A stretch of DNA of 48,468 nucleotides, taken from IMG/VR virus record IMGVR_UViG_3300048833_000087, positions 1-48,468 of that record; one strand, given 5' to 3'. Source of the DNA: a virus. Both the position numbers and the translations under genes were made by a program. Shown one piece after another: positions 1 to 48,468 of this stretch. The notes under the pieces are model-generated. The model ran no database searches, was not told the origin of the DNA, and saw only the letters and a program-made list of their open reading frames with translations. The stretch's first letter is position 1. Each line of letters starts with the position of its first letter.

Positions 1-104
1 TTGATCGTGCGACCGGCCGCGATCACGTCGCGCAGGAGCTGGCGATCCCGGGGGAACGCGCCGATCATCTTGCGGGGCTTCTTGGTGGCGGTGTAGGCGT
101 TCAT
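1..104 (-). CDS. Partial copy of the 77-aa hypothetical gene (5' end)
   Basis: This is the first 34 codons of the gene that is complete at 48212-48445. It is present twice only because of the terminal overlap. Its ATG overlaps the TAA stop of the next gene upstream (TAATG). It is not a second gene copy. Confidence 0.85.
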   Translation of the reverse strand, partial: MNAYTATKKPRKMIGAFPRDRQLLRDVIAAGRTI

Positions 105-127
105 TAGCGGGCGGCCTCCAGCACGTC
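1..127. repeat. Terminal direct repeat, left copy
   Basis: These 127 bases are identical to 48342-48468. A gene is cut at each end and restored when the ends are joined, so this is best read as the overlap of a circular contig. 127 is also a common largest k-mer in short-read assembly, which suggests an assembly overlap rather than a physical terminal repeat. Confidence 0.95.
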
Positions 128-259
128 TTCCACCGAGCAGTTGCGCTCACGTGCCACGATCCGGGCCAGTCGGCCGATGCGGGCGTAGTCGGCGGTCGAG
201 ACGAAGTCCCGGTCCATCAGCTCGACGAGGGTGGCGAAGTGGTTGGCGTTGGTCTTCAT
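104..259 (-). CDS. Small hypothetical early protein, 51 aa
   Basis: This short frame starts MKTNANHFATLVELMDRDF and ends VEDVLEAAR. It is predicted to be a mostly helical, charged protein with no cysteine cluster or membrane segment. Support comes from context: the ATG lies a few bases after a perfect ATAGAG-G-ATAGAG leader (263-275), and a sigma-70 promoter lies at 302-330. The stop TAA overlaps the ATG of the following 77-aa gene, which is translationally coupled across the circular joint. It is the first gene of the small early operon that continues at the right end of the window. I do not recognise the family and can offer no function. Confidence 0.75.
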   Translation of the reverse strand: MKTNANHFATLVELMDRDFVSTADYARIGRLARIVARERNCSVEDVLEAAR

Positions 260-262
260 CGT

Positions 263-275
263 CTCTATCCTCTAT
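263..275 (-). repeat. ATAGAG-N-ATAGAG leader element (copy 1)
   Basis: A perfect copy, reading ATAGAGGATAGAG on the minus strand, three bases upstream of the ATG at 259. It lies between the promoter at 302-330 and the gene. Confidence 0.8.
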
Positions 276-301
276 GGTGGCCGGTGTTCGACCATAGACA
301 A

Positions 302-330
302 ATTATACCACGCCCTGCGGAAGGTCGCAA
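302..330 (-). promoter_or_regulatory. Early promoter, class A
   Basis: On the minus strand: TTGCGA, 17 bases, TATAAT. It is preceded directly by the 14-base block GCCGACGAACGGTA (332-345), which also encodes the last codons of the upstream gene. It should drive the small early operon at 104-259 and, across the joint, 48445 down to 47439. Confidence 0.85.
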
Positions 331-891
331 TTACCGTTCGTCGGCCGACTTTGGAGGGGGCAGGTGGTCGCAGATGTCCCCGGCCGGGGTGACGTTGCAA
401 CATGGGCACGGCACGTCGGGGTGGCGCACGGCGTTGTTCAGAAAGTCAGCCAGCCACTCCCACCGGTCCGGGTTGGACAGATCGAACGGGACGTGGGCGA
501 GGGCCTCCCGGGCCATCTCGGCGGTCACCTGCGGGGGGACGGCCCGGCCGAAATCTGCGACGCTCTTCCCGGCCCTCGCGAAAGCCCGGCTCAGGTTCTG
601 GAACGCCTCGACCGTGGTGCCCAGCCCCCGGGTCAGCTGTAGCGAGATGCGGAAGGTGTCCCGGCGCTTCCCGATCCACCGATCACCGACGAAGTCCACC
701 ACGCCTTTGATGATGAGATTCTGCACGCGGTACGGCACCAGCACACCGGGGCAGTGGGTGGGCAGGGTTCCTTCGGCACAGTTGCACACGGTGCACTCGC
801 TCAGGCCCTCGTATCCCCGGACATCGCTCAAGCGATGCTCCAGCCCGGGGCGCTTGTGGCTGGGGACGCGGAACAGCGGGATGGTGATCAT
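331..891 (-). CDS. Cysteine-rich hypothetical protein, 186 aa
   Basis: I start this gene at the ATG that overlaps the previous stop (ATGA at 888-891). A GTG two codons upstream is possible but less likely. Two groups of cysteines and histidines, CTVCNC near residue 35 and CPCCN with a following CDH near the C-terminus, suggest zinc binding. The last codons (ADER, stop) are made by the conserved 14-base promoter block, so the C-terminal residues may be dictated by that DNA element. It is the last gene of the run 3137 to 331, in which each gene overlaps the next. The family is not recognised; a role in host take-over is only a guess. Confidence 0.75.
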   Translation of the reverse strand: MITIPLFRVPSHKRPGLEHRLSDVRGYEGLSECTVCNCAEGTLPTHCPGVLVPYRVQNLIIKGVVDFVGDRWIGKRRDTFRISLQLTRGLGTTVEAFQNLSRAFARAGKSVADFGRAVPPQVTAEMAREALAHVPFDLSNPDRWEWLADFLNNAVRHPDVPCPCCNVTPAGDICDHLPPPKSADER

Positions 892-1112
892 TTGCACAAC
901 TCCAATGCTTGGGCGGGGTTGAAGCCCTCGGCGATGAGGGCCTCGTATCGCGCCTTGCGGATTTTGGCGTCGATCTGGTAATACTCGATCAACAGCGGAA
1001 GGGTGCGCCGCATCTTCTCGACGGCCGCGCGCAACTTGTCGGTCTCGACCTGCGGCAGCGCGCGAACGTTGGGATCGCCCGTGCCCGTGATGCCGCCGTC
1101 CTTGTGGCTCAT
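888..1112 (-). CDS. Small helical phage protein, 74 aa
   Basis: The frame begins MSHKDGGITGTGDPNV and ends ALIAEGFNPAQALELCK. It is short and charged, with a helix-rich C-terminal half. The ending, with a GF-x-x-x-x-A-L-x-L-C pattern, resembles small proteins seen in many phages, but no function is known to me. Its ATG at 1112 overlaps the stop of the GHKL gene (ATGA), and its own stop overlaps the start of the next gene. It is therefore part of one coupled operon. Confidence 0.75.
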   Translation of the reverse strand: MSHKDGGITGTGDPNVRALPQVETDKLRAAVEKMRRTLPLLIEYYQIDAKIRKARYEALIAEGFNPAQALELCK

Positions 1113-2179
1113 TTCAGCCTCCACTCTTTCGAACGTTCGATGAGCTTCTTCATGGCCACCTTGGGCAGGCGGGGCATGTATTTGCCGTACTGGTCGAAGA
1201 ACGCCTGCAGAACTGCCTGAGGCGTCGGGACCACGACCATCTGGCCCTCGGCCTCTCGGTAGGAGCTGGACTGGGACACGGCCGAGTAGAAGCCCCCGCC
1301 CACCACGACGGTCTTCACCAAACCGCGCTCGACCATCTCCTCCATCTCTTTTTGGGAGCGCGCCGCGATGCCGCCCGGGTGCATTTTCTGGAACAGGCGG
1401 TAGCACGCCTCCTTGACCTGCTCGGTGGCCCCGCCGTACTCGACGTACTTCACGTCCGGAATTTCGCGCTGGATCAGCTCGGCGACCCGGTCGTGTTGCT
1501 CGGTCGCGAACCACATGTCTCGGGTCAGGGTCTGCAGGTCCCAGCTGCTCACGGTCTGCCGGTCGCGCTCCAGTGTGATGAACTGCGGGCGCACGTCGTA
1601 CCCGAACTCCAACTCCGTGTCGCAGATGAACAGCCCGCCCACGTACAGCTTGCCGGGGCGACTGGGCAGGATTCGCCCTTGCGGCACCACGATGGCGTCG
1701 TCCATCGGCGGCTGCATCAGCAGGCACGACTCGACCACGGCCCCCATCTCATCGTGGTCGAGGCCGAAGATGCGGAATTCGAGGTCGCCGCTGTCGCTCG
1801 TGTGCGGCCGTTCCACGATATGCAACAGCCGGGTGCCGAACTGCATGGACTGGCGGAACTCCGGCTGCCACACCACCGAGCCGTTGACCACGGCGACCGG
1901 TTTGTTGAGGCGTGCCAGCACCAACAGCGCGATCTTGTAGCCCTCGCCGAACGAACCGATGGCCCGGTCGTCCTCGGCCTTGGATGTGACGCCCAGCACC
2001 AGCGTCGAGGGGTCGAGCGTGACGCCCCGGGAGCGCAGGACGAGGCCCTCGGGCAACAGCGCGTACTCGAACTCGGCCGAGGAGTCGATGGCGTTTTGGA
2101 TCAGCTCGCGGACGGCCTCGGGCACGCCCCAATGGCGGACGTAGTCAGGGGACAGCGGCAGTTCGTAGACGCGGTTCAT
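1109..2179 (-). CDS. GHKL-type ATPase domain protein, 356 aa
   Basis: The N-terminus carries the two main motifs of the GHKL (Hsp90, gyrase B, MutL, histidine kinase) ATP-binding fold: an N-box-like ELIQNAIDSS at about residues 25-34, and a G-rich lid GSFGEGYKIALL at about 75-86. The rest (90-356) does not look like a known kinase or topoisomerase. No histidine kinase or HNH segment is visible. Start: ATG overlapping the stop of the zinc-ribbon gene (ATGA). Proteins with a lone GHKL ATPase and an unknown C-terminal region occur in phages and defence-related loci. Here a host-modulating or anti-defence role is only an inference. Confidence 0.7.
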   Translation of the reverse strand: MNRVYELPLSPDYVRHWGVPEAVRELIQNAIDSSAEFEYALLPEGLVLRSRGVTLDPSTLVLGVTSKAEDDRAIGSFGEGYKIALLVLARLNKPVAVVNGSVVWQPEFRQSMQFGTRLLHIVERPHTSDSGDLEFRIFGLDHDEMGAVVESCLLMQPPMDDAIVVPQGRILPSRPGKLYVGGLFICDTELEFGYDVRPQFITLERDRQTVSSWDLQTLTRDMWFATEQHDRVAELIQREIPDVKYVEYGGATEQVKEACYRLFQKMHPGGIAARSQKEMEEMVERGLVKTVVVGGGFYSAVSQSSSYREAEGQMVVVPTPQAVLQAFFDQYGKYMPRLPKVAMKKLIERSKEWRLK

Positions 2180-2364
2180 CGGCCTTTCTCCTTGCGGATG
2201 CGGTTTTTGGCCCGGGCCATCGCCTGTCGGCGCTGCTTCCGGTTGAGCGTGACGGTGACCCCGGGCGGCCCCTCGTAGTCGTCGGGCTTGCGCGGACAAT
2301 CGTGGGCGTCGAGCAGGTGCGGTTCGACCTGCTGGCGGCAGTGCGGGCAGAAGGTGATGTCCAT
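2176..2364 (-). CDS. Small zinc-ribbon-like protein, 62 aa
   Basis: The N-terminus has CPHC (residues 6-9) followed by a DAHDC segment, a likely zinc-binding Cys2His(Cys) finger. The C-terminal third is strongly basic (NRKQRRQAMARAKNRIRK), which would suit nucleic-acid binding. It overlaps both neighbours (TGATG at the start, ATGA at the end), so it is coupled to the GHKL gene. No specific family is recognised. Confidence 0.7.
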   Translation of the reverse strand: MDITFCPHCRQQVEPHLLDAHDCPRKPDDYEGPPGVTVTLNRKQRRQAMARAKNRIRKEKGR

Positions 2365-3137
2365 CAGGCTTCGACCTCGATATGGATACTGGCGTCGGAG
2401 AAGTCCATGCCCACCGAAATGCGCCCGGCCGGGCCCATGCGATGCTCGTGTTCCCGGGTAGCCCGGGCCGCGTGCTGTAGGGCATCGAGCCCGTCTTCCT
2501 CGCGCTCGCCGCCGATCAGGGCCCAGAAGTCGAGCGAGAACCCGCGCACGCCGACGCCGTCCGGGAGCGCGTCTTCGAGGTACGCCAGCAGTTGCGCCTT
2601 ACCGAATGGGCCGGGGCGCTCTTCCTCGGGCTCGCCGGGCAACGGGCGCGGGTGGCTGCGGTCGTGGGATTCCAGCGCGGCCACGGCCAGTGCCGCGATC
2701 TTCACCAGCCGCTGGCGGTAGTGTTCCGGGTCGACCAGCTGCGTGCGGTCGTCCGACAGGGTCTCGTCGTGCGCGCGCTGGGCCTGATGGCCAATATAGC
2801 GCAGCCAGTCGTGGGCTGCGTGTTCGTCATCATGGCCCGGCCCGCCCCACTGGGCGTCCTGCCGGTCGCGCTCGGCGAAGATGTCGAGGACGATCCCTTC
2901 GGTGCCGGTCAGGCGGTCGGCGAGGCTGGCGGCGTCAACCTTGAGGATCATGGTCTGCGTGTGGAGGTTGGTGAGCGATTCCGCCTTGGCGATAATCACC
3001 TCCGGGTCGACAAAGTCTTCGAATCCGAAGGCGTGGCCCACTTTCTGCCAGTCCTCGCGCATGAACCCGATTTCCTCGTTCGCGGCGTCGAGGTCGGTGT
3101 TGGGGGCGCAGCGCGTCCACCACGATCTATTGCTCAT
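2364..3137 (-). CDS. Hypothetical phage protein, 257 aa
   Basis: The start ATG at 3137 overlaps the stop of the DUF1643 gene. The central segment (about residues 85-150) contains the pattern ERDRQDAQWGGPGHDDEHAA, followed by WLRYIGHQAQRA and a helix with KIAALAVAALES. This His/Asp-rich arrangement recurs in hypothetical proteins of many phages. The C-terminus ends in an acidic beta-like stretch. No catalytic family can be named with confidence. A nucleotide or metal-binding helical bundle is possible from the His/Asp pattern, but that is inference. Confidence 0.7.
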   Translation of the reverse strand: MSNRSWWTRCAPNTDLDAANEEIGFMREDWQKVGHAFGFEDFVDPEVIIAKAESLTNLHTQTMILKVDAASLADRLTGTEGIVLDIFAERDRQDAQWGGPGHDDEHAAHDWLRYIGHQAQRAHDETLSDDRTQLVDPEHYRQRLVKIAALAVAALESHDRSHPRPLPGEPEEERPGPFGKAQLLAYLEDALPDGVGVRGFSLDFWALIGGEREEDGLDALQHAARATREHEHRMGPAGRISVGMDFSDASIHIEVEA

Positions 3138-3637
3138 CACAGTTTCTCCAGTTGGCAGGTGTAGGGGAGCATGAGCGGGTGGTGCGGCATCCCGTCCGGG
3201 CTCTTGCGAAGGGCGAACAGGGGCACCCCGTGCCACTCCGCGAGCCCGATGAAGGCGTAGGCTTCCTGTCGGTTGCGGGCATTGGCGCCCCAAGCGCAGC
3301 AGACGGTCCACCCGGAATTCTTGGCCATGGCCAGCATGGCGGTGAGCTGGTCGTGGTTGTCCGGGCCCACGGGCCACCCGGCCTTGCGCAGGTCCGAGGG
3401 GCTGGTGGCGCGATAGGCGTACAGGTTCACCACCTCGATACCGCCGAACCCGAGGCGGCGGGCGAACCCCACGCACTTGCGGATGGTCGGGTCGTCTTTC
3501 AACGCGTCAGCCGTGCTGGGATTCAGCATGACGAACACCAGACGCGGGAGCGAGTCGCGCCACACCCGGATGAGGGCGTACCGGTACTGCTGGCAGGGCG
3601 AGATTTTCGCCCACGTGATCGCGTAGGCGTTACCCAT
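3137..3637 (-). CDS. DUF1643 family protein, 166 aa
   Basis: The segment VFVMLNPSTADALKDDPTI followed by CVGFARRLGFGG and VVNLYAYRAT is the signature of DUF1643. Members are found in phages and bacteria and have no proven function. About 165 residues is the usual size. The ATG at 3637 lies within the last codons of the DUF2786 gene (8-base overlap), and the stop overlaps the next start (TGATG). Clusters of genes with this family are common in phage early regions. Confidence 0.85.
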   Translation of the reverse strand: MGNAYAITWAKISPCQQYRYALIRVWRDSLPRLVFVMLNPSTADALKDDPTIRKCVGFARRLGFGGIEVVNLYAYRATSPSDLRKAGWPVGPDNHDQLTAMLAMAKNSGWTVCCAWGANARNRQEAYAFIGLAEWHGVPLFALRKSPDGMPHHPLMLPYTCQLEKL

Positions 3638-4307
3638 GGCCGAGCCTCTTCTTGTCTTCGTCCATCGGACGGTGGATGTCGAACTCCGCGCCCATCTTTG
3701 TGCCGAGGAATCCGGCCAACGGGTCGTGGAGGTTGTCGTTCTTGAGCTTGACCGGCTCCAGCTCCTTGCCGAACTTGGCTTCCTTGTAGCGGTCGATGGC
3801 GCGGGACTCCACCTCACTCGGACGCAGGCGCTCGACCTTCTCGCCGATGGCGTCGAGGAAATTCAGGCGGAACGTCTGCCGGGCACCCGGGGCCTGCTCA
3901 AATGCGTCGCGGACCTGCTTCCACGCGTTGAACACCGCCCGGTCGATGACCCGGTGGGCGTAGATCGCCATCATCACCCGCGAGCGCGGCCCGATGTACC
4001 GGATGTTGGCCCGGGTGCGCGAGATGCCGTTGCCCGGCTCCCACACGCAGTCCACGCCGAAGGTCCGGCGCACAAGGCCCGTCAGCTCGGCCAGATACCG
4101 CGACCCGCCGAACGCTTCCTTGGTGATCAGGACCTCGCCCGTGGTCGGTTCCATCCCGACTTCCGCCTCGTCCTCGATCCCGAGTTCGCGCATCAGCGCC
4201 TGCGCGTGCCGGAGCGCCGTCCCCGCCTCGTTGGCGTTGGCCGACTTGCTCAGGCGCAGGCACTTGCGGATTTTGTCGAGCTTGCGCTCGCGTTCTGCCT
4301 CGTCCAT
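3630..4307 (-). CDS. DUF2786 domain protein, 225 aa
   Basis: The N-terminal segment DKIRKCLRLSKSANANEAG with a following ALRHAQALM helix matches DUF2786, an N-terminal domain common in phage proteins of unknown function. A longer alpha/beta region follows (residues 60-210), with no catalytic motif I can identify. The gene has its own leader (ATAGAG-C-ATAG at 4318-4329) and a class B promoter (4346-4375). It heads the operon that runs down to 331. Confidence 0.8.
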   Translation of the reverse strand: MDEAERERKLDKIRKCLRLSKSANANEAGTALRHAQALMRELGIEDEAEVGMEPTTGEVLITKEAFGGSRYLAELTGLVRRTFGVDCVWEPGNGISRTRANIRYIGPRSRVMMAIYAHRVIDRAVFNAWKQVRDAFEQAPGARQTFRLNFLDAIGEKVERLRPSEVESRAIDRYKEAKFGKELEPVKLKNDNLHDPLAGFLGTKMGAEFDIHRPMDEDKKRLGHG

Positions 4308-4317
4308 CTGGTCTCTC

Positions 4318-4329
4318 GCTATGCTCTAT
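4318..4329 (-). repeat. ATAGAG-N-ATAGAG leader element (copy 2, imperfect)
   Basis: Minus strand ATAGAGCATAGC, 10 bases upstream of the ATG at 4307. The second half has C instead of A at the last matched place. Confidence 0.65.
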
Positions 4330-4345
4330 GGGGTACTGCCCGGGC

Positions 4346-4375
4346 AGTGTACCACCGCCCGGGATTCTCGGTCAA
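4346..4375 (-). promoter_or_regulatory. Early promoter, class B (palindrome-flanked)
   Basis: Minus strand TTGACC, 18 bases, TACACT. The -10 box is flanked by CCCGGGC on both sides, and a perfect 14-base palindrome ACTGCCCGGGCAGT (4335-4348) covers the start region. The same arrangement is at 6030-6059, which suggests a regulated promoter. Confidence 0.75.
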
Positions 4376-4609
4376 TCATGCGATGTAGAACTGCGTCCCC
4401 CAGCTGTAGGTGGCCAGCGGGGAGACTTCGAGGCCCGCCTGCTCCAGCACCGGCTGGGCGAGGATCAAGGCCGCGACCGAGCCTGACACTGTACCACCCT
4501 GCAGGTAGCCGCTGGACTTCACCTTCACGCCTTCGATGCCTGCGGCGCGCAGCGCGCGGTTGGCCTTGGCGGTGAGCGCGGAGCCGTTGTTGTGGCGGGC
4601 CTTGATCAT
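4376..4609 (-). CDS. Small hypothetical protein, 77 aa
   Basis: The frame begins MIKARHNNGSALTAKANRAL and continues with a Gly/Ser-rich beta-like stretch (SSGYLQGGTVSGSVAALI), ending SWGTQFYIA. It follows a perfect leader element and a class A promoter, and the next promoter abuts its stop. It is thus a single-gene transcription unit. No family is recognised and no membrane segment is certain. Confidence 0.72.
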   Translation of the reverse strand: MIKARHNNGSALTAKANRALRAAGIEGVKVKSSGYLQGGTVSGSVAALILAQPVLEQAGLEVSPLATYSWGTQFYIA

Positions 4610-4611
4610 CT

Positions 4612-4624
4612 CTCTATCCTCTAT
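4612..4624 (-). repeat. ATAGAG-N-ATAGAG leader element (copy 3)
   Basis: Perfect copy ATAGAGGATAGAG on the minus strand, two bases before the ATG at 4609. Confidence 0.8.
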
Positions 4625-4654
4625 TGGGGCCGGGACTGCCCCGACCATGGAGCA

Positions 4655-4683
4655 ATTATATCACGGCCTTTGTACCTTTGCAA
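4655..4683 (-). promoter_or_regulatory. Early promoter, class A
   Basis: Minus strand TTGCAA, 17 bases, TATAAT, directly preceded by the 14-base block GCCGACGAACGGTA (4685-4698). It drives 4376-4609. The block again forms the C-terminal ADER codons and stop of the upstream gene. Confidence 0.87.
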
Positions 4684-5013
4684 CTACCGTTCGTCGGCTT
4701 GCGCGATCAGCTTGTACTCGCGCTCGTTCCAGAATCCGCCGCACTTTGTGGCCCATGCGTTGTCGTGCTTGATGTCGGTCTCCTCGATCACATACCCGAG
4801 CTTCCGGGCCTTGCGCACGATTTCGTTCCACAGGCCGAACTCGACCCACGTGGGATCGGTCACCGGGCCGCTGGTGGCCCGCCCACCGACTCGGACGCGC
4901 CCAAACTCCAAAAGCTCTTTGAAGTTACGCGCCATCGGCGACAGGTCATAGCCCCGGGACTTCGCAATCCTGCGGTCCCGGGTGTCGATGTAGGACTGGA
5001 GGCGAGGGTCCAT
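4684..5013 (-). CDS. Hypothetical protein, 109 aa
   Basis: The ATG at 5013 overlaps the stop of the preceding zinc-ribbon gene (TGATG), which fixes the start. The sequence is charged, with aromatic residues in the second half (WVEFGLWNEIVRKARKLGY, CGGFWNEREYKLIAQ). No membrane segment or known domain is evident. Its last four residues, ADER, come from the conserved promoter block that serves the next transcription unit. Confidence 0.72.
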   Translation of the reverse strand: MDPRLQSYIDTRDRRIAKSRGYDLSPMARNFKELLEFGRVRVGGRATSGPVTDPTWVEFGLWNEIVRKARKLGYVIEETDIKHDNAWATKCGGFWNEREYKLIAQADER

Positions 5014-5216
5014 CAGCCCACCGCGTCGATGATGGACTGGCAAACCCGGCAATTCTGGCCGATGAGCGAGCGCTTCCATTCGGCGATCTTGGGGGCCACT
5101 TCCAACTTAGCAGTCTCGGCGTCCTTGGCTTCCACCTTGAAGGACTTCGCGCGCGGCAGGCTGCAACCGCAGGTGTTGCACTGGATGGTGGTCTTGATCT
5201 TGAGGGTCGCGTTCAT
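5013..5216 (-). CDS. Small zinc-ribbon protein, 67 aa
   Basis: It carries CNTCGC (residues 13-18) and CRVC (56-59), a likely four-cysteine zinc ribbon separated by a lysine-rich helix. The ATG follows the leader element directly, with no gap (ATAGAGATG). This shows that AGAG can sit extremely close to the start codon. It is the first gene of a two-gene unit with 4684-5013. Function unknown; a small nucleic-acid-binding or protein-binding ribbon is likely. Confidence 0.75.
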   Translation of the reverse strand: MNATLKIKTTIQCNTCGCSLPRAKSFKVEAKDAETAKLEVAPKIAEWKRSLIGQNCRVCQSIIDAVG

Positions 5217-5229
5217 CTCTATGCTCTAT
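5217..5229 (-). repeat. ATAGAG-N-ATAGAG leader element (copy 4)
   Basis: Perfect copy ATAGAGCATAGAG, touching the ATG at 5216. Confidence 0.8.
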
Positions 5230-5246
5230 CGGTGGACTATGGACAA

Positions 5247-5275
5247 ATTATATCAGACCCCGACAAAGGCCGCAA
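5247..5275 (-). promoter_or_regulatory. Early promoter, class A
   Basis: Minus strand TTGCGG, 17 bases, TATAAT. The 14-base block is at 5277-5290. It drives 5216 down to 4684. Confidence 0.86.
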
Positions 5276-5289
5276 TTACCGTTCGTCGG

Positions 5290-5562
5290 CTAACTTCGCA
5301 GGCCCTGCCACCCGATCAGGATGAACCCGACCACGGCACCCACGAGGCTCAGGTACATGGCCAGCACGCCCACCTGCTGGATGCGGCGCATGAACAGCGC
5401 GCGGTTGTGGTACTGGGCCCACTGCTCAGGCGACCACGGCTCCTCGCGCTCGGAGGGGTCCGGCAGTTCGAGGTCGAGCCGGTGCCACAACCACGACAGG
5501 GCCAGCGACAGCAGGCCCACGAAACCCGCGCCCACGATCAGGGTGTATCCCAACTGTTCCAT
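5290..5562 (-). CDS. Two-span membrane protein, 90 aa
   Basis: Two hydrophobic segments are visible: residues 5-25 (GYTLIVGAGFVGLLSLALS) and about 65-86 (VGVLAMYLSLVGAVVGFILI). They flank a charged, acidic loop of about 40 residues. The ATG overlaps the stop of the previous gene. It is in the early region, away from the lysis genes, so a holin role is unlikely. A superinfection-exclusion or host-membrane function is possible but not shown. Confidence 0.75.
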   Translation of the reverse strand: MEQLGYTLIVGAGFVGLLSLALSWLWHRLDLELPDPSEREEPWSPEQWAQYHNRALFMRRIQQVGVLAMYLSLVGAVVGFILIGWQGLRS

Positions 5563-5807
5563 CACACGCTCCTCTGCAGCCAAAAGGGGACGACCTCGCG
5601 GCCATCCGTGTCGAAGTACCGGTACCCGATGACCACTTTCACCCACAGCAGGCGGCGGTCGCGTGCGTAAGATTCCCGGGACCAGAACCACACCCGCTTG
5701 TACACCCGCTCGGCGCGGAAGGAGCAGCGGTCGCGGACACGACCGTCATGGTCGCGCCGCCCCCACTCCCGCTCGCCCGCGATGCGCTTGCCCCGGGTCT
5801 CGTTCAC
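5562..5807 (-). CDS. Basic, Arg-rich hypothetical protein, 81 aa
   Basis: I use the GTG at 5807 as start because it overlaps the stop of the gene before it (GTGA). The N-terminal half is rich in Arg and Glu (NETRGKRIAGEREWGRRD). The second half is aromatic and beta-like (RVWFWSRESY, VKVVIGYRYFDTDGREVVPF). The family is unknown. It lies in a three-gene coupled unit, 6001 to 5290. Confidence 0.65.
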   Translation of the reverse strand: MNETRGKRIAGEREWGRRDHDGRVRDRCSFRAERVYKRVWFWSRESYARDRRLLWVKVVIGYRYFDTDGREVVPFWLQRSV

Positions 5808-6001
5808 AGGACCACCTTCTCGGTGTTGCCGTCCTGCCCGTGGCCGTAGGGGCGTTCGACCGTGGGGGCGGGGTCATCCCCGAAGTCATCGAGCGGCATG
5901 AAGCATTCACCACAGCAGCACTGCGCAGAGTGCCGGATGATGACTTCCAAGTCTTGGGGCAGGGCCTGCAGCTTGGCGACGAGTTGGGCGACGGTGGTCA
6001 T
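5804..6001 (-). CDS. Small Cys-containing hypothetical protein, 65 aa
   Basis: The frame begins MTTVAQLVAKLQALPQDLEV, a pattern seen in many small phage proteins (helix, then LPQD and a short beta strand). CCCGEC in the middle could bind a metal. It has a perfect leader element (6005-6017) and a class B promoter (6030-6059). It is the first gene of its unit. Confidence 0.75.
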   Translation of the reverse strand: MTTVAQLVAKLQALPQDLEVIIRHSAQCCCGECFMPLDDFGDDPAPTVERPYGHGQDGNTEKVVL

Positions 6002-6004
6002 GGT

Positions 6005-6017
6005 CTCTATTCTCTAT
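6005..6017 (-). repeat. ATAGAG-N-ATAGAG leader element (copy 5)
   Basis: Perfect copy ATAGAGAATAGAG, three bases before the ATG at 6001. Confidence 0.8.
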
Positions 6018-6029
6018 GAAAGCCCGGGC

Positions 6030-6059
6030 AGTGTAGCACCGCCCGGGCCGGGGAGTCAA
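6030..6059 (-). promoter_or_regulatory. Early promoter, class B (palindrome-flanked)
   Basis: Minus strand TTGACT, 18 bases, TACACT. The -10 is flanked by GCCCGGGC on both sides, as at 4346-4375. The two promoters share GGGCGGTG-N-TACACTGCCCGGGC. Confidence 0.78.
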
Positions 6060-6401
6060 TCAGTCTTCGAAGGCCGGGTTGGGGATGGTGGTGCCCTTGA
6101 AGTCGATCACTCGGACTTCCTCGCGCTCCGACATCTGAACCCGCTCACCCTTCCGCGACTCGTTCACACCGTCTTCCTTCGTGATCGTGTGCGGCAGGTA
6201 ATTCTGGATCGTGTAGTGCGCCTCCTGCGGCAACTCGACCCGGGCGATGGAGAAGGCCACCCCGGGCCCGTCCACTCCCCCGCGCTTCATGGCGGGCTTG
6301 CCCACCCACTTGAGCGCTTCCTTGATGGCCGCGTCCCGCGTGGGGCCGACACCCCAACCGTAACCGGAGGTAGCGTAGTAGTGGTGATTCTGATTCGACA
6401 T
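6060..6401 (-). CDS. Hypothetical protein, 113 aa
   Basis: The sequence begins MSNQNHHYYATSGYGWGVG, followed by a helix TRDAAIKEALKWVGK and a beta-rich stretch. The N-terminal part looks like a small alpha/beta domain; the last 30 residues are charged. It is a single-gene unit with the best promoter of the genome (TTGACA, 17, TATAAT at 6430-6458) and a perfect leader element, so it is likely made early and strongly. The family is not recognised. Confidence 0.75.
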   Translation of the reverse strand: MSNQNHHYYATSGYGWGVGPTRDAAIKEALKWVGKPAMKRGGVDGPGVAFSIARVELPQEAHYTIQNYLPHTITKEDGVNESRKGERVQMSEREEVRVIDFKGTTIPNPAFED

Positions 6402-6404
6402 CTG

Positions 6405-6417
6405 CTCTATCCTCTAT
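6405..6417 (-). repeat. ATAGAG-N-ATAGAG leader element (copy 6)
   Basis: Perfect copy ATAGAGGATAGAG, three bases before the ATG at 6401. Confidence 0.8.
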
Positions 6418-6429
6418 CGACCACAACCT

Positions 6430-6458
6430 ATTATACCACACCTTTGTATCTTTGTCAA
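6430..6458 (-). promoter_or_regulatory. Early promoter, class A (perfect consensus)
   Basis: Minus strand TTGACA, 17 bases, TATAAT: an exact sigma-70 consensus. The 14-base block GCCGACGAACGGTA is at 6459-6472, one base closer to the -35 than in the other copies. Confidence 0.92.
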
Positions 6459-6472
6459 TACCGTTCGTCGGC

Positions 6473-6808
6473 TCAGCGCCTCCACCCCATGCGCTTGGGC
6501 GGGGGCTTGTTAACGCCGTACAGCTTCACGCCCTCGAAACGGATGTGGTCGGCCAGCTCGGGGCACTCCCGGGTGTCCTCCTGCCCCAGCAGCACCTGAC
6601 AGGCATGCGAGCCGTACTCGGCGTCCCACTCCCCGGCCTCCCGTTGCACGTAGAGAATGCAACCCCGGCACTCACCCCACTGGTTCTTTTCCCAGACCTC
6701 GGAGACGTACGCCCCGCCGTCGCACCTGCCGCCCATGAACCGGTGCGGGAACCGATAGGCCCCGCACCGGCATACTACCTCCCCGGGGCGCTTAGCGCGC
6801 CTTGGCAC
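6473..6808 (-). CDS. Cysteine-rich hypothetical protein, 111 aa
   Basis: Paired cysteines, CRCG near residue 13 and CRGC near residue 48, with further Cys and His between and after, suggest a zinc-binding fold. The start is a GTG at 6808 inside the last codons of the exonuclease gene (17-base overlap); no better start exists in this frame. It is the last gene of the long Z operon. Function unknown. Confidence 0.65.
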   Translation of the reverse strand: MPRRAKRPGEVVCRCGAYRFPHRFMGGRCDGGAYVSEVWEKNQWGECRGCILYVQREAGEWDAEYGSHACQVLLGQEDTRECPELADHIRFEGVKLYGVNKPPPKRMGWRR

Positions 6809-7592
6809 GCCGGTTCAGCTCTTCACGGGCCGCGTGCTTCACATCTTCGCGCATGTCGGATTGGCGCAGGCACCACGACAGGAACCCGCCGTCGATGTCT
6901 TCCCACTTCTTCCCGCGCTCCTTACCGATGGGGCAGGTGGGCAGGACCGCGATTTCACGCGACACGCGCGCCATCTCTTCGATAATAGCCCACTGGACCT
7001 CGGGCGTCTGCACCGCCTCGAAGCTCTCCGGGACGCGACCCGCCTGCACCAGCCGCGCATGGAACTGGCCGTACAGCTGGTTGAAGATTCCCGCCGTGAC
7101 CTTGCAATCATGCAGCGCCGAATGGCTGGCCTGCTTGCCCTTCCGGCCGCCGCCCATCCGCAGCCAGTAGCGCAGGCCCTCGTTGCTGTGGCTCGGTGCC
7201 TGCGGCCAGATGACCAACGCGCACTTGAACGTGCACACCCACACGGCCCGGTCGAAGATCGTGCCTGCCAGCACCGCCTGTTCGTACTCGGCGTTGTGCG
7301 CCACCATGACCACGTCCTGCGGCTCCAGCTCGCCGCCGAGACTGACCGCGCCCCACAGGCCATCGACCACGGTGTCCCAGTCCGGAGCCCCGGCCAAGTC
7401 TTCGTCGATGATGTGATGGACGGCGGATGTCTCGGGCGGGATGTTCATGCCCTCGGGCAGGGCGATGAAGGATTCCCAGCCATACGCACCATCATCGGGG
7501 GAGGCCAGTGCGGCTTCGATGGCGAACGCTTCGGCCGCCTCCTTGCCCGTGGTCTCGAAGTCCACGGTGTAAATGTTCGGGCTACTCTTCAC
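6792..7592 (-). CDS. DEDDh 3'-5' exonuclease (DnaQ-like), 266 aa
   Basis: The exonuclease motifs of the DnaQ/RNase T class are visible: Exo I VDFETTG (Asp11, Glu13), Exo II VAHNAEYE, and Exo III with HSALHDCKVT (His and Asp of the DEDDh type). An ISP-like segment SAVHHIIDEDL between Exo I and II also fits DnaQ homologues. The start is a GTG at 7592, preceded at 7 bases by AAGGAG, so the longer frame is not used. DpoZ already has its own proofreading domain, so this is a second exonuclease. It may degrade host DNA, trim ends or serve a Z-related purpose (inference). Confidence 0.88.
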   Translation of the reverse strand: MKSSPNIYTVDFETTGKEAAEAFAIEAALASPDDGAYGWESFIALPEGMNIPPETSAVHHIIDEDLAGAPDWDTVVDGLWGAVSLGGELEPQDVVMVAHNAEYEQAVLAGTIFDRAVWVCTFKCALVIWPQAPSHSNEGLRYWLRMGGGRKGKQASHSALHDCKVTAGIFNQLYGQFHARLVQAGRVPESFEAVQTPEVQWAIIEEMARVSREIAVLPTCPIGKERGKKWEDIDGGFLSWCLRQSDMREDVKHAAREELNRRAKAR

Positions 7593-7956
7593 AGCATTTC
7601 TCCTTAAGGAACGGGGAACGGCCCCGGCCGGTTGCAAAACAGCGTTTGATGTTATGGGACTGGGTCACGGCTTGTAGGTGTCTCGGGCAGCAGCACGGCG
7701 GCCGGTCACAGTCCCGGTGGTCCACCACCCGGCCGCGCGGAATGCGGCCGTTGAACGCAAGATAAGACAGGCGGTGGGCCTTGAACCGGACGCCCATGAA
7801 GTAGGCGTGCCCGTACCTGCCGTCGCCGCTCCCGGTCCACACCCAGCAGCCGCTATCCTCGTCCACCGCGACCCGCGCGAGGATATAGGCTCGCGCGCTG
7901 GCGAGCAGCAGGACCCCGAACAGGAGCGCGATATCAGCGGGGATGTCGTGTCGCAT
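7582..7956 (-). CDS. HNH homing-type endonuclease, 124 aa
   Basis: The segment CWVWTGSGDGRYGHAYF, then HRLSYLAFNGRIPRG, VVDHRDCDRPPCC and PRHLQAVT is typical of small phage HNH endonucleases (HNH_3 type). The DH, the later Cys/His residues and the PxHL motif form the beta-beta-alpha metal site. The N-terminus includes a hydrophobic stretch (ALLFGVLLLASARAYIL) that is not usual for the family. The true start could be further in, but no internal ATG supports it. It overlaps genes on both sides, so it is either a tolerated invader or a working operon member. Confidence 0.82.
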   Translation of the reverse strand: MRHDIPADIALLFGVLLLASARAYILARVAVDEDSGCWVWTGSGDGRYGHAYFMGVRFKAHRLSYLAFNGRIPRGRVVDHRDCDRPPCCCPRHLQAVTQSHNIKRCFATGRGRSPFLKEKCCEE

Positions 7957-8365
7957 AGCCGTTCACGTAGGGCTTGCCCTGTCGGGTGAGTTGCCGGACG
8001 AACCCATGCTTCTCATACCACTTCCACAGGGCGGCGGTCCGCAGGCCGCCCCGGTCGAACTGCTGCGCGAACAGCTCCAGATACACGCCTTCGGCATCGG
8101 CCATCCGGCACACGGCGCGGAGCATCCGGCCGCCGCAGCCGCGCGAGCGATGGCGCGGGTCGATCCACACATTCGTGATGCGGCAGGTGTCCCGGCCGCA
8201 CACCTTGAGCTGCAGGTATCCGTGCCCGAACCACCACCCGCCGAACTTCGGCAGCTTGATGTCGTCCACCGGGCAGCGGACGTGCTTGTTGTCGATGGCC
8301 ACCAGCAGACGCTGGGCCGGGGTCTTGGGCGGATGCACGGTCACGGTGTGGGCGGGTGCGGTCAC
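7934..8365 (-). CDS. GNAT-family N-acetyltransferase, 143 aa
   Basis: A GNAT core is visible: beta4 VWIDPRHRSRGCGGRMLRA, where R-x-x-G-x-G/A forms the acetyl-CoA pyrophosphate loop; then the helix MADAEGVYLELFA; then LWKWYEKHGFVR, the usual C-terminal motif. It should transfer an acetyl group from acetyl-CoA to an amine; the substrate is unknown. The start GTG overlaps the previous stop (GTGA). In Mu-like phages a GNAT-type enzyme modifies adenine in DNA, so its place in a Z operon is of interest. However, this sequence is a common GNAT, and no direct link is shown. Confidence 0.8.
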   Translation of the reverse strand: MTAPAHTVTVHPPKTPAQRLLVAIDNKHVRCPVDDIKLPKFGGWWFGHGYLQLKVCGRDTCRITNVWIDPRHRSRGCGGRMLRAVCRMADAEGVYLELFAQQFDRGGLRTAALWKWYEKHGFVRQLTRQGKPYVNGYATRHPR

Positions 8366-8823
8366 AGACGGAATCTCGGCTCGATGATGCGGTTGTTGGC
8401 GAGGACGTGTTCGAGTTCTGCGAAGTCAATCGGCGCGTGCCACCACTGGGCGTTCGCGGCGCGGATGATCGTTTCGAGGGGGGCCTGCCCCAGCAGCGTG
8501 CGCACCCGGGACCAATTCCAGATGCAGGTCAGCTCGTCGCCGAATCGGCACAACAGGAACACACGGCCGGGGCCATGCTTCGTGCGCTGCTCGGCCCAGT
8601 TGCGCTGCTCGGGGTAGAAGTGGTCGTACTTGAAGTCCCACGGTCGGCCGCTGAATTCGGGTAGCTTCTTGAGGAATTTCAGCTCGATCCAGCCCTCGGC
8701 ACGCTTCTGGATGCCGAACGACACGTCCGGGATGCCGGTGGAGTGCTTGTCCTCGTGCCGTTGCGCGTGCCATCGTGCCATCATCCCCTGTTGGATGTCT
8801 TCCCACAGTTTCGCCTCGCTCAT
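8362..8823 (-). CDS. PD-(D/E)XK nuclease (VRR-NUC-like), 153 aa
   Basis: The pattern H-x-x-R-x-E-D-K-H, then GIPDVSF and GWIELKF, is the D...E-x-K active site of small phage PD-(D/E)XK nucleases (VRR-NUC or Holliday junction resolvase-like group). Length is typical. The ATG at 8823 overlaps the previous stop (ATGA). A role in recombination, branch resolution during packaging or host DNA degradation is expected from the family. Which of these applies is not visible. Confidence 0.75.
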   Translation of the reverse strand: MSEAKLWEDIQQGMMARWHAQRHEDKHSTGIPDVSFGIQKRAEGWIELKFLKKLPEFSGRPWDFKYDHFYPEQRNWAEQRTKHGPGRVFLLCRFGDELTCIWNWSRVRTLLGQAPLETIIRAANAQWWHAPIDFAELEHVLANNRIIEPRFRL

Positions 8824-9047
8824 GCGTGGAACCACCCAGCGTCCAATTCTATCTTCTTCCCCGACGCCGTGGTCACGGTGAGCAGGACCCCGGTCTGCGA
8901 TCCGCCCACGACTCGGATGTCCAGCACCCGGGCCGGGTTGAGTATCTTGTTACGCGGGGGCTCGGTCCGATTCCAAAGGCTGTCGATGCGCACCTCATCC
9001 CCCACTTTCACTTGCAGCGCGCGAGCGCGATTCATCGGATGTCTCAT
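8820..9047 (-). CDS. Small beta-rich hypothetical protein, 75 aa
   Basis: I start at the ATG overlapping the preceding stop (ATGA at 9044-9047). The sequence has a KVGDEVRIDSLW segment and later strands VRVVGG, VLLTVTTASGKKIELDAGW, which looks like a small beta barrel (SH3 or KOW-like) with a basic N-terminus. Function unknown. It is coupled on both sides in the Z operon. Confidence 0.7.
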   Translation of the reverse strand: MRHPMNRARALQVKVGDEVRIDSLWNRTEPPRNKILNPARVLDIRVVGGSQTGVLLTVTTASGKKIELDAGWFHA

Positions 9048-9304
9048 TTCCCCGGTCTCCCAAACAGGGCGAAGCATTGCCCGCGTGGACGCCCGTCCCG
9101 GTCCGTTTCCTTGGCCCACGATAACACGCGATCACGCAGCGGGTTGTTAACCCACGTCCCCACCAGCAAGACCAACGGGCGGCCATCCCGGGCCGCCGCG
9201 TCGAGGTCCGCCTCCTCCCGCAGCTCAGTGAACTGGTCGCCGAATACGAAGGCGAAGTTGGCGAACTGCTGCGGTGTGCCCGCGAGGACGAGAATCCTGC
9301 TCAT
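9044..9304 (-). CDS. Hypothetical protein in the Z operon, 86 aa
   Basis: The N-terminus MSRILVLAGTPQQFANFAF and the later strand GRPLVLLVGTW suggest a small alpha/beta (Rossmann-like) domain. No catalytic motif is identified. The start ATG overlaps the stop of the DUF1599-like gene. Its position directly after the Z-base genes makes it a candidate accessory factor, but nothing in the sequence shows this. Confidence 0.7.
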   Translation of the reverse strand: MSRILVLAGTPQQFANFAFVFGDQFTELREEADLDAAARDGRPLVLLVGTWVNNPLRDRVLSWAKETDRDGRPRGQCFALFGRPGK

Positions 9305-10053
9305 TTCGCCAGCAACTCGAAAGTCAGGCCCTGCTCCTCGCACTTGCGCTTGACCTCGCCCGCCATGGCGTCATCCGTGGCGTTGCCGTGGTGGATGAAG
9401 ATCACGTGGCCTTCCTTGCGCCCGTACAGCTGGTCTGGGTACATCAGGGCGCAAGTGCCCACCGGGAGATTACGCTCGCGGCACTCGTTGATCGCGTCGG
9501 TCCGGTTGCTCGACATGATGAGGATGGGCACGCCGATCTGGACCTCTCGCCGGGGCGTGGTCACCCCGCCCACTTCCATCGCGCGCTGGGTCTCGACCGT
9601 GTGCATGTCTTGGTAGTTGTGCACGGCCTCTACGTCGTCCGGGTCGCCGCCGTAATTCTGAACTTCCGCGAATTCCGGGACTTCGAACGTCTCGCCCGGG
9701 AACAGAGCGGCGGCCACACGGCGACCGTATGCCTCATCGTTCTCGATAGTCATGCCGCGTAGCAGAAGCAGGTACAGAATGGCATCATCGATCCGGCCGG
9801 AAATCGGCTCGGCGTACACCTTCTCCTGCCCGGCCGCCCGATCCTTCACATAGGTGACAATAGAGTCTAGATGCTTGGACAGGTAGACCATCAGGACTTG
9901 CTCGCGGGTCAGGCCCAGTGCCTGCGCCCCGCGTTCGAAGTTGGCGAACTGATTATCCTCCCGGCGTTTGTATTCCTCGCCTTTGGATGCGGTCAACGAC
10001 CGGAGGCGCTCATACAGCTCGTCAATGCTCTTGGCGAATGCTTCGGCTTTCAT
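9301..10053 (-). CDS. DUF1599/Nmad1-like nucleotide-modification-associated protein, 250 aa
   Basis: Residues 1-110 resemble DUF1599 (nucleotide modification associated domain 1), a helical domain reported with phage base-modification systems. Visible features are KGEEYKRREDNQFANFER, GLTREQVLMVYLSKHLDSI and SGRIDDAILYLLLL. A second domain (about 165-250) has a strand VGVPILIMSSNR and ends EEQGLTFELLAK; it looks alpha/beta and is not recognised. The ATG overlaps the stop of datZ. The link between DUF1599 and Z biosynthesis is inferred from context. A role in nucleotide pool control or in recognising the modified base is possible. Confidence 0.7.
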   Translation of the reverse strand: MKAEAFAKSIDELYERLRSLTASKGEEYKRREDNQFANFERGAQALGLTREQVLMVYLSKHLDSIVTYVKDRAAGQEKVYAEPISGRIDDAILYLLLLRGMTIENDEAYGRRVAAALFPGETFEVPEFAEVQNYGGDPDDVEAVHNYQDMHTVETQRAMEVGGVTTPRREVQIGVPILIMSSNRTDAINECRERNLPVGTCALMYPDQLYGRKEGHVIFIHHGNATDDAMAGEVKRKCEEQGLTFELLAK

Positions 10054-10643
10054 GGTTCCTGTCTTTCCATCAGAGAGTGGAGGAGGGAGAAGAGTGCGGA
10101 GATGCGCTCCTTACCGGTGGCGGATTCGGACAGGTTGTCCGCTTCGGCCACCGCCGCGATCTGGTCCGCTGCCTTGGCCAACAGCCCGCCCCACACTTGA
10201 CGCGCATGCGAACCGCACCCGAAGATGCCTACGTAGTTCATGGCTTCGAGCAGGTCGGCCAGCTTCACGATCCGCCCGGCCAACGGGCACTCCCCGTCCT
10301 CGGCGACGCAGGACCGCAGCTCCTCGGCTTCGGGGTCGATGTCCGCCGCCACCCGCTCGAAAACGTCTTCGCCGTAGGTAGTGGCCAGCTGGGCGCGTAT
10401 GGCTTCCTTGGTCGGGGTGGGGAGGTCACCCATCAGGTACTCGTGGCGGTCGTGGATGGCCGCCCACCGCATCACGTTGAGCGTGAGGTTATTATCCCAA
10501 CTGAAATAGCCGAGGATGCGCAGAATCTCTTCCGCGATCACGCCCACCCGGTGCATGTGTTCGGCGACCGTCTGCTCCCGGGCGACCGCGACGATGTGCC
10601 AGCGCCGGACGTGCCCGGCCCGCAGTTTTTCGAGGACGTTCAT
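10050..10643 (-). CDS. datZ: DatZ, HD-domain dATP triphosphohydrolase
   Basis: This is a YfbR-like HD phosphohydrolase. The metal-binding residues are visible: His29 (AEHMHRVG), His64-Asp65 (IHDRHEYLMGDLPTP) and Asp130 (KLADLLEA). The RWHIV motif near residue 15 has the Trp-x-Ile pair that, as I recall, limits the base pocket to adenine in the S-2L enzyme. In Z-genome phages DatZ removes triphosphate from dATP and so keeps A out of the genome. About 175-200 aa is usual; this one has 197. The ATG overlaps the stop of mazZ (TGATG). The purZ-mazZ-datZ order makes the assignment strong. Confidence 0.9.
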   Translation of the reverse strand: MNVLEKLRAGHVRRWHIVAVAREQTVAEHMHRVGVIAEEILRILGYFSWDNNLTLNVMRWAAIHDRHEYLMGDLPTPTKEAIRAQLATTYGEDVFERVAADIDPEAEELRSCVAEDGECPLAGRIVKLADLLEAMNYVGIFGCGSHARQVWGGLLAKAADQIAAVAEADNLSESATGKERISALFSLLHSLMERQEP

Positions 10644-11158
10644 CAGAATGGTACCTCCATGTCCGGGTCCCACTTGTACACGAACAAGGTCTTGCCGTCG
10701 AGCCCCCGGTCCTTGCGGGCCAGCAGGTAGGCACCCGGGCCGGTGTGTCCCGCAGGGCAGCAGGCCGAGGGCGCCTCGCCGGGCAACACGTGGCTCCCGG
10801 TCTGCGCGAGCGGGCCGCCCTCAAACACGGCGGTATAGCTGGCCTCGGGCAGCTTCTCCGCGCCCGGGATGTGCTGGAACGTGCCCGTGGCGGTACGCTG
10901 CCACACCCGGTTGCGGATCAGCTCCAGCTTATTGAGCGTGGCCGTGCCAACGTCCACCTTGTACATGGTCGCGAGGTCCAGCAGCATGATGAACACGTCG
11001 CCCCACTCGGCCGGGTCTTCGGGGTTCTTGAGGGTCTCGCCGATTTCTTCGAACAGCTTCTTCCACGCGGCGTCCTCTCGCCCCGGGCCGAAGGTCTTCT
11101 CGGCAAACTCGTGCACCTGCTTCTGCAGGTCGGCGACGGTGATGTCGAGGCGGCTCAT
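10643..11158 (-). CDS. mazZ: MazZ, MazG-like (d)GTP pyrophosphatase
   Basis: This is an all-alpha NTP pyrophosphatase. The metal-site residues are in LFEEIGE (Glu37, Glu38, Glu41) and EWGDVFIMLLDLA (Glu51, Asp54). In Z-genome phages MazZ hydrolyses dGTP to dGMP, the substrate of PurZ. Residues 1-95 form the MazG-like domain. The C-terminal 75 residues, with CC and H and a strand KTLFVYKWDPDMEVPF, are an added region not needed in simple MazG proteins. The start ATG overlaps the purZ stop (ATGA). The assignment as MazZ rather than a general MazG rests on the neighbours. Confidence 0.9.
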   Translation of the reverse strand: MSRLDITVADLQKQVHEFAEKTFGPGREDAAWKKLFEEIGETLKNPEDPAEWGDVFIMLLDLATMYKVDVGTATLNKLELIRNRVWQRTATGTFQHIPGAEKLPEASYTAVFEGGPLAQTGSHVLPGEAPSACCPAGHTGPGAYLLARKDRGLDGKTLFVYKWDPDMEVPF

Positions 11159-12237
11159 CGGGCGTCCCCGTTGCCCAGCTCGTGGACATCTTGGTCGGCC
11201 GGGCCGAATCCGAGGTACTTCACCGAACAGCCGTACGGGCGCACGGTCTCGTTGAGCCTGTCGATGAACGACTCCTGCTCGGCCTGCGGCAGGTAATTCA
11301 CGAAGTTGAGGAACAGCTCCCGCACGCCGTTCATGCGTACCGCCTCGGCCATCTGCTTGTGGGAGAAGGTGAAGATGCGACGCGGCAGCTTGGTGACCGT
11401 GGTCAGCTCGACCGGCTGGCCGATGCTCTCGAAAGTGATTTCCTGCTGGTCGTCGTAGACCGGGCCTGAATAGCCCACCTGCTTGCCTTCGGTGTCGAAG
11501 CGATTGGCCACCCGGATGGGGTAGGTCCGCGCCGTGCCCACGATGTTGAGCCAGCTGGCCATCGTCACCGGGATGCCGCAGTCGGCGAGCATCTGATGGA
11601 CCGACACGTCGCGGCTGGTGGTGAACGGGTAGAAGCCGTGGTACATCGACAGACTGTAGCCCTGCGCGCCTTCGACCTGCAACACCCGGGCCGATGCGAG
11701 CTGCGCCTGCCATTCTTCCGCGCTCACAACGCAGTGGCCGAGGCCCTGCTCCACCAGCAGCGGGTGGGGCTTACCGAGGCACCCGGCCGTGTTGAGGTCG
11801 TCAGGATCGCGGCGGATGCGCTGGATCGCAGCCGCGCCGCAGCCCTTTTTGGTCGAGCCGATCTTGGTCATCGGCCCCGCCTCCTCGTCCCGATGGCGCT
11901 GGGTGATGATCGCGGCGCTCGGGTGGATGTACAGCTCCACGCCCGACATGAGCGGGTTGGCTTCCTCGATTTCGCGCGCGAGGTTCACCGGGTCGATGAC
12001 GCTGCCCGGGCCCAGCAGCACGCGTTCCAGTCGGCGCGACACGATGCCGTTGGCCAGCATGGTGTGGACGAATTTGCGTCCGTCCCGGTCGATGTAGGTG
12101 TGCCCGGCATTCGCGGCCCACGCGGTGACGATGGTGTCGGGGGCATCGCGCTCGGCGAGGAATCCCGCAATGAGACCCTTGCCGGTCGAGCCGAACTGCA
12201 GGTCGATGATGAGGTTACCGCGCCGGAGCTTCTGCAT
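11155..12237 (-). CDS. purZ: PurZ, 2-aminodeoxyadenylosuccinate synthase
   Basis: This is an adenylosuccinate-synthetase fold protein (360 aa). The phosphate loop reads FGSTGKG (Ser17, Lys20), where bacterial PurA has GDEGKGK with the catalytic Asp. That Asp-to-Ser change is the known mark of PurZ. The catalytic His is kept (NAGHT, His46), as are GSTKKG (127-132) and EGAQG (189-193) followed by HGFYPFTTS. PurZ joins aspartate to dGMP to give N6-succino-2-amino-dAMP, which host PurB converts to dZMP. The ATG at 12237 lies within the end of the small gene upstream; its ribosome site is weak (GAGA), so coupling is likely. Confidence 0.94.
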   Translation of the reverse strand: MQKLRRGNLIIDLQFGSTGKGLIAGFLAERDAPDTIVTAWAANAGHTYIDRDGRKFVHTMLANGIVSRRLERVLLGPGSVIDPVNLAREIEEANPLMSGVELYIHPSAAIITQRHRDEEAGPMTKIGSTKKGCGAAAIQRIRRDPDDLNTAGCLGKPHPLLVEQGLGHCVVSAEEWQAQLASARVLQVEGAQGYSLSMYHGFYPFTTSRDVSVHQMLADCGIPVTMASWLNIVGTARTYPIRVANRFDTEGKQVGYSGPVYDDQQEITFESIGQPVELTTVTKLPRRIFTFSHKQMAEAVRMNGVRELFLNFVNYLPQAEQESFIDRLNETVRPYGCSVKYLGFGPADQDVHELGNGDAR

Positions 12238-12430
12238 GAGTACATTCTCTGTCGTAGGATTCGTTGAAGTCGGGCCACCCGACCGTGGGGTCCGCCCGGT
12301 GGAGCGTGACCATGTCACAATACTGGCGCAGCTCGGCCTGCGCGCCGTCCGGGTCGTCCCCCATCGCGGCCATGGCCAGCGCGAGTACGACGCCGAAAAG
12401 GAAGAATCCGAGTTTGGATCGCTTGTTCAT
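12215..12430 (-). CDS. Small membrane-anchored or exported protein, 71 aa
   Basis: The N-terminus has two positive charges and a hydrophobic stretch (KLGFFLFGVVLALAMAAMG), a signal anchor or signal peptide. It is followed by an acidic, soluble part with two cysteines. It is the first gene of the Z operon and overlaps purZ by 23 bases. The ATG follows a perfect leader element (12431-12443) after one T. Nothing suggests an enzymatic role. It may serve mainly as a coupling leader for purZ. Confidence 0.7.
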   Translation of the reverse strand: MNKRSKLGFFLFGVVLALAMAAMGDDPDGAQAELRQYCDMVTLHRADPTVGWPDFNESYDRECTHAEAPAR

Positions 12431-12443
12431 CTCTATGCTCTAT
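12431..12443 (-). repeat. ATAGAG-N-ATAGAG leader element (copy 7)
   Basis: Perfect copy ATAGAGCATAGAG, right before the ATG at 12430. This is the leader of the Z operon. Confidence 0.8.
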
Positions 12444-12460
12444 TGGTGGACCGCACGCCC

Positions 12461-12489
12461 ATCATAGCACACCGCGCGGTCACTTACTA
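12461..12489 (-). promoter_or_regulatory. Candidate promoter of the Z operon
   Basis: Minus strand -10 TATGAT, with a poor -35 (TAGTAA) at 17 bases. It overlaps the end of the polymerase gene. The weak -35 suggests a need for an activator, or read-through from upstream. Confidence 0.5.
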
Positions 12490-14324
12490 GCCTCCCACCA
12501 ATCCGGGCCAATGCCTTGGTCGGTCCGGACCGGCACCCGGAGCGTGATGCGGTCGTCGGGCCCGAACCCGGTCACCACCCGGTTGATGGCCTCCCGGATG
12601 TCGGCCCGGTCGGGCGGCACGCTGGTGTCGAATTCATCGTGGACGTTGAGCAGCAGCCGCGCGCCCGAGCCCTTGAACTCACCGTACAGCAGCTTGTCCA
12701 GCTCGATCAGCTTCACTTTCAGGCAGTCGGCCGCCGTGCCTTGGAAGATCAGGCCCCCGGCCTTGTGGACGAACATACCGCGCGGGAACCGGATGTGGCG
12801 GCCCATGATCGTCTTGACGTGCCCCCGGCTGCGGGCCACGCTCGACGCGTCCCGGAGCAGGTCGCGCACACCCGGGATGCTGGAGTGGTACTTATGGAAC
12901 ACCTCCTCGGCCTCGGGCCCCGGCTTGAGCCACGTGCCGCCCTTGCCGTTGGGCTCGATGGTGTAGGGTAGGCCCATTTCTTCCGCGAGCCGCCCCTGTC
13001 CCATCCCGAACACCAGCCCGAGGTTGATTTGCTTCGCGTTCGGGTCGCCCGCGAACCGGGGCGAGCGCGGCAGCCCGGTCATCCCAGCCGTCAGGCTGTG
13101 GAAGTCGGTGTCCGGGTCCTTGGTGTACATGCCGATGATTTCAGGGTCGTTCACGTAGTGGGCGAACACCCGGAAGTCCATCTGCGCCCAGTCGTTGCAG
13201 ACCCACTGGCCGCCCTCGTCCGGGATGAAGATGGCCCGGACTATCGCCGCGACCTCTTTATCGCGTTTTGGAATCTGCTGCAGAGCAGGAGCATTGATAG
13301 ACAGGCGGCCAGTGCCGGTGCCCACGTCGCCCTCGCTCTTGGTCTGGTTGATGTTCGCATGGATCACGCCTTCGTGGTGGTTGCCGAGAATGTGGCCCTT
13401 GAGGAAGGTGTCCCGGGCCTTGAGCAACTTGCGCAGGCTCAGGATCATCGACGCGGCCGGGTGCTTCATCCGGCGCAGTGCGTCGGCGTCCAGCGAGGGG
13501 GCACCCGCGTCGGTCGTGTTGAGGACGGTGCCATCGGCCGTCTCCCAGTGTTCCCCGCCGTCCGCGCTGGCCACCCGGCGCGGGTCGAAAAGACGCTTGA
13601 TGCTGCCGGAGGGGTTGGGGTTTACGGGAAAGCCCGCGAGCCGGTCGAGGTCACGCTGCATGGTCTTGGACTGGCGGTCGATGTTGGCCACGGCCTTCTC
13701 GGCTCGCTCCACGTCCACTCGCACCCCGCCCTGCTCCATCCGGACGATGACCGGGAGCAATTCGCGCTCCAGTTCATGTACCCGGCGCAGGTCCTGCCGC
13801 TCGATCTGCTCTTCCTGCCAGCGCCATAGGGCGAACGCGACCCGTGTATCCTGTTTCGCGTACCGGCCCGCCACTTCTGGCGGGGCGCGATGCAGGTTGC
13901 CGATCTGGGCTTGCCGGGTGGGCTTGCCGCCGAACATCTCGGCCAACTCGGCGTAGATGTCGCCGTCCTTGCGCATCTTGATGCAGTCACGGCCCAGCGA
14001 GTCGAGGTCATAGGTCAGGCGGTGTTCGTCGATGAGCGCGGCACGAATCATCGTGCAGGTGGTTCGGTCCTCGGGGAAGTGGATACCGGCCTCGCGCGAG
14101 AAATGCCAGTCGAACTTTATATGGTGGTTGGTCAGGTGCCGGACCCGAGGAATCTCCTCGCGCAGCCATTCCAGTGCTTCCGGCTGGCGACGAACGTCGA
14201 AGTACAGGTCCCGGTCCTCGACCGAGATGGCCACACCGAAGATTTTATCGGCCCACCAATTCAGGCCGGTGGTTTCGAGGTCGAGCGCGACCAGCGGGTA
14301 ATCGCGCAGGCTCGGGAACTTCAT
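12480..14324 (-). CDS. dpoZ: DpoZ, family A DNA polymerase with 3'-5' exonuclease
   Basis: This 614-aa protein is a Klenow-like enzyme without a 5' nuclease domain. Exonuclease: DLETTG (Asp15, Glu17), NHHIKFD (66-72), YAKQD (Asp159). Polymerase: TGTGRLS (336-342), motif A NDWAQMDFR (Asp378), O-helix NAKQINLGLVFG (Lys431), motif C VHDE (561-564). In the O-helix, Leu435 and Phe439 stand where E. coli Pol I has Phe762 and Tyr766, and the Arg754 place appears to be Asp427. Family A polymerases next to purZ (DpoZ) favour dZTP over dATP in known Z phages. The ATG overlaps the helicase stop (ATGA). Confidence 0.9.
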   Translation of the reverse strand: MKFPSLRDYPLVALDLETTGLNWWADKIFGVAISVEDRDLYFDVRRQPEALEWLREEIPRVRHLTNHHIKFDWHFSREAGIHFPEDRTTCTMIRAALIDEHRLTYDLDSLGRDCIKMRKDGDIYAELAEMFGGKPTRQAQIGNLHRAPPEVAGRYAKQDTRVAFALWRWQEEQIERQDLRRVHELERELLPVIVRMEQGGVRVDVERAEKAVANIDRQSKTMQRDLDRLAGFPVNPNPSGSIKRLFDPRRVASADGGEHWETADGTVLNTTDAGAPSLDADALRRMKHPAASMILSLRKLLKARDTFLKGHILGNHHEGVIHANINQTKSEGDVGTGTGRLSINAPALQQIPKRDKEVAAIVRAIFIPDEGGQWVCNDWAQMDFRVFAHYVNDPEIIGMYTKDPDTDFHSLTAGMTGLPRSPRFAGDPNAKQINLGLVFGMGQGRLAEEMGLPYTIEPNGKGGTWLKPGPEAEEVFHKYHSSIPGVRDLLRDASSVARSRGHVKTIMGRHIRFPRGMFVHKAGGLIFQGTAADCLKVKLIELDKLLYGEFKGSGARLLLNVHDEFDTSVPPDRADIREAINRVVTGFGPDDRITLRVPVRTDQGIGPDWWEASK

Positions 14325-15760
14325 TGGATCACCTCGTAATCGGTCTCATATCCACCCACCACGTCGAGCTGCTGTTTGGCACGTGTGACGCCGACGTACC
14401 ACACCCGGTGTTCTTGATCAGGATTGCGATCCATGGCGCTGTAGGTCCGGGCGGTGATGCCACAGTGTAGCACGACGCGGCGGGCCTCGCGGCCCTTGGC
14501 CGAATGGATGGTGGAGATGCGAATGGTCGGGGACTGCGACAGGTCCGCCTCACGGAAGAACTCGACGTGGTCCAGCGGGATGTTGAAAGAGCGCTCCGGG
14601 CCCCGGGCGGCGATCGCCTTGAAGTCGCGCCGGTTGAGGTCGTTCTTGGTGTCGGTGGTGCCCACCTTGGCCATCACCTCGATTTCGCTCTGGCTGATGC
14701 TCTCGCCCCGCATGAGCTTGTGCAGCGCGCGGATGGCCTCGGCCCAGTGCGAGTCGAACAGGCCCGGGCGTCCGCCCTCGTTGCGGTACGGCTTGCGGAT
14801 AGCGATGAGAGCCGCCTCCACGTCCTTTTTCGTCACGTGACTGCGGCACAGGATCAGGACATCATCACCGTGGTCGATGCTCTCCGGGATGAACCCGGTG
14901 CCGTACGTCTGGACCACGCCGTCATGCGCGGCCGGGCGATAGCGCTTCTGGACTCGTTCGCGGATGCGCACCACGACGCCACGGGCCACGTCATGCACGG
15001 CCTTGGGCACGCGGTAGGACTGGGCCAACACGTGCGTGTCGCCTTCGTATCGGGTCGCGAACGTGGCCATGCCGTGCGGGTCGGCACCCGCCCACTCGTA
15101 GATTGCCTGATCGTCGTCCCCGGCAATGGTCACCTCATCCACCTGCGGGAACTCCAACATCTTGTCGATCATCTGCCACTGCAGCGGGCTCAGGTCCTGC
15201 GCCTCGTCAATGAACAGAATCTTGGCCCCGTGATTCTTGGGGCGTTGGCAGTACAGCTCCAGCAGGTCGGTGAAGTCGAGGTACCCGAATGCGGCCTTCC
15301 AGCTGTTGTAGCTCTCGATGCAGTACGTGTACTGGGCGAAGTCGCCCGGGCGGTCGTCGGAATTGTAGTATTCCTCGTGTGGGTCGCTCATGCGCGACCG
15401 GGCGAGGTTGTAGATGGCGAGGTACTTATCGCCGTCCTCCATCTGGTCGCCGTACTCGTCATTGCTCACGCCCGCGAACGAGATGCCCGCTTTCGCGCCG
15501 AACTTACGCAGCTTGTAACCATCCACCATCGACATCGGCGTCGCGCCCACGGCGCGGAATGCCAGCGAGTGGAGGGTCGAAATCTTATCTGACCGGGTCA
15601 GGCCCAGTCGCTTGAGGGCCTCACCTGCGGCGGCCTTGGTGAAAGAGAAGAAGCCAATCTCGTTGGCCTTGTATCCACGGTCCTGCGCCTCGCCCACGAG
15701 GCGGAGCATCTCTGTGGTTTTGCCGGTGCCCGGGGGCCCGAAGATCGCGAATGCCTTCAT
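14321..15760 (-). CDS. UvrD/Rep-like superfamily 1 DNA helicase, 479 aa
   Basis: The SF1A motifs are in order: Walker A GPPGTGKTT (8-16), Ia FFSFTKAAAGEA, STLHSLAFRAV, II LFIDEAQDLSP, III IAGDDDQAIYEWAGA, V ISTIHSAKGREA, VI VWYVGVTRAKQQL. It is shorter than UvrD (about 720), with reduced 1B and 2B domains, as common in phages. It likely unwinds DNA with 3'-5' polarity during replication with DpoZ, to which it is coupled. The start ATG is seven bases after a leader element, itself just after a strong hairpin (15785-15814). Confidence 0.92.
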   Translation of the reverse strand: MKAFAIFGPPGTGKTTEMLRLVGEAQDRGYKANEIGFFSFTKAAAGEALKRLGLTRSDKISTLHSLAFRAVGATPMSMVDGYKLRKFGAKAGISFAGVSNDEYGDQMEDGDKYLAIYNLARSRMSDPHEEYYNSDDRPGDFAQYTYCIESYNSWKAAFGYLDFTDLLELYCQRPKNHGAKILFIDEAQDLSPLQWQMIDKMLEFPQVDEVTIAGDDDQAIYEWAGADPHGMATFATRYEGDTHVLAQSYRVPKAVHDVARGVVVRIRERVQKRYRPAAHDGVVQTYGTGFIPESIDHGDDVLILCRSHVTKKDVEAALIAIRKPYRNEGGRPGLFDSHWAEAIRALHKLMRGESISQSEIEVMAKVGTTDTKNDLNRRDFKAIAARGPERSFNIPLDHVEFFREADLSQSPTIRISTIHSAKGREARRVVLHCGITARTYSAMDRNPDQEHRVWYVGVTRAKQQLDVVGGYETDYEVIQ

Positions 15761-15767
15761 GCTGGTC

Positions 15768-15780
15768 CTCTATTCTCTAT
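15768..15780 (-). repeat. ATAGAG-N-ATAGAG leader element (copy 8)
   Basis: Perfect copy ATAGAGAATAGAG, seven bases before the ATG at 15760 and four bases after the hairpin at 15785-15814. Confidence 0.78.
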
Positions 15781-15784
15781 TAAA

Positions 15785-15814
15785 GGACCCCGGGGCGGTT
15801 GTGCCCCGGGGTCC
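15785..15814 (-). terminator. Intrinsic terminator or attenuator
   Basis: A 12-bp perfect stem (GGACCCCGGGGC with its complement) and a 6-base loop, followed on the minus strand by TTTAATA. It lies after the stop of the 254-aa gene. The short T tract means partial read-through into the helicase-polymerase genes is likely. No separate promoter is visible between it and the helicase gene. Confidence 0.75.
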
Positions 15815-15841
15815 ACCTGCGAACGCTTAACCGCCCAGCGG

Positions 15842-16606
15842 TCAGTATTCGCCGGACTGGCTGCCGCTCGGCTCGGACGTGTCGGAGCCGCGATCCGCGA
15901 CCACGTGGCCCTTGACGATGGCTTCGTACATCTTCTCGGCGCGACGGTAGACCTGCTCGGACGGGAAGCCCGCCTGCGCCACGCCGAAGTTGTAGAACGA
16001 CTGGTTCTTGTTGTTCTTGTCCTCGACCGCCGACAGACGGTAGACGCGCGAGAAGCTGTCGCCGTTCGCGAGCCTGATCAGGCTGTTCCACTTGCGCGAC
16101 ACCTTGGCCTTGGACTTCGCCATCGACACGACGATTTCCTCGACACTGCCGTCCGCCTTGAGCAGCAGGCAGAACTGCTGGTTGGTGTCGATGACCTCGC
16201 AGTCGTCGGCGTCCTCCAGCTGGTCGCGGGCGGCCTCGGCGTCGGCCTGCGTCGGGAACGCGCCCCGGAAACCGCCGCCCTTCTCGCGGTCCTTCCAGAT
16301 GAGCCATTCCTTGACGAAGCCCACCGGCACGACGAGGACATCCTTGCCGTACAGCTCGCGGGTGACGTTGTTGTACAGCATGCCTTCCTCGGCACCCTCG
16401 ATGTAGTTCGGGTCCGACTTCTTGCGCGCGGGGCTCAGGTCCTGCACGACTTCGAGACGCGGGATGACGAGGTCCTCGGCCTGCACGTTCTCCTGACCGC
16501 GCGCCGACTGGCCCTGCTTCTCACGCAGGAAGTCGGGCATGCTGTCGGAGACGGCGAGGGAGGTGTTCTGGTCGTTCTTCGCGATTTCGTTTTTCTTGGC
16601 TGCCAT
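15842..16606 (-). CDS. Conserved phage protein of the replication region, 254 aa
   Basis: The pattern EDLVIPRLEVVQDLSP, then YIEGAEEGMLYNN, VLVVPVGFVKEW and DREKGGGFRGAF occurs in proteins found beside phage polymerases and helicases. Function is not established to my knowledge. The N-terminal 30 residues are Lys/Asn/Asp-rich and likely disordered, and the C-terminus ends in an acidic, Ser-rich tail (DTSEPSGSQSGEY). An acidic tail after a beta-rich core is also how phage single-stranded DNA-binding proteins look, so an SSB-like role is a fair hypothesis. The start has AGAGGAA 10 bases upstream. Confidence 0.75.
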   Translation of the reverse strand: MAAKKNEIAKNDQNTSLAVSDSMPDFLREKQGQSARGQENVQAEDLVIPRLEVVQDLSPARKKSDPNYIEGAEEGMLYNNVTRELYGKDVLVVPVGFVKEWLIWKDREKGGGFRGAFPTQADAEAARDQLEDADDCEVIDTNQQFCLLLKADGSVEEIVVSMAKSKAKVSRKWNSLIRLANGDSFSRVYRLSAVEDKNNKNQSFYNFGVAQAGFPSEQVYRRAEKMYEAIVKGHVVADRGSDTSEPSGSQSGEY

Positions 16607-16796
16607 GTTGGCGATTCCTCTTTCATTGGTTGGTAGGTTCTACCGCAGAACCGCTGCGGAGCCGGTGGAACGGTGGAAGAGAGCGCAATCCTAACTACCC
16701 GCCCCAAGTCACGGGGTTTCTTGCGGTGCCGGCCGGGCGTAACGGCCGAGGGCGGTTCGAATGTTTTTTGCTGTCCCGTCGCTCTCTATAGAACTG
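16607..16796 (-). promoter_or_regulatory. 190-bp gene-free leader with hairpins
   Basis: No gene is seen. On the minus strand the stretch holds three small inverted repeats: CGGCCG with a 7-base loop, CCCC/GGGG around GTGACTT, and CCGCAG/CTGCGG. A run of six A is also present. No convincing -35/-10 pair was found, though TAGGAT occurs near 16690. It is likely an untranslated leader that controls the 254-aa protein. Confidence 0.4.
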
Positions 16797-17408
16797 TTAC
16801 GCCTTGACGATGCTGGCGCGAGTGAACGGCTCGGCCTTGAACAGCTCGGCCGGAATCTCCTCGCCATCGGCGAGCATCTTCTTCAACACGGCCTTGATGC
16901 TGGAGCTGTTGACGGTCTTCTTCACGAGGTCGCCACGGCCGTTGTCATCCAGCCATTCGAAGGCGGCCTCCTCGTTGCCCTTGATGACCCCGGCGTACAG
17001 GTCGCCTGCCAGCTGCACGCGGCCCACGCCCTCGACCTTCATGTTGGAGATGCCGTCCTCCTCGAAGCGTTCCGGCACCAACGCCAAGCGCAGGTAGTCG
17101 TACAGGCGGCCGGATTCCTTGGCGAGCAGGTCGCAGGCTTCCTTGAAGTCCTTCGCGGCCTTGAACTCGCGCATCAGGTCGATGGTGGGGATCGGCCCCT
17201 TGAGGTTGCCCTGCTCGTCCAACAGGTCCGGGTTCAGGCCCCGGCCCTTGTAGAACTCGCCGATGACCGTCATCGCGGCCTTGACCTCGGCCGCCTTGTC
17301 CGGGTCCAGTTTGCGCGGGCTGCCGCCCGACTTGAAACGGCGGTCCACGCCGTCGAAACGGCCGTTGCCGCCATTGGCGAATTCGTTGTCGGTATCTTCG
17401 TACGACAT
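16797..17408 (-). CDS. Conserved phage protein of the replication region, 203 aa
   Basis: The N-terminus is disordered and Gly/Asn-rich. The main part includes VEGVGRVQLAGDLYAGVI, then AFEWLDDNGRGDLVKKTVNS and LKKMLADGEEIPAELF, a pattern seen in proteins of unknown function in several T7-like and siphovirus groups, usually near SSB and polymerase. The middle (about 70-120) is helical, with AKDFKEACDLLAKESGRLYDYL. It starts one base after a perfect leader element. It probably works with the neighbouring 254-aa protein, with which it shares a block of transcription. Confidence 0.75.
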   Translation of the reverse strand: MSYEDTDNEFANGGNGRFDGVDRRFKSGGSPRKLDPDKAAEVKAAMTVIGEFYKGRGLNPDLLDEQGNLKGPIPTIDLMREFKAAKDFKEACDLLAKESGRLYDYLRLALVPERFEEDGISNMKVEGVGRVQLAGDLYAGVIKGNEEAAFEWLDDNGRGDLVKKTVNSSSIKAVLKKMLADGEEIPAELFKAEPFTRASIVKA

Positions 17409-17409
17409 G

Positions 17410-17422
17410 CTCTATCCTCTAT
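17410..17422 (-). repeat. ATAGAG-N-ATAGAG leader element (copy 9)
   Basis: Perfect copy ATAGAGGATAGAG, one base before the ATG at 17408. It lies in the 17-base gap after the previous gene. Confidence 0.8.
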
Positions 17423-17425
17423 TGG

Positions 17426-17776
17426 TCAGATGGTGATGTGGATGGGTTGGTACACCCGGTCCCGGTTGCTCCACCGCAGAACGCGGAGGCAGCGCACGGA
17501 CGGGAATCCCGCACGCTCGGCCATCTTGCCGAGCATGAAGAATGTCAGGCCGCACACGACCGGGGACCCGGACGGCGCGAGGAAGTCATTATCGAAGTCG
17601 AAGTCGGCGAGCTTGCGCTCCAGCTCCGCCATGATGTCGGCGTTGATGATCGAGCCGGGGACTGGCGAAACTTCCTTCGCCGTGAGGAACACGATTTCGC
17701 CGTACTCCTCAGCGTGCCCGTAGTTGAGCTGGCTGTTCTCTTGGGTGATGAACACCCGGGGCTTGGCTTGAGACAT
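17426..17776 (-). CDS. Hypothetical protein, 116 aa
   Basis: The sequence begins MSQAKPRVFITQENSQLNY. It has a strand-rich first half (VFITQEN, EIVFLTAKEV), an acidic middle (LADFDFDNDFLAPSG) and a C-terminal helix, then VRCLRVLRWSNRDRVYQP. No domain is recognised. Its leader carries a class of features not seen elsewhere: a strong promoter at 17867-17895, a 13-bp hairpin at 17802-17845 and an imperfect ATAGAG element. Confidence 0.72.
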   Translation of the reverse strand: MSQAKPRVFITQENSQLNYGHAEEYGEIVFLTAKEVSPVPGSIINADIMAELERKLADFDFDNDFLAPSGSPVVCGLTFFMLGKMAERAGFPSVRCLRVLRWSNRDRVYQPIHITI

Positions 17777-17782
17777 TGTGTC

Positions 17783-17795
17783 CTCTATGGTCTAT
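17783..17795 (-). repeat. ATAGAG-N-ATAGAG leader element (copy 10, imperfect)
   Basis: Minus strand ATAGACCATAGAG (one mismatch), six bases before the ATG at 17776. Confidence 0.65.
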
Positions 17796-17801
17796 TGTTT
17801 G

Positions 17802-17845
17802 AGTCGCCCCCCGGCGAAAGCTGCGGCAAACTCCGGGGGGCGACT
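17802..17845 (-). promoter_or_regulatory. Leader hairpin with 13-bp stem
   Basis: AGTCGCCCCCCGG pairs perfectly with CCGGGGGGCGACT across an 18-base loop. It lies between the promoter at 17867-17895 and the gene at 17776, so it is in the 5' leader of that gene's RNA. It is followed by CAAACAATAG rather than a T tract, so it is more likely a stabilising or regulatory hairpin than a terminator. Confidence 0.65.
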
Positions 17846-17866
17846 ACTGGCGAGGTGCCATGGTCT

Positions 17867-17895
17867 AGTATACAGGGCCGGGCACCCCGAGTCAA
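17867..17895 (-). promoter_or_regulatory. Sigma-70 promoter
   Basis: Minus strand TTGACT, 17 bases, TATACT. Upstream is CGGCGGTAA, a partial match to the class A 14-base block. It drives 17776 and probably the genes after it. Confidence 0.8.
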
Positions 17896-19700
17896 TTACC
17901 GCCGAGCAGCTCCTCCACTACGGCCGCAGCGTCACGGCCGCGCGCCTCGTCGATCTTGCCCCGGATATACTCCGAGAGGTCTTTCTTCTCGTCGTTGGAA
18001 GCAATGATGGTGCCGTCGATGGTGCCCTCACAGGTGAAGTCCACGATGAGCGTATTCTTGCCCTCGGCCGTGCCGCGCTCCTCGCCCTGCTCCCGGTCCA
18101 CGAAGTTGTAAGTGTTGGAGAAGAAGAAGATGTTCTCGGCCGCGTCCATGGTCAAGCCCATGCCGCCAGTGGCGGTGTTGCCGACGATGAACCGGGCCTT
18201 CTGCTTCTGGAATATCTCGTAGACATTAACGTCCCGCTGCGCCTCATCGATGTCGCCATGCAGCTCGACTACGCAACCTGCGCCGTACTTGGCGACCAGT
18301 GCATCGCGGATGGCGTAAATCTCGTCCTTGAACGCGCACCAGATGATGGTCTGCCCCTCGTACTCGTCGCACGCTTCGAGCAAGTCGTTGAGCTTGGGGT
18401 TCGGGCCGGGGATCGGCACCCGGTAGGTCCGGGGCAGTTTCTTGGCCGGGCCCCACAGGGCGCGCATCTTGGCCAGCTCTTCTTCGGTGTGCTGGTACGA
18501 CACGAACCCGCCCGCGATTTCCTGCAGGCGCAACGACTTCTCCAGCACGTTCTGGACGACCAACTCCAGCTCGGCACCCAACAACCCGATGCGGGACTTG
18601 GATTTCAACTCCTTGTACAAGCGCTTCTGCTCGGCCGCCATCGGGACCTCGCGGATGACTCGGGTCTTGTCGTGCTGGAACACCTCGTGCTGCCGGACTT
18701 GGAAGGTGTACGGGCTCACCAGCTCGACCAGCTCGTCGAGGTTGTTATACCCGACCACCTGTCGATTCTCGTACCCGCCCATCTCGGCGTACCGCGCGCG
18801 GAAGCTGTAGAAGTCCCCGAGGCCGATGATGTCCGGGTCGAGGAACTCGTACTGCATATATAGATCGAGCGGGTTCTTGGTCAGCGGCGTGCCGGTCATT
18901 ATCATCCGGTATTCACACATCCGGGCCAGCGACACGGCCCGCTCGGAGCGCGAGGCGTTGTGGGTTTTGATCTTGGACGATTCATCGACCGCGCACAGCA
19001 CGCGGGTGGATGTCAGCGCGAAGCGCTTGCAAAACTCGATGGCCTTGCCCGCCGCCAACGACTCGACGCCGACGAGCAACCATTTGAAATCGTGCTTGGT
19101 GGTGAGCCACCGTTCGAATTCCTTCGGCTTGCTCGTGTCGAGCAGATAGGCGTCGATGGGGATGGGCGCATCCTTGGCGAACTCGCGCTTCCAATTCTTG
19201 CGCAGCGACAGCGGGCAGATGAGGATGGTCTTGTCGATCTTGCCTTCCATCCGCATCGCGCAGGCCACGTCGATGGCCACCTTGGTCTTTCCGGTGCGCA
19301 TGTCCATGAACAGCGCCGACGCATGCAGGCCGTACACCTTGTCGATGGCCTCGCGCTGCTTGGGCCGTGGTTGCCGCTTAAACCCATAGAACACCGGGAA
19401 TGCGGAGGTCTTGGCCTTGCCTTTGCGCGCGTCCATATACCCGGCGATCTTGGCCTTCGCTGCGTCGGTCACGACCGTGGTCGAGGACTCGGCGTACATC
19501 TTCTCCATGAACTCGATGTTGGACCGGATGGCGGGCGCGTGCCAGCATCCCTGTGCTTTGCTCCACCTGCGATTGGGCAGCGCCCGCACGCGCTGGTTGT
19601 CCCATATCGGGCAGCGGATCACGAACCGGCCGCGCTTCTCATCGAAATCGACGGTCGTGTGCTTAGTATTCTGGTGTGAAGTCGGCTGCATGCTGTTCAT
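17892..19700 (-). CDS. SNF2-like superfamily 2 helicase/translocase, 602 aa
   Basis: Motif I is MDMRTGKTKVA (GKT near 137-139), II AVDESSKIKT (DESS in place of DEAH), III MTGTPLTKNP, V TATGGMGLTMDAAENIFFFS, VI DREQGEERGTAEGK. The N-terminal 65 residues, with IRCPIWDNQRVRALPNRRW and GCWHAP, resemble the small domain before the helicase core in phage and SMARCAL1/HARP-like SNF2 proteins. Length is normal for phage SNF2 helicases, which are thought to help replication start or fork remodelling. It overlaps the primase gene by 38 bases. An ATG three codons in is an alternative start. Confidence 0.9.
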   Translation of the reverse strand: MNSMQPTSHQNTKHTTVDFDEKRGRFVIRCPIWDNQRVRALPNRRWSKAQGCWHAPAIRSNIEFMEKMYAESSTTVVTDAAKAKIAGYMDARKGKAKTSAFPVFYGFKRQPRPKQREAIDKVYGLHASALFMDMRTGKTKVAIDVACAMRMEGKIDKTILICPLSLRKNWKREFAKDAPIPIDAYLLDTSKPKEFERWLTTKHDFKWLLVGVESLAAGKAIEFCKRFALTSTRVLCAVDESSKIKTHNASRSERAVSLARMCEYRMIMTGTPLTKNPLDLYMQYEFLDPDIIGLGDFYSFRARYAEMGGYENRQVVGYNNLDELVELVSPYTFQVRQHEVFQHDKTRVIREVPMAAEQKRLYKELKSKSRIGLLGAELELVVQNVLEKSLRLQEIAGGFVSYQHTEEELAKMRALWGPAKKLPRTYRVPIPGPNPKLNDLLEACDEYEGQTIIWCAFKDEIYAIRDALVAKYGAGCVVELHGDIDEAQRDVNVYEIFQKQKARFIVGNTATGGMGLTMDAAENIFFFSNTYNFVDREQGEERGTAEGKNTLIVDFTCEGTIDGTIIASNDEKKDLSEYIRGKIDEARGRDAAAVVEELLGGN

Positions 19701-21276
19701 TCTCTTCGATCATCGAAACCGGGAGGTACCACACGGGAATCACGTTCTTGTTGACCCTGACGCGGGTATTGCTCACGCCCATGGCACGGTTCGCGCGGAA
19801 CCACAGGTCCTTGTTCTTGATGGCGTCGGTGCGCGTCTTGCTCAGGTAAGCCACGAAATCGACGTGCCTGAACATCACGACCTTCTCGTCGTTGTAGAGC
19901 TGCACGACCGGCACGCCTCGCACCAACGCCTCGCGGTCCTTGGCATTGTCGCCCTCGCTCTTGAGGTCCGCCTTGCGCAGGAACTCGAACAGCCGGATGC
20001 GGACCATGCCTTCCGGCGTGCTGTCCTCGGGCACGTCCTCGATGGTGACGTTGTCGAACAGGTCGCGGAGAATCTTATCCCATTCATCCGCCTTGAGCCG
20101 GGGCAGTACGATATGGGTCTTGGCCATGACCGCCTTGCGCAGCTCCGGGAAGCTTACCAGCTCGTCAATAGTCAGGCCCTCGATCTTGCGGGCGTTCTCC
20201 TCGTCTCCGACGCTCAGGTCGAATCGCATCGGCTCGGCGTTGCGGTACTTGATGAGTGAATGGAACGTGGGCATCGTGGCCCGGGCGGACATCGCCTCGT
20301 ACTCGCCCTCGGAGATTCCGTATTTCAGCTTGCGGCACGCCTCGCGGTCGCAGACATCCGTGAAGTTCTGGCATTTGTAATTGTTGCTGCGGCTGCCGAT
20401 GGCCGAGCGAATGGTCTTGTCCCGCTCCTTGAACGACAGCGGATGCTCGGGCATGAGCCGGATGGCGAGGTCATGCGCGGCATCGCGTGCCGACTCGGGG
20501 TCCCGCTTGCGGCAGAACACCGCCACTTGATAGGTGCCCTCGTTGCGCTCTCCCCCGGCGAATCCGCCCGACTGGAGGCGGGCCTTGAGACACGGCGGCA
20601 GTTCAGACAGGTCATCGGAGAAGAACTTTTGCAGCGACACCCCGTCCACGGCGTTCGATTCGGCGTGCAGCAGGAACGCTTCGAGGGTCAGCTTCTTGCC
20701 GTTCGACACGGCGAACCGCTTACCCGCGCCGTCGCCATCGGTCGAGCCGTAGTATGGCAGGTTGATCCAGTTACCCAGCGCCTGCACGCCGTCCGAGTTG
20801 ATCTGCAGTCGGCCCTGTTTGGGGTAGATGCAGTCAACGCCGTCCACTTCCAGCTCGGCGGCCCAGCGCGTGAGGACCGCCTTCACCATGTCGGCGCGCA
20901 CCGGCTCGGCGAAGAAGATGTAGAGATGGACGCCCCCGGACTTGCTGCGGCACGGGATCAGGGGCAGGCCCTTGGCCGCCACCTTCTTCTCCACCGCCCG
21001 GATGTCCATGTCCTTGTCGGAGCCATGGTTATCGAGGTCGATGGCCCCCCACAGTGTGGTGCCATCATCCCGTACCGGGACTATGCCGACGCCAACCCCG
21101 CCATCGAGATGCGCCGCGAACGCCTTTTCGAATACTTCGGGCTTGAACCCGTCGTGATCTTTCTCTGTGATTGACTGCTTGTCCTTGGGCTTGTTCGGGT
21201 CCCACCGGCCGTATGACCGCAGGTTGCCTCGGAACAGCCGCAGGAACCGGTGCAGATTCAGTTGGTCTGCCATCAT
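19663..21276 (-). CDS. AEP-type primase (TOTE/PrimPol-like), 537 aa
   Basis: The catalytic features of an archaeo-eukaryotic primase are visible: WGAIDLDNH with Asp80 and Asp82, and CRSKSGGVHLYIFF with the S-x-x-x-H motif (Ser113-His117). They are followed by TRWAAELEVDGVDCIYPKQ, as in the primase domain of TOTE-type systems. Residues 170-320 contain a helical PriCT-like region and a Cys cluster (CQNFTDVCDREAC). The C-terminal 200 residues are not recognised. It should make primers, and possibly DNA, for the Z genome; cyanophage S-2L also uses an AEP PrimPol. Start: the first of two ATGs, after GAGGGG. Confidence 0.85.
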   Translation of the reverse strand: MMADQLNLHRFLRLFRGNLRSYGRWDPNKPKDKQSITEKDHDGFKPEVFEKAFAAHLDGGVGVGIVPVRDDGTTLWGAIDLDNHGSDKDMDIRAVEKKVAAKGLPLIPCRSKSGGVHLYIFFAEPVRADMVKAVLTRWAAELEVDGVDCIYPKQGRLQINSDGVQALGNWINLPYYGSTDGDGAGKRFAVSNGKKLTLEAFLLHAESNAVDGVSLQKFFSDDLSELPPCLKARLQSGGFAGGERNEGTYQVAVFCRKRDPESARDAAHDLAIRLMPEHPLSFKERDKTIRSAIGSRSNNYKCQNFTDVCDREACRKLKYGISEGEYEAMSARATMPTFHSLIKYRNAEPMRFDLSVGDEENARKIEGLTIDELVSFPELRKAVMAKTHIVLPRLKADEWDKILRDLFDNVTIEDVPEDSTPEGMVRIRLFEFLRKADLKSEGDNAKDREALVRGVPVVQLYNDEKVVMFRHVDFVAYLSKTRTDAIKNKDLWFRANRAMGVSNTRVRVNKNVIPVWYLPVSMIEENEQHAADFTPEY

Positions 21277-21291
21277 CCCCTCGGGTTGTTC

Positions 21292-21303
21292 GCTATGCTC
21301 TAT
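21292..21303 (-). repeat. ATAGAG-N-ATAGAG leader element (copy 11, imperfect)
   Basis: Minus strand ATAGAGCATAGC, 15 bases before the primase ATG. Here a normal ribosome site (GAGGGG) lies between it and the start. Confidence 0.65.
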
Positions 21304-21310
21304 TGACACT

Positions 21311-21339
21311 ATCGTACCACGACGGCACCGGGGCGACAA
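21311..21339 (-). promoter_or_regulatory. Primase promoter
   Basis: Minus strand TTGTCG, 17 bases, TACGAT. It lies between the iteron module (21414-21619) and the primase gene, so the module is upstream of this promoter in the direction of transcription. Confidence 0.72.
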
Positions 21340-21413
21340 TCCCAGCCACTTCCGCACTCATATGGGAGGCACCCGGAACCCCGGGGCGGCCGAGGGGGTG
21401 CCCTGCCCCGTTT

Positions 21414-21619
21414 TGGGGTGTGATAGGCGTGTCGGGGTGGGGTGCCTGATATCGACACGACCAGAGTGCCCGTCTCCACGCGCTCTCGGCGGTGTTGTGA
21501 TAGGCGTGATAGGCGTGATACCCGGGAGAGAGAATGGCAGACGGCCGCATCTCGCTCCGGGAGGTTATCACAGGTATCACAGGTATCACACAGGGCGGAG
21601 TCGGGCGGGTACCCGCGCT
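21414..21619. repeat. Iteron-like module 1 (candidate origin or operator)
   Basis: The 459-bp gap 21277-21735 holds no gene. This part has repeats of TGTGATAGGCG on its left side (21418, 21495 and two more in tandem to about 21522). The same core appears inverted on the right side (GGTTATCAC, then GGTATCAC twice, 21563-21592). Four blocks are shared in the same order with module 2: TGTGATAGG, GGTGCCTGATATCGACAC (21441-21458), CCGGGAGGTTATCAC (21557-21571) and CGGGTACCCGCGCT (21606-21619). It lies directly upstream of the primase promoter. Confidence 0.85.
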
Positions 21620-21701
21620 AGCGCTCGCGCGAGGGGGCGGGTGGGGGCGGCTCCCGGGTGCCCCGCCGTCGCAGCGCGCGGCCCGCCGTTGGCCATAAAC
21701 A

Positions 21702-21726
21702 ACCCCGGGGCTATGCTGCCCCGGGT
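21702..21726 (-). terminator. Intrinsic terminator
   Basis: On the minus strand ACCCGGGGC, a 6-base loop (AGCATA) and GCCCCGGGGT, followed by TGTTTAT. It lies 10 bases after the stop of the 166-aa gene and shields the iteron module and primase promoter from upstream transcription. Confidence 0.8.
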
Positions 21727-21735
21727 CGCGTTTTC

Positions 21736-22236
21736 CTAGGCCAGCCCGAGGAAACGGCGGAGGCGGTTCCCGACGTTCATGCGCTGCAGTCCGGGGTTGA
21801 GATGTGATACCTTGGACCGCAGGGTATCACAGTCCGGGTATCCCTGACTGGCCGCGTATGCCAGAAGCTCATCCAGCCCGTTGCAATTCTTGAGGGCCAA
21901 CGCCAGCTCGTCCGGCTCGCGCGAGGCGGCCTTGCCGGTTCGGACGTTGCGCTCGGCACCGGGTGCCAGCTGGTCGGCGACGGTGGTCGCGGAGCGCTTG
22001 AACTTGACCGGGTGCAGGGTGTCGGTGGCCCAATATTGGGAGGTGAAATGTTTGTCGCTGCCGGTGACGCACCGGGTGAAGGCACCCGAGACGCGCTCGA
22101 CCTTCCAGCGCTTGTCATCGAGGCGGGAGCCGTCCGGGGCTCGCGGCCGTACGATCATCCCGGGCTGCAGGTCGAACTCGTTGCGATAGGGCACGGGTTC
22201 GAAGTCCACGTGCGGGGTCGGGGTGTGGAACGCCAT
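21736..22236 (-). CDS. Hypothetical protein with LNPG-LQRMNVGN motif, 166 aa
   Basis: The C-terminal 30 residues include SHLNPGLQRMNVGNRLRRF, which is shared (HLNPGMQRMNLGNLIRG) with the neighbour at 22306-22851. The two are paralogues in that domain. The N-terminal part has a beta-like segment (DLQPGMIVRPRAPDG, DKRWKVERVSGAF) that looks like a small SH3-like fold. The middle is a helical segment ending in LAYAASQGYPDCDTL. A basic, helical end next to the iteron module suggests DNA binding, but that is inference. A perfect leader element precedes the gene. Confidence 0.75.
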   Translation of the reverse strand: MAFHTPTPHVDFEPVPYRNEFDLQPGMIVRPRAPDGSRLDDKRWKVERVSGAFTRCVTGSDKHFTSQYWATDTLHPVKFKRSATTVADQLAPGAERNVRTGKAASREPDELALALKNCNGLDELLAYAASQGYPDCDTLRSKVSHLNPGLQRMNVGNRLRRFLGLA

Positions 22237-22246
22237 GCTGTGACTC

Positions 22247-22259
22247 CTCTATGCTCTAT
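22247..22259 (-). repeat. ATAGAG-N-ATAGAG leader element (copy 12)
   Basis: Perfect copy ATAGAGCATAGAG, 10 bases before the ATG at 22236, right after the hairpin at 22264-22291. Confidence 0.78.
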
Positions 22260-22263
22260 TAGG

Positions 22264-22291
22264 GACCCGGGGCCGTGTCGGGCCCCGGGCC
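22264..22291 (-). terminator. Hairpin, partial terminator between the paralogues
   Basis: On the minus strand GGCCCGGGGCC, a loop CGACAC, then GGCCCCGGGTCC, followed by CTAATAGAG. There is no T run, so termination should be weak. The layout (gene, hairpin, ATAGAG leader, gene) is the same as at 15785-15814. Confidence 0.6.
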
Positions 22292-22305
22292 GTTCCGCCC
22301 GGCCA

Positions 22306-22851
22306 TTACTTGGCCTTGGCAGCTTTCGCCTTCTCCGCCTCGCGGGCGGCCTTCGATGCCGCGCCCCGGATCAGGTTGCCGAGGTTCATGCGCTGCATGC
22401 CCGGGTTCAGATGCTCGTACTTGCGCTTGAGCCCGGCCATCGACTCGCCGGTCGCCTCGGAGGCGGAGCGATACACGTCCGACAGGTCGAGGCCGCGCAG
22501 CTGGGTGGCCACGCCGTCGTTCACGTCGATGGCCTTGCGGCCGGAGGCGGTCTTGACCTCGGACACGGTGTAACGGGTCAGGTCCGGATTCACGAGGCGG
22601 CCCTCGTCGTCCTTCTTCGCGGCCTTGGGCTCGCGCTTCGGCTTGTCGGCCTTCTTCGCCTCGCGTTCCTTGCGCTGCGTCGAGAGCAGCTTGCCGGGCT
22701 TGGCCGGGACATTGGCCTTGCCATCGACCGGGGCCGACAGCTCGCTGTTGCGGACCTTCAACTGCTTCATGCCGTCGAGGATCGTGGTCCAGCCGCCCTT
22801 GCGCTCGACAACGGTGACCAGTCGGCCCTGGTAGGACATTTCCTTGCTCAT
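22306..22851 (-). CDS. Basic hypothetical protein with LNPGMQRMNLGN motif, 181 aa
   Basis: Three parts can be seen. The N-terminus (1-30) is a small beta fold (SYQGRLVTVVERKGGWTTIL). The linker (40-85) is very rich in Lys and Ala (LLSTQRKEREAKKADKPKR). The C-terminal helical domain has HLNPGMQRMNLGNLIRG, shared with 21736-22236. The last residues, AAREAEKAKAAKAK, are again basic. The composition fits a small DNA-binding, nucleoid-associated-like protein. It has a class A promoter with consensus -35 and a leader element. Function is not known. Confidence 0.75.
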   Translation of the reverse strand: MSKEMSYQGRLVTVVERKGGWTTILDGMKQLKVRNSELSAPVDGKANVPAKPGKLLSTQRKEREAKKADKPKREPKAAKKDDEGRLVNPDLTRYTVSEVKTASGRKAIDVNDGVATQLRGLDLSDVYRSASEATGESMAGLKRKYEHLNPGMQRMNLGNLIRGAASKAAREAEKAKAAKAK

Positions 22852-22861
22852 GGTGGGTTCT

Positions 22862-22873
22862 CTCTATCGTCTA
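22862..22873 (-). repeat. ATAGAG-N-ATAGAG leader element (copy 13, imperfect)
   Basis: Minus strand TAGACGATAGAG, with the first half degenerate, about 10 bases before the ATG at 22851. Confidence 0.6.
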
Positions 22874-22907
22874 GGTTCCGGGACACCCAGTGTGCCCGGT
22901 GACGCAA

Positions 22908-22936
22908 AGGATACCACCTTCTGACTGAACTGTCAA
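22908..22936 (-). promoter_or_regulatory. Early promoter, class A
   Basis: Minus strand TTGACA, 17 bases, TATCCT. The 14-base block is at 22938-22951, inside the last codons of the outer-membrane spanin gene. It drives 22851 and probably 22236. Confidence 0.85.
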
Positions 22937-23316
22937 TTACCGTTCGTCGGCCGACTTTGTCGATCCAGATCGCGGGCCCGGCTGCGGCACCCAAACTGCC
23001 ACCAACGGCAGGGGTTCCGAGACAGGCGGATGCGCTCGACCCCGGTCCGAAGGGTCTGCATGCCGCGCTCTTTGTCGCGGTTGGAGGCGTATACCACATC
23101 CTCCAGATCGCCCATGCAGTCGTCCTGCTGCCGCTCGGTGCGGGCCAGCTCGGCGCAGAACTCCTTACCGTTGGGGAGCATCCTCGGACGCAGGTCGCGG
23201 CCGACACTGCTCACCAGCGCATCCAGATCGCTCGCGGGCGAGTCGTCGCGTACGGAATGCGTCCCGCACGCTGGCAGGCACAGGGCGGTCAGAACGAGCA
23301 GCAGTTTCAGGTTCAT
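22933..23316 (-). CDS. Outer-membrane lipoprotein spanin (Rz1-like), 127 aa
   Basis: A signal peptide with a lipobox is clear: MNLKLLLVLTALCLPAC, with Cys17 as the lipidated residue. The rest is soluble, charged and Cys-containing, longer than the lambda Rz1. It overlaps the inner-membrane spanin gene by 152 bases in another frame, the usual spanin layout. With the partner it should fuse inner and outer membranes at the end of lysis. It points to a Gram-negative host. The 3' end contains the class A promoter block of the next unit. Confidence 0.85.
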   Translation of the reverse strand: MNLKLLLVLTALCLPACGTHSVRDDSPASDLDALVSSVGRDLRPRMLPNGKEFCAELARTERQQDDCMGDLEDVVYASNRDKERGMQTLRTGVERIRLSRNPCRWWQFGCRSRARDLDRQSRPTNGN

Positions 23317-23587
23317 GGCGGGTCGCCTCCTCGTAGGTGTCGTGGTACTGGGATCGGCCGGACGCGATGTCGGAATCGACCCCGGCCCGGTCCTCGTCGG
23401 CCCGGGTCCCGTCCTGCGTGATGCCGCTGGTGGCCTCTATCGTGCGTCCACGCTGGTCGTTCTGCTGGGCGGCCGTGCGCCACTCCAGCACCGTCTGTCC
23501 GGCCCACAGGAGCAGACACCCCGCGAGGACGGCGAGGACCAGCTTGATGGTCTCGATATATGGGGTCAGGGCGGAGGGCACCTTCAC
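23165..23587 (-). CDS. Inner-membrane spanin (Rz-like), 140 aa
   Basis: The start is a GTG at 23587 that overlaps the stop of the gene before (GTGA). A single N-terminal membrane segment (KLVLAVLAGCLLLWAGQTVL, about residues 15-34) is followed by a polar, charged periplasmic part rich in Arg, Asp and Glu. Size and overlap with a lipoprotein gene fit an i-spanin. The lysis order is endolysin, holin, membrane protein, i-spanin, o-spanin. Confidence 0.82.
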   Translation of the reverse strand: MKVPSALTPYIETIKLVLAVLAGCLLLWAGQTVLEWRTAAQQNDQRGRTIEATSGITQDGTRADEDRAGVDSDIASGRSQYHDTYEEATRHEPETAARSDRPVPASVRDAFRTRRLARERSGCAGEQCRPRPASEDAPQR

Positions 23588-23898
23588 GTTTCGTCTCCCG
23601 GCTTCGGGTCGTTGCGCGCGATGTACTTGTGCCATGGCGGCATGCCGGGGGTGGTCATCCACGTGAGCAGGACGCCCCACAATCCGAGCAGGGCGGTGAC
23701 CTGCCGCCAGTAAGGCGCGAACGTGAAGAAATGGGCCGCGATGAAGATGGACATGCTCACGAATACCATGAGCAGGCCCATCCGGCGAACCCACCACCGC
23801 TTCGAATTCTGGCTCTTCTTGATGTCATTCAAGCGCGCCAGCGCGGTGATGAGGATCAGGAACGCGGGGATCACGCAGAACAGCTGGTACAGGCTCAT
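23584..23898 (-). CDS. Membrane protein of the lysis cassette, 104 aa
   Basis: Three hydrophobic segments can be seen: LYQLFCVIPAFLILITALA (2-20), MGLLMVFVSMSIFIAAHFF (about 40-59) and VTALLGLWGVLLTWM (about 67-82). The C-terminal tail is hydrophilic. It sits between the holin candidate and the spanins and overlaps both neighbours. It could be a second holin, a holin antagonist, or the true holin, with 23895-24335 as the partner. The sequence does not decide this. Confidence 0.7.
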   Translation of the reverse strand: MSLYQLFCVIPAFLILITALARLNDIKKSQNSKRWWVRRMGLLMVFVSMSIFIAAHFFTFAPYWRQVTALLGLWGVLLTWMTTPGMPPWHKYIARNDPKPGDET

Positions 23899-24335
23899 TG
23901 GCCGTCTCCGTCAGGCTTCTTGAGCGACGGGAAGCGGAATTCCCGCACGAGCTGCTTACCGCGCTCAATGATCGTTGGAAGGAACCACCGCACCATCGCG
24001 GCGGACATCAGGGCGAACATGCTGATGTTCTTTTGCGCCCAGTCCCAGTCCATGCCATCGGCCGCCAGCACGGCACACGCCGTCCCGAAGACCGTGGCCG
24101 CCAGCGTCTGCCCGTACAGGGCGCGACGGGTGGGAAGAGGGTCCCCGAAGAACAGGGACAGGCCCGCGCCGAAGGCCGCCGCACCGATGATCGACACGGG
24201 CACGCCCCACACGGGCAGATTGACGTACTGCGAGAAGATATTGATCGCAGGCGAGCTGGCCGCCCCCGTTGCCACCGATGCGGTGGCCAGCTTGATAAAA
24301 GACACTATCGCCTCCCCTTTGGCCACGTCGATCAT
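23895..24335 (-). CDS. Probable holin, 146 aa
   Basis: Several hydrophobic segments are present (FIKLATASVATGAA, VSIIGAAAFGAGLSLFF, LAATVFGTACAVLAA, ISMFALMSAAMVRWF). They are followed by a charged tail REFRFPSLKKPDGDGQ, typical of phage holins with three or four spans. The start overlaps the endolysin stop (ATGA). Next to an endolysin this is the best holin candidate. It would form pores that trigger lysis and release the endolysin. Confidence 0.75.
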   Translation of the reverse strand: MIDVAKGEAIVSFIKLATASVATGAASSPAINIFSQYVNLPVWGVPVSIIGAAAFGAGLSLFFGDPLPTRRALYGQTLAATVFGTACAVLAADGMDWDWAQKNISMFALMSAAMVRWFLPTIIERGKQLVREFRFPSLKKPDGDGQ

Positions 24336-24781
24336 CCGACCAGCTCGAAATGGGGGCGGTCGGGAGTCCCCTTCCAGTCACCGCCCCAGCGAATGTTGAC
24401 GCCCTGCTCGGCCGCCGCCTGCCGCATCGCGGCGGCGATCTTGGGCCAGAACCCGCGCTTGCCGTTGTCGTCCCAGTAGATGGCCCCGTCCACATAGGGC
24501 GCGAGGTCCACGGCCCGGCCACCGATGTGGTTGGAGTTCATGGTCCACGTCACCTTGGCCTCGCCCGGGCGGGCGTAGGCGGTGGGCAGGCCCTTGGCGG
24601 ACATCTGGGCGGCCGTGCGGCCCTTTCCGTAGAGCCGGGCCTGCTCGTCGCGAGTTCGGTTGCCCTGTACGACGGCGAAATCGACGCAGGTGATCTGGAT
24701 GGCACGCTTCACCACGGCCTGTAGGCGCGGGTCCACAGTGGCCAACCGAGCGAGGCTATTCTTCCCGAGGACGAATCCCAT
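24332..24781 (-). CDS. Endolysin, M15-family peptidase, 149 aa
   Basis: The zinc-binding pattern of L-Ala-D-Glu/VanY-like peptidases is seen: SNHIGGRAVDL (His85, Asp92) and DRPHFELV (His144). GNRTRDEQARLYGKGRT before it is the usual YG(Q/K)GRT segment of T5-type endolysins. Length is typical for a single-domain enzyme without a cell-wall-binding part. There is no signal peptide, so it depends on the holin. Confidence 0.92.
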   Translation of the reverse strand: MGFVLGKNSLARLATVDPRLQAVVKRAIQITCVDFAVVQGNRTRDEQARLYGKGRTAAQMSAKGLPTAYARPGEAKVTWTMNSNHIGGRAVDLAPYVDGAIYWDDNGKRGFWPKIAAAMRQAAAEQGVNIRWGGDWKGTPDRPHFELVG

Positions 24782-24959
24782 GGCTAAGCTCCAGTTGGGT
24801 TATCATATCCCGAACGGTGCCCAGCGCCGCTTCGAATCGTTTCAGGTCCGCCCCGCAGACCCGGCAAGAGGACAACTGCGCCACCCGGATGGTGAGCTGG
24901 GCCCGGGACAGCTCCAACGCGTCCCGGGCGGCCTCAGGCGGCACGTCTATGGCCAGCAT
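24756..24959 (-). CDS. Small helical protein with CxxC, 67 aa
   Basis: A mainly helical protein with CRVCGADLKRF in the middle and regular Leu/Val/Ala spacing either side, which suggests a coiled coil. It lies between the tail hub gene (20 bases away) and the endolysin, whose start it overlaps by 26 bases. A TTTAAT sequence precedes the ATG. Function unknown; it could be linked to lysis timing. Confidence 0.65.
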   Translation of the reverse strand: MLAIDVPPEAARDALELSRAQLTIRVAQLSSCRVCGADLKRFEAALGTVRDMITQLELSHGIRPREE

Positions 24960-24978
24960 TAAAACACACCCGCCGTGA

Positions 24979-27789
24979 TCATGCGATCCTCTTCAAGGAG
25001 ACGTTGTCCACGTTGAACACGGCCGCCCCAGTCCCATACATCGCGAACCCAAAGTTGCCGGACCCCGCCACCACATCCTCGGTGTAGGACCCGTTGGCGG
25101 TCCGATCCGTCCCGATGACAGCCGAGCCGCCAATAAGCCGGGCGCTGATGGTCCCGGCCGAGTAACCGCTGATCGTGTAGGCTACGCGGTACGTGGCCCC
25201 GGTGACGATGGCCACCGACTGGGACAGCAAGGTCCCGGCCCCGGTCACTGCTTTCGAAGCAACGCCCGCGCCGATGCTCCACCCATCGCCCTTGGTCCAG
25301 TCCGTGTCTGCCGCGAAGGTGCCGTTGGTCAGCAGGTTCTGGTCCGCCACCACGATGGTGCAACGGTCGCCGGTCCGGCTCAACAAGCCATCACGGCGAG
25401 ACCACACTTCCACGTCGAGTGTGCCATTCAGACCCGCCACGTTGATCGTGGTCGAAGTACCGGCGACGTAAGTGAACCCGCTCCACGACCCGCCGTTGAG
25501 GCGCGTCCGGACGCCGTAATCGACACCGGCCTCTTGCGCTTCACTGGCCGCGTCGTAAGGCACGATGGCCGCAGTCTTGCGGTTGCGCTCGCGCCACGAC
25601 ACCGGGAGGGCCACACCAGCCGCTCCGCCATAATAGGTGGCCGGGGTACGGCTGGCGTTGAGCTGGACGTAGTCGGGCGGGGCCGGGCGGAACGCGCGCC
25701 GGGCCATGGCCACCGTGTTGACATTCGCGAGCGTGGGATCGAGACTGGAGGTCGGCGTGTTGTCGAGCAGCCGCACCCGCCACGTGGCCGTGTCGTTGAA
25801 GTACGACTCCAGCAGCCCGTCCGCCTGCTTGATAATGTAGCAGCGCGCCCCGATGGCGTGCGACTCGAAGTCGGTATCGAGTAGCGCGCGACGAATGCCG
25901 GTGAACGTGTAGGTGCCGTTGCCGTTGTCGGTGATGTTGGCCGCCGCCATGAACTCGTTGTCGATCAACAGCAGCATCTGCCCGCTGGTGTCGAACGAAC
26001 CGTTCGAATCCACCAGCTCGGAGGGCACGCTTACCGAATCGAGAGTGAACCCCACGGCGTCGGTGCCCGTGGTCCGCCCGGCCGTGTCCGGGTACGCGTT
26101 CGTCAGCTGCCCGGTGCCGTAATACGGGGCGTCCTCCATCACCCGGGTGGGGTTGGTCCACGTGCTGTCGGCATTGGTGGTGTAATCGGCGTCAAAATAC
26201 ACACTGGCGCTGCCCGGGGGCACGGCGAGAGCCATGATGAGGCCCTGCGTGTCGGTGGGCGGGGTGTCGGCGAACTGGGTGAACCAATACGGCACCTCCT
26301 CAACGCGGCGAGTGACCACCGGGGCCGCCTCGCTGCTGATGGGCGTCCAGCCAGAGCCGGTCGGCGGAGCGAACACGGCCAGAGCCGTGGCGAAACGATC
26401 CTGCACCGCGTTGATGGTGACGATGCCTTCGGTGAGCGTGCCCTTGTCGATCTTCTGGATACGCATCACCATGTTGGAGATGCCGTAGGGGGCCCAATTA
26501 AACACGAACACTTGGCCCGGCTTGAGCGTGGACGCGCGGCGGTTGCACCGAATTTCGATCTGGAACAGGGGCACACTCATGAGCGAGAGCTGCCGCGCGG
26601 CCAGATTGGTGGCCTCCTCGTTCACGAAGCAGCCCGGGACCGAGATGTCCGTGTTGCGGACTTTGTTCTGGAAGTTGATCAGCGCGAAATCTTGCTGGAT
26701 CGCCACCCGGTCCGCGTACTCGTTGGCGCGGTCCTTGAAGGTGACGCGGCACTGATTGTATGCCTGATCCCACGTCGTCTTGGTGAAGTTCACCAACTCC
26801 TTCACGACGGTCTGGTCGAGAATCGGCAAATCCTCGACCACATAGTCATCGCGGATCAGGACCGAGACCATCTTGCCGGTGTCGGTGTCCTGATACAGGA
26901 TGCCATCGGCGATCCGCAGCACTTCCTCGCACAGGTCCTTGCCGGTGATGGACTGCTGCACGAGCAGCGACATGCCGAAGCCCTCGTTGTACAGGGTCTC
27001 GGCGTCACGCTGCCACGATGGCATGTCGATGTCATCGGGGCTCACACCGATCATGCCGAAGCGTTGCGTGAAGCCTTCGTACAGCAACTCCATCGGGTTG
27101 ACGTCCAACCCGTTCGGCATAATGGAGTAGGTCGGGTGGATGTTGGTCGAGTAGCACGACATCTCGGCGTGGATGGCGTTGACGTTGGTGGTCGTGCCGA
27201 AATAGAACCCGCTGGCGAGCGTCGAGGCGCTGCCACGGAACACGGTCCGCGCCTGCCCGATGTAGGCCGGGACTTCCGGGTCCGACTTGCTGGCCAGATA
27301 GGTGTTGCGGGTCTCGTTGAAAGACCCGGGGTAGAAGTCGATGGACCCGATGAGACCACCGCGCTGCTCCTCGCCGCCGAACAGCTCGGGCAGGTTGACG
27401 GTCAGCGTCTGCGCGGTCGAGGCGGTGCCCTGCCAGAACACGTACTTATCGGACCACAGCTTGCGCAGGACCACGGTGCGCGGGCCGCCCAGCGCCCAGC
27501 ACAGATCGAGGCCGATGTGGTACTTGAAGCCCACCGTGACCTTCTTCGAAGAGAATAGCCCGGTTTTCTGCTTCTTCTTGATCGGAACCGGGGTGTAATC
27601 GCCGTACCATAGCGAGTTGGGCGAGCGCAACCGGACCGTGCCCCGGAACCACGGCACCGGGTCGCCTTCCTTCGAGCGCGGGAACTGGAAGTCGCCGAGA
27701 TTGGCCGCCCGCGCGTTCTCAACCTTGGGCTTGGGAGCCGCAAGGACGAGGAGCAGCGCGATGACGATGATTACGATTGCTGCCCACAT
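24979..27789 (-). CDS. Tail tip/central fibre protein (gpJ-like), 936 aa
   Basis: The large size, its place next to the lysis genes after the distal tail genes, and the domain order support a tail hub. An N-terminal membrane-like segment (AAIVIIVIALLLVLAA) is followed by DFQFPRSKEGDPVPWFRGT, the opening of many gpJ-type hub proteins. Later come a hub/assembly core (250-480), Ig/fibronectin-like repeats and, from about 790, a carbohydrate-binding-like beta domain (NGTFAADTDWTKGDGWSI, TYRVAYTISGYSAG). The C-terminus likely contacts the host receptor. The hydrophobic start is also seen in several related hub proteins. Confidence 0.85.
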   Translation of the reverse strand: MWAAIVIIVIALLLVLAAPKPKVENARAANLGDFQFPRSKEGDPVPWFRGTVRLRSPNSLWYGDYTPVPIKKKQKTGLFSSKKVTVGFKYHIGLDLCWALGGPRTVVLRKLWSDKYVFWQGTASTAQTLTVNLPELFGGEEQRGGLIGSIDFYPGSFNETRNTYLASKSDPEVPAYIGQARTVFRGSASTLASGFYFGTTTNVNAIHAEMSCYSTNIHPTYSIMPNGLDVNPMELLYEGFTQRFGMIGVSPDDIDMPSWQRDAETLYNEGFGMSLLVQQSITGKDLCEEVLRIADGILYQDTDTGKMVSVLIRDDYVVEDLPILDQTVVKELVNFTKTTWDQAYNQCRVTFKDRANEYADRVAIQQDFALINFQNKVRNTDISVPGCFVNEEATNLAARQLSLMSVPLFQIEIRCNRRASTLKPGQVFVFNWAPYGISNMVMRIQKIDKGTLTEGIVTINAVQDRFATALAVFAPPTGSGWTPISSEAAPVVTRRVEEVPYWFTQFADTPPTDTQGLIMALAVPPGSASVYFDADYTTNADSTWTNPTRVMEDAPYYGTGQLTNAYPDTAGRTTGTDAVGFTLDSVSVPSELVDSNGSFDTSGQMLLLIDNEFMAAANITDNGNGTYTFTGIRRALLDTDFESHAIGARCYIIKQADGLLESYFNDTATWRVRLLDNTPTSSLDPTLANVNTVAMARRAFRPAPPDYVQLNASRTPATYYGGAAGVALPVSWRERNRKTAAIVPYDAASEAQEAGVDYGVRTRLNGGSWSGFTYVAGTSTTINVAGLNGTLDVEVWSRRDGLLSRTGDRCTIVVADQNLLTNGTFAADTDWTKGDGWSIGAGVASKAVTGAGTLLSQSVAIVTGATYRVAYTISGYSAGTISARLIGGSAVIGTDRTANGSYTEDVVAGSGNFGFAMYGTGAAVFNVDNVSLKRIA

Positions 27790-27793
27790 GGCA

Positions 27794-28633
27794 TCAGAAT
27801 CCCGATTCGAAGAGGTTGATCGGCGGGATCAGCGGGTGGCCGCCGAATCGCTCGGTGTTATTATACCGCGTCGAGCAGTGCCCCTTCCATGCGTGATCGC
27901 AGCCCCGGGTAAACTGCACCGCCGTGCCTTGGGCGATCCGGCCGAAGGGGTAGTTCACGGTCAGTTCGCCGTTGCCGATGTCCGCGCCGATAATCATGCG
28001 GCGCTCGCTCTGCGACGGGATCAGGATTTCGCCACCGATGAACTCGTCCGGGGTAAACGAGCCGTAGTCGGCCATCCGTACCACCTGCCCGCCGCTCAAT
28101 ACCTGCAGGACCGTGGTGTCCACGCTGTTGGCGGCACGGGGCACGGCGCAGGTGTCCGGGTCGAACAATACGTGGTTGCACGGGCTCTGGAAGTAGAAGC
28201 TCGGGCAGCTGGCACCCAGCACACTGGCGAAGATCGACGGCACATCGAGCTGGGCCTTGCGGCCCTTGATCGAGATGTTGGTGACAGGCCCGCGCCAATA
28301 CACCCGGAAGTTGGATTCGTAGGGGGTCAGGCCGCGATAGATGCGGATGATGTTGAGCAGCAGCCGGGGCGGCGTGGTCTGGAACCCATAGTCCGCGATC
28401 ATTTCAGTGATCACCGGCATGGTGACCTTGACCGCTGCGCTGTCCTCGGTGTTGGTGCCCGCCTTGATGCTCGACCTCGACAGGTCGGGGATTGGCAAAT
28501 AGACGCGGCCATCGAACGTGTAGGGCTCGGCGGCCGAAGTGTAGTAGTAGTTCTTGTAGGACCCGAGGAATTCGTACAGCTCGACAGGCATGCTGTCGTG
28601 TACGCTCTCCTCCATGTCGTCGATGGCGCTCAT
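27794..28633 (-). CDS. Distal tail protein, DUF2163-like, 279 aa
   Basis: The C-terminus GCDHAWKGHCSTRYNNTERFGG, with the later HPLIPPIN, resembles the end of DUF2163/BR0599-type tail proteins, where Cys and His bind a metal. The N-terminal part (ELYEFLGSYKNYYYTS) fits the same family. These proteins sit in the tail tip of siphophages and gene transfer agents, between the distal tail and the hub. The ATG overlaps the stop of the upstream gene. Confidence 0.75.
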   Translation of the reverse strand: MSAIDDMEESVHDSMPVELYEFLGSYKNYYYTSAAEPYTFDGRVYLPIPDLSRSSIKAGTNTEDSAAVKVTMPVITEMIADYGFQTTPPRLLLNIIRIYRGLTPYESNFRVYWRGPVTNISIKGRKAQLDVPSIFASVLGASCPSFYFQSPCNHVLFDPDTCAVPRAANSVDTTVLQVLSGGQVVRMADYGSFTPDEFIGGEILIPSQSERRMIIGADIGNGELTVNYPFGRIAQGTAVQFTRGCDHAWKGHCSTRYNNTERFGGHPLIPPINLFESGF

Positions 28634-30360
28634 TCTTTGATGGTCCTTGCCCGGAACTTGATGAGGGTCTCCAGAGCAAAATGCTCCAGCTCGATGATGT
28701 CGCCCACGATGCGTTGCTTGAGGAGATAGCTCACTTGCTGCACGTCCGCCCATCCCGCGCCCGCTGGAATAGCGGGGCTGATCGAGACCGCGCTATCGTT
28801 ATCCACGTTCTTGCTCGCGCCCGTCACCTCGGCATAGTGGATGCCCGACGCGGTAGTGATGGCTAGATAATGATACGGGATCGCGGGCCAGAAGTTGTCG
28901 ACGTAGGAGGGTCCGACGAATAGCATGCTGTTCGCAGCGTCACCCACCGGAACCGCCAACACCTGATCCGGGCGATAGGTAGACAACAGGAAGCTGTTGA
29001 GGCTGCCCTTCATCTCATCGCCGAACAAACGCCAGTAGTCCATCTCCTGCGGCCCGGTCATGCCGACGCAGACATTCGACGGACCCACGCGGCGAGTCTT
29101 GAACTCGAAGCTGCTTTCGACCCGGGTGAAGTCCCAGTCAGTGGCCACGTCGAACAGGCCAGTCTTGGCGTCGAGGATTTCCTGCCCGGTGTCGAAGTTG
29201 TGGTCGATGTCATCGTTCGCCAACGGGTGGCGCTCAAGGATGAAGTACCCGGCGAGCGTATTGAAAGTCGCAGCGCTGGCCGGGCGCTGATGTTGCGAGC
29301 GCGGGTAGGTCGCCGAGCTGGTCAACGTCATCGAGCCGTAGCTGTTGACGTGGGGTCGCTGGAGGTTCAGCTCATTCGGCAGGATACTGGCGAAGATCGC
29401 GATTACTTTCGTGCCCTTGGCGACATCGAAGCTCAGCGGAGCCCGGGTGGTGGCCGTCGTGGTCCCGACCGTGTCGAGCTGCACGAGGCGCGCGTTCTCG
29501 TTGTCCATGAGCAGGACGTAGTCGTCATCCCGCAAATCCACGGCCGAGGTATCGAACGCCAGCACCGAATCCCCGGCCACGGCGGGTGCCGTAGTGATCG
29601 CGGTGTATTGGAAGTACGGCACGAAGAGACGCCCCGCAGCCGACAGCAGGGTCTTGTACTGCTCCCGCAGTTGCGCCTCATCATCGAACACCAGCCGGGT
29701 GACCTGCGAGCGCCGGGGCACACTCAAGAGGCCCACACGCTGCTCGGTGCCGTCGAAGCTGGTGTGCACGTCAGTGAGCCAACGCCAGCGCTCCACCACC
29801 GGCACCTCGGGAATGGCTGGGAGGACCACCGCGCGATTACCGACGATGACAACGGGGCGCGGGTCGTCCACGTTGGAGAAGTCGAACTGAACCTGCGCAT
29901 TAATCTCAGGCGGACCGTTCGGCGTGATACGGATGTCCCACACCTTCTCCTGCAACGGGTTGAAGGCCAGCGGCGGCGTGTCGCCGATGACCGAAATGCC
30001 GACACCGTTCTGAATCAGGATATCATCGAGCAGGGCCTGTTGCCGGGTGTACGCATTCCACACGGTGATCGACCGGGTGACCGCATTCGCAACCGTACCC
30101 AACTCCAACCGCACCGGGCTCAGATGGATGCGCTCGTAGTAGTCGCTGTAGAAGGTGTGGGACAAGTATCCGTCCAAAGCACGCGGGGCGGCCGACACCG
30201 GCAGCTGCGACACCACGGGCGAATACAGGGCCGCCTGACCATCGCTGGCGTGGGGCGGGAATTCATCGAAGGCAAACGCGCTCAGATCACTGGACAGGAA
30301 CGGGTTAACCCCGGTCGGGTGCAGCGCGCCAACGGCTCGATATCCGTTCAGTACGGCCAT
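28630..30360 (-). CDS. Tail tip structural protein, 576 aa
   Basis: A long beta-rich protein with no obvious signal or membrane segment. Patterns such as SVPRRSQVTRLVFDDEAQ and DDDYVLLMDNENARLVQL look like the repeated beta domains of distal tail proteins. Its site between the DUF2163-like gene and the two paralogous minor tail proteins places it in the tail tip. DUF2460-type distal tail proteins occupy this place in related phages, but this one is longer and the match is only partial. Confidence 0.72.
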   Translation of the reverse strand: MAVLNGYRAVGALHPTGVNPFLSSDLSAFAFDEFPPHASDGQAALYSPVVSQLPVSAAPRALDGYLSHTFYSDYYERIHLSPVRLELGTVANAVTRSITVWNAYTRQQALLDDILIQNGVGISVIGDTPPLAFNPLQEKVWDIRITPNGPPEINAQVQFDFSNVDDPRPVVIVGNRAVVLPAIPEVPVVERWRWLTDVHTSFDGTEQRVGLLSVPRRSQVTRLVFDDEAQLREQYKTLLSAAGRLFVPYFQYTAITTAPAVAGDSVLAFDTSAVDLRDDDYVLLMDNENARLVQLDTVGTTTATTRAPLSFDVAKGTKVIAIFASILPNELNLQRPHVNSYGSMTLTSSATYPRSQHQRPASAATFNTLAGYFILERHPLANDDIDHNFDTGQEILDAKTGLFDVATDWDFTRVESSFEFKTRRVGPSNVCVGMTGPQEMDYWRLFGDEMKGSLNSFLLSTYRPDQVLAVPVGDAANSMLFVGPSYVDNFWPAIPYHYLAITTASGIHYAEVTGASKNVDNDSAVSISPAIPAGAGWADVQQVSYLLKQRIVGDIIELEHFALETLIKFRARTIKE

Positions 30361-30362
30361 GG

Positions 30363-31310
30363 TCAGGGGCCGTCATATCGAATGGCATGGGCGAAGGTCC
30401 CGGAATGCAGGATCAATGAACCACCGTTCCGGGCCGAGGCGTCCTTGCGGTAGTACGGATACACCCTCCATTGATCGGAGCCGATGGTGATAATGTCGAT
30501 GTCGTTGTAGTTGTCGTTGCGCAGATAGCGGGCGTGCCGAAGCTCCGCCACCACCTGCGACTTGGACGAGGCCGCGAGCGAAGTTACACAGATCGGGACC
30601 AAGACCGTCTGGGCGTTCCACGCGTTTGGAAGGTAAGCCAACATGGGCTCTTGGTACTGAATGGCGTTGACCCCGTACAACCCGGAGCTAGGACTAACGG
30701 CCGGGTCGTTCCAACCGCCGTTACCGGGATTCAGGCCCGAGTGAATCAGACAGTTGGTGGCATAGTTGCTCGTCGTCCAGCCCGAGGTACCATTGAACAG
30801 ACCGGCACCGGTCCGCACCCCGGCACCGCCCGCTAAGCCGAAACCGCCACCGCCACCGTTCGCGGCCACTACCACCTCACCAGACATGACGCCCGGCTGC
30901 GGGTGTGTCGCGCCATACCAATTACCGGTACCACCAGCGGCGGCGATGCCCGGGTGGTCGCTCTGCCCGAACGCGATGAAGTTCCAGTACACCGCGTTGT
31001 AGTTGATCATGACGTACACTTCATCCGGGGCCGTCAGGATGTGGATGTGATAGGTCACCGGGAAGACCATGTTGACTTGGGTGGTCGGCCCAATCTTCGC
31101 GTACTGCGGGCCGGGGCCGAGCAACGTTGTACCGCTGCGCCCGGTGCCGCCAGTGATGCGCAGCTGGCTGGACGCAATCTCCATACTCACATGGAGCGTG
31201 CCCTTGCTCAAGATATTGCCATTGAGGGTGTAGCCGTTGGCCGTGCAGGCGTTGTTGATGGCGGTCAACAGGTCCGCGAGCGAGTTGGCGTTGCCGGTGA
31301 CGAATGCCAT
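30363..31310 (-). CDS. Minor tail protein (paralogue A), 315 aa
   Basis: The N-terminus (SLADLLTAINNACTANGYTL) and the later WRVYPYYRKDA compare with NLLAAIKTLAEANGW and HRVWPYYGNA in the next gene, so the two are likely paralogues. A central Gly-rich stretch (NGGGGGFGLAGGAG) is typical of tail fibre or receptor-binding proteins. The start overlaps the upstream stop (TAATG). A receptor-binding or tail-tip role is likely. Confidence 0.7.
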   Translation of the reverse strand: MAFVTGNANSLADLLTAINNACTANGYTLNGNILSKGTLHVSMEIASSQLRITGGTGRSGTTLLGPGPQYAKIGPTTQVNMVFPVTYHIHILTAPDEVYVMINYNAVYWNFIAFGQSDHPGIAAAGGTGNWYGATHPQPGVMSGEVVVAANGGGGGFGLAGGAGVRTGAGLFNGTSGWTTSNYATNCLIHSGLNPGNGGWNDPAVSPSSGLYGVNAIQYQEPMLAYLPNAWNAQTVLVPICVTSLAASSKSQVVAELRHARYLRNDNYNDIDIITIGSDQWRVYPYYRKDASARNGGSLILHSGTFAHAIRYDGP

Positions 31311-32185
31311 TATTCCATCCTCAAAGCGATGTAGTTATTAAACCCGGTCAAGGACGCGTCCTGCAAGACCACGTAATCCTCGCCATCGATCACGAGAGTA
31401 TTCTCGGTCACGTTATTGAATCCGGTGATCTGGTAGACGCCGTCCAGCTCGCCAAGAAGATTCAAGGTCGGAGAGCTGGTCATCAGAATGATGGGCTGCA
31501 ACGAATATTGCGCCCCGGTCTCGCGCAGAGCGGCGGTGCCTTGGGCTACGATGGCGTTGCCGTAGTATGGCCACACGCGATGCTGCCGCCAGCTGCCATC
31601 CACAAACCGCAGCTGCGACTGCGGCCGGTTGGTGCCGGGCTCGGTTCCAGCAGTCGCCCCGTAGTATGGCATGGAGTAGGTGGTGGCCGAGTACCGGGTC
31701 TCCGGGATGCCGCTCAGGCACCCGCCGACGTACAGCGGATAGGGATACTGGCTCGGCGTCCCGTACGGGAAGAACTTGCCAGCGTAACCGTGGGTGTACA
31801 CGGGGGTGCCCACCTTCAAGCCGAACACGATGCGCTGCGCGTTGGCCGCCATCCAATAATCGATGCGGTTGTTGTGCGCGGGGATGCCCGATTCAAAGTA
31901 GCCGGGCTGCGTGATGAACGTGTTCCCCGGGACGTAGCCCGTGAACCCGGCCACCGACACGTTGTACACGTCCGCGCCCACGTTCTGGTACGACCGGAAG
32001 CCGATATAGATGTCCTCGGCACCCGACAGGCCGGACGACTGCAAAATCAGCTCCCGGATCGCGGACACGGTGTCGTACCGCAGCGTGGTCCAGCCGTTCG
32101 CCTCGGCCAGCGTCTTGATGGCGGCCAGCAAGTTCTGATTGGCGTACGCCCCGGTGTTGTCGACAAAGCCAATTGCAACGCCCAT
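31310..32185 (-). CDS. Minor tail protein (paralogue B), 291 aa
   Basis: It resembles the neighbour at 30363-31310 at the N-terminus and around HRVWPYYGNAIVAQG. The sequence is rich in Tyr, Gly and Asn, with predicted beta structure (QNVGADVYNVSVAGFTGYV), as in tail-tip proteins. It is directly after the tape-measure gene (10-base gap). Paralogous pairs here often form part of the distal tail or host-contact structure. Confidence 0.7.
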   Translation of the reverse strand: MGVAIGFVDNTGAYANQNLLAAIKTLAEANGWTTLRYDTVSAIRELILQSSGLSGAEDIYIGFRSYQNVGADVYNVSVAGFTGYVPGNTFITQPGYFESGIPAHNNRIDYWMAANAQRIVFGLKVGTPVYTHGYAGKFFPYGTPSQYPYPLYVGGCLSGIPETRYSATTYSMPYYGATAGTEPGTNRPQSQLRFVDGSWRQHRVWPYYGNAIVAQGTAALRETGAQYSLQPIILMTSSPTLNLLGELDGVYQITGFNNVTENTLVIDGEDYVVLQDASLTGFNNYIALRME

Positions 32186-32195
32186 TCTTCGATCC

Positions 32196-35036
32196 TCAGG
32201 AGATGCCCAACGCGCGCTTGAACGCGGCCGGGTCGCTTTGCATGTGATTCATGATGACATTCTTTCCGCCCGCCGTGTCCATCGCATCCACGTACCGCTG
32301 CGGATCGTCCACGTTGACCACGGTGACCGGGACGTTGACCTCGGATGCCCCGCCGCCATTCTCGCCCTCGCGGATGGCGCGATCCTGCGACGGGGTGTTC
32401 ACACGGACCTTCTCGCCCGGCGTGGCGCGGAACGCGACCATTTGCGAGTCTGCCCCACCGGAGCCACCCACCGTGAACTCGCCGCCCGTCCGGAACCCGG
32501 TCGACGCGATCTGTGCCACATTGGCCGCAGCGATGGCCGCCTGCGCGGCAGCGAGCGGAATGTTGTACGGGTACGGGGTCTCGGCCATCGTTTTCTGCAC
32601 GGCCAGCACACCGTCAATGGTGGCCTGCGTGATCGCGGCGGCCTTACCGATCATCGCGAGCTTGCGATTCTCGCTCGTGGACAGCTGGGCCAGCGCACCG
32701 AAGAACTGGCGGGTGTACGACAGCCGGTTCTGCAACAGCTGATAGTCCGCCTGATTCCGCAGCATCCCGGCCGTCTGCGTGTTGATGATCGACGCATCTT
32801 CTAGTGCCTTGATCTGGGCGTACATGTCGGCGTGCGCCTGAACATAGGCCGCCATCTGCTCCTTGGTGCCTTCGAGATTGGCCCACGGCAGCATGCTCTG
32901 CAGACCACCGGCAACATCGCCCGCGCCGAACCCACTCTCGGTGTCGGCGAGCAGCTGCTTCATGGCCTCGACCTGCGCTTGGAATTCACGCATGCGCCCG
33001 GCGCTGCTGTCGCCCTCCAGCATGTCGCGGGCCTGTGCGATCCGGGCCAATTCTTGCTCCACGATCAGCTTGGCGCGCAGTGCGGCCGTCTCCTCCTGCG
33101 TCAGCTTCACGCCGTCACGACGCAACTGCTGGGTGTACTGCAGAATCTGGCTCTCGATTTCGCTCTGGCGGCTGCTCATCTTGAGCAGTTCAATGTTTTC
33201 GTCGATTTCGCGATTCAGGGCTGCCAGCGGGTCGAGCTGGTCACGCATCTGGTACGCCAGCTCCTCGTACACGGCCACGGCTTCCTGCTGCGTGATGAGG
33301 CCAGCCTTCACACTGCGCGCGAGGATATCCTGCGCCTCGGCCAGCTGCCGGGTGGCAGCGCCCACGGGGTCGGCCGCGTCGAGGACATTGAGCAGGGCAC
33401 CCCGGAGTCGTTCCAACTCCTTGGCCGCCTTCTTCATGGCCTCCTCGTCCACCGGGGGCTTGATGGTAGGCGTGCCACCGCCCACCAGATCGCCCAGCGG
33501 GTTCGCGTTGGCCGTGCGCTCCCGGCCAATCTCTTGGGCCCGGGCCATGAACTGATCGAGCATCGCTTCGAGCCCGCTGTCCGCCTGCGACAGGATTTCC
33601 TGCTGGAACGCGGACGAGAAGGCGTCGCCCGCCGTCGTGGCGGCCTGCTTGTAGCCGTCGAGGTTGGAGGTAATAGCGTCCTTGATCTTGCCCGCGTCCA
33701 GCTCGCGGATGCCGTCGATGGCGTTGCCCAGCTGGCGGAAGTTGTTCATCCACGCGCCAACGAAGTTCATGATGACGGCATTCACGCCCGCCATCACGCC
33801 ACGGATGGTGCCGCCGATCATATCGAACACCTGCACGACCACGCGCAGAATCTTGAGCCACGTGGCCTCGCTCTCGTGTTCGTAGCCCACCAGATCGTTG
33901 AGCAGTTCGCCGAAGGTCCCGGCGCTGGTCTGCGTCAGCCACCCGAAGAATGCGGCAGCGGCATCGGCGGCAGCTTGGATCAGCGGCCCGATGCTCTCCC
34001 ACACTGCGCGCATGAGGTCACCCAGCGTGGTGGTGTCATCGATCCCGAGCTTGATTTCGTCGCGCAACAGGTACAGGGTCGTGACCAGCCCGGTCACCAG
34101 CGCGGCAACGGCCACGAACGGATTGGCCAGCATGAGCGCCCACAGCGCGCGAATCTGTACCATGAACTTCTGGATCAAGCTTGCCGAGAAGGCGGCGGCC
34201 ATGGCCGTGCCTACGCCCGCCAGAATCGGGACGAGAATATTCAGGTTGTTGGCGACCGCCATGATGGCCCCGGCGAGCATCTGCGTAATGCCGTACGCCT
34301 TGTCCATCTCGCCGAGCCACAGGATGAAATTGTTGCGCAGGACGGTTAGCGACTGGCCCACGGTCGGCACGGTGGTGGCGAAGCCCGCCTCCAGATCGTC
34401 CTTGGCCTTCTTGAAGGCGTCCACGATCTGCGTCGCAGTGAGCTGGCCCTCCTGCCCCATCTTGCGCAGTTCGCCACGAGTGACGCCGAGTCCTTCGGCG
34501 ATCACGTCGGCGATGGCCGGGAGGTTCTCCAGCACGGAATTCAGCTCGTCGCCGCGCAGGGTGCCGGACGCGAGACCCTGCGACAGCTGGCGCAGGCCGC
34601 CCGCCGCTTCCTCGGCACTGGCACCCGACAGGATGACGGCCTGATTCACCGACTTGGTGAAGTCGAGCAGTTCCTGTTGCGACAGCCCCAGTTCCTTGGA
34701 CGCCGTGGCCATGCGCGCGTACAGCTCGGCCGTGGCCGTGAAGTCGGACCGGGTGGCGTTGGCGATACCACCCAGCTCGCTGGTGATGCGGGCCAGATTC
34801 GCGGTGTCGGTGGTGACCAGCCGCAGGCGGTTCTGCAGGTTGGTGAACTCGTCGGCCATCCGCACGAGGCTGGTGATGGTGGCCGCCGTCACCAGACCGG
34901 CAAGAATGCCCTTGAGGTCGGACAGGGAGCCTTCGGCATCATCGGCCGCGTTGCCCACGTCCCGGATGTTACGCGACACCACCCGCGAGCCGTCCTCGCG
35001 AATCTTGATGGTGATGGTTTCGACGATACTGGCCAT
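32196..35036 (-). CDS. Tape-measure protein, 946 aa
   Basis: Its length, its place after the frameshifted chaperone pair and its content fit a tape-measure protein. The N-terminal segment (ELGGIANATRSDFTATAELY, then LRGDELNSVLENLPAIADV) is the tape-measure domain of TIGR02675 type. Several hydrophobic stretches follow (ITQMLAGAIMAVANNL, FVAVAALVTGLVTTLYLL), then long helices. It sets tail length. By the rough rule of 0.15 nm per residue the tail would be about 140 nm. Confidence 0.93.
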   Translation of the reverse strand: MASIVETITIKIREDGSRVVSRNIRDVGNAADDAEGSLSDLKGILAGLVTAATITSLVRMADEFTNLQNRLRLVTTDTANLARITSELGGIANATRSDFTATAELYARMATASKELGLSQQELLDFTKSVNQAVILSGASAEEAAGGLRQLSQGLASGTLRGDELNSVLENLPAIADVIAEGLGVTRGELRKMGQEGQLTATQIVDAFKKAKDDLEAGFATTVPTVGQSLTVLRNNFILWLGEMDKAYGITQMLAGAIMAVANNLNILVPILAGVGTAMAAAFSASLIQKFMVQIRALWALMLANPFVAVAALVTGLVTTLYLLRDEIKLGIDDTTTLGDLMRAVWESIGPLIQAAADAAAAFFGWLTQTSAGTFGELLNDLVGYEHESEATWLKILRVVVQVFDMIGGTIRGVMAGVNAVIMNFVGAWMNNFRQLGNAIDGIRELDAGKIKDAITSNLDGYKQAATTAGDAFSSAFQQEILSQADSGLEAMLDQFMARAQEIGRERTANANPLGDLVGGGTPTIKPPVDEEAMKKAAKELERLRGALLNVLDAADPVGAATRQLAEAQDILARSVKAGLITQQEAVAVYEELAYQMRDQLDPLAALNREIDENIELLKMSSRQSEIESQILQYTQQLRRDGVKLTQEETAALRAKLIVEQELARIAQARDMLEGDSSAGRMREFQAQVEAMKQLLADTESGFGAGDVAGGLQSMLPWANLEGTKEQMAAYVQAHADMYAQIKALEDASIINTQTAGMLRNQADYQLLQNRLSYTRQFFGALAQLSTSENRKLAMIGKAAAITQATIDGVLAVQKTMAETPYPYNIPLAAAQAAIAAANVAQIASTGFRTGGEFTVGGSGGADSQMVAFRATPGEKVRVNTPSQDRAIREGENGGGASEVNVPVTVVNVDDPQRYVDAMDTAGGKNVIMNHMQSDPAAFKRALGIS

Positions 35037-35043
35037 GGGTGCC

Positions 35044-35469
35044 TCAGGTGATCAGCCGGGCGCGCTTTGCGGCGCGCATGGTCACGTCCACCGCCCGCTC
35101 CACGAACCCGGCCGGGGCCTGCCCGGAGTGGCCGTTGTTGAGGGGGACGATGTACGGGAGGTTGTTGGTCAGGAAGATGGCCGCGTTGGGCCCGCCCTTG
35201 TACCCGGCGATGACCTGACCGTTGCGGCCGGTCGTAGAGGTCAAGGAGGCCCGCTTCCCGGGCTCGGAGTCCACGGTTCCAACGGCGGGGGCCCCGAGAG
35301 TAGCCTGCCAGTTTGCGCGGGCCCGTCCCGTGTCCACGGGAGTGGCCCGGACGACGGTCCGGTCCACGGCGAGGGCGATTTCCCGGGTGACCTGATCCGC
35401 CCGATCCGGAATCTTGGCGGCGCGGCCCCTCATGCGTACCGCGAATTGCTTGAGGGAGCCGCTGGCCAT
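35044..35469 (-). CDS. Tail completion protein, HK97 gp10-like, 141 aa
   Basis: The central VDRTVVRATPVDTGRARANW pattern, with ATPVDTGR as the key motif, is typical of HK97 gp10-type neck/tail completion proteins. I start at the ATG that overlaps the stop of the frameshift product (TAATG); the longer frame starts in the other gene. In many phages this gene lies on the other side of the major tail gene, so its place between the chaperone and tape measure is slightly unusual. Confidence 0.8.
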   Translation of the reverse strand: MASGSLKQFAVRMRGRAAKIPDRADQVTREIALAVDRTVVRATPVDTGRARANWQATLGAPAVGTVDSEPGKRASLTSTTGRNGQVIAGYKGGPNAAIFLTNNLPYIVPLNNGHSGQAPAGFVERAVDVTMRAAKRARLIT

Positions 35470-36265
35470 TATCGCTTTCTCCGGTTGGGTTTGGACTTGC
35501 CGGTCTTGGTCTCCAGCTCCTTCTTCGACTTGGCCGCGTGCCATTTCAGGTACGCTTCGTCGAGCTTCTGGACGTGGTAGAAGAGGTCCTCCCTCTGCTC
35601 CCCCGTCACCTCATTGACCTCGGAATACCGTTGCAGGGTCAACCAGTTGATGGGGCCCATCGCGTTACCGACTTCGCGGCACGTGGTGAGGTCCAGAAAC
35701 GCCATGTAGAAGAAGTCTAGTCCCGAACCCAGCTCGGGGGCATTTGCGATGCTGTCCGGGAGCGGAGACCGCTCCCGGATGCACTGCTCGATTATACCAC
35801 GCTCGTGCGGTCCTTGCTCTAGGATGTAGAGCAGGACCGCTTTCAGTTTCCCGCTTCCTGCTCCCGGATTTCGGCCCGGAACAGGGCCTCGTTCTGCGAT
35901 TCGCGCATCACCAGCCGGAACAGGTTGGGCAGGTCGGTGAACAGGCGGATGACGTTGTCCCGGTTGAACTCCATCGGGGTGCCGTCCTTGTCCTCGACGT
36001 TCTCCCAGCCGACGACGACCGAGTCGGCGTAGACTTCGCGCATGACGCGCTCCTGCACCTTAGGATCGAGAGCGCCGGGAATCTCCATGAGGCGACGGTA
36101 CGGCTTGGACTTCTGCTCGAAGACCTTGGCGAACCGGGTATTGGAGCCACCAGCGCGCCGGATGCGAATCCCGATGGGCTGGTCCTTGGAGTTGACCCCG
36201 AGGTCAAGGATGATGCCATCCTTCTCGGACTTCTCGTCGGATGCGAACGTATTGTACAAGGACAT
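35469..36265 (-). CDS. Tail assembly chaperone GT fusion made by -1 frameshift, 265 aa
   Basis: The shorter frame (36265-35843) ends ...EQEAGN-TGA. The codons GCG GGA AAC before the stop hold the slippery heptamer G-GGA-AAC (35852-35846). A slip back by one base continues CTG AAA GCG and stays open without a stop into the frame ending at 35469. The total is about 140 + 125 residues. Such G/GT pairs before the tape-measure gene are a hallmark of siphophages: the proteins bind the tape measure during tail assembly and are absent from the virion. The internal ATG at 35705 could also be used, but the frameshift explains the open 134 bases between the two frames. Confidence 0.88.
35843..36265 (-). 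CDS. Tail assembly chaperone G (unshifted product), 140 aa
   Basis: The main product, with a beta-rich N-terminal part (GIILDLGVNSKDQPIGIRIR) and helical C-terminal part (VIRLFTDLPNLFRLVMRES). It lies between the major tail protein and the tape measure. The ribosome site GAGGAG sits within an inverted repeat (36273-36285, TCTCCT/AGGAGA), which may lower its translation. Confidence 0.88.
   Translation of the reverse strand: MSLYNTFASDEKSEKDGIILDLGVNSKDQPIGIRIRRAGGSNTRFAKVFEQKSKPYRRLMEIPGALDPKVQERVMREVYADSVVVGWENVEDKDGTPMEFNRDNVIRLFTDLPNLFRLVMRESQNEALFRAEIREQEAGN
35846..35852 (-). promoter_or_regulatory. -1 ribosomal frameshift site GGGAAAC
   Basis: This heptamer fits X-XXY-YYZ in the frame of the G gene and lies directly before its TGA stop. 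The frame reached by slipping back by one is open for 125 codons. A GC-rich segment 20-40 bases downstream could form a stimulating structure, but I could not fold it. Confidence 0.85.
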
Positions 36266-36296
36266 TGCGGTTTCTCCTCAGGAGACTAGAGGCCGA

Positions 36297-37841
36297 TCAC
36301 AGATCGGCGAGGGTGGGCAGATACGGGAACGACTGGAACAGCAGGGTGTGGCCGAACTTGCTCTCGGCGGCGTTGGTTTCGAGCGGGACGGTGACGGGCT
36401 GGTCCTGCTCGATGTTGATGCGGCCGTTGCCCAGCGCCAGCAGCGGGATATCGAACAGGAGGCCCGCGTTGTTCTTCACCATGATGATGTCCATGGTGAT
36501 GTCGGCGTTGTTGCGGACCGCCTGCACGGCGGCCACCGACGCGAAGTACGCGGTGATTTCGCCACCGACTTCGAACGTGCCCGCCGTGGTGTCGAACGCG
36601 CCCAGCACGCCCAGCGCCTTGTTCGGCGACACGTTGTTGTTGATGGTGAGGCTCATGTCCGTCGCGAAGGCGAACAGGGGCACCGGGGCGGCGTCGACGG
36701 CCGACACGCTGGCCAGCTTGATGCGCGAGAAGTCCGAGGACGTGTTGAATGCGTCCGTGGACACCAGCGCCGGGCGTGCGCCGGGCTTGAGGCCCTGCAG
36801 GCCGGTGCGCTGCTCGGCATCGCAGGCGACGAACCCGAGGTCGATGGTAACCTTGTCCGCCTGCGCGGCGTTCAGGGTCAGCTCGTTGGGCACCGCACCG
36901 ACGAGGTACTCGGACATGGTGCCGTCCGCGTCCTGCCCGAGCGTCCGCTCCAGCTGGATGGTGCCGCGCTTGATCAGGCCCGGGTCGGACTCGTTGCGGA
37001 TCACCGTGCCGAAGAACACCGGGACGGTCAGACCGGCACCGGCTTCGACCTGCGGCGTCCACGACACCTTGTCGAATTCCAGATAGTCTTCGGTGATGGC
37101 CGAGATGCGGGCGAAGCCGTAGTTGTTGGCGAAGTGCGCCGAGCCGCCGTCACCGCCGACGAACACCCACTCGCCGAGGATCAGGCCCAGCGTGGTGAAG
37201 TCGGTGGCCCCGGCCGACACGAGACGGACCAACAGGCCGTTCATCGCAATGGACAGGTCGGCCGCCACACCAGCATGGCCGATCACGGACAGCTTGGCCC
37301 CGGCCGGGGGAGCGGCCTCGTCGGTCAGGGCGGTGCCCACGGCGACGGTGCCAGCGGTCACGGCGGTCACGGTCTTGATGCCGTTGTTGGCCGATTCGCC
37401 GAAGCCCGAAGCCATGACGATGTCGCCCACCTTGAACACATCCAGCCCGGCAGCCGCCGCGTAGGTGTCGTCCACAGCGGTCACGCCAGTGATGGCCACC
37501 GGGGTCTCGTCGTTGATCCCGGCCGTGGTCGCCTTCTCGCGAGCGGCGGCGAAGAAGAAGCCCTGCAGCAGGTCGGTGGTGTTGTTCTGCGTCAGGTCCT
37601 GATTGAACCCGCCCGAGGCTTCGAGGTCGGTAACCGTGCCCTTCTTGCGCTGGCGGCTCGGGTTGATCGGGTTGCGCGCGACGGTGGTGATGTTGCCACC
37701 GAAGTCGGAGTAGGAGTTGGGCTCCAGCGCGTGCCACACCGGGCTCGCCGGGAGCTGCTTGAGGCACTCCTCCCATGCGTAGCGCAGGCCGGTGACGTTG
37801 GAGTCGATCTTGTTGCTCGGGCAATCGGCATTGGGGAACAT
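36297..37841 (-). CDS. Major tail (tube) protein, 514 aa
   Basis: Its place directly before the chaperone pair and after the tail terminator candidate, and its beta-rich composition, support the tail tube subunit. Patterns such as TVTDLEASGGFNQDLTQNN and ITYFASV-like strands fit the tube fold. At 514 residues it is large. The middle part (about 110-230), rich in Ala, Gly, Thr and Val, may be an added Ig-like surface domain. The strongest ribosome sites of the late region are near this gene. Confidence 0.82.
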   Translation of the reverse strand: MFPNADCPSNKIDSNVTGLRYAWEECLKQLPASPVWHALEPNSYSDFGGNITTVARNPINPSRQRKKGTVTDLEASGGFNQDLTQNNTTDLLQGFFFAAAREKATTAGINDETPVAITGVTAVDDTYAAAAGLDVFKVGDIVMASGFGESANNGIKTVTAVTAGTVAVGTALTDEAAPPAGAKLSVIGHAGVAADLSIAMNGLLVRLVSAGATDFTTLGLILGEWVFVGGDGGSAHFANNYGFARISAITEDYLEFDKVSWTPQVEAGAGLTVPVFFGTVIRNESDPGLIKRGTIQLERTLGQDADGTMSEYLVGAVPNELTLNAAQADKVTIDLGFVACDAEQRTGLQGLKPGARPALVSTDAFNTSSDFSRIKLASVSAVDAAPVPLFAFATDMSLTINNNVSPNKALGVLGAFDTTAGTFEVGGEITAYFASVAAVQAVRNNADITMDIIMVKNNAGLLFDIPLLALGNGRINIEQDQPVTVPLETNAAESKFGHTLLFQSFPYLPTLADL

Positions 37842-37842
37842 G

Positions 37843-38298
37843 TCACTTTACCTCGTCATAGTCGAAGGTGATGGATGCGTTGGCCTGATACCAGCTTTTG
37901 TCCGGGCCAATCTCTCGTGCGTTGCAATTTCGGAACCACACCCCGCTATCCGTTGCCCTGCCTTGGAAAGCGTCGCGCACAGCGCATGCGTACAACATTG
38001 CTTTGTCGATGCTGATCGGGTCGCCCGGAGCAGCGCCCGTGGGGGCCAGCTGGGCGAAACACTGCACAAAGATGAAGCCATTGCGCCCCCAGCGCATCGC
38101 CCCATTGGTGGGGCCCGACAGGGACGCCTGCCCTGCATCTTCGTGTTGGATATCGACCCTGACCCAGTCTGTGTCGCCCGAGGGCGGGTCCAGACTGTCC
38201 ACGCCTTGGTATTTTACCACGAGACCCGGGAACGGGGCGAGCGCAGCCGCCACGATGGCGTACATCTCGGCACGGGCAGTGGGCGTGTCGGCGCTCAT
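37843..38298 (-). CDS. Tail terminator/neck protein, 151 aa
   Basis: I start at the ATG at 38298, four bases before the end of the neighbour (overlap). The start (ARAEMYAIVAAALAPFPGL) and the later DWVRVDIQHEDAGQASLSG resemble tail terminators of the DUF4128 group. The place, immediately before the major tail gene, is the usual one for a tail terminator, which caps the tail and joins it to the head. Confidence 0.7.
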   Translation of the reverse strand: MSADTPTARAEMYAIVAAALAPFPGLVVKYQGVDSLDPPSGDTDWVRVDIQHEDAGQASLSGPTNGAMRWGRNGFIFVQCFAQLAPTGAAPGDPISIDKAMLYACAVRDAFQGRATDSGVWFRNCNAREIGPDKSWYQANASITFDYDEVK

Positions 38299-38675
38299 TG
38301 GCGCACCTGCAGGGTCCAGAGAATCTTCTGCCCGTTGGGGTCGAGCAGCTTGGGATTCACGACTTGGTACACCGTGCCATCTGCGCGGATGATCTTGTCC
38401 GAGGACGTGATATCCGCGATGTCGAGCGCGGCCACGAGTACCTTCTTGTCGCCGGTCTTGATCAAGCTGCCGTTGACATACGGCTCGCCCGACGACTGGA
38501 GGTTGTAATTCAGGAACACCGCCGCCACTTCGACCTCGACCGTCACCGGGGGCACGGGCTTCCACGGCTCGGCCGGGTCCGGCACGCCGGGGGTGACACG
38601 ACGGATGCGCGCCACTTCGCCGTTCTCGGTGATGAGGTCTTTGGCGTCTTGGATTTCGCCGTCGAACTGGGCCAT
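38295..38675 (-). CDS. Head-tail joining protein, 126 aa
   Basis: A small beta-rich protein (IKTGDKKVLVAALDIADITSS) with the pattern of head closure proteins of HK97 gp7/SPP1 gp16-like type. It lies between the connector-like gene and the tail terminator, the usual place for a stopper. The assignment is based on context and fold pattern rather than a strong family motif. Confidence 0.65.
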   Translation of the reverse strand: MAQFDGEIQDAKDLITENGEVARIRRVTPGVPDPAEPWKPVPPVTVEVEVAAVFLNYNLQSSGEPYVNGSLIKTGDKKVLVAALDIADITSSDKIIRADGTVYQVVNPKLLDPNGQKILWTLQVRQ

Positions 38676-38678
38676 GGC

Positions 38679-39227
38679 TCAGGCCCTGTATGCCGGGGCG
38701 GTGGTCGCACCGCCAGCCCGCAGCAGCGGGCGGAGCAGGGCTTCGAGCGCCGGGAACGTGGGTGTGGCCCCGTATCCCGCGCCGACTTCCTGCGGCGAGA
38801 AGAATTCCTTCTCGATCACATCGACCTTCGTGCGCTTCACGAGGCGCGCGTTCGGGTCGAGGATGGGCTGCAGGTCATAGCCCTTGCTGATGGCGATGAC
38901 CGCTTGGCACTGGGCCGCGACCAGATTGGCCGGGATTTGGTCATCCGGGAACGTATCGCACTCGCAGCCGATGCGGACGCCCGTGCGCGGGAAGCTCAAC
39001 GCCTGATAGTAGGTCGGAGCGTTCGCGTTCGTGCGCTTGCCCTTCATCTGCGGCTCCAGCGACTCGATGTAATCCATCGCTTGGATGGCCATCGCCTCGA
39101 CCGGGTCGGGGCTGGCGACCGGGGGCAGGGTGACACCGCGCGCAGCGGCGAACGCGCGGATTTCGGCCGCGTCCACGTAGGACTGGCTGTCCTGCTTGCC
39201 GGTACCGTCTTCGATGATGAGTGCCAT
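38679..39227 (-). CDS. DnaT-like head-tail adaptor, 182 aa
   Basis: The start (IIEDGTGKQDSQSYVDAAE) and the later YYQALSFPRTGVRI resemble the phage proteins annotated as DnaT-like ssDNA-binding (DnaT_2). They sit at this place in many siphophages and are now thought to act as head-tail adaptors. The helical middle (AAQCQAVIAISKGYDLQP) fits the gp6/gp15 adaptor fold. It is after the capsid genes and before the stopper. Confidence 0.78.
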   Translation of the reverse strand: MALIIEDGTGKQDSQSYVDAAEIRAFAAARGVTLPPVASPDPVEAMAIQAMDYIESLEPQMKGKRTNANAPTYYQALSFPRTGVRIGCECDTFPDDQIPANLVAAQCQAVIAISKGYDLQPILDPNARLVKRTKVDVIEKEFFSPQEVGAGYGATPTFPALEALLRPLLRAGGATTAPAYRA

Positions 39228-39246
39228 CTGCGCGCCCTGAATAGAG

Positions 39247-39268
39247 GACCGGGGCCGAAGCCCCGGTC
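39247..39268 (-). terminator. GACCGGGGC hairpin with TTCG loop
   Basis: A 9-bp stem with a TTCG tetraloop, followed by CTCTATTC on the minus strand. It lies between the 105-aa gene and the adaptor gene. It may be a weak terminator or an RNA-stabilising or processing hairpin; TTCG tetraloops are very stable. Confidence 0.65.
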
Positions 39269-39275
39269 GTGGTGC

Positions 39276-39593
39276 TTACTGCTTGTTATCGGCGTCGATC
39301 TGGCGCTGCTCCCGGAGCAGCTCGGCGGTGTCGTCGGCCGACACACCGTAGTTCCAGCGGGCCTTGTCGTCGGAACGGCGGAGGGTATCCTCCTTGCGCT
39401 CCTTCGGCTCCTTCTCGCCGCCACCGCGCGGGATCGGGTCCGGATTCGACGGGGGCGGGGCGTCGTTCTGCGTGCCCTTGCCCTTGGGCAGGGTGGCGAC
39501 GGGCGCGTTGCTGGTGTCGCTGGCCCCGGTGTTCTCGGCCTTCGCTGCCTTGGTGGTGGGTGCCTTCTTCGCGGCGGACTTCTTGGTAGCCAT
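39276..39593 (-). CDS. Low-complexity, charged virion-region protein, 105 aa
   Basis: The first 25 residues are rich in Lys and Ala (KKSAAKKAPTTKAAKAE). The middle is Pro/Asn/Gly-rich, and the end is charged with DDTAELLREQRQIDADN. It is likely disordered. It sits between the capsid and the connector genes. Small basic proteins here can bind DNA in the head or decorate the capsid, but no family is recognised. Confidence 0.7.
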   Translation of the reverse strand: MATKKSAAKKAPTTKAAKAENTGASDTSNAPVATLPKGKGTQNDAPPPSNPDPIPRGGGEKEPKERKEDTLRRSDDKARWNYGVSADDTAELLREQRQIDADNKQ

Positions 39594-39637
39594 GATACGT
39601 TACCTTCTGAAATGGAGGGGTTTGTCGCGCGCTGCCG

Positions 39638-39823
39638 TCAGGGCTCTTCGGCGGCGATGCCCGTGATTTCGCCGTTCTCGACGGTGATCACGAAGCCATC
39701 CACCACCTGACCATGGTACGCCGTGGCGAACTGGCTCTTGGAGAGCCCGTAGGTCGGCGAAGCCTGATCGATGAGTGCCTGCTCTTCGAGCAGCGTCTTG
39801 TTCGGGTCCTTGGGAGTTGCCAT
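39638..39823 (-). CDS. Small hypothetical head-region protein, 61 aa
   Basis: The sequence begins MATPKDPNKTLLEEQALID and has a beta-like C-terminal half (VVDGFVITVENGEITGIA). It is encoded directly after the major capsid gene, where decoration or small structural proteins are usual. A ribosome site GAGGTAA is found before the ATG. No family is recognised. Confidence 0.7.
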   Translation of the reverse strand: MATPKDPNKTLLEEQALIDQASPTYGLSKSQFATAYHGQVVDGFVITVENGEITGIAAEEP

Positions 39824-39852
39824 CTGGAGTTACCTCGGGTCGGGGGCCAGAA

Positions 39853-39872
39853 GCCCCGCCCGAAGGCGGGGC
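39853..39872 (-). terminator. GCCCCGCC hairpin with TTCG loop
   Basis: An 8-bp GC stem with a TTCG tetraloop just after the major capsid gene stop, followed by TTCTGG. There is no T run. Its place, after the most expressed gene, suggests mRNA 3' end protection or partial termination. Confidence 0.68.
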
Positions 39873-39884
39873 GACCTTGGTGGA

Positions 39885-40904
39885 TCAGCCGTTGGAGACG
39901 AGGAACGCCATCGGGACGTGCTTGCGGGTCAGCACGCGCTCCCAGTTGGTGTCCAGCGCGAGGTCCGCCCACGTCGGCGACAGGCCCGGTCCGGTGATGG
40001 TCGTGGACAGGAACTTGTAGCCGAACGGGTGGATCAGCCACTTGCGACGGCTCCACAGGGTATCGACACCCTGACCGTTGCCGCGCGCGGGCTCGCGGTC
40101 CACCTCGCCATCGGCGAAGGCGACCTCGTCCTGACCGAACGCGATGGCACCATTGCCCCACAGGATGGACAGGTACTTGCGGTCGATACCGGTGCCGAAG
40201 GTCGGCAGGCCGTCATCGATCACGACCACCTTGCCCTTGTACGCCTGCATGAGCAGGTTGCCCTCGGAATCGCGGACCTCCTCGATTTCGTTGTTCTTCA
40301 CCATGCGGCGGGCCACCATCGAGTGCACCGCGATGGCCGCGAGGTTCTCGTAATGGTCGCCGAGGGTGAAGGCCGTGTCGACGAACGCATCGACGTTGAA
40401 GCGGTTGTCGTCGGTGACGGTGCCCAGGGTCTGCGACGAGATGTCGATGACCATGTCACCGCCGCCCGAGGTCACGTTGTCGTTGTACACGCCCAGCGAG
40501 ACCGCGACCGCGCGCCGCTGGAGCTGCTTGTCCCAGTAGCTGTTGATGCGGTTGGCGATGTGCTGCATCGGGTCCTGCTTGAGCAGTTCCTTGACGAAGC
40601 GCATGGCCGCCCAGCCCTCGTTCAGCAGGGCGATACGGGCGACCTGCTCGCCGGTATTCACGTCCTGCGGCTCGGCGATGTCGGTGTACACGTCGTTGCC
40701 GTAGTTCGGCTCGACGGAAGCGTCGAGGTCGTTCCAGAACGGCATGGTGGTGGTGAAGCCCGGGGTGGCCGCATACGCGTCCCACGCTCCGCCCGCCGAC
40801 AGCACGCCGGACTGACCGAAGGCGGTCAGCTCGGGCGAATTGACGGTGATGTACGAGGCGAAGACGTCCGGGATGATGACGTCAGAAAGGGTGACCTGTG
40901 CCAT
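39885..40904 (-). CDS. Major capsid protein, 339 aa
   Basis: Size, place after the scaffold gene, and the sequence support a HK97-fold coat protein. FTTTMPFWNDLDASVEPNYG followed by LLNEGWAAMRFVKELLKQD, and the C-terminal LWSRRKWLIHPFGYKFLS, match a coat protein group of siphophages with a separate scaffold. There is no N-terminal delta domain or protease gene nearby; the separate 246-aa scaffold takes that role. A good ribosome site (GAGGAAA) precedes the ATG. Confidence 0.9.
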   Translation of the reverse strand: MAQVTLSDVIIPDVFASYITVNSPELTAFGQSGVLSAGGAWDAYAATPGFTTTMPFWNDLDASVEPNYGNDVYTDIAEPQDVNTGEQVARIALLNEGWAAMRFVKELLKQDPMQHIANRINSYWDKQLQRRAVAVSLGVYNDNVTSGGGDMVIDISSQTLGTVTDDNRFNVDAFVDTAFTLGDHYENLAAIAVHSMVARRMVKNNEIEEVRDSEGNLLMQAYKGKVVVIDDGLPTFGTGIDRKYLSILWGNGAIAFGQDEVAFADGEVDREPARGNGQGVDTLWSRRKWLIHPFGYKFLSTTITGPGLSPTWADLALDTNWERVLTRKHVPMAFLVSNG

Positions 40905-40972
40905 GGTGGCGTTTCCTCAGCTGGATGGTAGGGTAGGTTTGTTACGTTGCCTCAGGCACCGGTCTGCAGCGC

Positions 40973-41713
40973 TCAGCGCTGGCGTTGCTGCGTGGCCTTG
41001 TGGGCCTCACTCTGCCGCTTGAACTCTGCCGGGTCCTTGCGGTGCAGCTCGGTGCGTTCAGCTTCGTTCATGTCTGCGAACTTCTTGGTGGCCCCACCAC
41101 CGCCGTTGTTTTTGCCGCCGTCAGCTCCGCTGCCGCCAGCCTTGCTTGCCGCGATCAGCGGTGCGAACACCGGATCGTTGCGGAATTCATCCTTGAGCTG
41201 GTCCAGCGTCATGGCGGACGGCTTGCCTGCCGTATCCAGCACGCGGACCTTCACTTCGCCATCGCTGGTCGTCTCCATGGAGAGACGGCGCTCGATGTGG
41301 GGGAGCAGGGCCTTGGCCGAACTCACCCCGTTGGTGACCACTGCCAGTTCGGCCGCCAGTTCGGTGGCCGCACGGCCAACGGTCAGGCGCTCCAGCTGGG
41401 TGGCCAGCTTCTGGTTCTCACCCTTGAGGGTGCCGGTTTCGGTTTCGAGGCGGGTCTGCCACGAAGTTTCGAGGGCCGTGATGTCGCCTTCCTTCTTCGC
41501 CCGCTCGCGCTCGGCTTCCTCGCGGCGGCGCTGCTCGGCCTTCTTCTCGTCCAGCAGCTCTTGGTTCTTGCGCTTGAGACCCTCGACATCGGGGATGTCG
41601 GCCGGGTCGAGGTCGAGGTGGTAGGCCCCGGTCTTCTCGTCCTTCTTGTAGAACGCCTTGTGGCCTTCTTCGAGGGCTTCGAATGCTGCTTGGTCGAGGG
41701 TGAGCTTGAACAT
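40973..41713 (-). CDS. Capsid scaffolding protein, 246 aa
   Basis: The central part is a long coiled coil (KRKNQELLDEKKAEQRRREE, then LKGENQKLATQLERL). The N-terminus is acidic, and the C-terminal part is Gly/Asn-rich with a charged helix at the end (AERTELHRKDPAEFKRQSE). This is the usual composition of phage scaffolds. Position just before the major capsid gene confirms it. It guides prohead assembly and leaves before DNA packaging. Confidence 0.87.
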   Translation of the reverse strand: MFKLTLDQAAFEALEEGHKAFYKKDEKTGAYHLDLDPADIPDVEGLKRKNQELLDEKKAEQRRREEAERERAKKEGDITALETSWQTRLETETGTLKGENQKLATQLERLTVGRAATELAAELAVVTNGVSSAKALLPHIERRLSMETTSDGEVKVRVLDTAGKPSAMTLDQLKDEFRNDPVFAPLIAASKAGGSGADGGKNNGGGGATKKFADMNEAERTELHRKDPAEFKRQSEAHKATQQRQR

Positions 41714-41772
41714 TGGATTGGGCTCCCGGAGCCTAGTTGGCCTGCTCAGCAGGCGGGTTCGTAGTTGCGCGG

Positions 41773-41801
41773 ATTAAAACACAACCGGTTGGGGTTCACA
41801 A
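41773..41801 (-). promoter_or_regulatory. Candidate late promoter before the scaffold gene
   Basis: Minus strand TTGTGA, 17 bases, TTTAAT. The TTGTGA overlaps the stop of the head morphogenesis gene. It would raise expression of scaffold and capsid genes. Confidence 0.55.
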
Positions 41802-42863
41802 GCCCGCGCGCCGGAACGCCTTGGGCTTGAGCTTGCGCATCTGCTCCAGCGTCAGGGGTTCGAAATTCTTGCCGAGGTTGAGCCGCGCGAATTCCTCGGT
41901 ACCCAGTCCACCATCCCGGAACAGCTTGCCCCGGGTGGGGCCGAGGGCGAGGTCTTGGAAATCCGCATCCTGCCGCTTGAGCCAGTCGTAGTAGGTCTCC
42001 CCGGCCGGGACCGGGCCGTTGACCGACGCGCGTTCGGCCTCTTCGTCCAGCAGACGGCCGAATTCGCCCTTGATCACCGCGACCGTGGTCGAGCGACAGT
42101 TGGGGTGCGCCGGGGGCAGTGGCCCGGCACCCACGGGGAACCTTTTGCCGTCGCGCTCCCGGCACAGGGGCGTGGTGCGCGAGTCGAGCGTGGACACCCA
42201 CTCATATTCGTCGATGATGTCCGAGTTCGCGGCCCACGTGGCGGCACGCGCGCTGTTGGCGACGTGTTGGATGGCGGTCCGGGCCACGGTCTCCGCATGG
42301 GCCCGGTTCTTGGCCAGAACCCCATCGGCGAAGTTCAGAGCGGCATTGCCCCGGATGCGCGAGATGATTTGCTCGTTGGTCTCGCCCAGCGTGTAGCCCA
42401 TGCGGATGGCGTTGGTGACCATCTCGGCGTCGCCATCGGCCCACGAAGCCATGAAAGATTCCAACAGCTGCCCGCCATTGGCCCCGGTCATGGTCAACGG
42501 GTTGGTAGTCACGGCGGACCACAGCTGATTCGGGGCCGGGGTGGCGATGGACACGGCAGTCGGGGCGTAGGCCGCGAACGTGTTCGATTCGAAGCGCGCC
42601 GAGTCGATGGCCAGCGTGCGCAGATCGCGGTTCAGGAGGTCGATGTACTCCTGATACTGGCCGCGCAAGCTCTGCCGAATGCTGGCGAGCTGGGTCTCCA
42701 ACCGGGCACGCCGAAAATCGGTGAGGCGGCCCCCGGAGAGCTGGCGGCGGATTTCCGCATCGACCTGCCGCAAGATGGTCGTGTACTTGCGGACCTCGGC
42801 CGCCTTGAATCGCTCCAGCAGAACTTGCCGCTGTACCGCGATATCAGTGAGGACGAGGCTCAT
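41796..42863 (-). CDS. Head morphogenesis protein, Mu gpF-like, 355 aa
   Basis: The C-terminal part has the Mu gpF/SPP1 gp7 motif: TLDSRTTPLCRERDGKRFP, then PPAHPNCRSTTV, with the conserved Cys and His residues. The N-terminal part is helical (long helices with Arg/Gln). It follows the portal gene with a 4-base overlap (ATGA). Such minor head proteins are few per virion, sit near the portal, and may be injected with DNA. Confidence 0.88.
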   Translation of the reverse strand: MSLVLTDIAVQRQVLLERFKAAEVRKYTTILRQVDAEIRRQLSGGRLTDFRRARLETQLASIRQSLRGQYQEYIDLLNRDLRTLAIDSARFESNTFAAYAPTAVSIATPAPNQLWSAVTTNPLTMTGANGGQLLESFMASWADGDAEMVTNAIRMGYTLGETNEQIISRIRGNAALNFADGVLAKNRAHAETVARTAIQHVANSARAATWAANSDIIDEYEWVSTLDSRTTPLCRERDGKRFPVGAGPLPPAHPNCRSTTVAVIKGEFGRLLDEEAERASVNGPVPAGETYYDWLKRQDADFQDLALGPTRGKLFRDGGLGTEEFARLNLGKNFEPLTLEQMRKLKPKAFRRAGL

Positions 42864-44482
42864 TCATCGTCGTCCGGGGACGGGGGCTCGGGTTGGGCCG
42901 GGTTCGGGGCTCCCGTGCCCGGGGCAAGCCCGAGCGCCGCCTGCATTTGCATCGCGGCCTCGGACGCGGCGTCGATTTCGTCACGAATTTCCTCGTCGGT
43001 CTTCTCCGGGTCGATCAGGCCGAGCTGTCGCAGCAAGCGCCACGCCTCGGATTCCGGAATTACGCCCGCCTGCACGGCCTTGATGACCGTGTTGACCACC
43101 TCGGGATTGAGGGTCAGGCCGTCGAAGTCGGTGTCGATGCCGAAGTCCACCTCACCGGCCGCGCCCATGTAGCGCTGGACCCACAGCATGGCATTCTTGA
43201 ACGCCTGCGACACGTTGTCGCACACCAGACTCAGGACCGAGTAGCTGGCACGGGTCTCGGACTTGCTCTGCTCGGCGGTCTTGGTCGCGGAGCCGGGCTG
43301 CAGGAGCCGGGCCCCCAAAGACACCATGTCCTCCCGCTTGTCCTTCATCGCCGACTGGGCCAGCGTGTTAGGCTGGACCTGCAACAGGCCGATCTGGCTG
43401 TTCTGCGGGCCCATGAGGACGCGCCGGGAGCCGAAGTACACACCCGAGGCTTCCAGATGGTCGCGCCACGCCTGATCCAGCCCGGTCATGGTCACCTGCG
43501 GCTGGCCGAGCATGAACACCGACTCTTCGAAGTCGGCGGAATTGCGATAGTGGGCGAGGTTCATCTGCGCCAGATCGTACAGCGGCGGCTTCTCGGGCTT
43601 GGCCTGATTGGTCTCCGGGCCGATGAACTGGAACGGGATGAATTCCCACGGCTGGCCGCTGGCATCGCGCGGGGTCACTTCACCCTTCGATACGTAGCCG
43701 CCCTGCCCCTTCTCGAAGACCTCGACCGTGTACACGCCGTCGCGCAGACGCAGAATCCGGTACGACTCGATGGATTCCATCGACCAGCCATCCGGGGTGC
43801 GCCGGTCGCGCATCTCGTACAGCTTGACATACGACAGGCGCATGTCGGTCCCGACCTTTTCGAAGGCCCAGTCGCGGATATCCTCGGCTTTGTAGTACAC
43901 GATCCGGGCCACGGTGCCCTGCTGCATCTGCGCGATGCTGGTGCCGTCGCCCTCGGGCCGCTCGGGGTAGTCGACGAACAGGCCACCACGCCCGACTTCA
44001 AGGTCTTCGCCGATGGCATGCTGGCACAGCGCGTAGATACTCAGGCCCGCGCCGTCCGCGTCTTCCTTGAGGTATTCCATCGACGCCGGGACGATGACCT
44101 CGGGCCAGTCCCCCAGCGCGATGCCCACGAGGCCGGTCTTGGTGCGGCCGGTCGCGTTGAAGTACACGGCGCGGGCGCAGTAGCTGTTATACCGGGCCCG
44201 CGCTTCGTCACACATGTCGAGCGGCGTCGGGTCAGGCAGGTACTTGTAGGGGCAGCGGTCGAGGGCTGGCTGCCCTTCGACGGCCGCGCGCGTGGCCTCC
44301 CACATCGGGAGGGCGCGGGTGTACTGTGGGTGGACGAAGTCGTAATCCGGGCCGGTGGACACTGCATTCGAATTCTGCGTGCCGGGCGGAGCGAGGGGCA
44401 ACGGCGCATTCACGTTGCCGTACTGGGTAAGCTCATCGGAGCCTTGGCCGTTGAACTTGGCCGGGGTCGGGCGGGTCGCCAT
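42860..44482 (-). CDS. Portal protein, DUF4055-like, 540 aa
   Basis: The size, the place between terminase and gpF, and the pattern YTRALPMWEATRAAVEGQPA, with later LAHYRNSADFEESVF and LGARLLQPG, fit the DUF4055 portal group. Portals form the dodecameric ring for DNA entry. The C-terminus is acidic and Pro-rich (NPAQPEPPSPDDDE), likely disordered. Its own promoter is visible at 44548-44576. Confidence 0.87.
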   Translation of the reverse strand: MATRPTPAKFNGQGSDELTQYGNVNAPLPLAPPGTQNSNAVSTGPDYDFVHPQYTRALPMWEATRAAVEGQPALDRCPYKYLPDPTPLDMCDEARARYNSYCARAVYFNATGRTKTGLVGIALGDWPEVIVPASMEYLKEDADGAGLSIYALCQHAIGEDLEVGRGGLFVDYPERPEGDGTSIAQMQQGTVARIVYYKAEDIRDWAFEKVGTDMRLSYVKLYEMRDRRTPDGWSMESIESYRILRLRDGVYTVEVFEKGQGGYVSKGEVTPRDASGQPWEFIPFQFIGPETNQAKPEKPPLYDLAQMNLAHYRNSADFEESVFMLGQPQVTMTGLDQAWRDHLEASGVYFGSRRVLMGPQNSQIGLLQVQPNTLAQSAMKDKREDMVSLGARLLQPGSATKTAEQSKSETRASYSVLSLVCDNVSQAFKNAMLWVQRYMGAAGEVDFGIDTDFDGLTLNPEVVNTVIKAVQAGVIPESEAWRLLRQLGLIDPEKTDEEIRDEIDAASEAAMQMQAALGLAPGTGAPNPAQPEPPSPDDDE

Positions 44483-44547
44483 TGGGTACTCTCGGGTGCT
44501 TTGGCTCGGCCCCCGGCCTGCGCCACCTCAGGGAATCAGCAGGGGCG

Positions 44548-44576
44548 ATTGAACCACGAACGCGGGGCCGGGTCAA
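44548..44576 (-). promoter_or_regulatory. Promoter before the portal gene
   Basis: Minus strand TTGACC, 17 bases, TTCAAT. The -35 overlaps the stop of the 63-aa gene. The 90-bp gap between that gene and portal contains no other feature. Confidence 0.65.
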
Positions 44577-44764
44577 TGCGAGGGATTGTGCACGATAATT
44601 CGGGGGTCAATGTGGTCGGGCACCGGCTCGCACCAGCAGGGGCACTCCGGGTAGCCCTTCGTGACGTGTTCGATGCCCACCAGCGGGTACAGGTGCACCA
44701 ACTCCGGGTCGGGTTCCTCTTGCAGCGCCGCGCGGAGCTTGGCCAATGCTTCGTAGAGCGCCAT
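44573..44764 (-). CDS. Small hypothetical protein with Cys cluster, 63 aa
   Basis: A helical N-terminus (EALAKLRAALQEEPDPEL) is followed by CPCWCEPVPDH, a possible metal-binding cluster. The ATG overlaps the stop of the large terminase gene (TGATG). It is placed between terminase and portal, where small accessory genes are common. No family is recognised. Confidence 0.7.
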   Translation of the reverse strand: MALYEALAKLRAALQEEPDPELVHLYPLVGIEHVTKGYPECPCWCEPVPDHIDPRIIVHNPSH

Positions 44765-46113
44765 CAGTGGGCCCGGCCGAGCTGGAAGCTGCTCACCGGC
44801 TTGATCACCGGGAAGCGGTTGTGGATGTAGTACCCGCCCGCGTCGTTCGTGTGATCGTGGCCCGACTTCTTGTCCGGCTCGCCGTTGTCGTTGTACGCCT
44901 GCTGCTCCAGATTCTCCGCGTAGGTCGGGCAGAGGTCATCATTCACTTGATAGTGGCGGTTCTGCTTGTTGTCACAGAAGGCCATATTCATGGACAGCAC
45001 GCGGTCACGCACGGGCGGATTCTGGCTGGGCGCGTTGACGCGGAAGCCCGCCGCCTGCAATAGGGAGATGTCCGACTGGCTGGCGTTCTTGCTAGACGTG
45101 TTTTGGCCCGAGGCATCGGGGTACACCCAAATCTCGCGATTGCGCACCCAATCACCGCGCGCCCGGTCGTAGGTCCAGAATTTCTCCTTGAGGGCCTGAA
45201 TCATGTCCGGGGTGTCGCGGCGGTTGATGATTTCACCCACCGCCCGGGGCGCGTTGTTGCGGGTGACATGGATCACGGCCGCCATCTTGTTGACGTTGAA
45301 GTCCATACCGACGTGGACGGGCTCACCCTCCTGCGCATGGTCGCCGCAGCGATTCTTGGCCCGGTCGTAGTGCGAATACACCGTGCCGTGCAGCATGTTG
45401 ACGAACTGGCCGTGCAGATACGCTTGGACCAGCTGCGCCGGGTAGGATTCGAGCAGCGACTCGATGTAGCCCTCGGGCAGTAGGGCTTCGTTCTCGTAGG
45501 TGGATGCTTGCACGAGGCCATAGAGCCGCGACAGCTCGGGCTTTTCCCGGATGCGCTGGACGAACTGCCGGTGCATGAACAGGAAGCCCTCGGGCGTGGT
45601 GGTCACGTCCACCTGCCCTTGGATGAAGCCCGGGGGCGACGTGCCCGGATGCTGCCAGCGCATGCGGGCGATGATCTTGCGCCAAGCCAATTCGGCCTTG
45701 GCCATCGGCATCACGTCCAGCTCATCGACCAGCGCGCGGCCGATCTTGAATCCCACGATAGTGGACGGGTTGTCCATCGACCGGCAAATGATGCGTGAGC
45801 GCACTCGGCCGTGATCGAGCAACAGGACCTCATGGTCGCCGAGCTTCACCCGCGTGGTGAGGCCCATCTTCTCGGCCACTTCCTCAATGGTCGGGTAGAA
45901 GATGTCACGAATCTGGCTGTAGGTCGGGGCGAAGTAGCCCTGCGGAACGCCCGGGACCTGATAGGCCGCATTACACAGGCCGATGCAGCCCACATAGGTC
46001 TTACCCGAACCGAAGCCGCCAACGTATCCCCGGAACCGCTTTTGCAGGGACAGCAGCTGCCCCTGCGGTCGATTCACGTCGATATCGATTTCAGGCAGGA
46101 TGACGGCACTCAC
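44764..46113 (-). CDS. terL: Terminase large subunit, 449 aa
   Basis: Walker A VGGFGSGKT (31-39), Walker B ALVDELDVM, and an RNase H-like nuclease domain with VGMDFNVNK and later VYPDASGQN. I take the GTG at 46113, next to the stop of the small membrane gene (GTG and TGA overlap), as start. The longer frame would run through that gene, and its N-terminal extension is unlike a terminase. TerL packs DNA into proheads and cuts the concatemer. Confidence 0.92.
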   Translation of the reverse strand: MSAVILPEIDIDVNRPQGQLLSLQKRFRGYVGGFGSGKTYVGCIGLCNAAYQVPGVPQGYFAPTYSQIRDIFYPTIEEVAEKMGLTTRVKLGDHEVLLLDHGRVRSRIICRSMDNPSTIVGFKIGRALVDELDVMPMAKAELAWRKIIARMRWQHPGTSPPGFIQGQVDVTTTPEGFLFMHRQFVQRIREKPELSRLYGLVQASTYENEALLPEGYIESLLESYPAQLVQAYLHGQFVNMLHGTVYSHYDRAKNRCGDHAQEGEPVHVGMDFNVNKMAAVIHVTRNNAPRAVGEIINRRDTPDMIQALKEKFWTYDRARGDWVRNREIWVYPDASGQNTSSKNASQSDISLLQAAGFRVNAPSQNPPVRDRVLSMNMAFCDNKQNRHYQVNDDLCPTYAENLEQQAYNDNGEPDKKSGHDHTNDAGGYYIHNRFPVIKPVSSFQLGRAH

Positions 46114-46202
46114 GCAAAGGCCCACCAGAGCAGGGCCACCTGCGCGGCACCCGACAGCAAGAGCAACGCCACGCCCACCCGGGCCCACGCTCGCTTCGAC
46201 AT
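46110..46202 (-). CDS. Very small membrane protein, 30 aa
   Basis: This frame between the terminase genes reads MSKRAWARVGVALLLLSG, then AAQVALLWWAFA. It has a basic N-terminus and one membrane span. A good ribosome site (GGGAGGA, 6-7 bases before the ATG) lies in the end of terS, and the stop overlaps the terL start. Spacing on both sides is that of a coupled gene. Its function is unknown; it may act mainly in coupling terL to terS. Confidence 0.6.
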   Translation of the reverse strand: MSKRAWARVGVALLLLSGAAQVALLWWAFA

Positions 46203-46204
46203 GG

Positions 46205-46861
46205 TCAGTCCTCCCGGGGCTTCGGCTTGCCGGTGTAGTCGCGGATGTTGATGTTCACGGCTGCGGCCGGGATCACCGCCCCACCGCCCTCGCCCGGGCC
46301 GGTCTCGATGCCGAACATCTTAGCCTCCATCGCCACACCATTGAGGGCGACCTGCAACTGCCCGGTGCGGATGGCATGCTGCTGAATATGCTCGATCTTC
46401 TCGGCCAGTGACTCGGCGGTGACCTGAATCAGCTTGGCATTCTCGGCGCGGATTTCGCGCACGCGGCGCTTGACCTCGGGCATCGCCCACAGGTTCGTGG
46501 CGGAGGCGAGGCGAAGGTCATTCTCGGAAACCGGGCGGCCGTTGTCGTCCGTGATAATCAGGACTTTGGAATAGACCGTCTTGCCCTTTACCGTGCGCTC
46601 GGTCTGCTCGACCTCGACGTGATACCCGGCCGTGTCCAGCGGCACCCGGAGCGCCAGCTCGGTCGCGCGGTGGGCGTCTTCCAGCACCCCACACCGGACA
46701 TACTCGGTACAGAAGCGCTCCGCGAAGTCGGTGAGCTTGGCCTCGGCCTTTGGCAGGCCGTCCCGGACAGCCTCGCGGCGATTCGCCGCCTGATCTTTCT
46801 GGACCTTGGTCGCCGGACGACCGGTCTTGGGGTTTGTCTTCTTTGCGGTGGCCATGGCCAT
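46205..46861 (-). CDS. terS: Terminase small subunit, 218 aa
   Basis: Placed right before terL. The basic N-terminus (KKTNPKTGRPATKVQKDQ) is followed by a helix-turn-helix-like region (LTDFAERFCTEYVRCGVLEDAHRATELA), as in Terminase_2-type proteins. Then comes LRLASATNLWAMPEVKRRVREI and a long helix, with a Gly-rich C-terminal tail. It should recognise the packaging start site. The ATG at 46855, two codons further in, is an alternative start. No clear ribosome site was found for either. Confidence 0.83.
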   Translation of the reverse strand: MAMATAKKTNPKTGRPATKVQKDQAANRREAVRDGLPKAEAKLTDFAERFCTEYVRCGVLEDAHRATELALRVPLDTAGYHVEVEQTERTVKGKTVYSKVLIITDDNGRPVSENDLRLASATNLWAMPEVKRRVREIRAENAKLIQVTAESLAEKIEHIQQHAIRTGQLQVALNGVAMEAKMFGIETGPGEGGGAVIPAAAVNINIRDYTGKPKPRED

Positions 46862-47033
46862 CGACCCAGTCAATGAACTGGCGATGATTAAAGCACGCGA
46901 CACGCGAAGCGGGAAGGGCGAGTATCCCGCCGACAAATCACGCACGTACGCGCGCGAACCCCGCAGGGCACCTGCAACCCAAAGCAACTCCCCGCCCGTT
47001 TTTGCTCTCAGGGTGCCAGTCTCTGACCTCGGT

Positions 47034-47236
47034 GCGATGTGATAGGTGTGATAACCTCGGTGCCTGATATCGACACACGCTCCGAGCCCGTCGTGACGCG
47101 GTCTCTGGACGGTTGTGATGGGTGTGATAATATCAGACCCCACAATATGCGCGCCGTCTGCATATTACGCCGGGAGGTTATCACGGGTATCACGGGTATC
47201 ACAGGCTGGGACCCCCCTCGCCCGGGTACCCGCGCT
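47034..47236. repeat. Iteron-like module 2 (candidate pac, origin or operator)
   Basis: It is related to module 1, with the same four blocks in the same order and similar spacing: TGTGATAGG (47038), GGTGCCTGATATCGACAC (47059-47076, identical 18 bases), CCGGGAGGTTATCAC (47170-47184, identical 15 bases) and CGGGTACCCGCGCT (47223-47236, identical 14 bases). The left arm has TGTGATAGG and TGTGATAACC, then TTGTGATGGG and TGTGATAAT. The right arm has GGTTATCAC and two GGGTATCAC. It lies between the early small genes and the terminase genes. Confidence 0.85.
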
Positions 47237-47335
47237 CGCGTAGCAAGGCTCGTGCCAATCCCGTCGTGACGGGCGTTCCACGGTCTCGGCCCGTGTTCCA
47301 CGCAGCGCCTCCCCACGCTCCCGGCCCCGTGTCGA

Positions 47336-47418
47336 TCTGTGATACCCTAGGCGCTCTCGACCCATCACACGGGTATCACAGACCTATCACACAGGTATCA
47401 CAGACCTATCACACAGGC
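47336..47418. repeat. Tandem 22-bp repeats with TATCACA cores
   Basis: TGTGATACCC (47338), then CCATCACAC and two exact copies of GGTATCACAGACCTATCACACA (47372-47393 and 47394-47415). Each unit contains two TATCACA cores 11 bases apart, about one helix turn, so a protein could bind them on one face of the DNA. Confidence 0.85.
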
Positions 47419-47438
47419 CCCGGCTTGTTAAGGACGCG

Positions 47439-47837
47439 TTAAGAGTCGAGGCTCTTCCGCAGTTCCCGGGCCCGCATCTGGGCCTCAAAGGTGGACTGGG
47501 CCTCGGACCTCACGACCGACCCGCGCAGCTCTTCCATGGCCCCTTCGGTGGTGTCCTCGATCACCGGGGCGGATTCCCGGGCCAGCTCCTCACGCATCTG
47601 CTGGATGCGCCGGTTGCTCTCCTCCACCATCTCCCGGGTCACCATCTGCGGGCGGCGGGGCGGCATCGGCAGCCGCATGTTCATGGCGCGCAGGATCGCG
47701 ATCCCCAAAATATTCCTCGGCAAAGCACCGATCGCCTGCCTCGTGTTGTGGTGGGCGATCGCCTGTTCCTGCGTGATCGGCGGGGGCAGGACCGGATGCA
47801 GCTGGTCCCACGTCATCGGCGGGGATGGCGTTTCCAA
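47439..47837 (-). CDS. Hypothetical helical protein, TTG start, 132 aa
   Basis: The middle and C-terminal parts are a long charged helix (VTREMVEESNRRIQQMREEL, then AMEELRGSVVRSEAQSTFEA), a likely coiled coil. I choose the TTG at 47837 because AGGAG lies 7 bases upstream; an ATG seven codons in is the alternative. The gene overlaps the 159-aa frame by 248 bases, so one of the two is wrong in part, or there is a frame error between them. Codon content favours this frame in the overlap. Confidence 0.65.
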   Translation of the reverse strand: METPSPPMTWDQLHPVLPPPITQEQAIAHHNTRQAIGALPRNILGIAILRAMNMRLPMPPRRPQMVTREMVEESNRRIQQMREELARESAPVIEDTTEGAMEELRGSVVRSEAQSTFEAQMRARELRKSLDS

Positions 47838-48069
47838 GGTAAACTCCTGTGGGGCGGTGGCGACGAAGGACCCAGCCCGCCCCGTTGGGCAGGTGGACGA
47901 GGTAGAACTTCTTGCGGGTCTGCGTCAGGGTGTTGAGGACGGGCGCGAGGAAGCGCACCTCCTCACCAAGGCGGACCTCGTCGGTGGTGTTGAACTCGCG
48001 CAGCACCCGGTGCATGGCGTGGATTTCGGCCTCGGACAGCGGGCCCGGGTCATCGTTACGGAAGAACAT
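47590..48069 (-). CDS. Hypothetical protein, 159 aa (C-terminal half doubtful)
   Basis: The first 80 residues look real (PLSEAEIHAMHRVLREFNTT, VLNTLTQTRKKFYLVHL), with a GGAGG ribosome site 6 bases before the ATG. From about residue 85 the sequence becomes Pro/Ala/Gly/Asp-rich, as expected when the antiphase of another gene is read, and it overlaps the 132-aa gene. Either the gene truly ends long inside the next, or a single-base error hides a stop near 47830. Confidence 0.6.
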   Translation of the reverse strand: MFFRNDDPGPLSEAEIHAMHRVLREFNTTDEVRLGEEVRFLAPVLNTLTQTRKKFYLVHLPNGAGWVLRRHRPTGVYLGNAIPADDVGPAASGPAPADHAGTGDRPPQHEAGDRCFAEEYFGDRDPARHEHAAADAAPPPADGDPGDGGGEQPAHPADA

Positions 48070-48101
48070 GGCGGGCCTCCTTGGGCCGGGTGCCGTGGCG
48101 A

Positions 48102-48129
48102 ATTATAGCATGCGAAGGGGGATGACCAA
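48102..48129 (-). promoter_or_regulatory. Promoter before the 159-aa gene
   Basis: Minus strand TTGGTC, 16 bases, TATAAT. The TATAAT includes the stop codon of the 35-aa gene. Confidence 0.6.
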
Positions 48130-48210
48130 AGTGTACATGATCACGTTGAAAGCCAGCAGCCACCAGAACACGGCAGGCTGGCGCGGACGCTCGGGGGCGC
48201 GTCGGTTCAT
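48103..48210 (-). CDS. Very small membrane protein, 35 aa
   Basis: This frame reads MNRRAPERPRQPAVFWWLLA, then FNVIMYTLVIPLRML. It has a positively charged N-terminus and one membrane span. A strong ribosome site GGAGGT is 6 bases before the ATG, which is one base after the stop of the 77-aa gene. The TAA is part of the TATAAT of the next promoter. Function unknown. Confidence 0.65.
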   Translation of the reverse strand: MNRRAPERPRQPAVFWWLLAFNVIMYTLVIPLRML

Positions 48211-48211
48211 G

Positions 48212-48445
48212 TCAGACCTCCATCCAACCCAGCGCGCGGGCCTGCGCCGGGTCCAAGTCCACGAGGTAGTACACCGGGTCGCCCGGGGCCTGCAGTACGG
48301 CTTGGGTGGCGGTCACGTGCGTCAGGCCGTTGACTGCCGGGTTGATCGTGCGACCGGCCGCGATCACGTCGCGCAGGAGCTGGCGATCCCGGGGGAACGC
48401 GCCGATCATCTTGCGGGGCTTCTTGGTGGCGGTGTAGGCGTTCAT
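48212..48445 (-). CDS. Hypothetical early protein, 77 aa
   Basis: The N-terminus is basic (TKKPRKMIGAFPRDRQLL) and the C-terminal half is beta-like, with PVYYLVDLDPAQARALGWM. The gene is complete here and its first 34 codons are repeated at 1-104. The ATG overlaps the stop of the 51-aa gene (TAATG), so both are in one operon driven by the promoter at 302-330. No family is recognised. Confidence 0.75.
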   Translation of the reverse strand: MNAYTATKKPRKMIGAFPRDRQLLRDVIAAGRTINPAVNGLTHVTATQAVLQAPGDPVYYLVDLDPAQARALGWMEV

Positions 48446-48468
48446 TAGCGGGCGGCCTCCAGCACGTC
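48342..48468. repeat. Terminal direct repeat, right copy
   Basis: Identical to 1-127. See the left copy. Confidence 0.95.
48445..48468 (-). CDS. 3' end of the 51-aa gene (duplicate)
   Basis: The last seven codons and stop of the gene that is complete at 104-259. It appears here only because of the terminal overlap. Confidence 0.8.
   Translation of the reverse strand, partial: DVLEAAR

Follow-up and report, generated by a model that had tools for sequence, protein, structure and literature searches.

The window, as we call the whole 48,468-base virus record analysed here, very probably (probability about 0.9) represents a tailed phage that encodes a complete 2,6-diaminopurine (Z) cluster and a Z-selective polymerase, organised as in SH-Ab 15497 and PMBT28, and whose genome carries Z in place of A. 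A purZ, a mazZ, a datZ and a DpoZ-type polymerase gene, which the sequence-only reading had placed together at this position, were all found there on the minus strand with strong family matches (Table 1). These four genes are the known set that allows some phages to swap adenine for 2,6-diaminopurine, a well-described system whose biochemistry has already been established (PMC8342488, PMC8065100, PMC8599892, PMC12884076). The interpretation of the locus as a complete Z-genome pathway, also proposed in that reading, is supported by family, residue, phylogeny and synteny tests.

Table 1. Features of the window discussed in the text (positions in bases of the window).
Feature	Position	Strand	Context or basis
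Archaeo-eukaryotic (AEP) primase	19663-21357	minus	replication module
SNF2-type superfamily II helicase	17892-19700	minus	replication module
UvrD/PcrA-like helicase	14321-15760	minus	directly upstream of DpoZ
DpoZ, phiVC8-like family A DNA polymerase with 3'-5' exonuclease	12480-14324	minus	NF038380, PDB 7pbk, residues, clade
71-aa ORF between DpoZ and PurZ	12215-12430	minus	PHROG 6168
PurZ, predicted succino-aminodeoxyadenylate synthetase (dGMP + Asp)	11155-12237	minus	NF038379, PDB 7odx, residues, tree
MazZ-1, predicted (d)GTP pyrophosphohydrolase (DUF550), stand-alone	10643-11158	minus	PF04447, PDB 7ody, metal residues
DatZ, predicted dATP triphosphohydrolase (HD domain)	10050-10643	minus	PHROG 7076, PDB 6zpa, residues
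Conserved protein downstream of DatZ	9301-10053	minus	PHROG 6802
Capsid protein	39885-40904		structural module
Candidate leader motif sites	263-276, 4317-4330, 4612-4625, 5217-5230, 6005-6018, 6405-6418	minus	
Candidate leader motif sites	12431-12444, 15768-15781, 17410-17423, 17783-17796, 21291-21304, 22247-22260	minus	

The genome is probably complete because its first 127 bases recur exactly at its end (1-127 = 48342-48468) as a terminal direct repeat. It encodes a siphovirus-like structural module with terminase, portal, scaffold, capsid and tape measure proteins, and a replication module in which all genes, from the AEP primase to the conserved protein after DatZ, lie on the minus strand. 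No close DNA match to the first 25 kb was found in the phage collection searched. The genes of the cluster had been described as all coupled by 4-base overlaps, which holds for PurZ and MazZ, whereas MazZ and DatZ overlap by a single base. Overlaps of 4 bases also join DatZ to the gene downstream of it and DpoZ to the UvrD-like helicase upstream. DpoZ and PurZ lack direct coupling; the 71-aa ORF separates them and occupies the position of a named DNA-binding protein in the SH-Ab 15497 and PMBT28 records.

The PurZ of the window matched PHROG 1211 (2-aminooxy adenylosuccinate synthetase; E = 2.5e-82), had S-2L PurZ as its nearest solved structure (PDB 7odx, E = 1.1e-86) and scored 358 bits against NCBIfam NF038379, above the curated cut-off of 300; for its start, the ATG at 12237 is more likely than the GTG at 12318. 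For residue comparisons, positions were taken from structure papers, and the window proteins were aligned with members from S-2L, phiVC8 and SH-Ab and with E. coli PurA, YfbR and PolA. Ser occupies the position of PurA Asp13 in the window PurZ, as in all PurZ rows aligned (82/82); Thr is found at S-2L T273, and Asn at Q308, as in most of the aligned PurZ sequences. In a tree of 83 rows, the window paired with IMG/VR contig L002 (73% identity) inside a group containing S-2L and SH-Ab, far from the PurZ0 group (Wayne, Archimedes) and equally far removed from PurA, which E. coli alone represents in the tree as its single cellular sequence. The phylogenetic check of PurZ against PurA suggested by the sequence-only reading thus places the protein in the phage PurZ clade rather than with cellular PurA as represented by E. 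coli. Both this tree and the polymerase tree described below are products of quick searches with some long branches, in which the fine order within clades is unreliable. By analogy with characterised homologues, we infer that this PurZ is a succino-aminodeoxyadenylate synthetase using dGMP and aspartate. A PurZ0 or Wayne-type pathway was rejected, since the protein has no GSEAKG motif and Wayne and Archimedes stand apart in both trees. No dut-like gene was found in the subset of the window's ORFs that was scanned.

MazZ matched the Pfam family dATP-dGTP_PPHyd (PF04447, DUF550) at 3.3e-6, and S-2L MazZ (PDB 7ody, E = 8.4e-14) was its sole convincing match in the PDB. Residues E34, E35, E38, E50, D53, I56, D60, K76, R83, W85 and H95 are retained, including the metal residues (the first five) and D60, the reader of the 2-amino group, and the position of S-2L Asn80 in the ligand pocket is occupied by Ile, a departure that counts against the Z reading. 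The protein is stand-alone and ends in a C-terminal tail of about 70 residues, which among aligned relatives is closely matched only by that of L002. From its homologues, MazZ is predicted to be (d)GTP-specific. DatZ matched PHROG 7076 (dATP triphosphohydrolase; E = 7.9e-27), with S-2L DatZ as the nearest solved structure (PDB 6zpa, E = 1.6e-11). It retains all thirteen positions named for S-2L and has R19, W20, I22, H34, H66, D67, P79, K81, K116 and D119, the HD metal residues among them, with W20, I22 and P79 as base-reading residues. E. coli YfbR departs from the thirteen at I22 (Leu), Q29 and A32. I22 is not proof by itself: certain Z phages carry Leu or Met there.

The polymerase matched phiVC8 DpoZ (PDB 7pbk) with E = 2.6e-132 and 446 bits, whereas the second-best family A polymerase reached 147, and scored 831 bits against NCBIfam NF038380 (curated cut-off 500). 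It carries F459, L455, G548 and R161 (helix E2), with Ile at the position of M165, and its insertion 3 resembles that of the phiVC8 group; the 117-127 insertion is absent, as it is from the polymerases of SH-Ab, PMBT28, Kokobel2 and Bm1. Position 459 is Tyr in the non-Z sequences aligned, namely three phage polymerases and E. coli PolA. F459 alone is not proof of a DpoZ, and no single residue accounts for the specificity of these enzymes (PMC8599892). In a tree of 75 rows, in which the window paired with L002 at 85% identity, one group (support 99) of 68 rows contained the window and the phiVC8-like polymerases of Z phages but no non-Z control. Outside this group lay JEP7, Chuck, Kimi and E. 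coli PolA, together with Wayne, Archimedes and contig L063. A DpoZ-like polymerase in a phage without Z genes has been published for phiJL001. L063 itself is a divergent contig with purZ; in its polymerase, which lies outside the DpoZ clade, position 459 is Tyr rather than Phe, yet MazZ-2 and DatZ matches are present on it.

Searches with PurZ recovered 206 phage records, which include the distant PurZ0 group and perhaps some PurA-like proteins, and 71 IMG/VR contigs; the best phage records, those of Kokobel2, Acinetobacter phages and PMBT28, matched PurZ at 47-51%. The order DpoZ-PurZ-MazZ-DatZ was constant in the compared loci holding at least two of the four genes. Acinetobacter phage SH-Ab 15497, Salmonella phage PMBT28 and Providencia phage Kokobel2 share with the window the arrangement UvrD-DpoZ-small gene-PurZ-MazZ-DatZ, with PurZ about 49-52% and DpoZ 48-52% identical, but their MazZ bears an N-terminal DUF5664 domain that the window MazZ lacks. 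Cyanophage S-2L had been named among the phages that hold these genes, which is correct for purZ, mazZ and datZ, present in the same order and with a stand-alone MazZ as in the window; different from the window, however, S-2L has no DpoZ and uses a PrimPol that does not choose between Z and A (PMC8065100). PurZ, DatZ and a DpoZ from this clade also occur in Vibrio phage phiVC8 and Alteromonas phage ZP6, although these use MazZ-2 and have the 117-127 insertion in their DpoZ, whereas the window has MazZ-1 and lacks the insertion. The closest relative found was L002 (IMGVR_UViG_3300003972_000015, uncultivated), which has the window's gene order, down to the gene that follows DatZ, as well as its ATAGAG leader repeats.

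These proteins suggest a pathway in which, as in the characterised systems, MazZ would convert dGTP to dGMP, PurZ would join dGMP and aspartate into the succino-amino intermediate, and host PurB and nucleotide kinases would carry this product through dZMP to dZTP. DatZ would degrade dATP to dA and lower the dATP pool, and DpoZ, with proofreading biased to Z:T over A:T, would copy the genome using Z instead of A, which may render the DNA resistant to many adenine-reading host nucleases. On the strength of the homologues, we strongly infer that Z is present in the DNA of this virus.

An active cassette with partial replacement, leaving A and Z mixed through incomplete dATP removal or polymerase selection, is unlikely but is the better surviving of the alternatives. 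When the three S-2L genes were transferred into E. coli, replacement was only partial (PMC8342488), the window MazZ is without the DUF5664 domain of SH-Ab and PMBT28, and A-containing palindromes are still depleted in the window. On the other hand, a polymerase of the Z-selective type and DatZ are both encoded with their key residues kept, and PMC12884076 describes Z phages with complete substitution. The depletion itself comes from an exploratory test of palindrome avoidance, which is not an established criterion and gives values that vary widely among phages: the observed/expected ratio of six-base palindromes with A or T was 0.65 in the window, a stronger depletion than in the other purZ-bearing sequences measured (0.70-0.97), while purZ-less controls spanned 0.27-0.93, and those of the window were not spared relative to GC-only palindromes. 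Several six-base palindromes are absent from the window (CCGCGG, 0 of 38 expected; CTCGAG, 0/22; GAGCTC, 0/18; AGGCCT, 0/14), and these may perhaps trace host restriction, A-containing sites included.

Far less probable is that the PurA-like gene encodes a conventional adenylosuccinate synthetase raising dATP supply beside an unrelated MazG and HD hydrolase: the superfamilies of all four proteins do have common cellular members, but we rejected an ordinary PurA on the replacement of catalytic Asp13 by Ser, the tree placement apart from E. coli PurA and the score above the PurZ-specific cut-off, and DatZ, MazZ and DpoZ are constant companions of the gene. Equally improbable is a cassette in decay, or one that is expressed yet unused, given four full-length open frames with intact catalytic residues and the retention of the same genes in L002 at 73% (PurZ) and 85% (DpoZ) identity. 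The preferred reading, replacement of A by Z through the complete cluster, leaves what is known of Z-DNA synthesis unchanged; it adds further PurZ, DatZ and DpoZ enzymes that could serve in Z-DNA production, encoded with all four key Z genes in a high-GC, probably complete genome from a lineage with no close match in the phage collection searched.

The genome is a mosaic in which the Z replication genes and the structural genes have different associations. Capsid relatives in IMG/VR were mostly 43-55% identical, and purZ was not detected in 16 checked contigs with such relatives (within L102-L122, several of them fragments), whereas only L002 among 18 purZ contigs tested has the capsid type of the window, the others of these purZ relatives mostly having other capsids. 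No relatives of the portal protein were found in IMG/VR. The mosaic pattern is in line with the several distinct groups that Z phages comprise (PMC12884076), and the window offers a further data point for tracing the movement of the pathway between phages.

Homologues of the conserved protein encoded after DatZ are also located downstream of DatZ in six contigs (L002, L003, L004, L008, L014 and L073), and its relatives in named phages are chiefly from Gordonia and Rhodococcus phages. Residues E27, D33, N38, K60, H61, R87 and D90 are conserved, and no match was found in Pfam or NCBIfam. The AlphaFold model, built from 7 sequences, was poor (mean pLDDT 63), with an all-helical N-terminal part of low confidence, and this low-confidence model had no PDB fold match at an E of 0.001 or better. 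The protein is possibly a further nucleotide enzyme. It is rather doubtful, though conceivable, that there is a Z-phage lineage, comprising the window and its closest relatives, in which this protein is a separate nucleotide hydrolase replacing the role of the fused DUF5664 in SH-Ab-type MazZ; if so, it would be another independent way to drain competing nucleotides.

A tandem leader motif, AATAGAG-N-ATAGAG, was matched 13 times in the window with at most 2 mismatches (0.22 expected), 12 of the matches being on the minus strand. Each of the nine sites inspected is followed within a few bases by an ATG, in one case the start of the 71-aa ORF preceding purZ, and some have a TATAAT-like box upstream. 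The motif resembles a common 5' leader or ribosome-binding element, and nine exact copies are present in L002.
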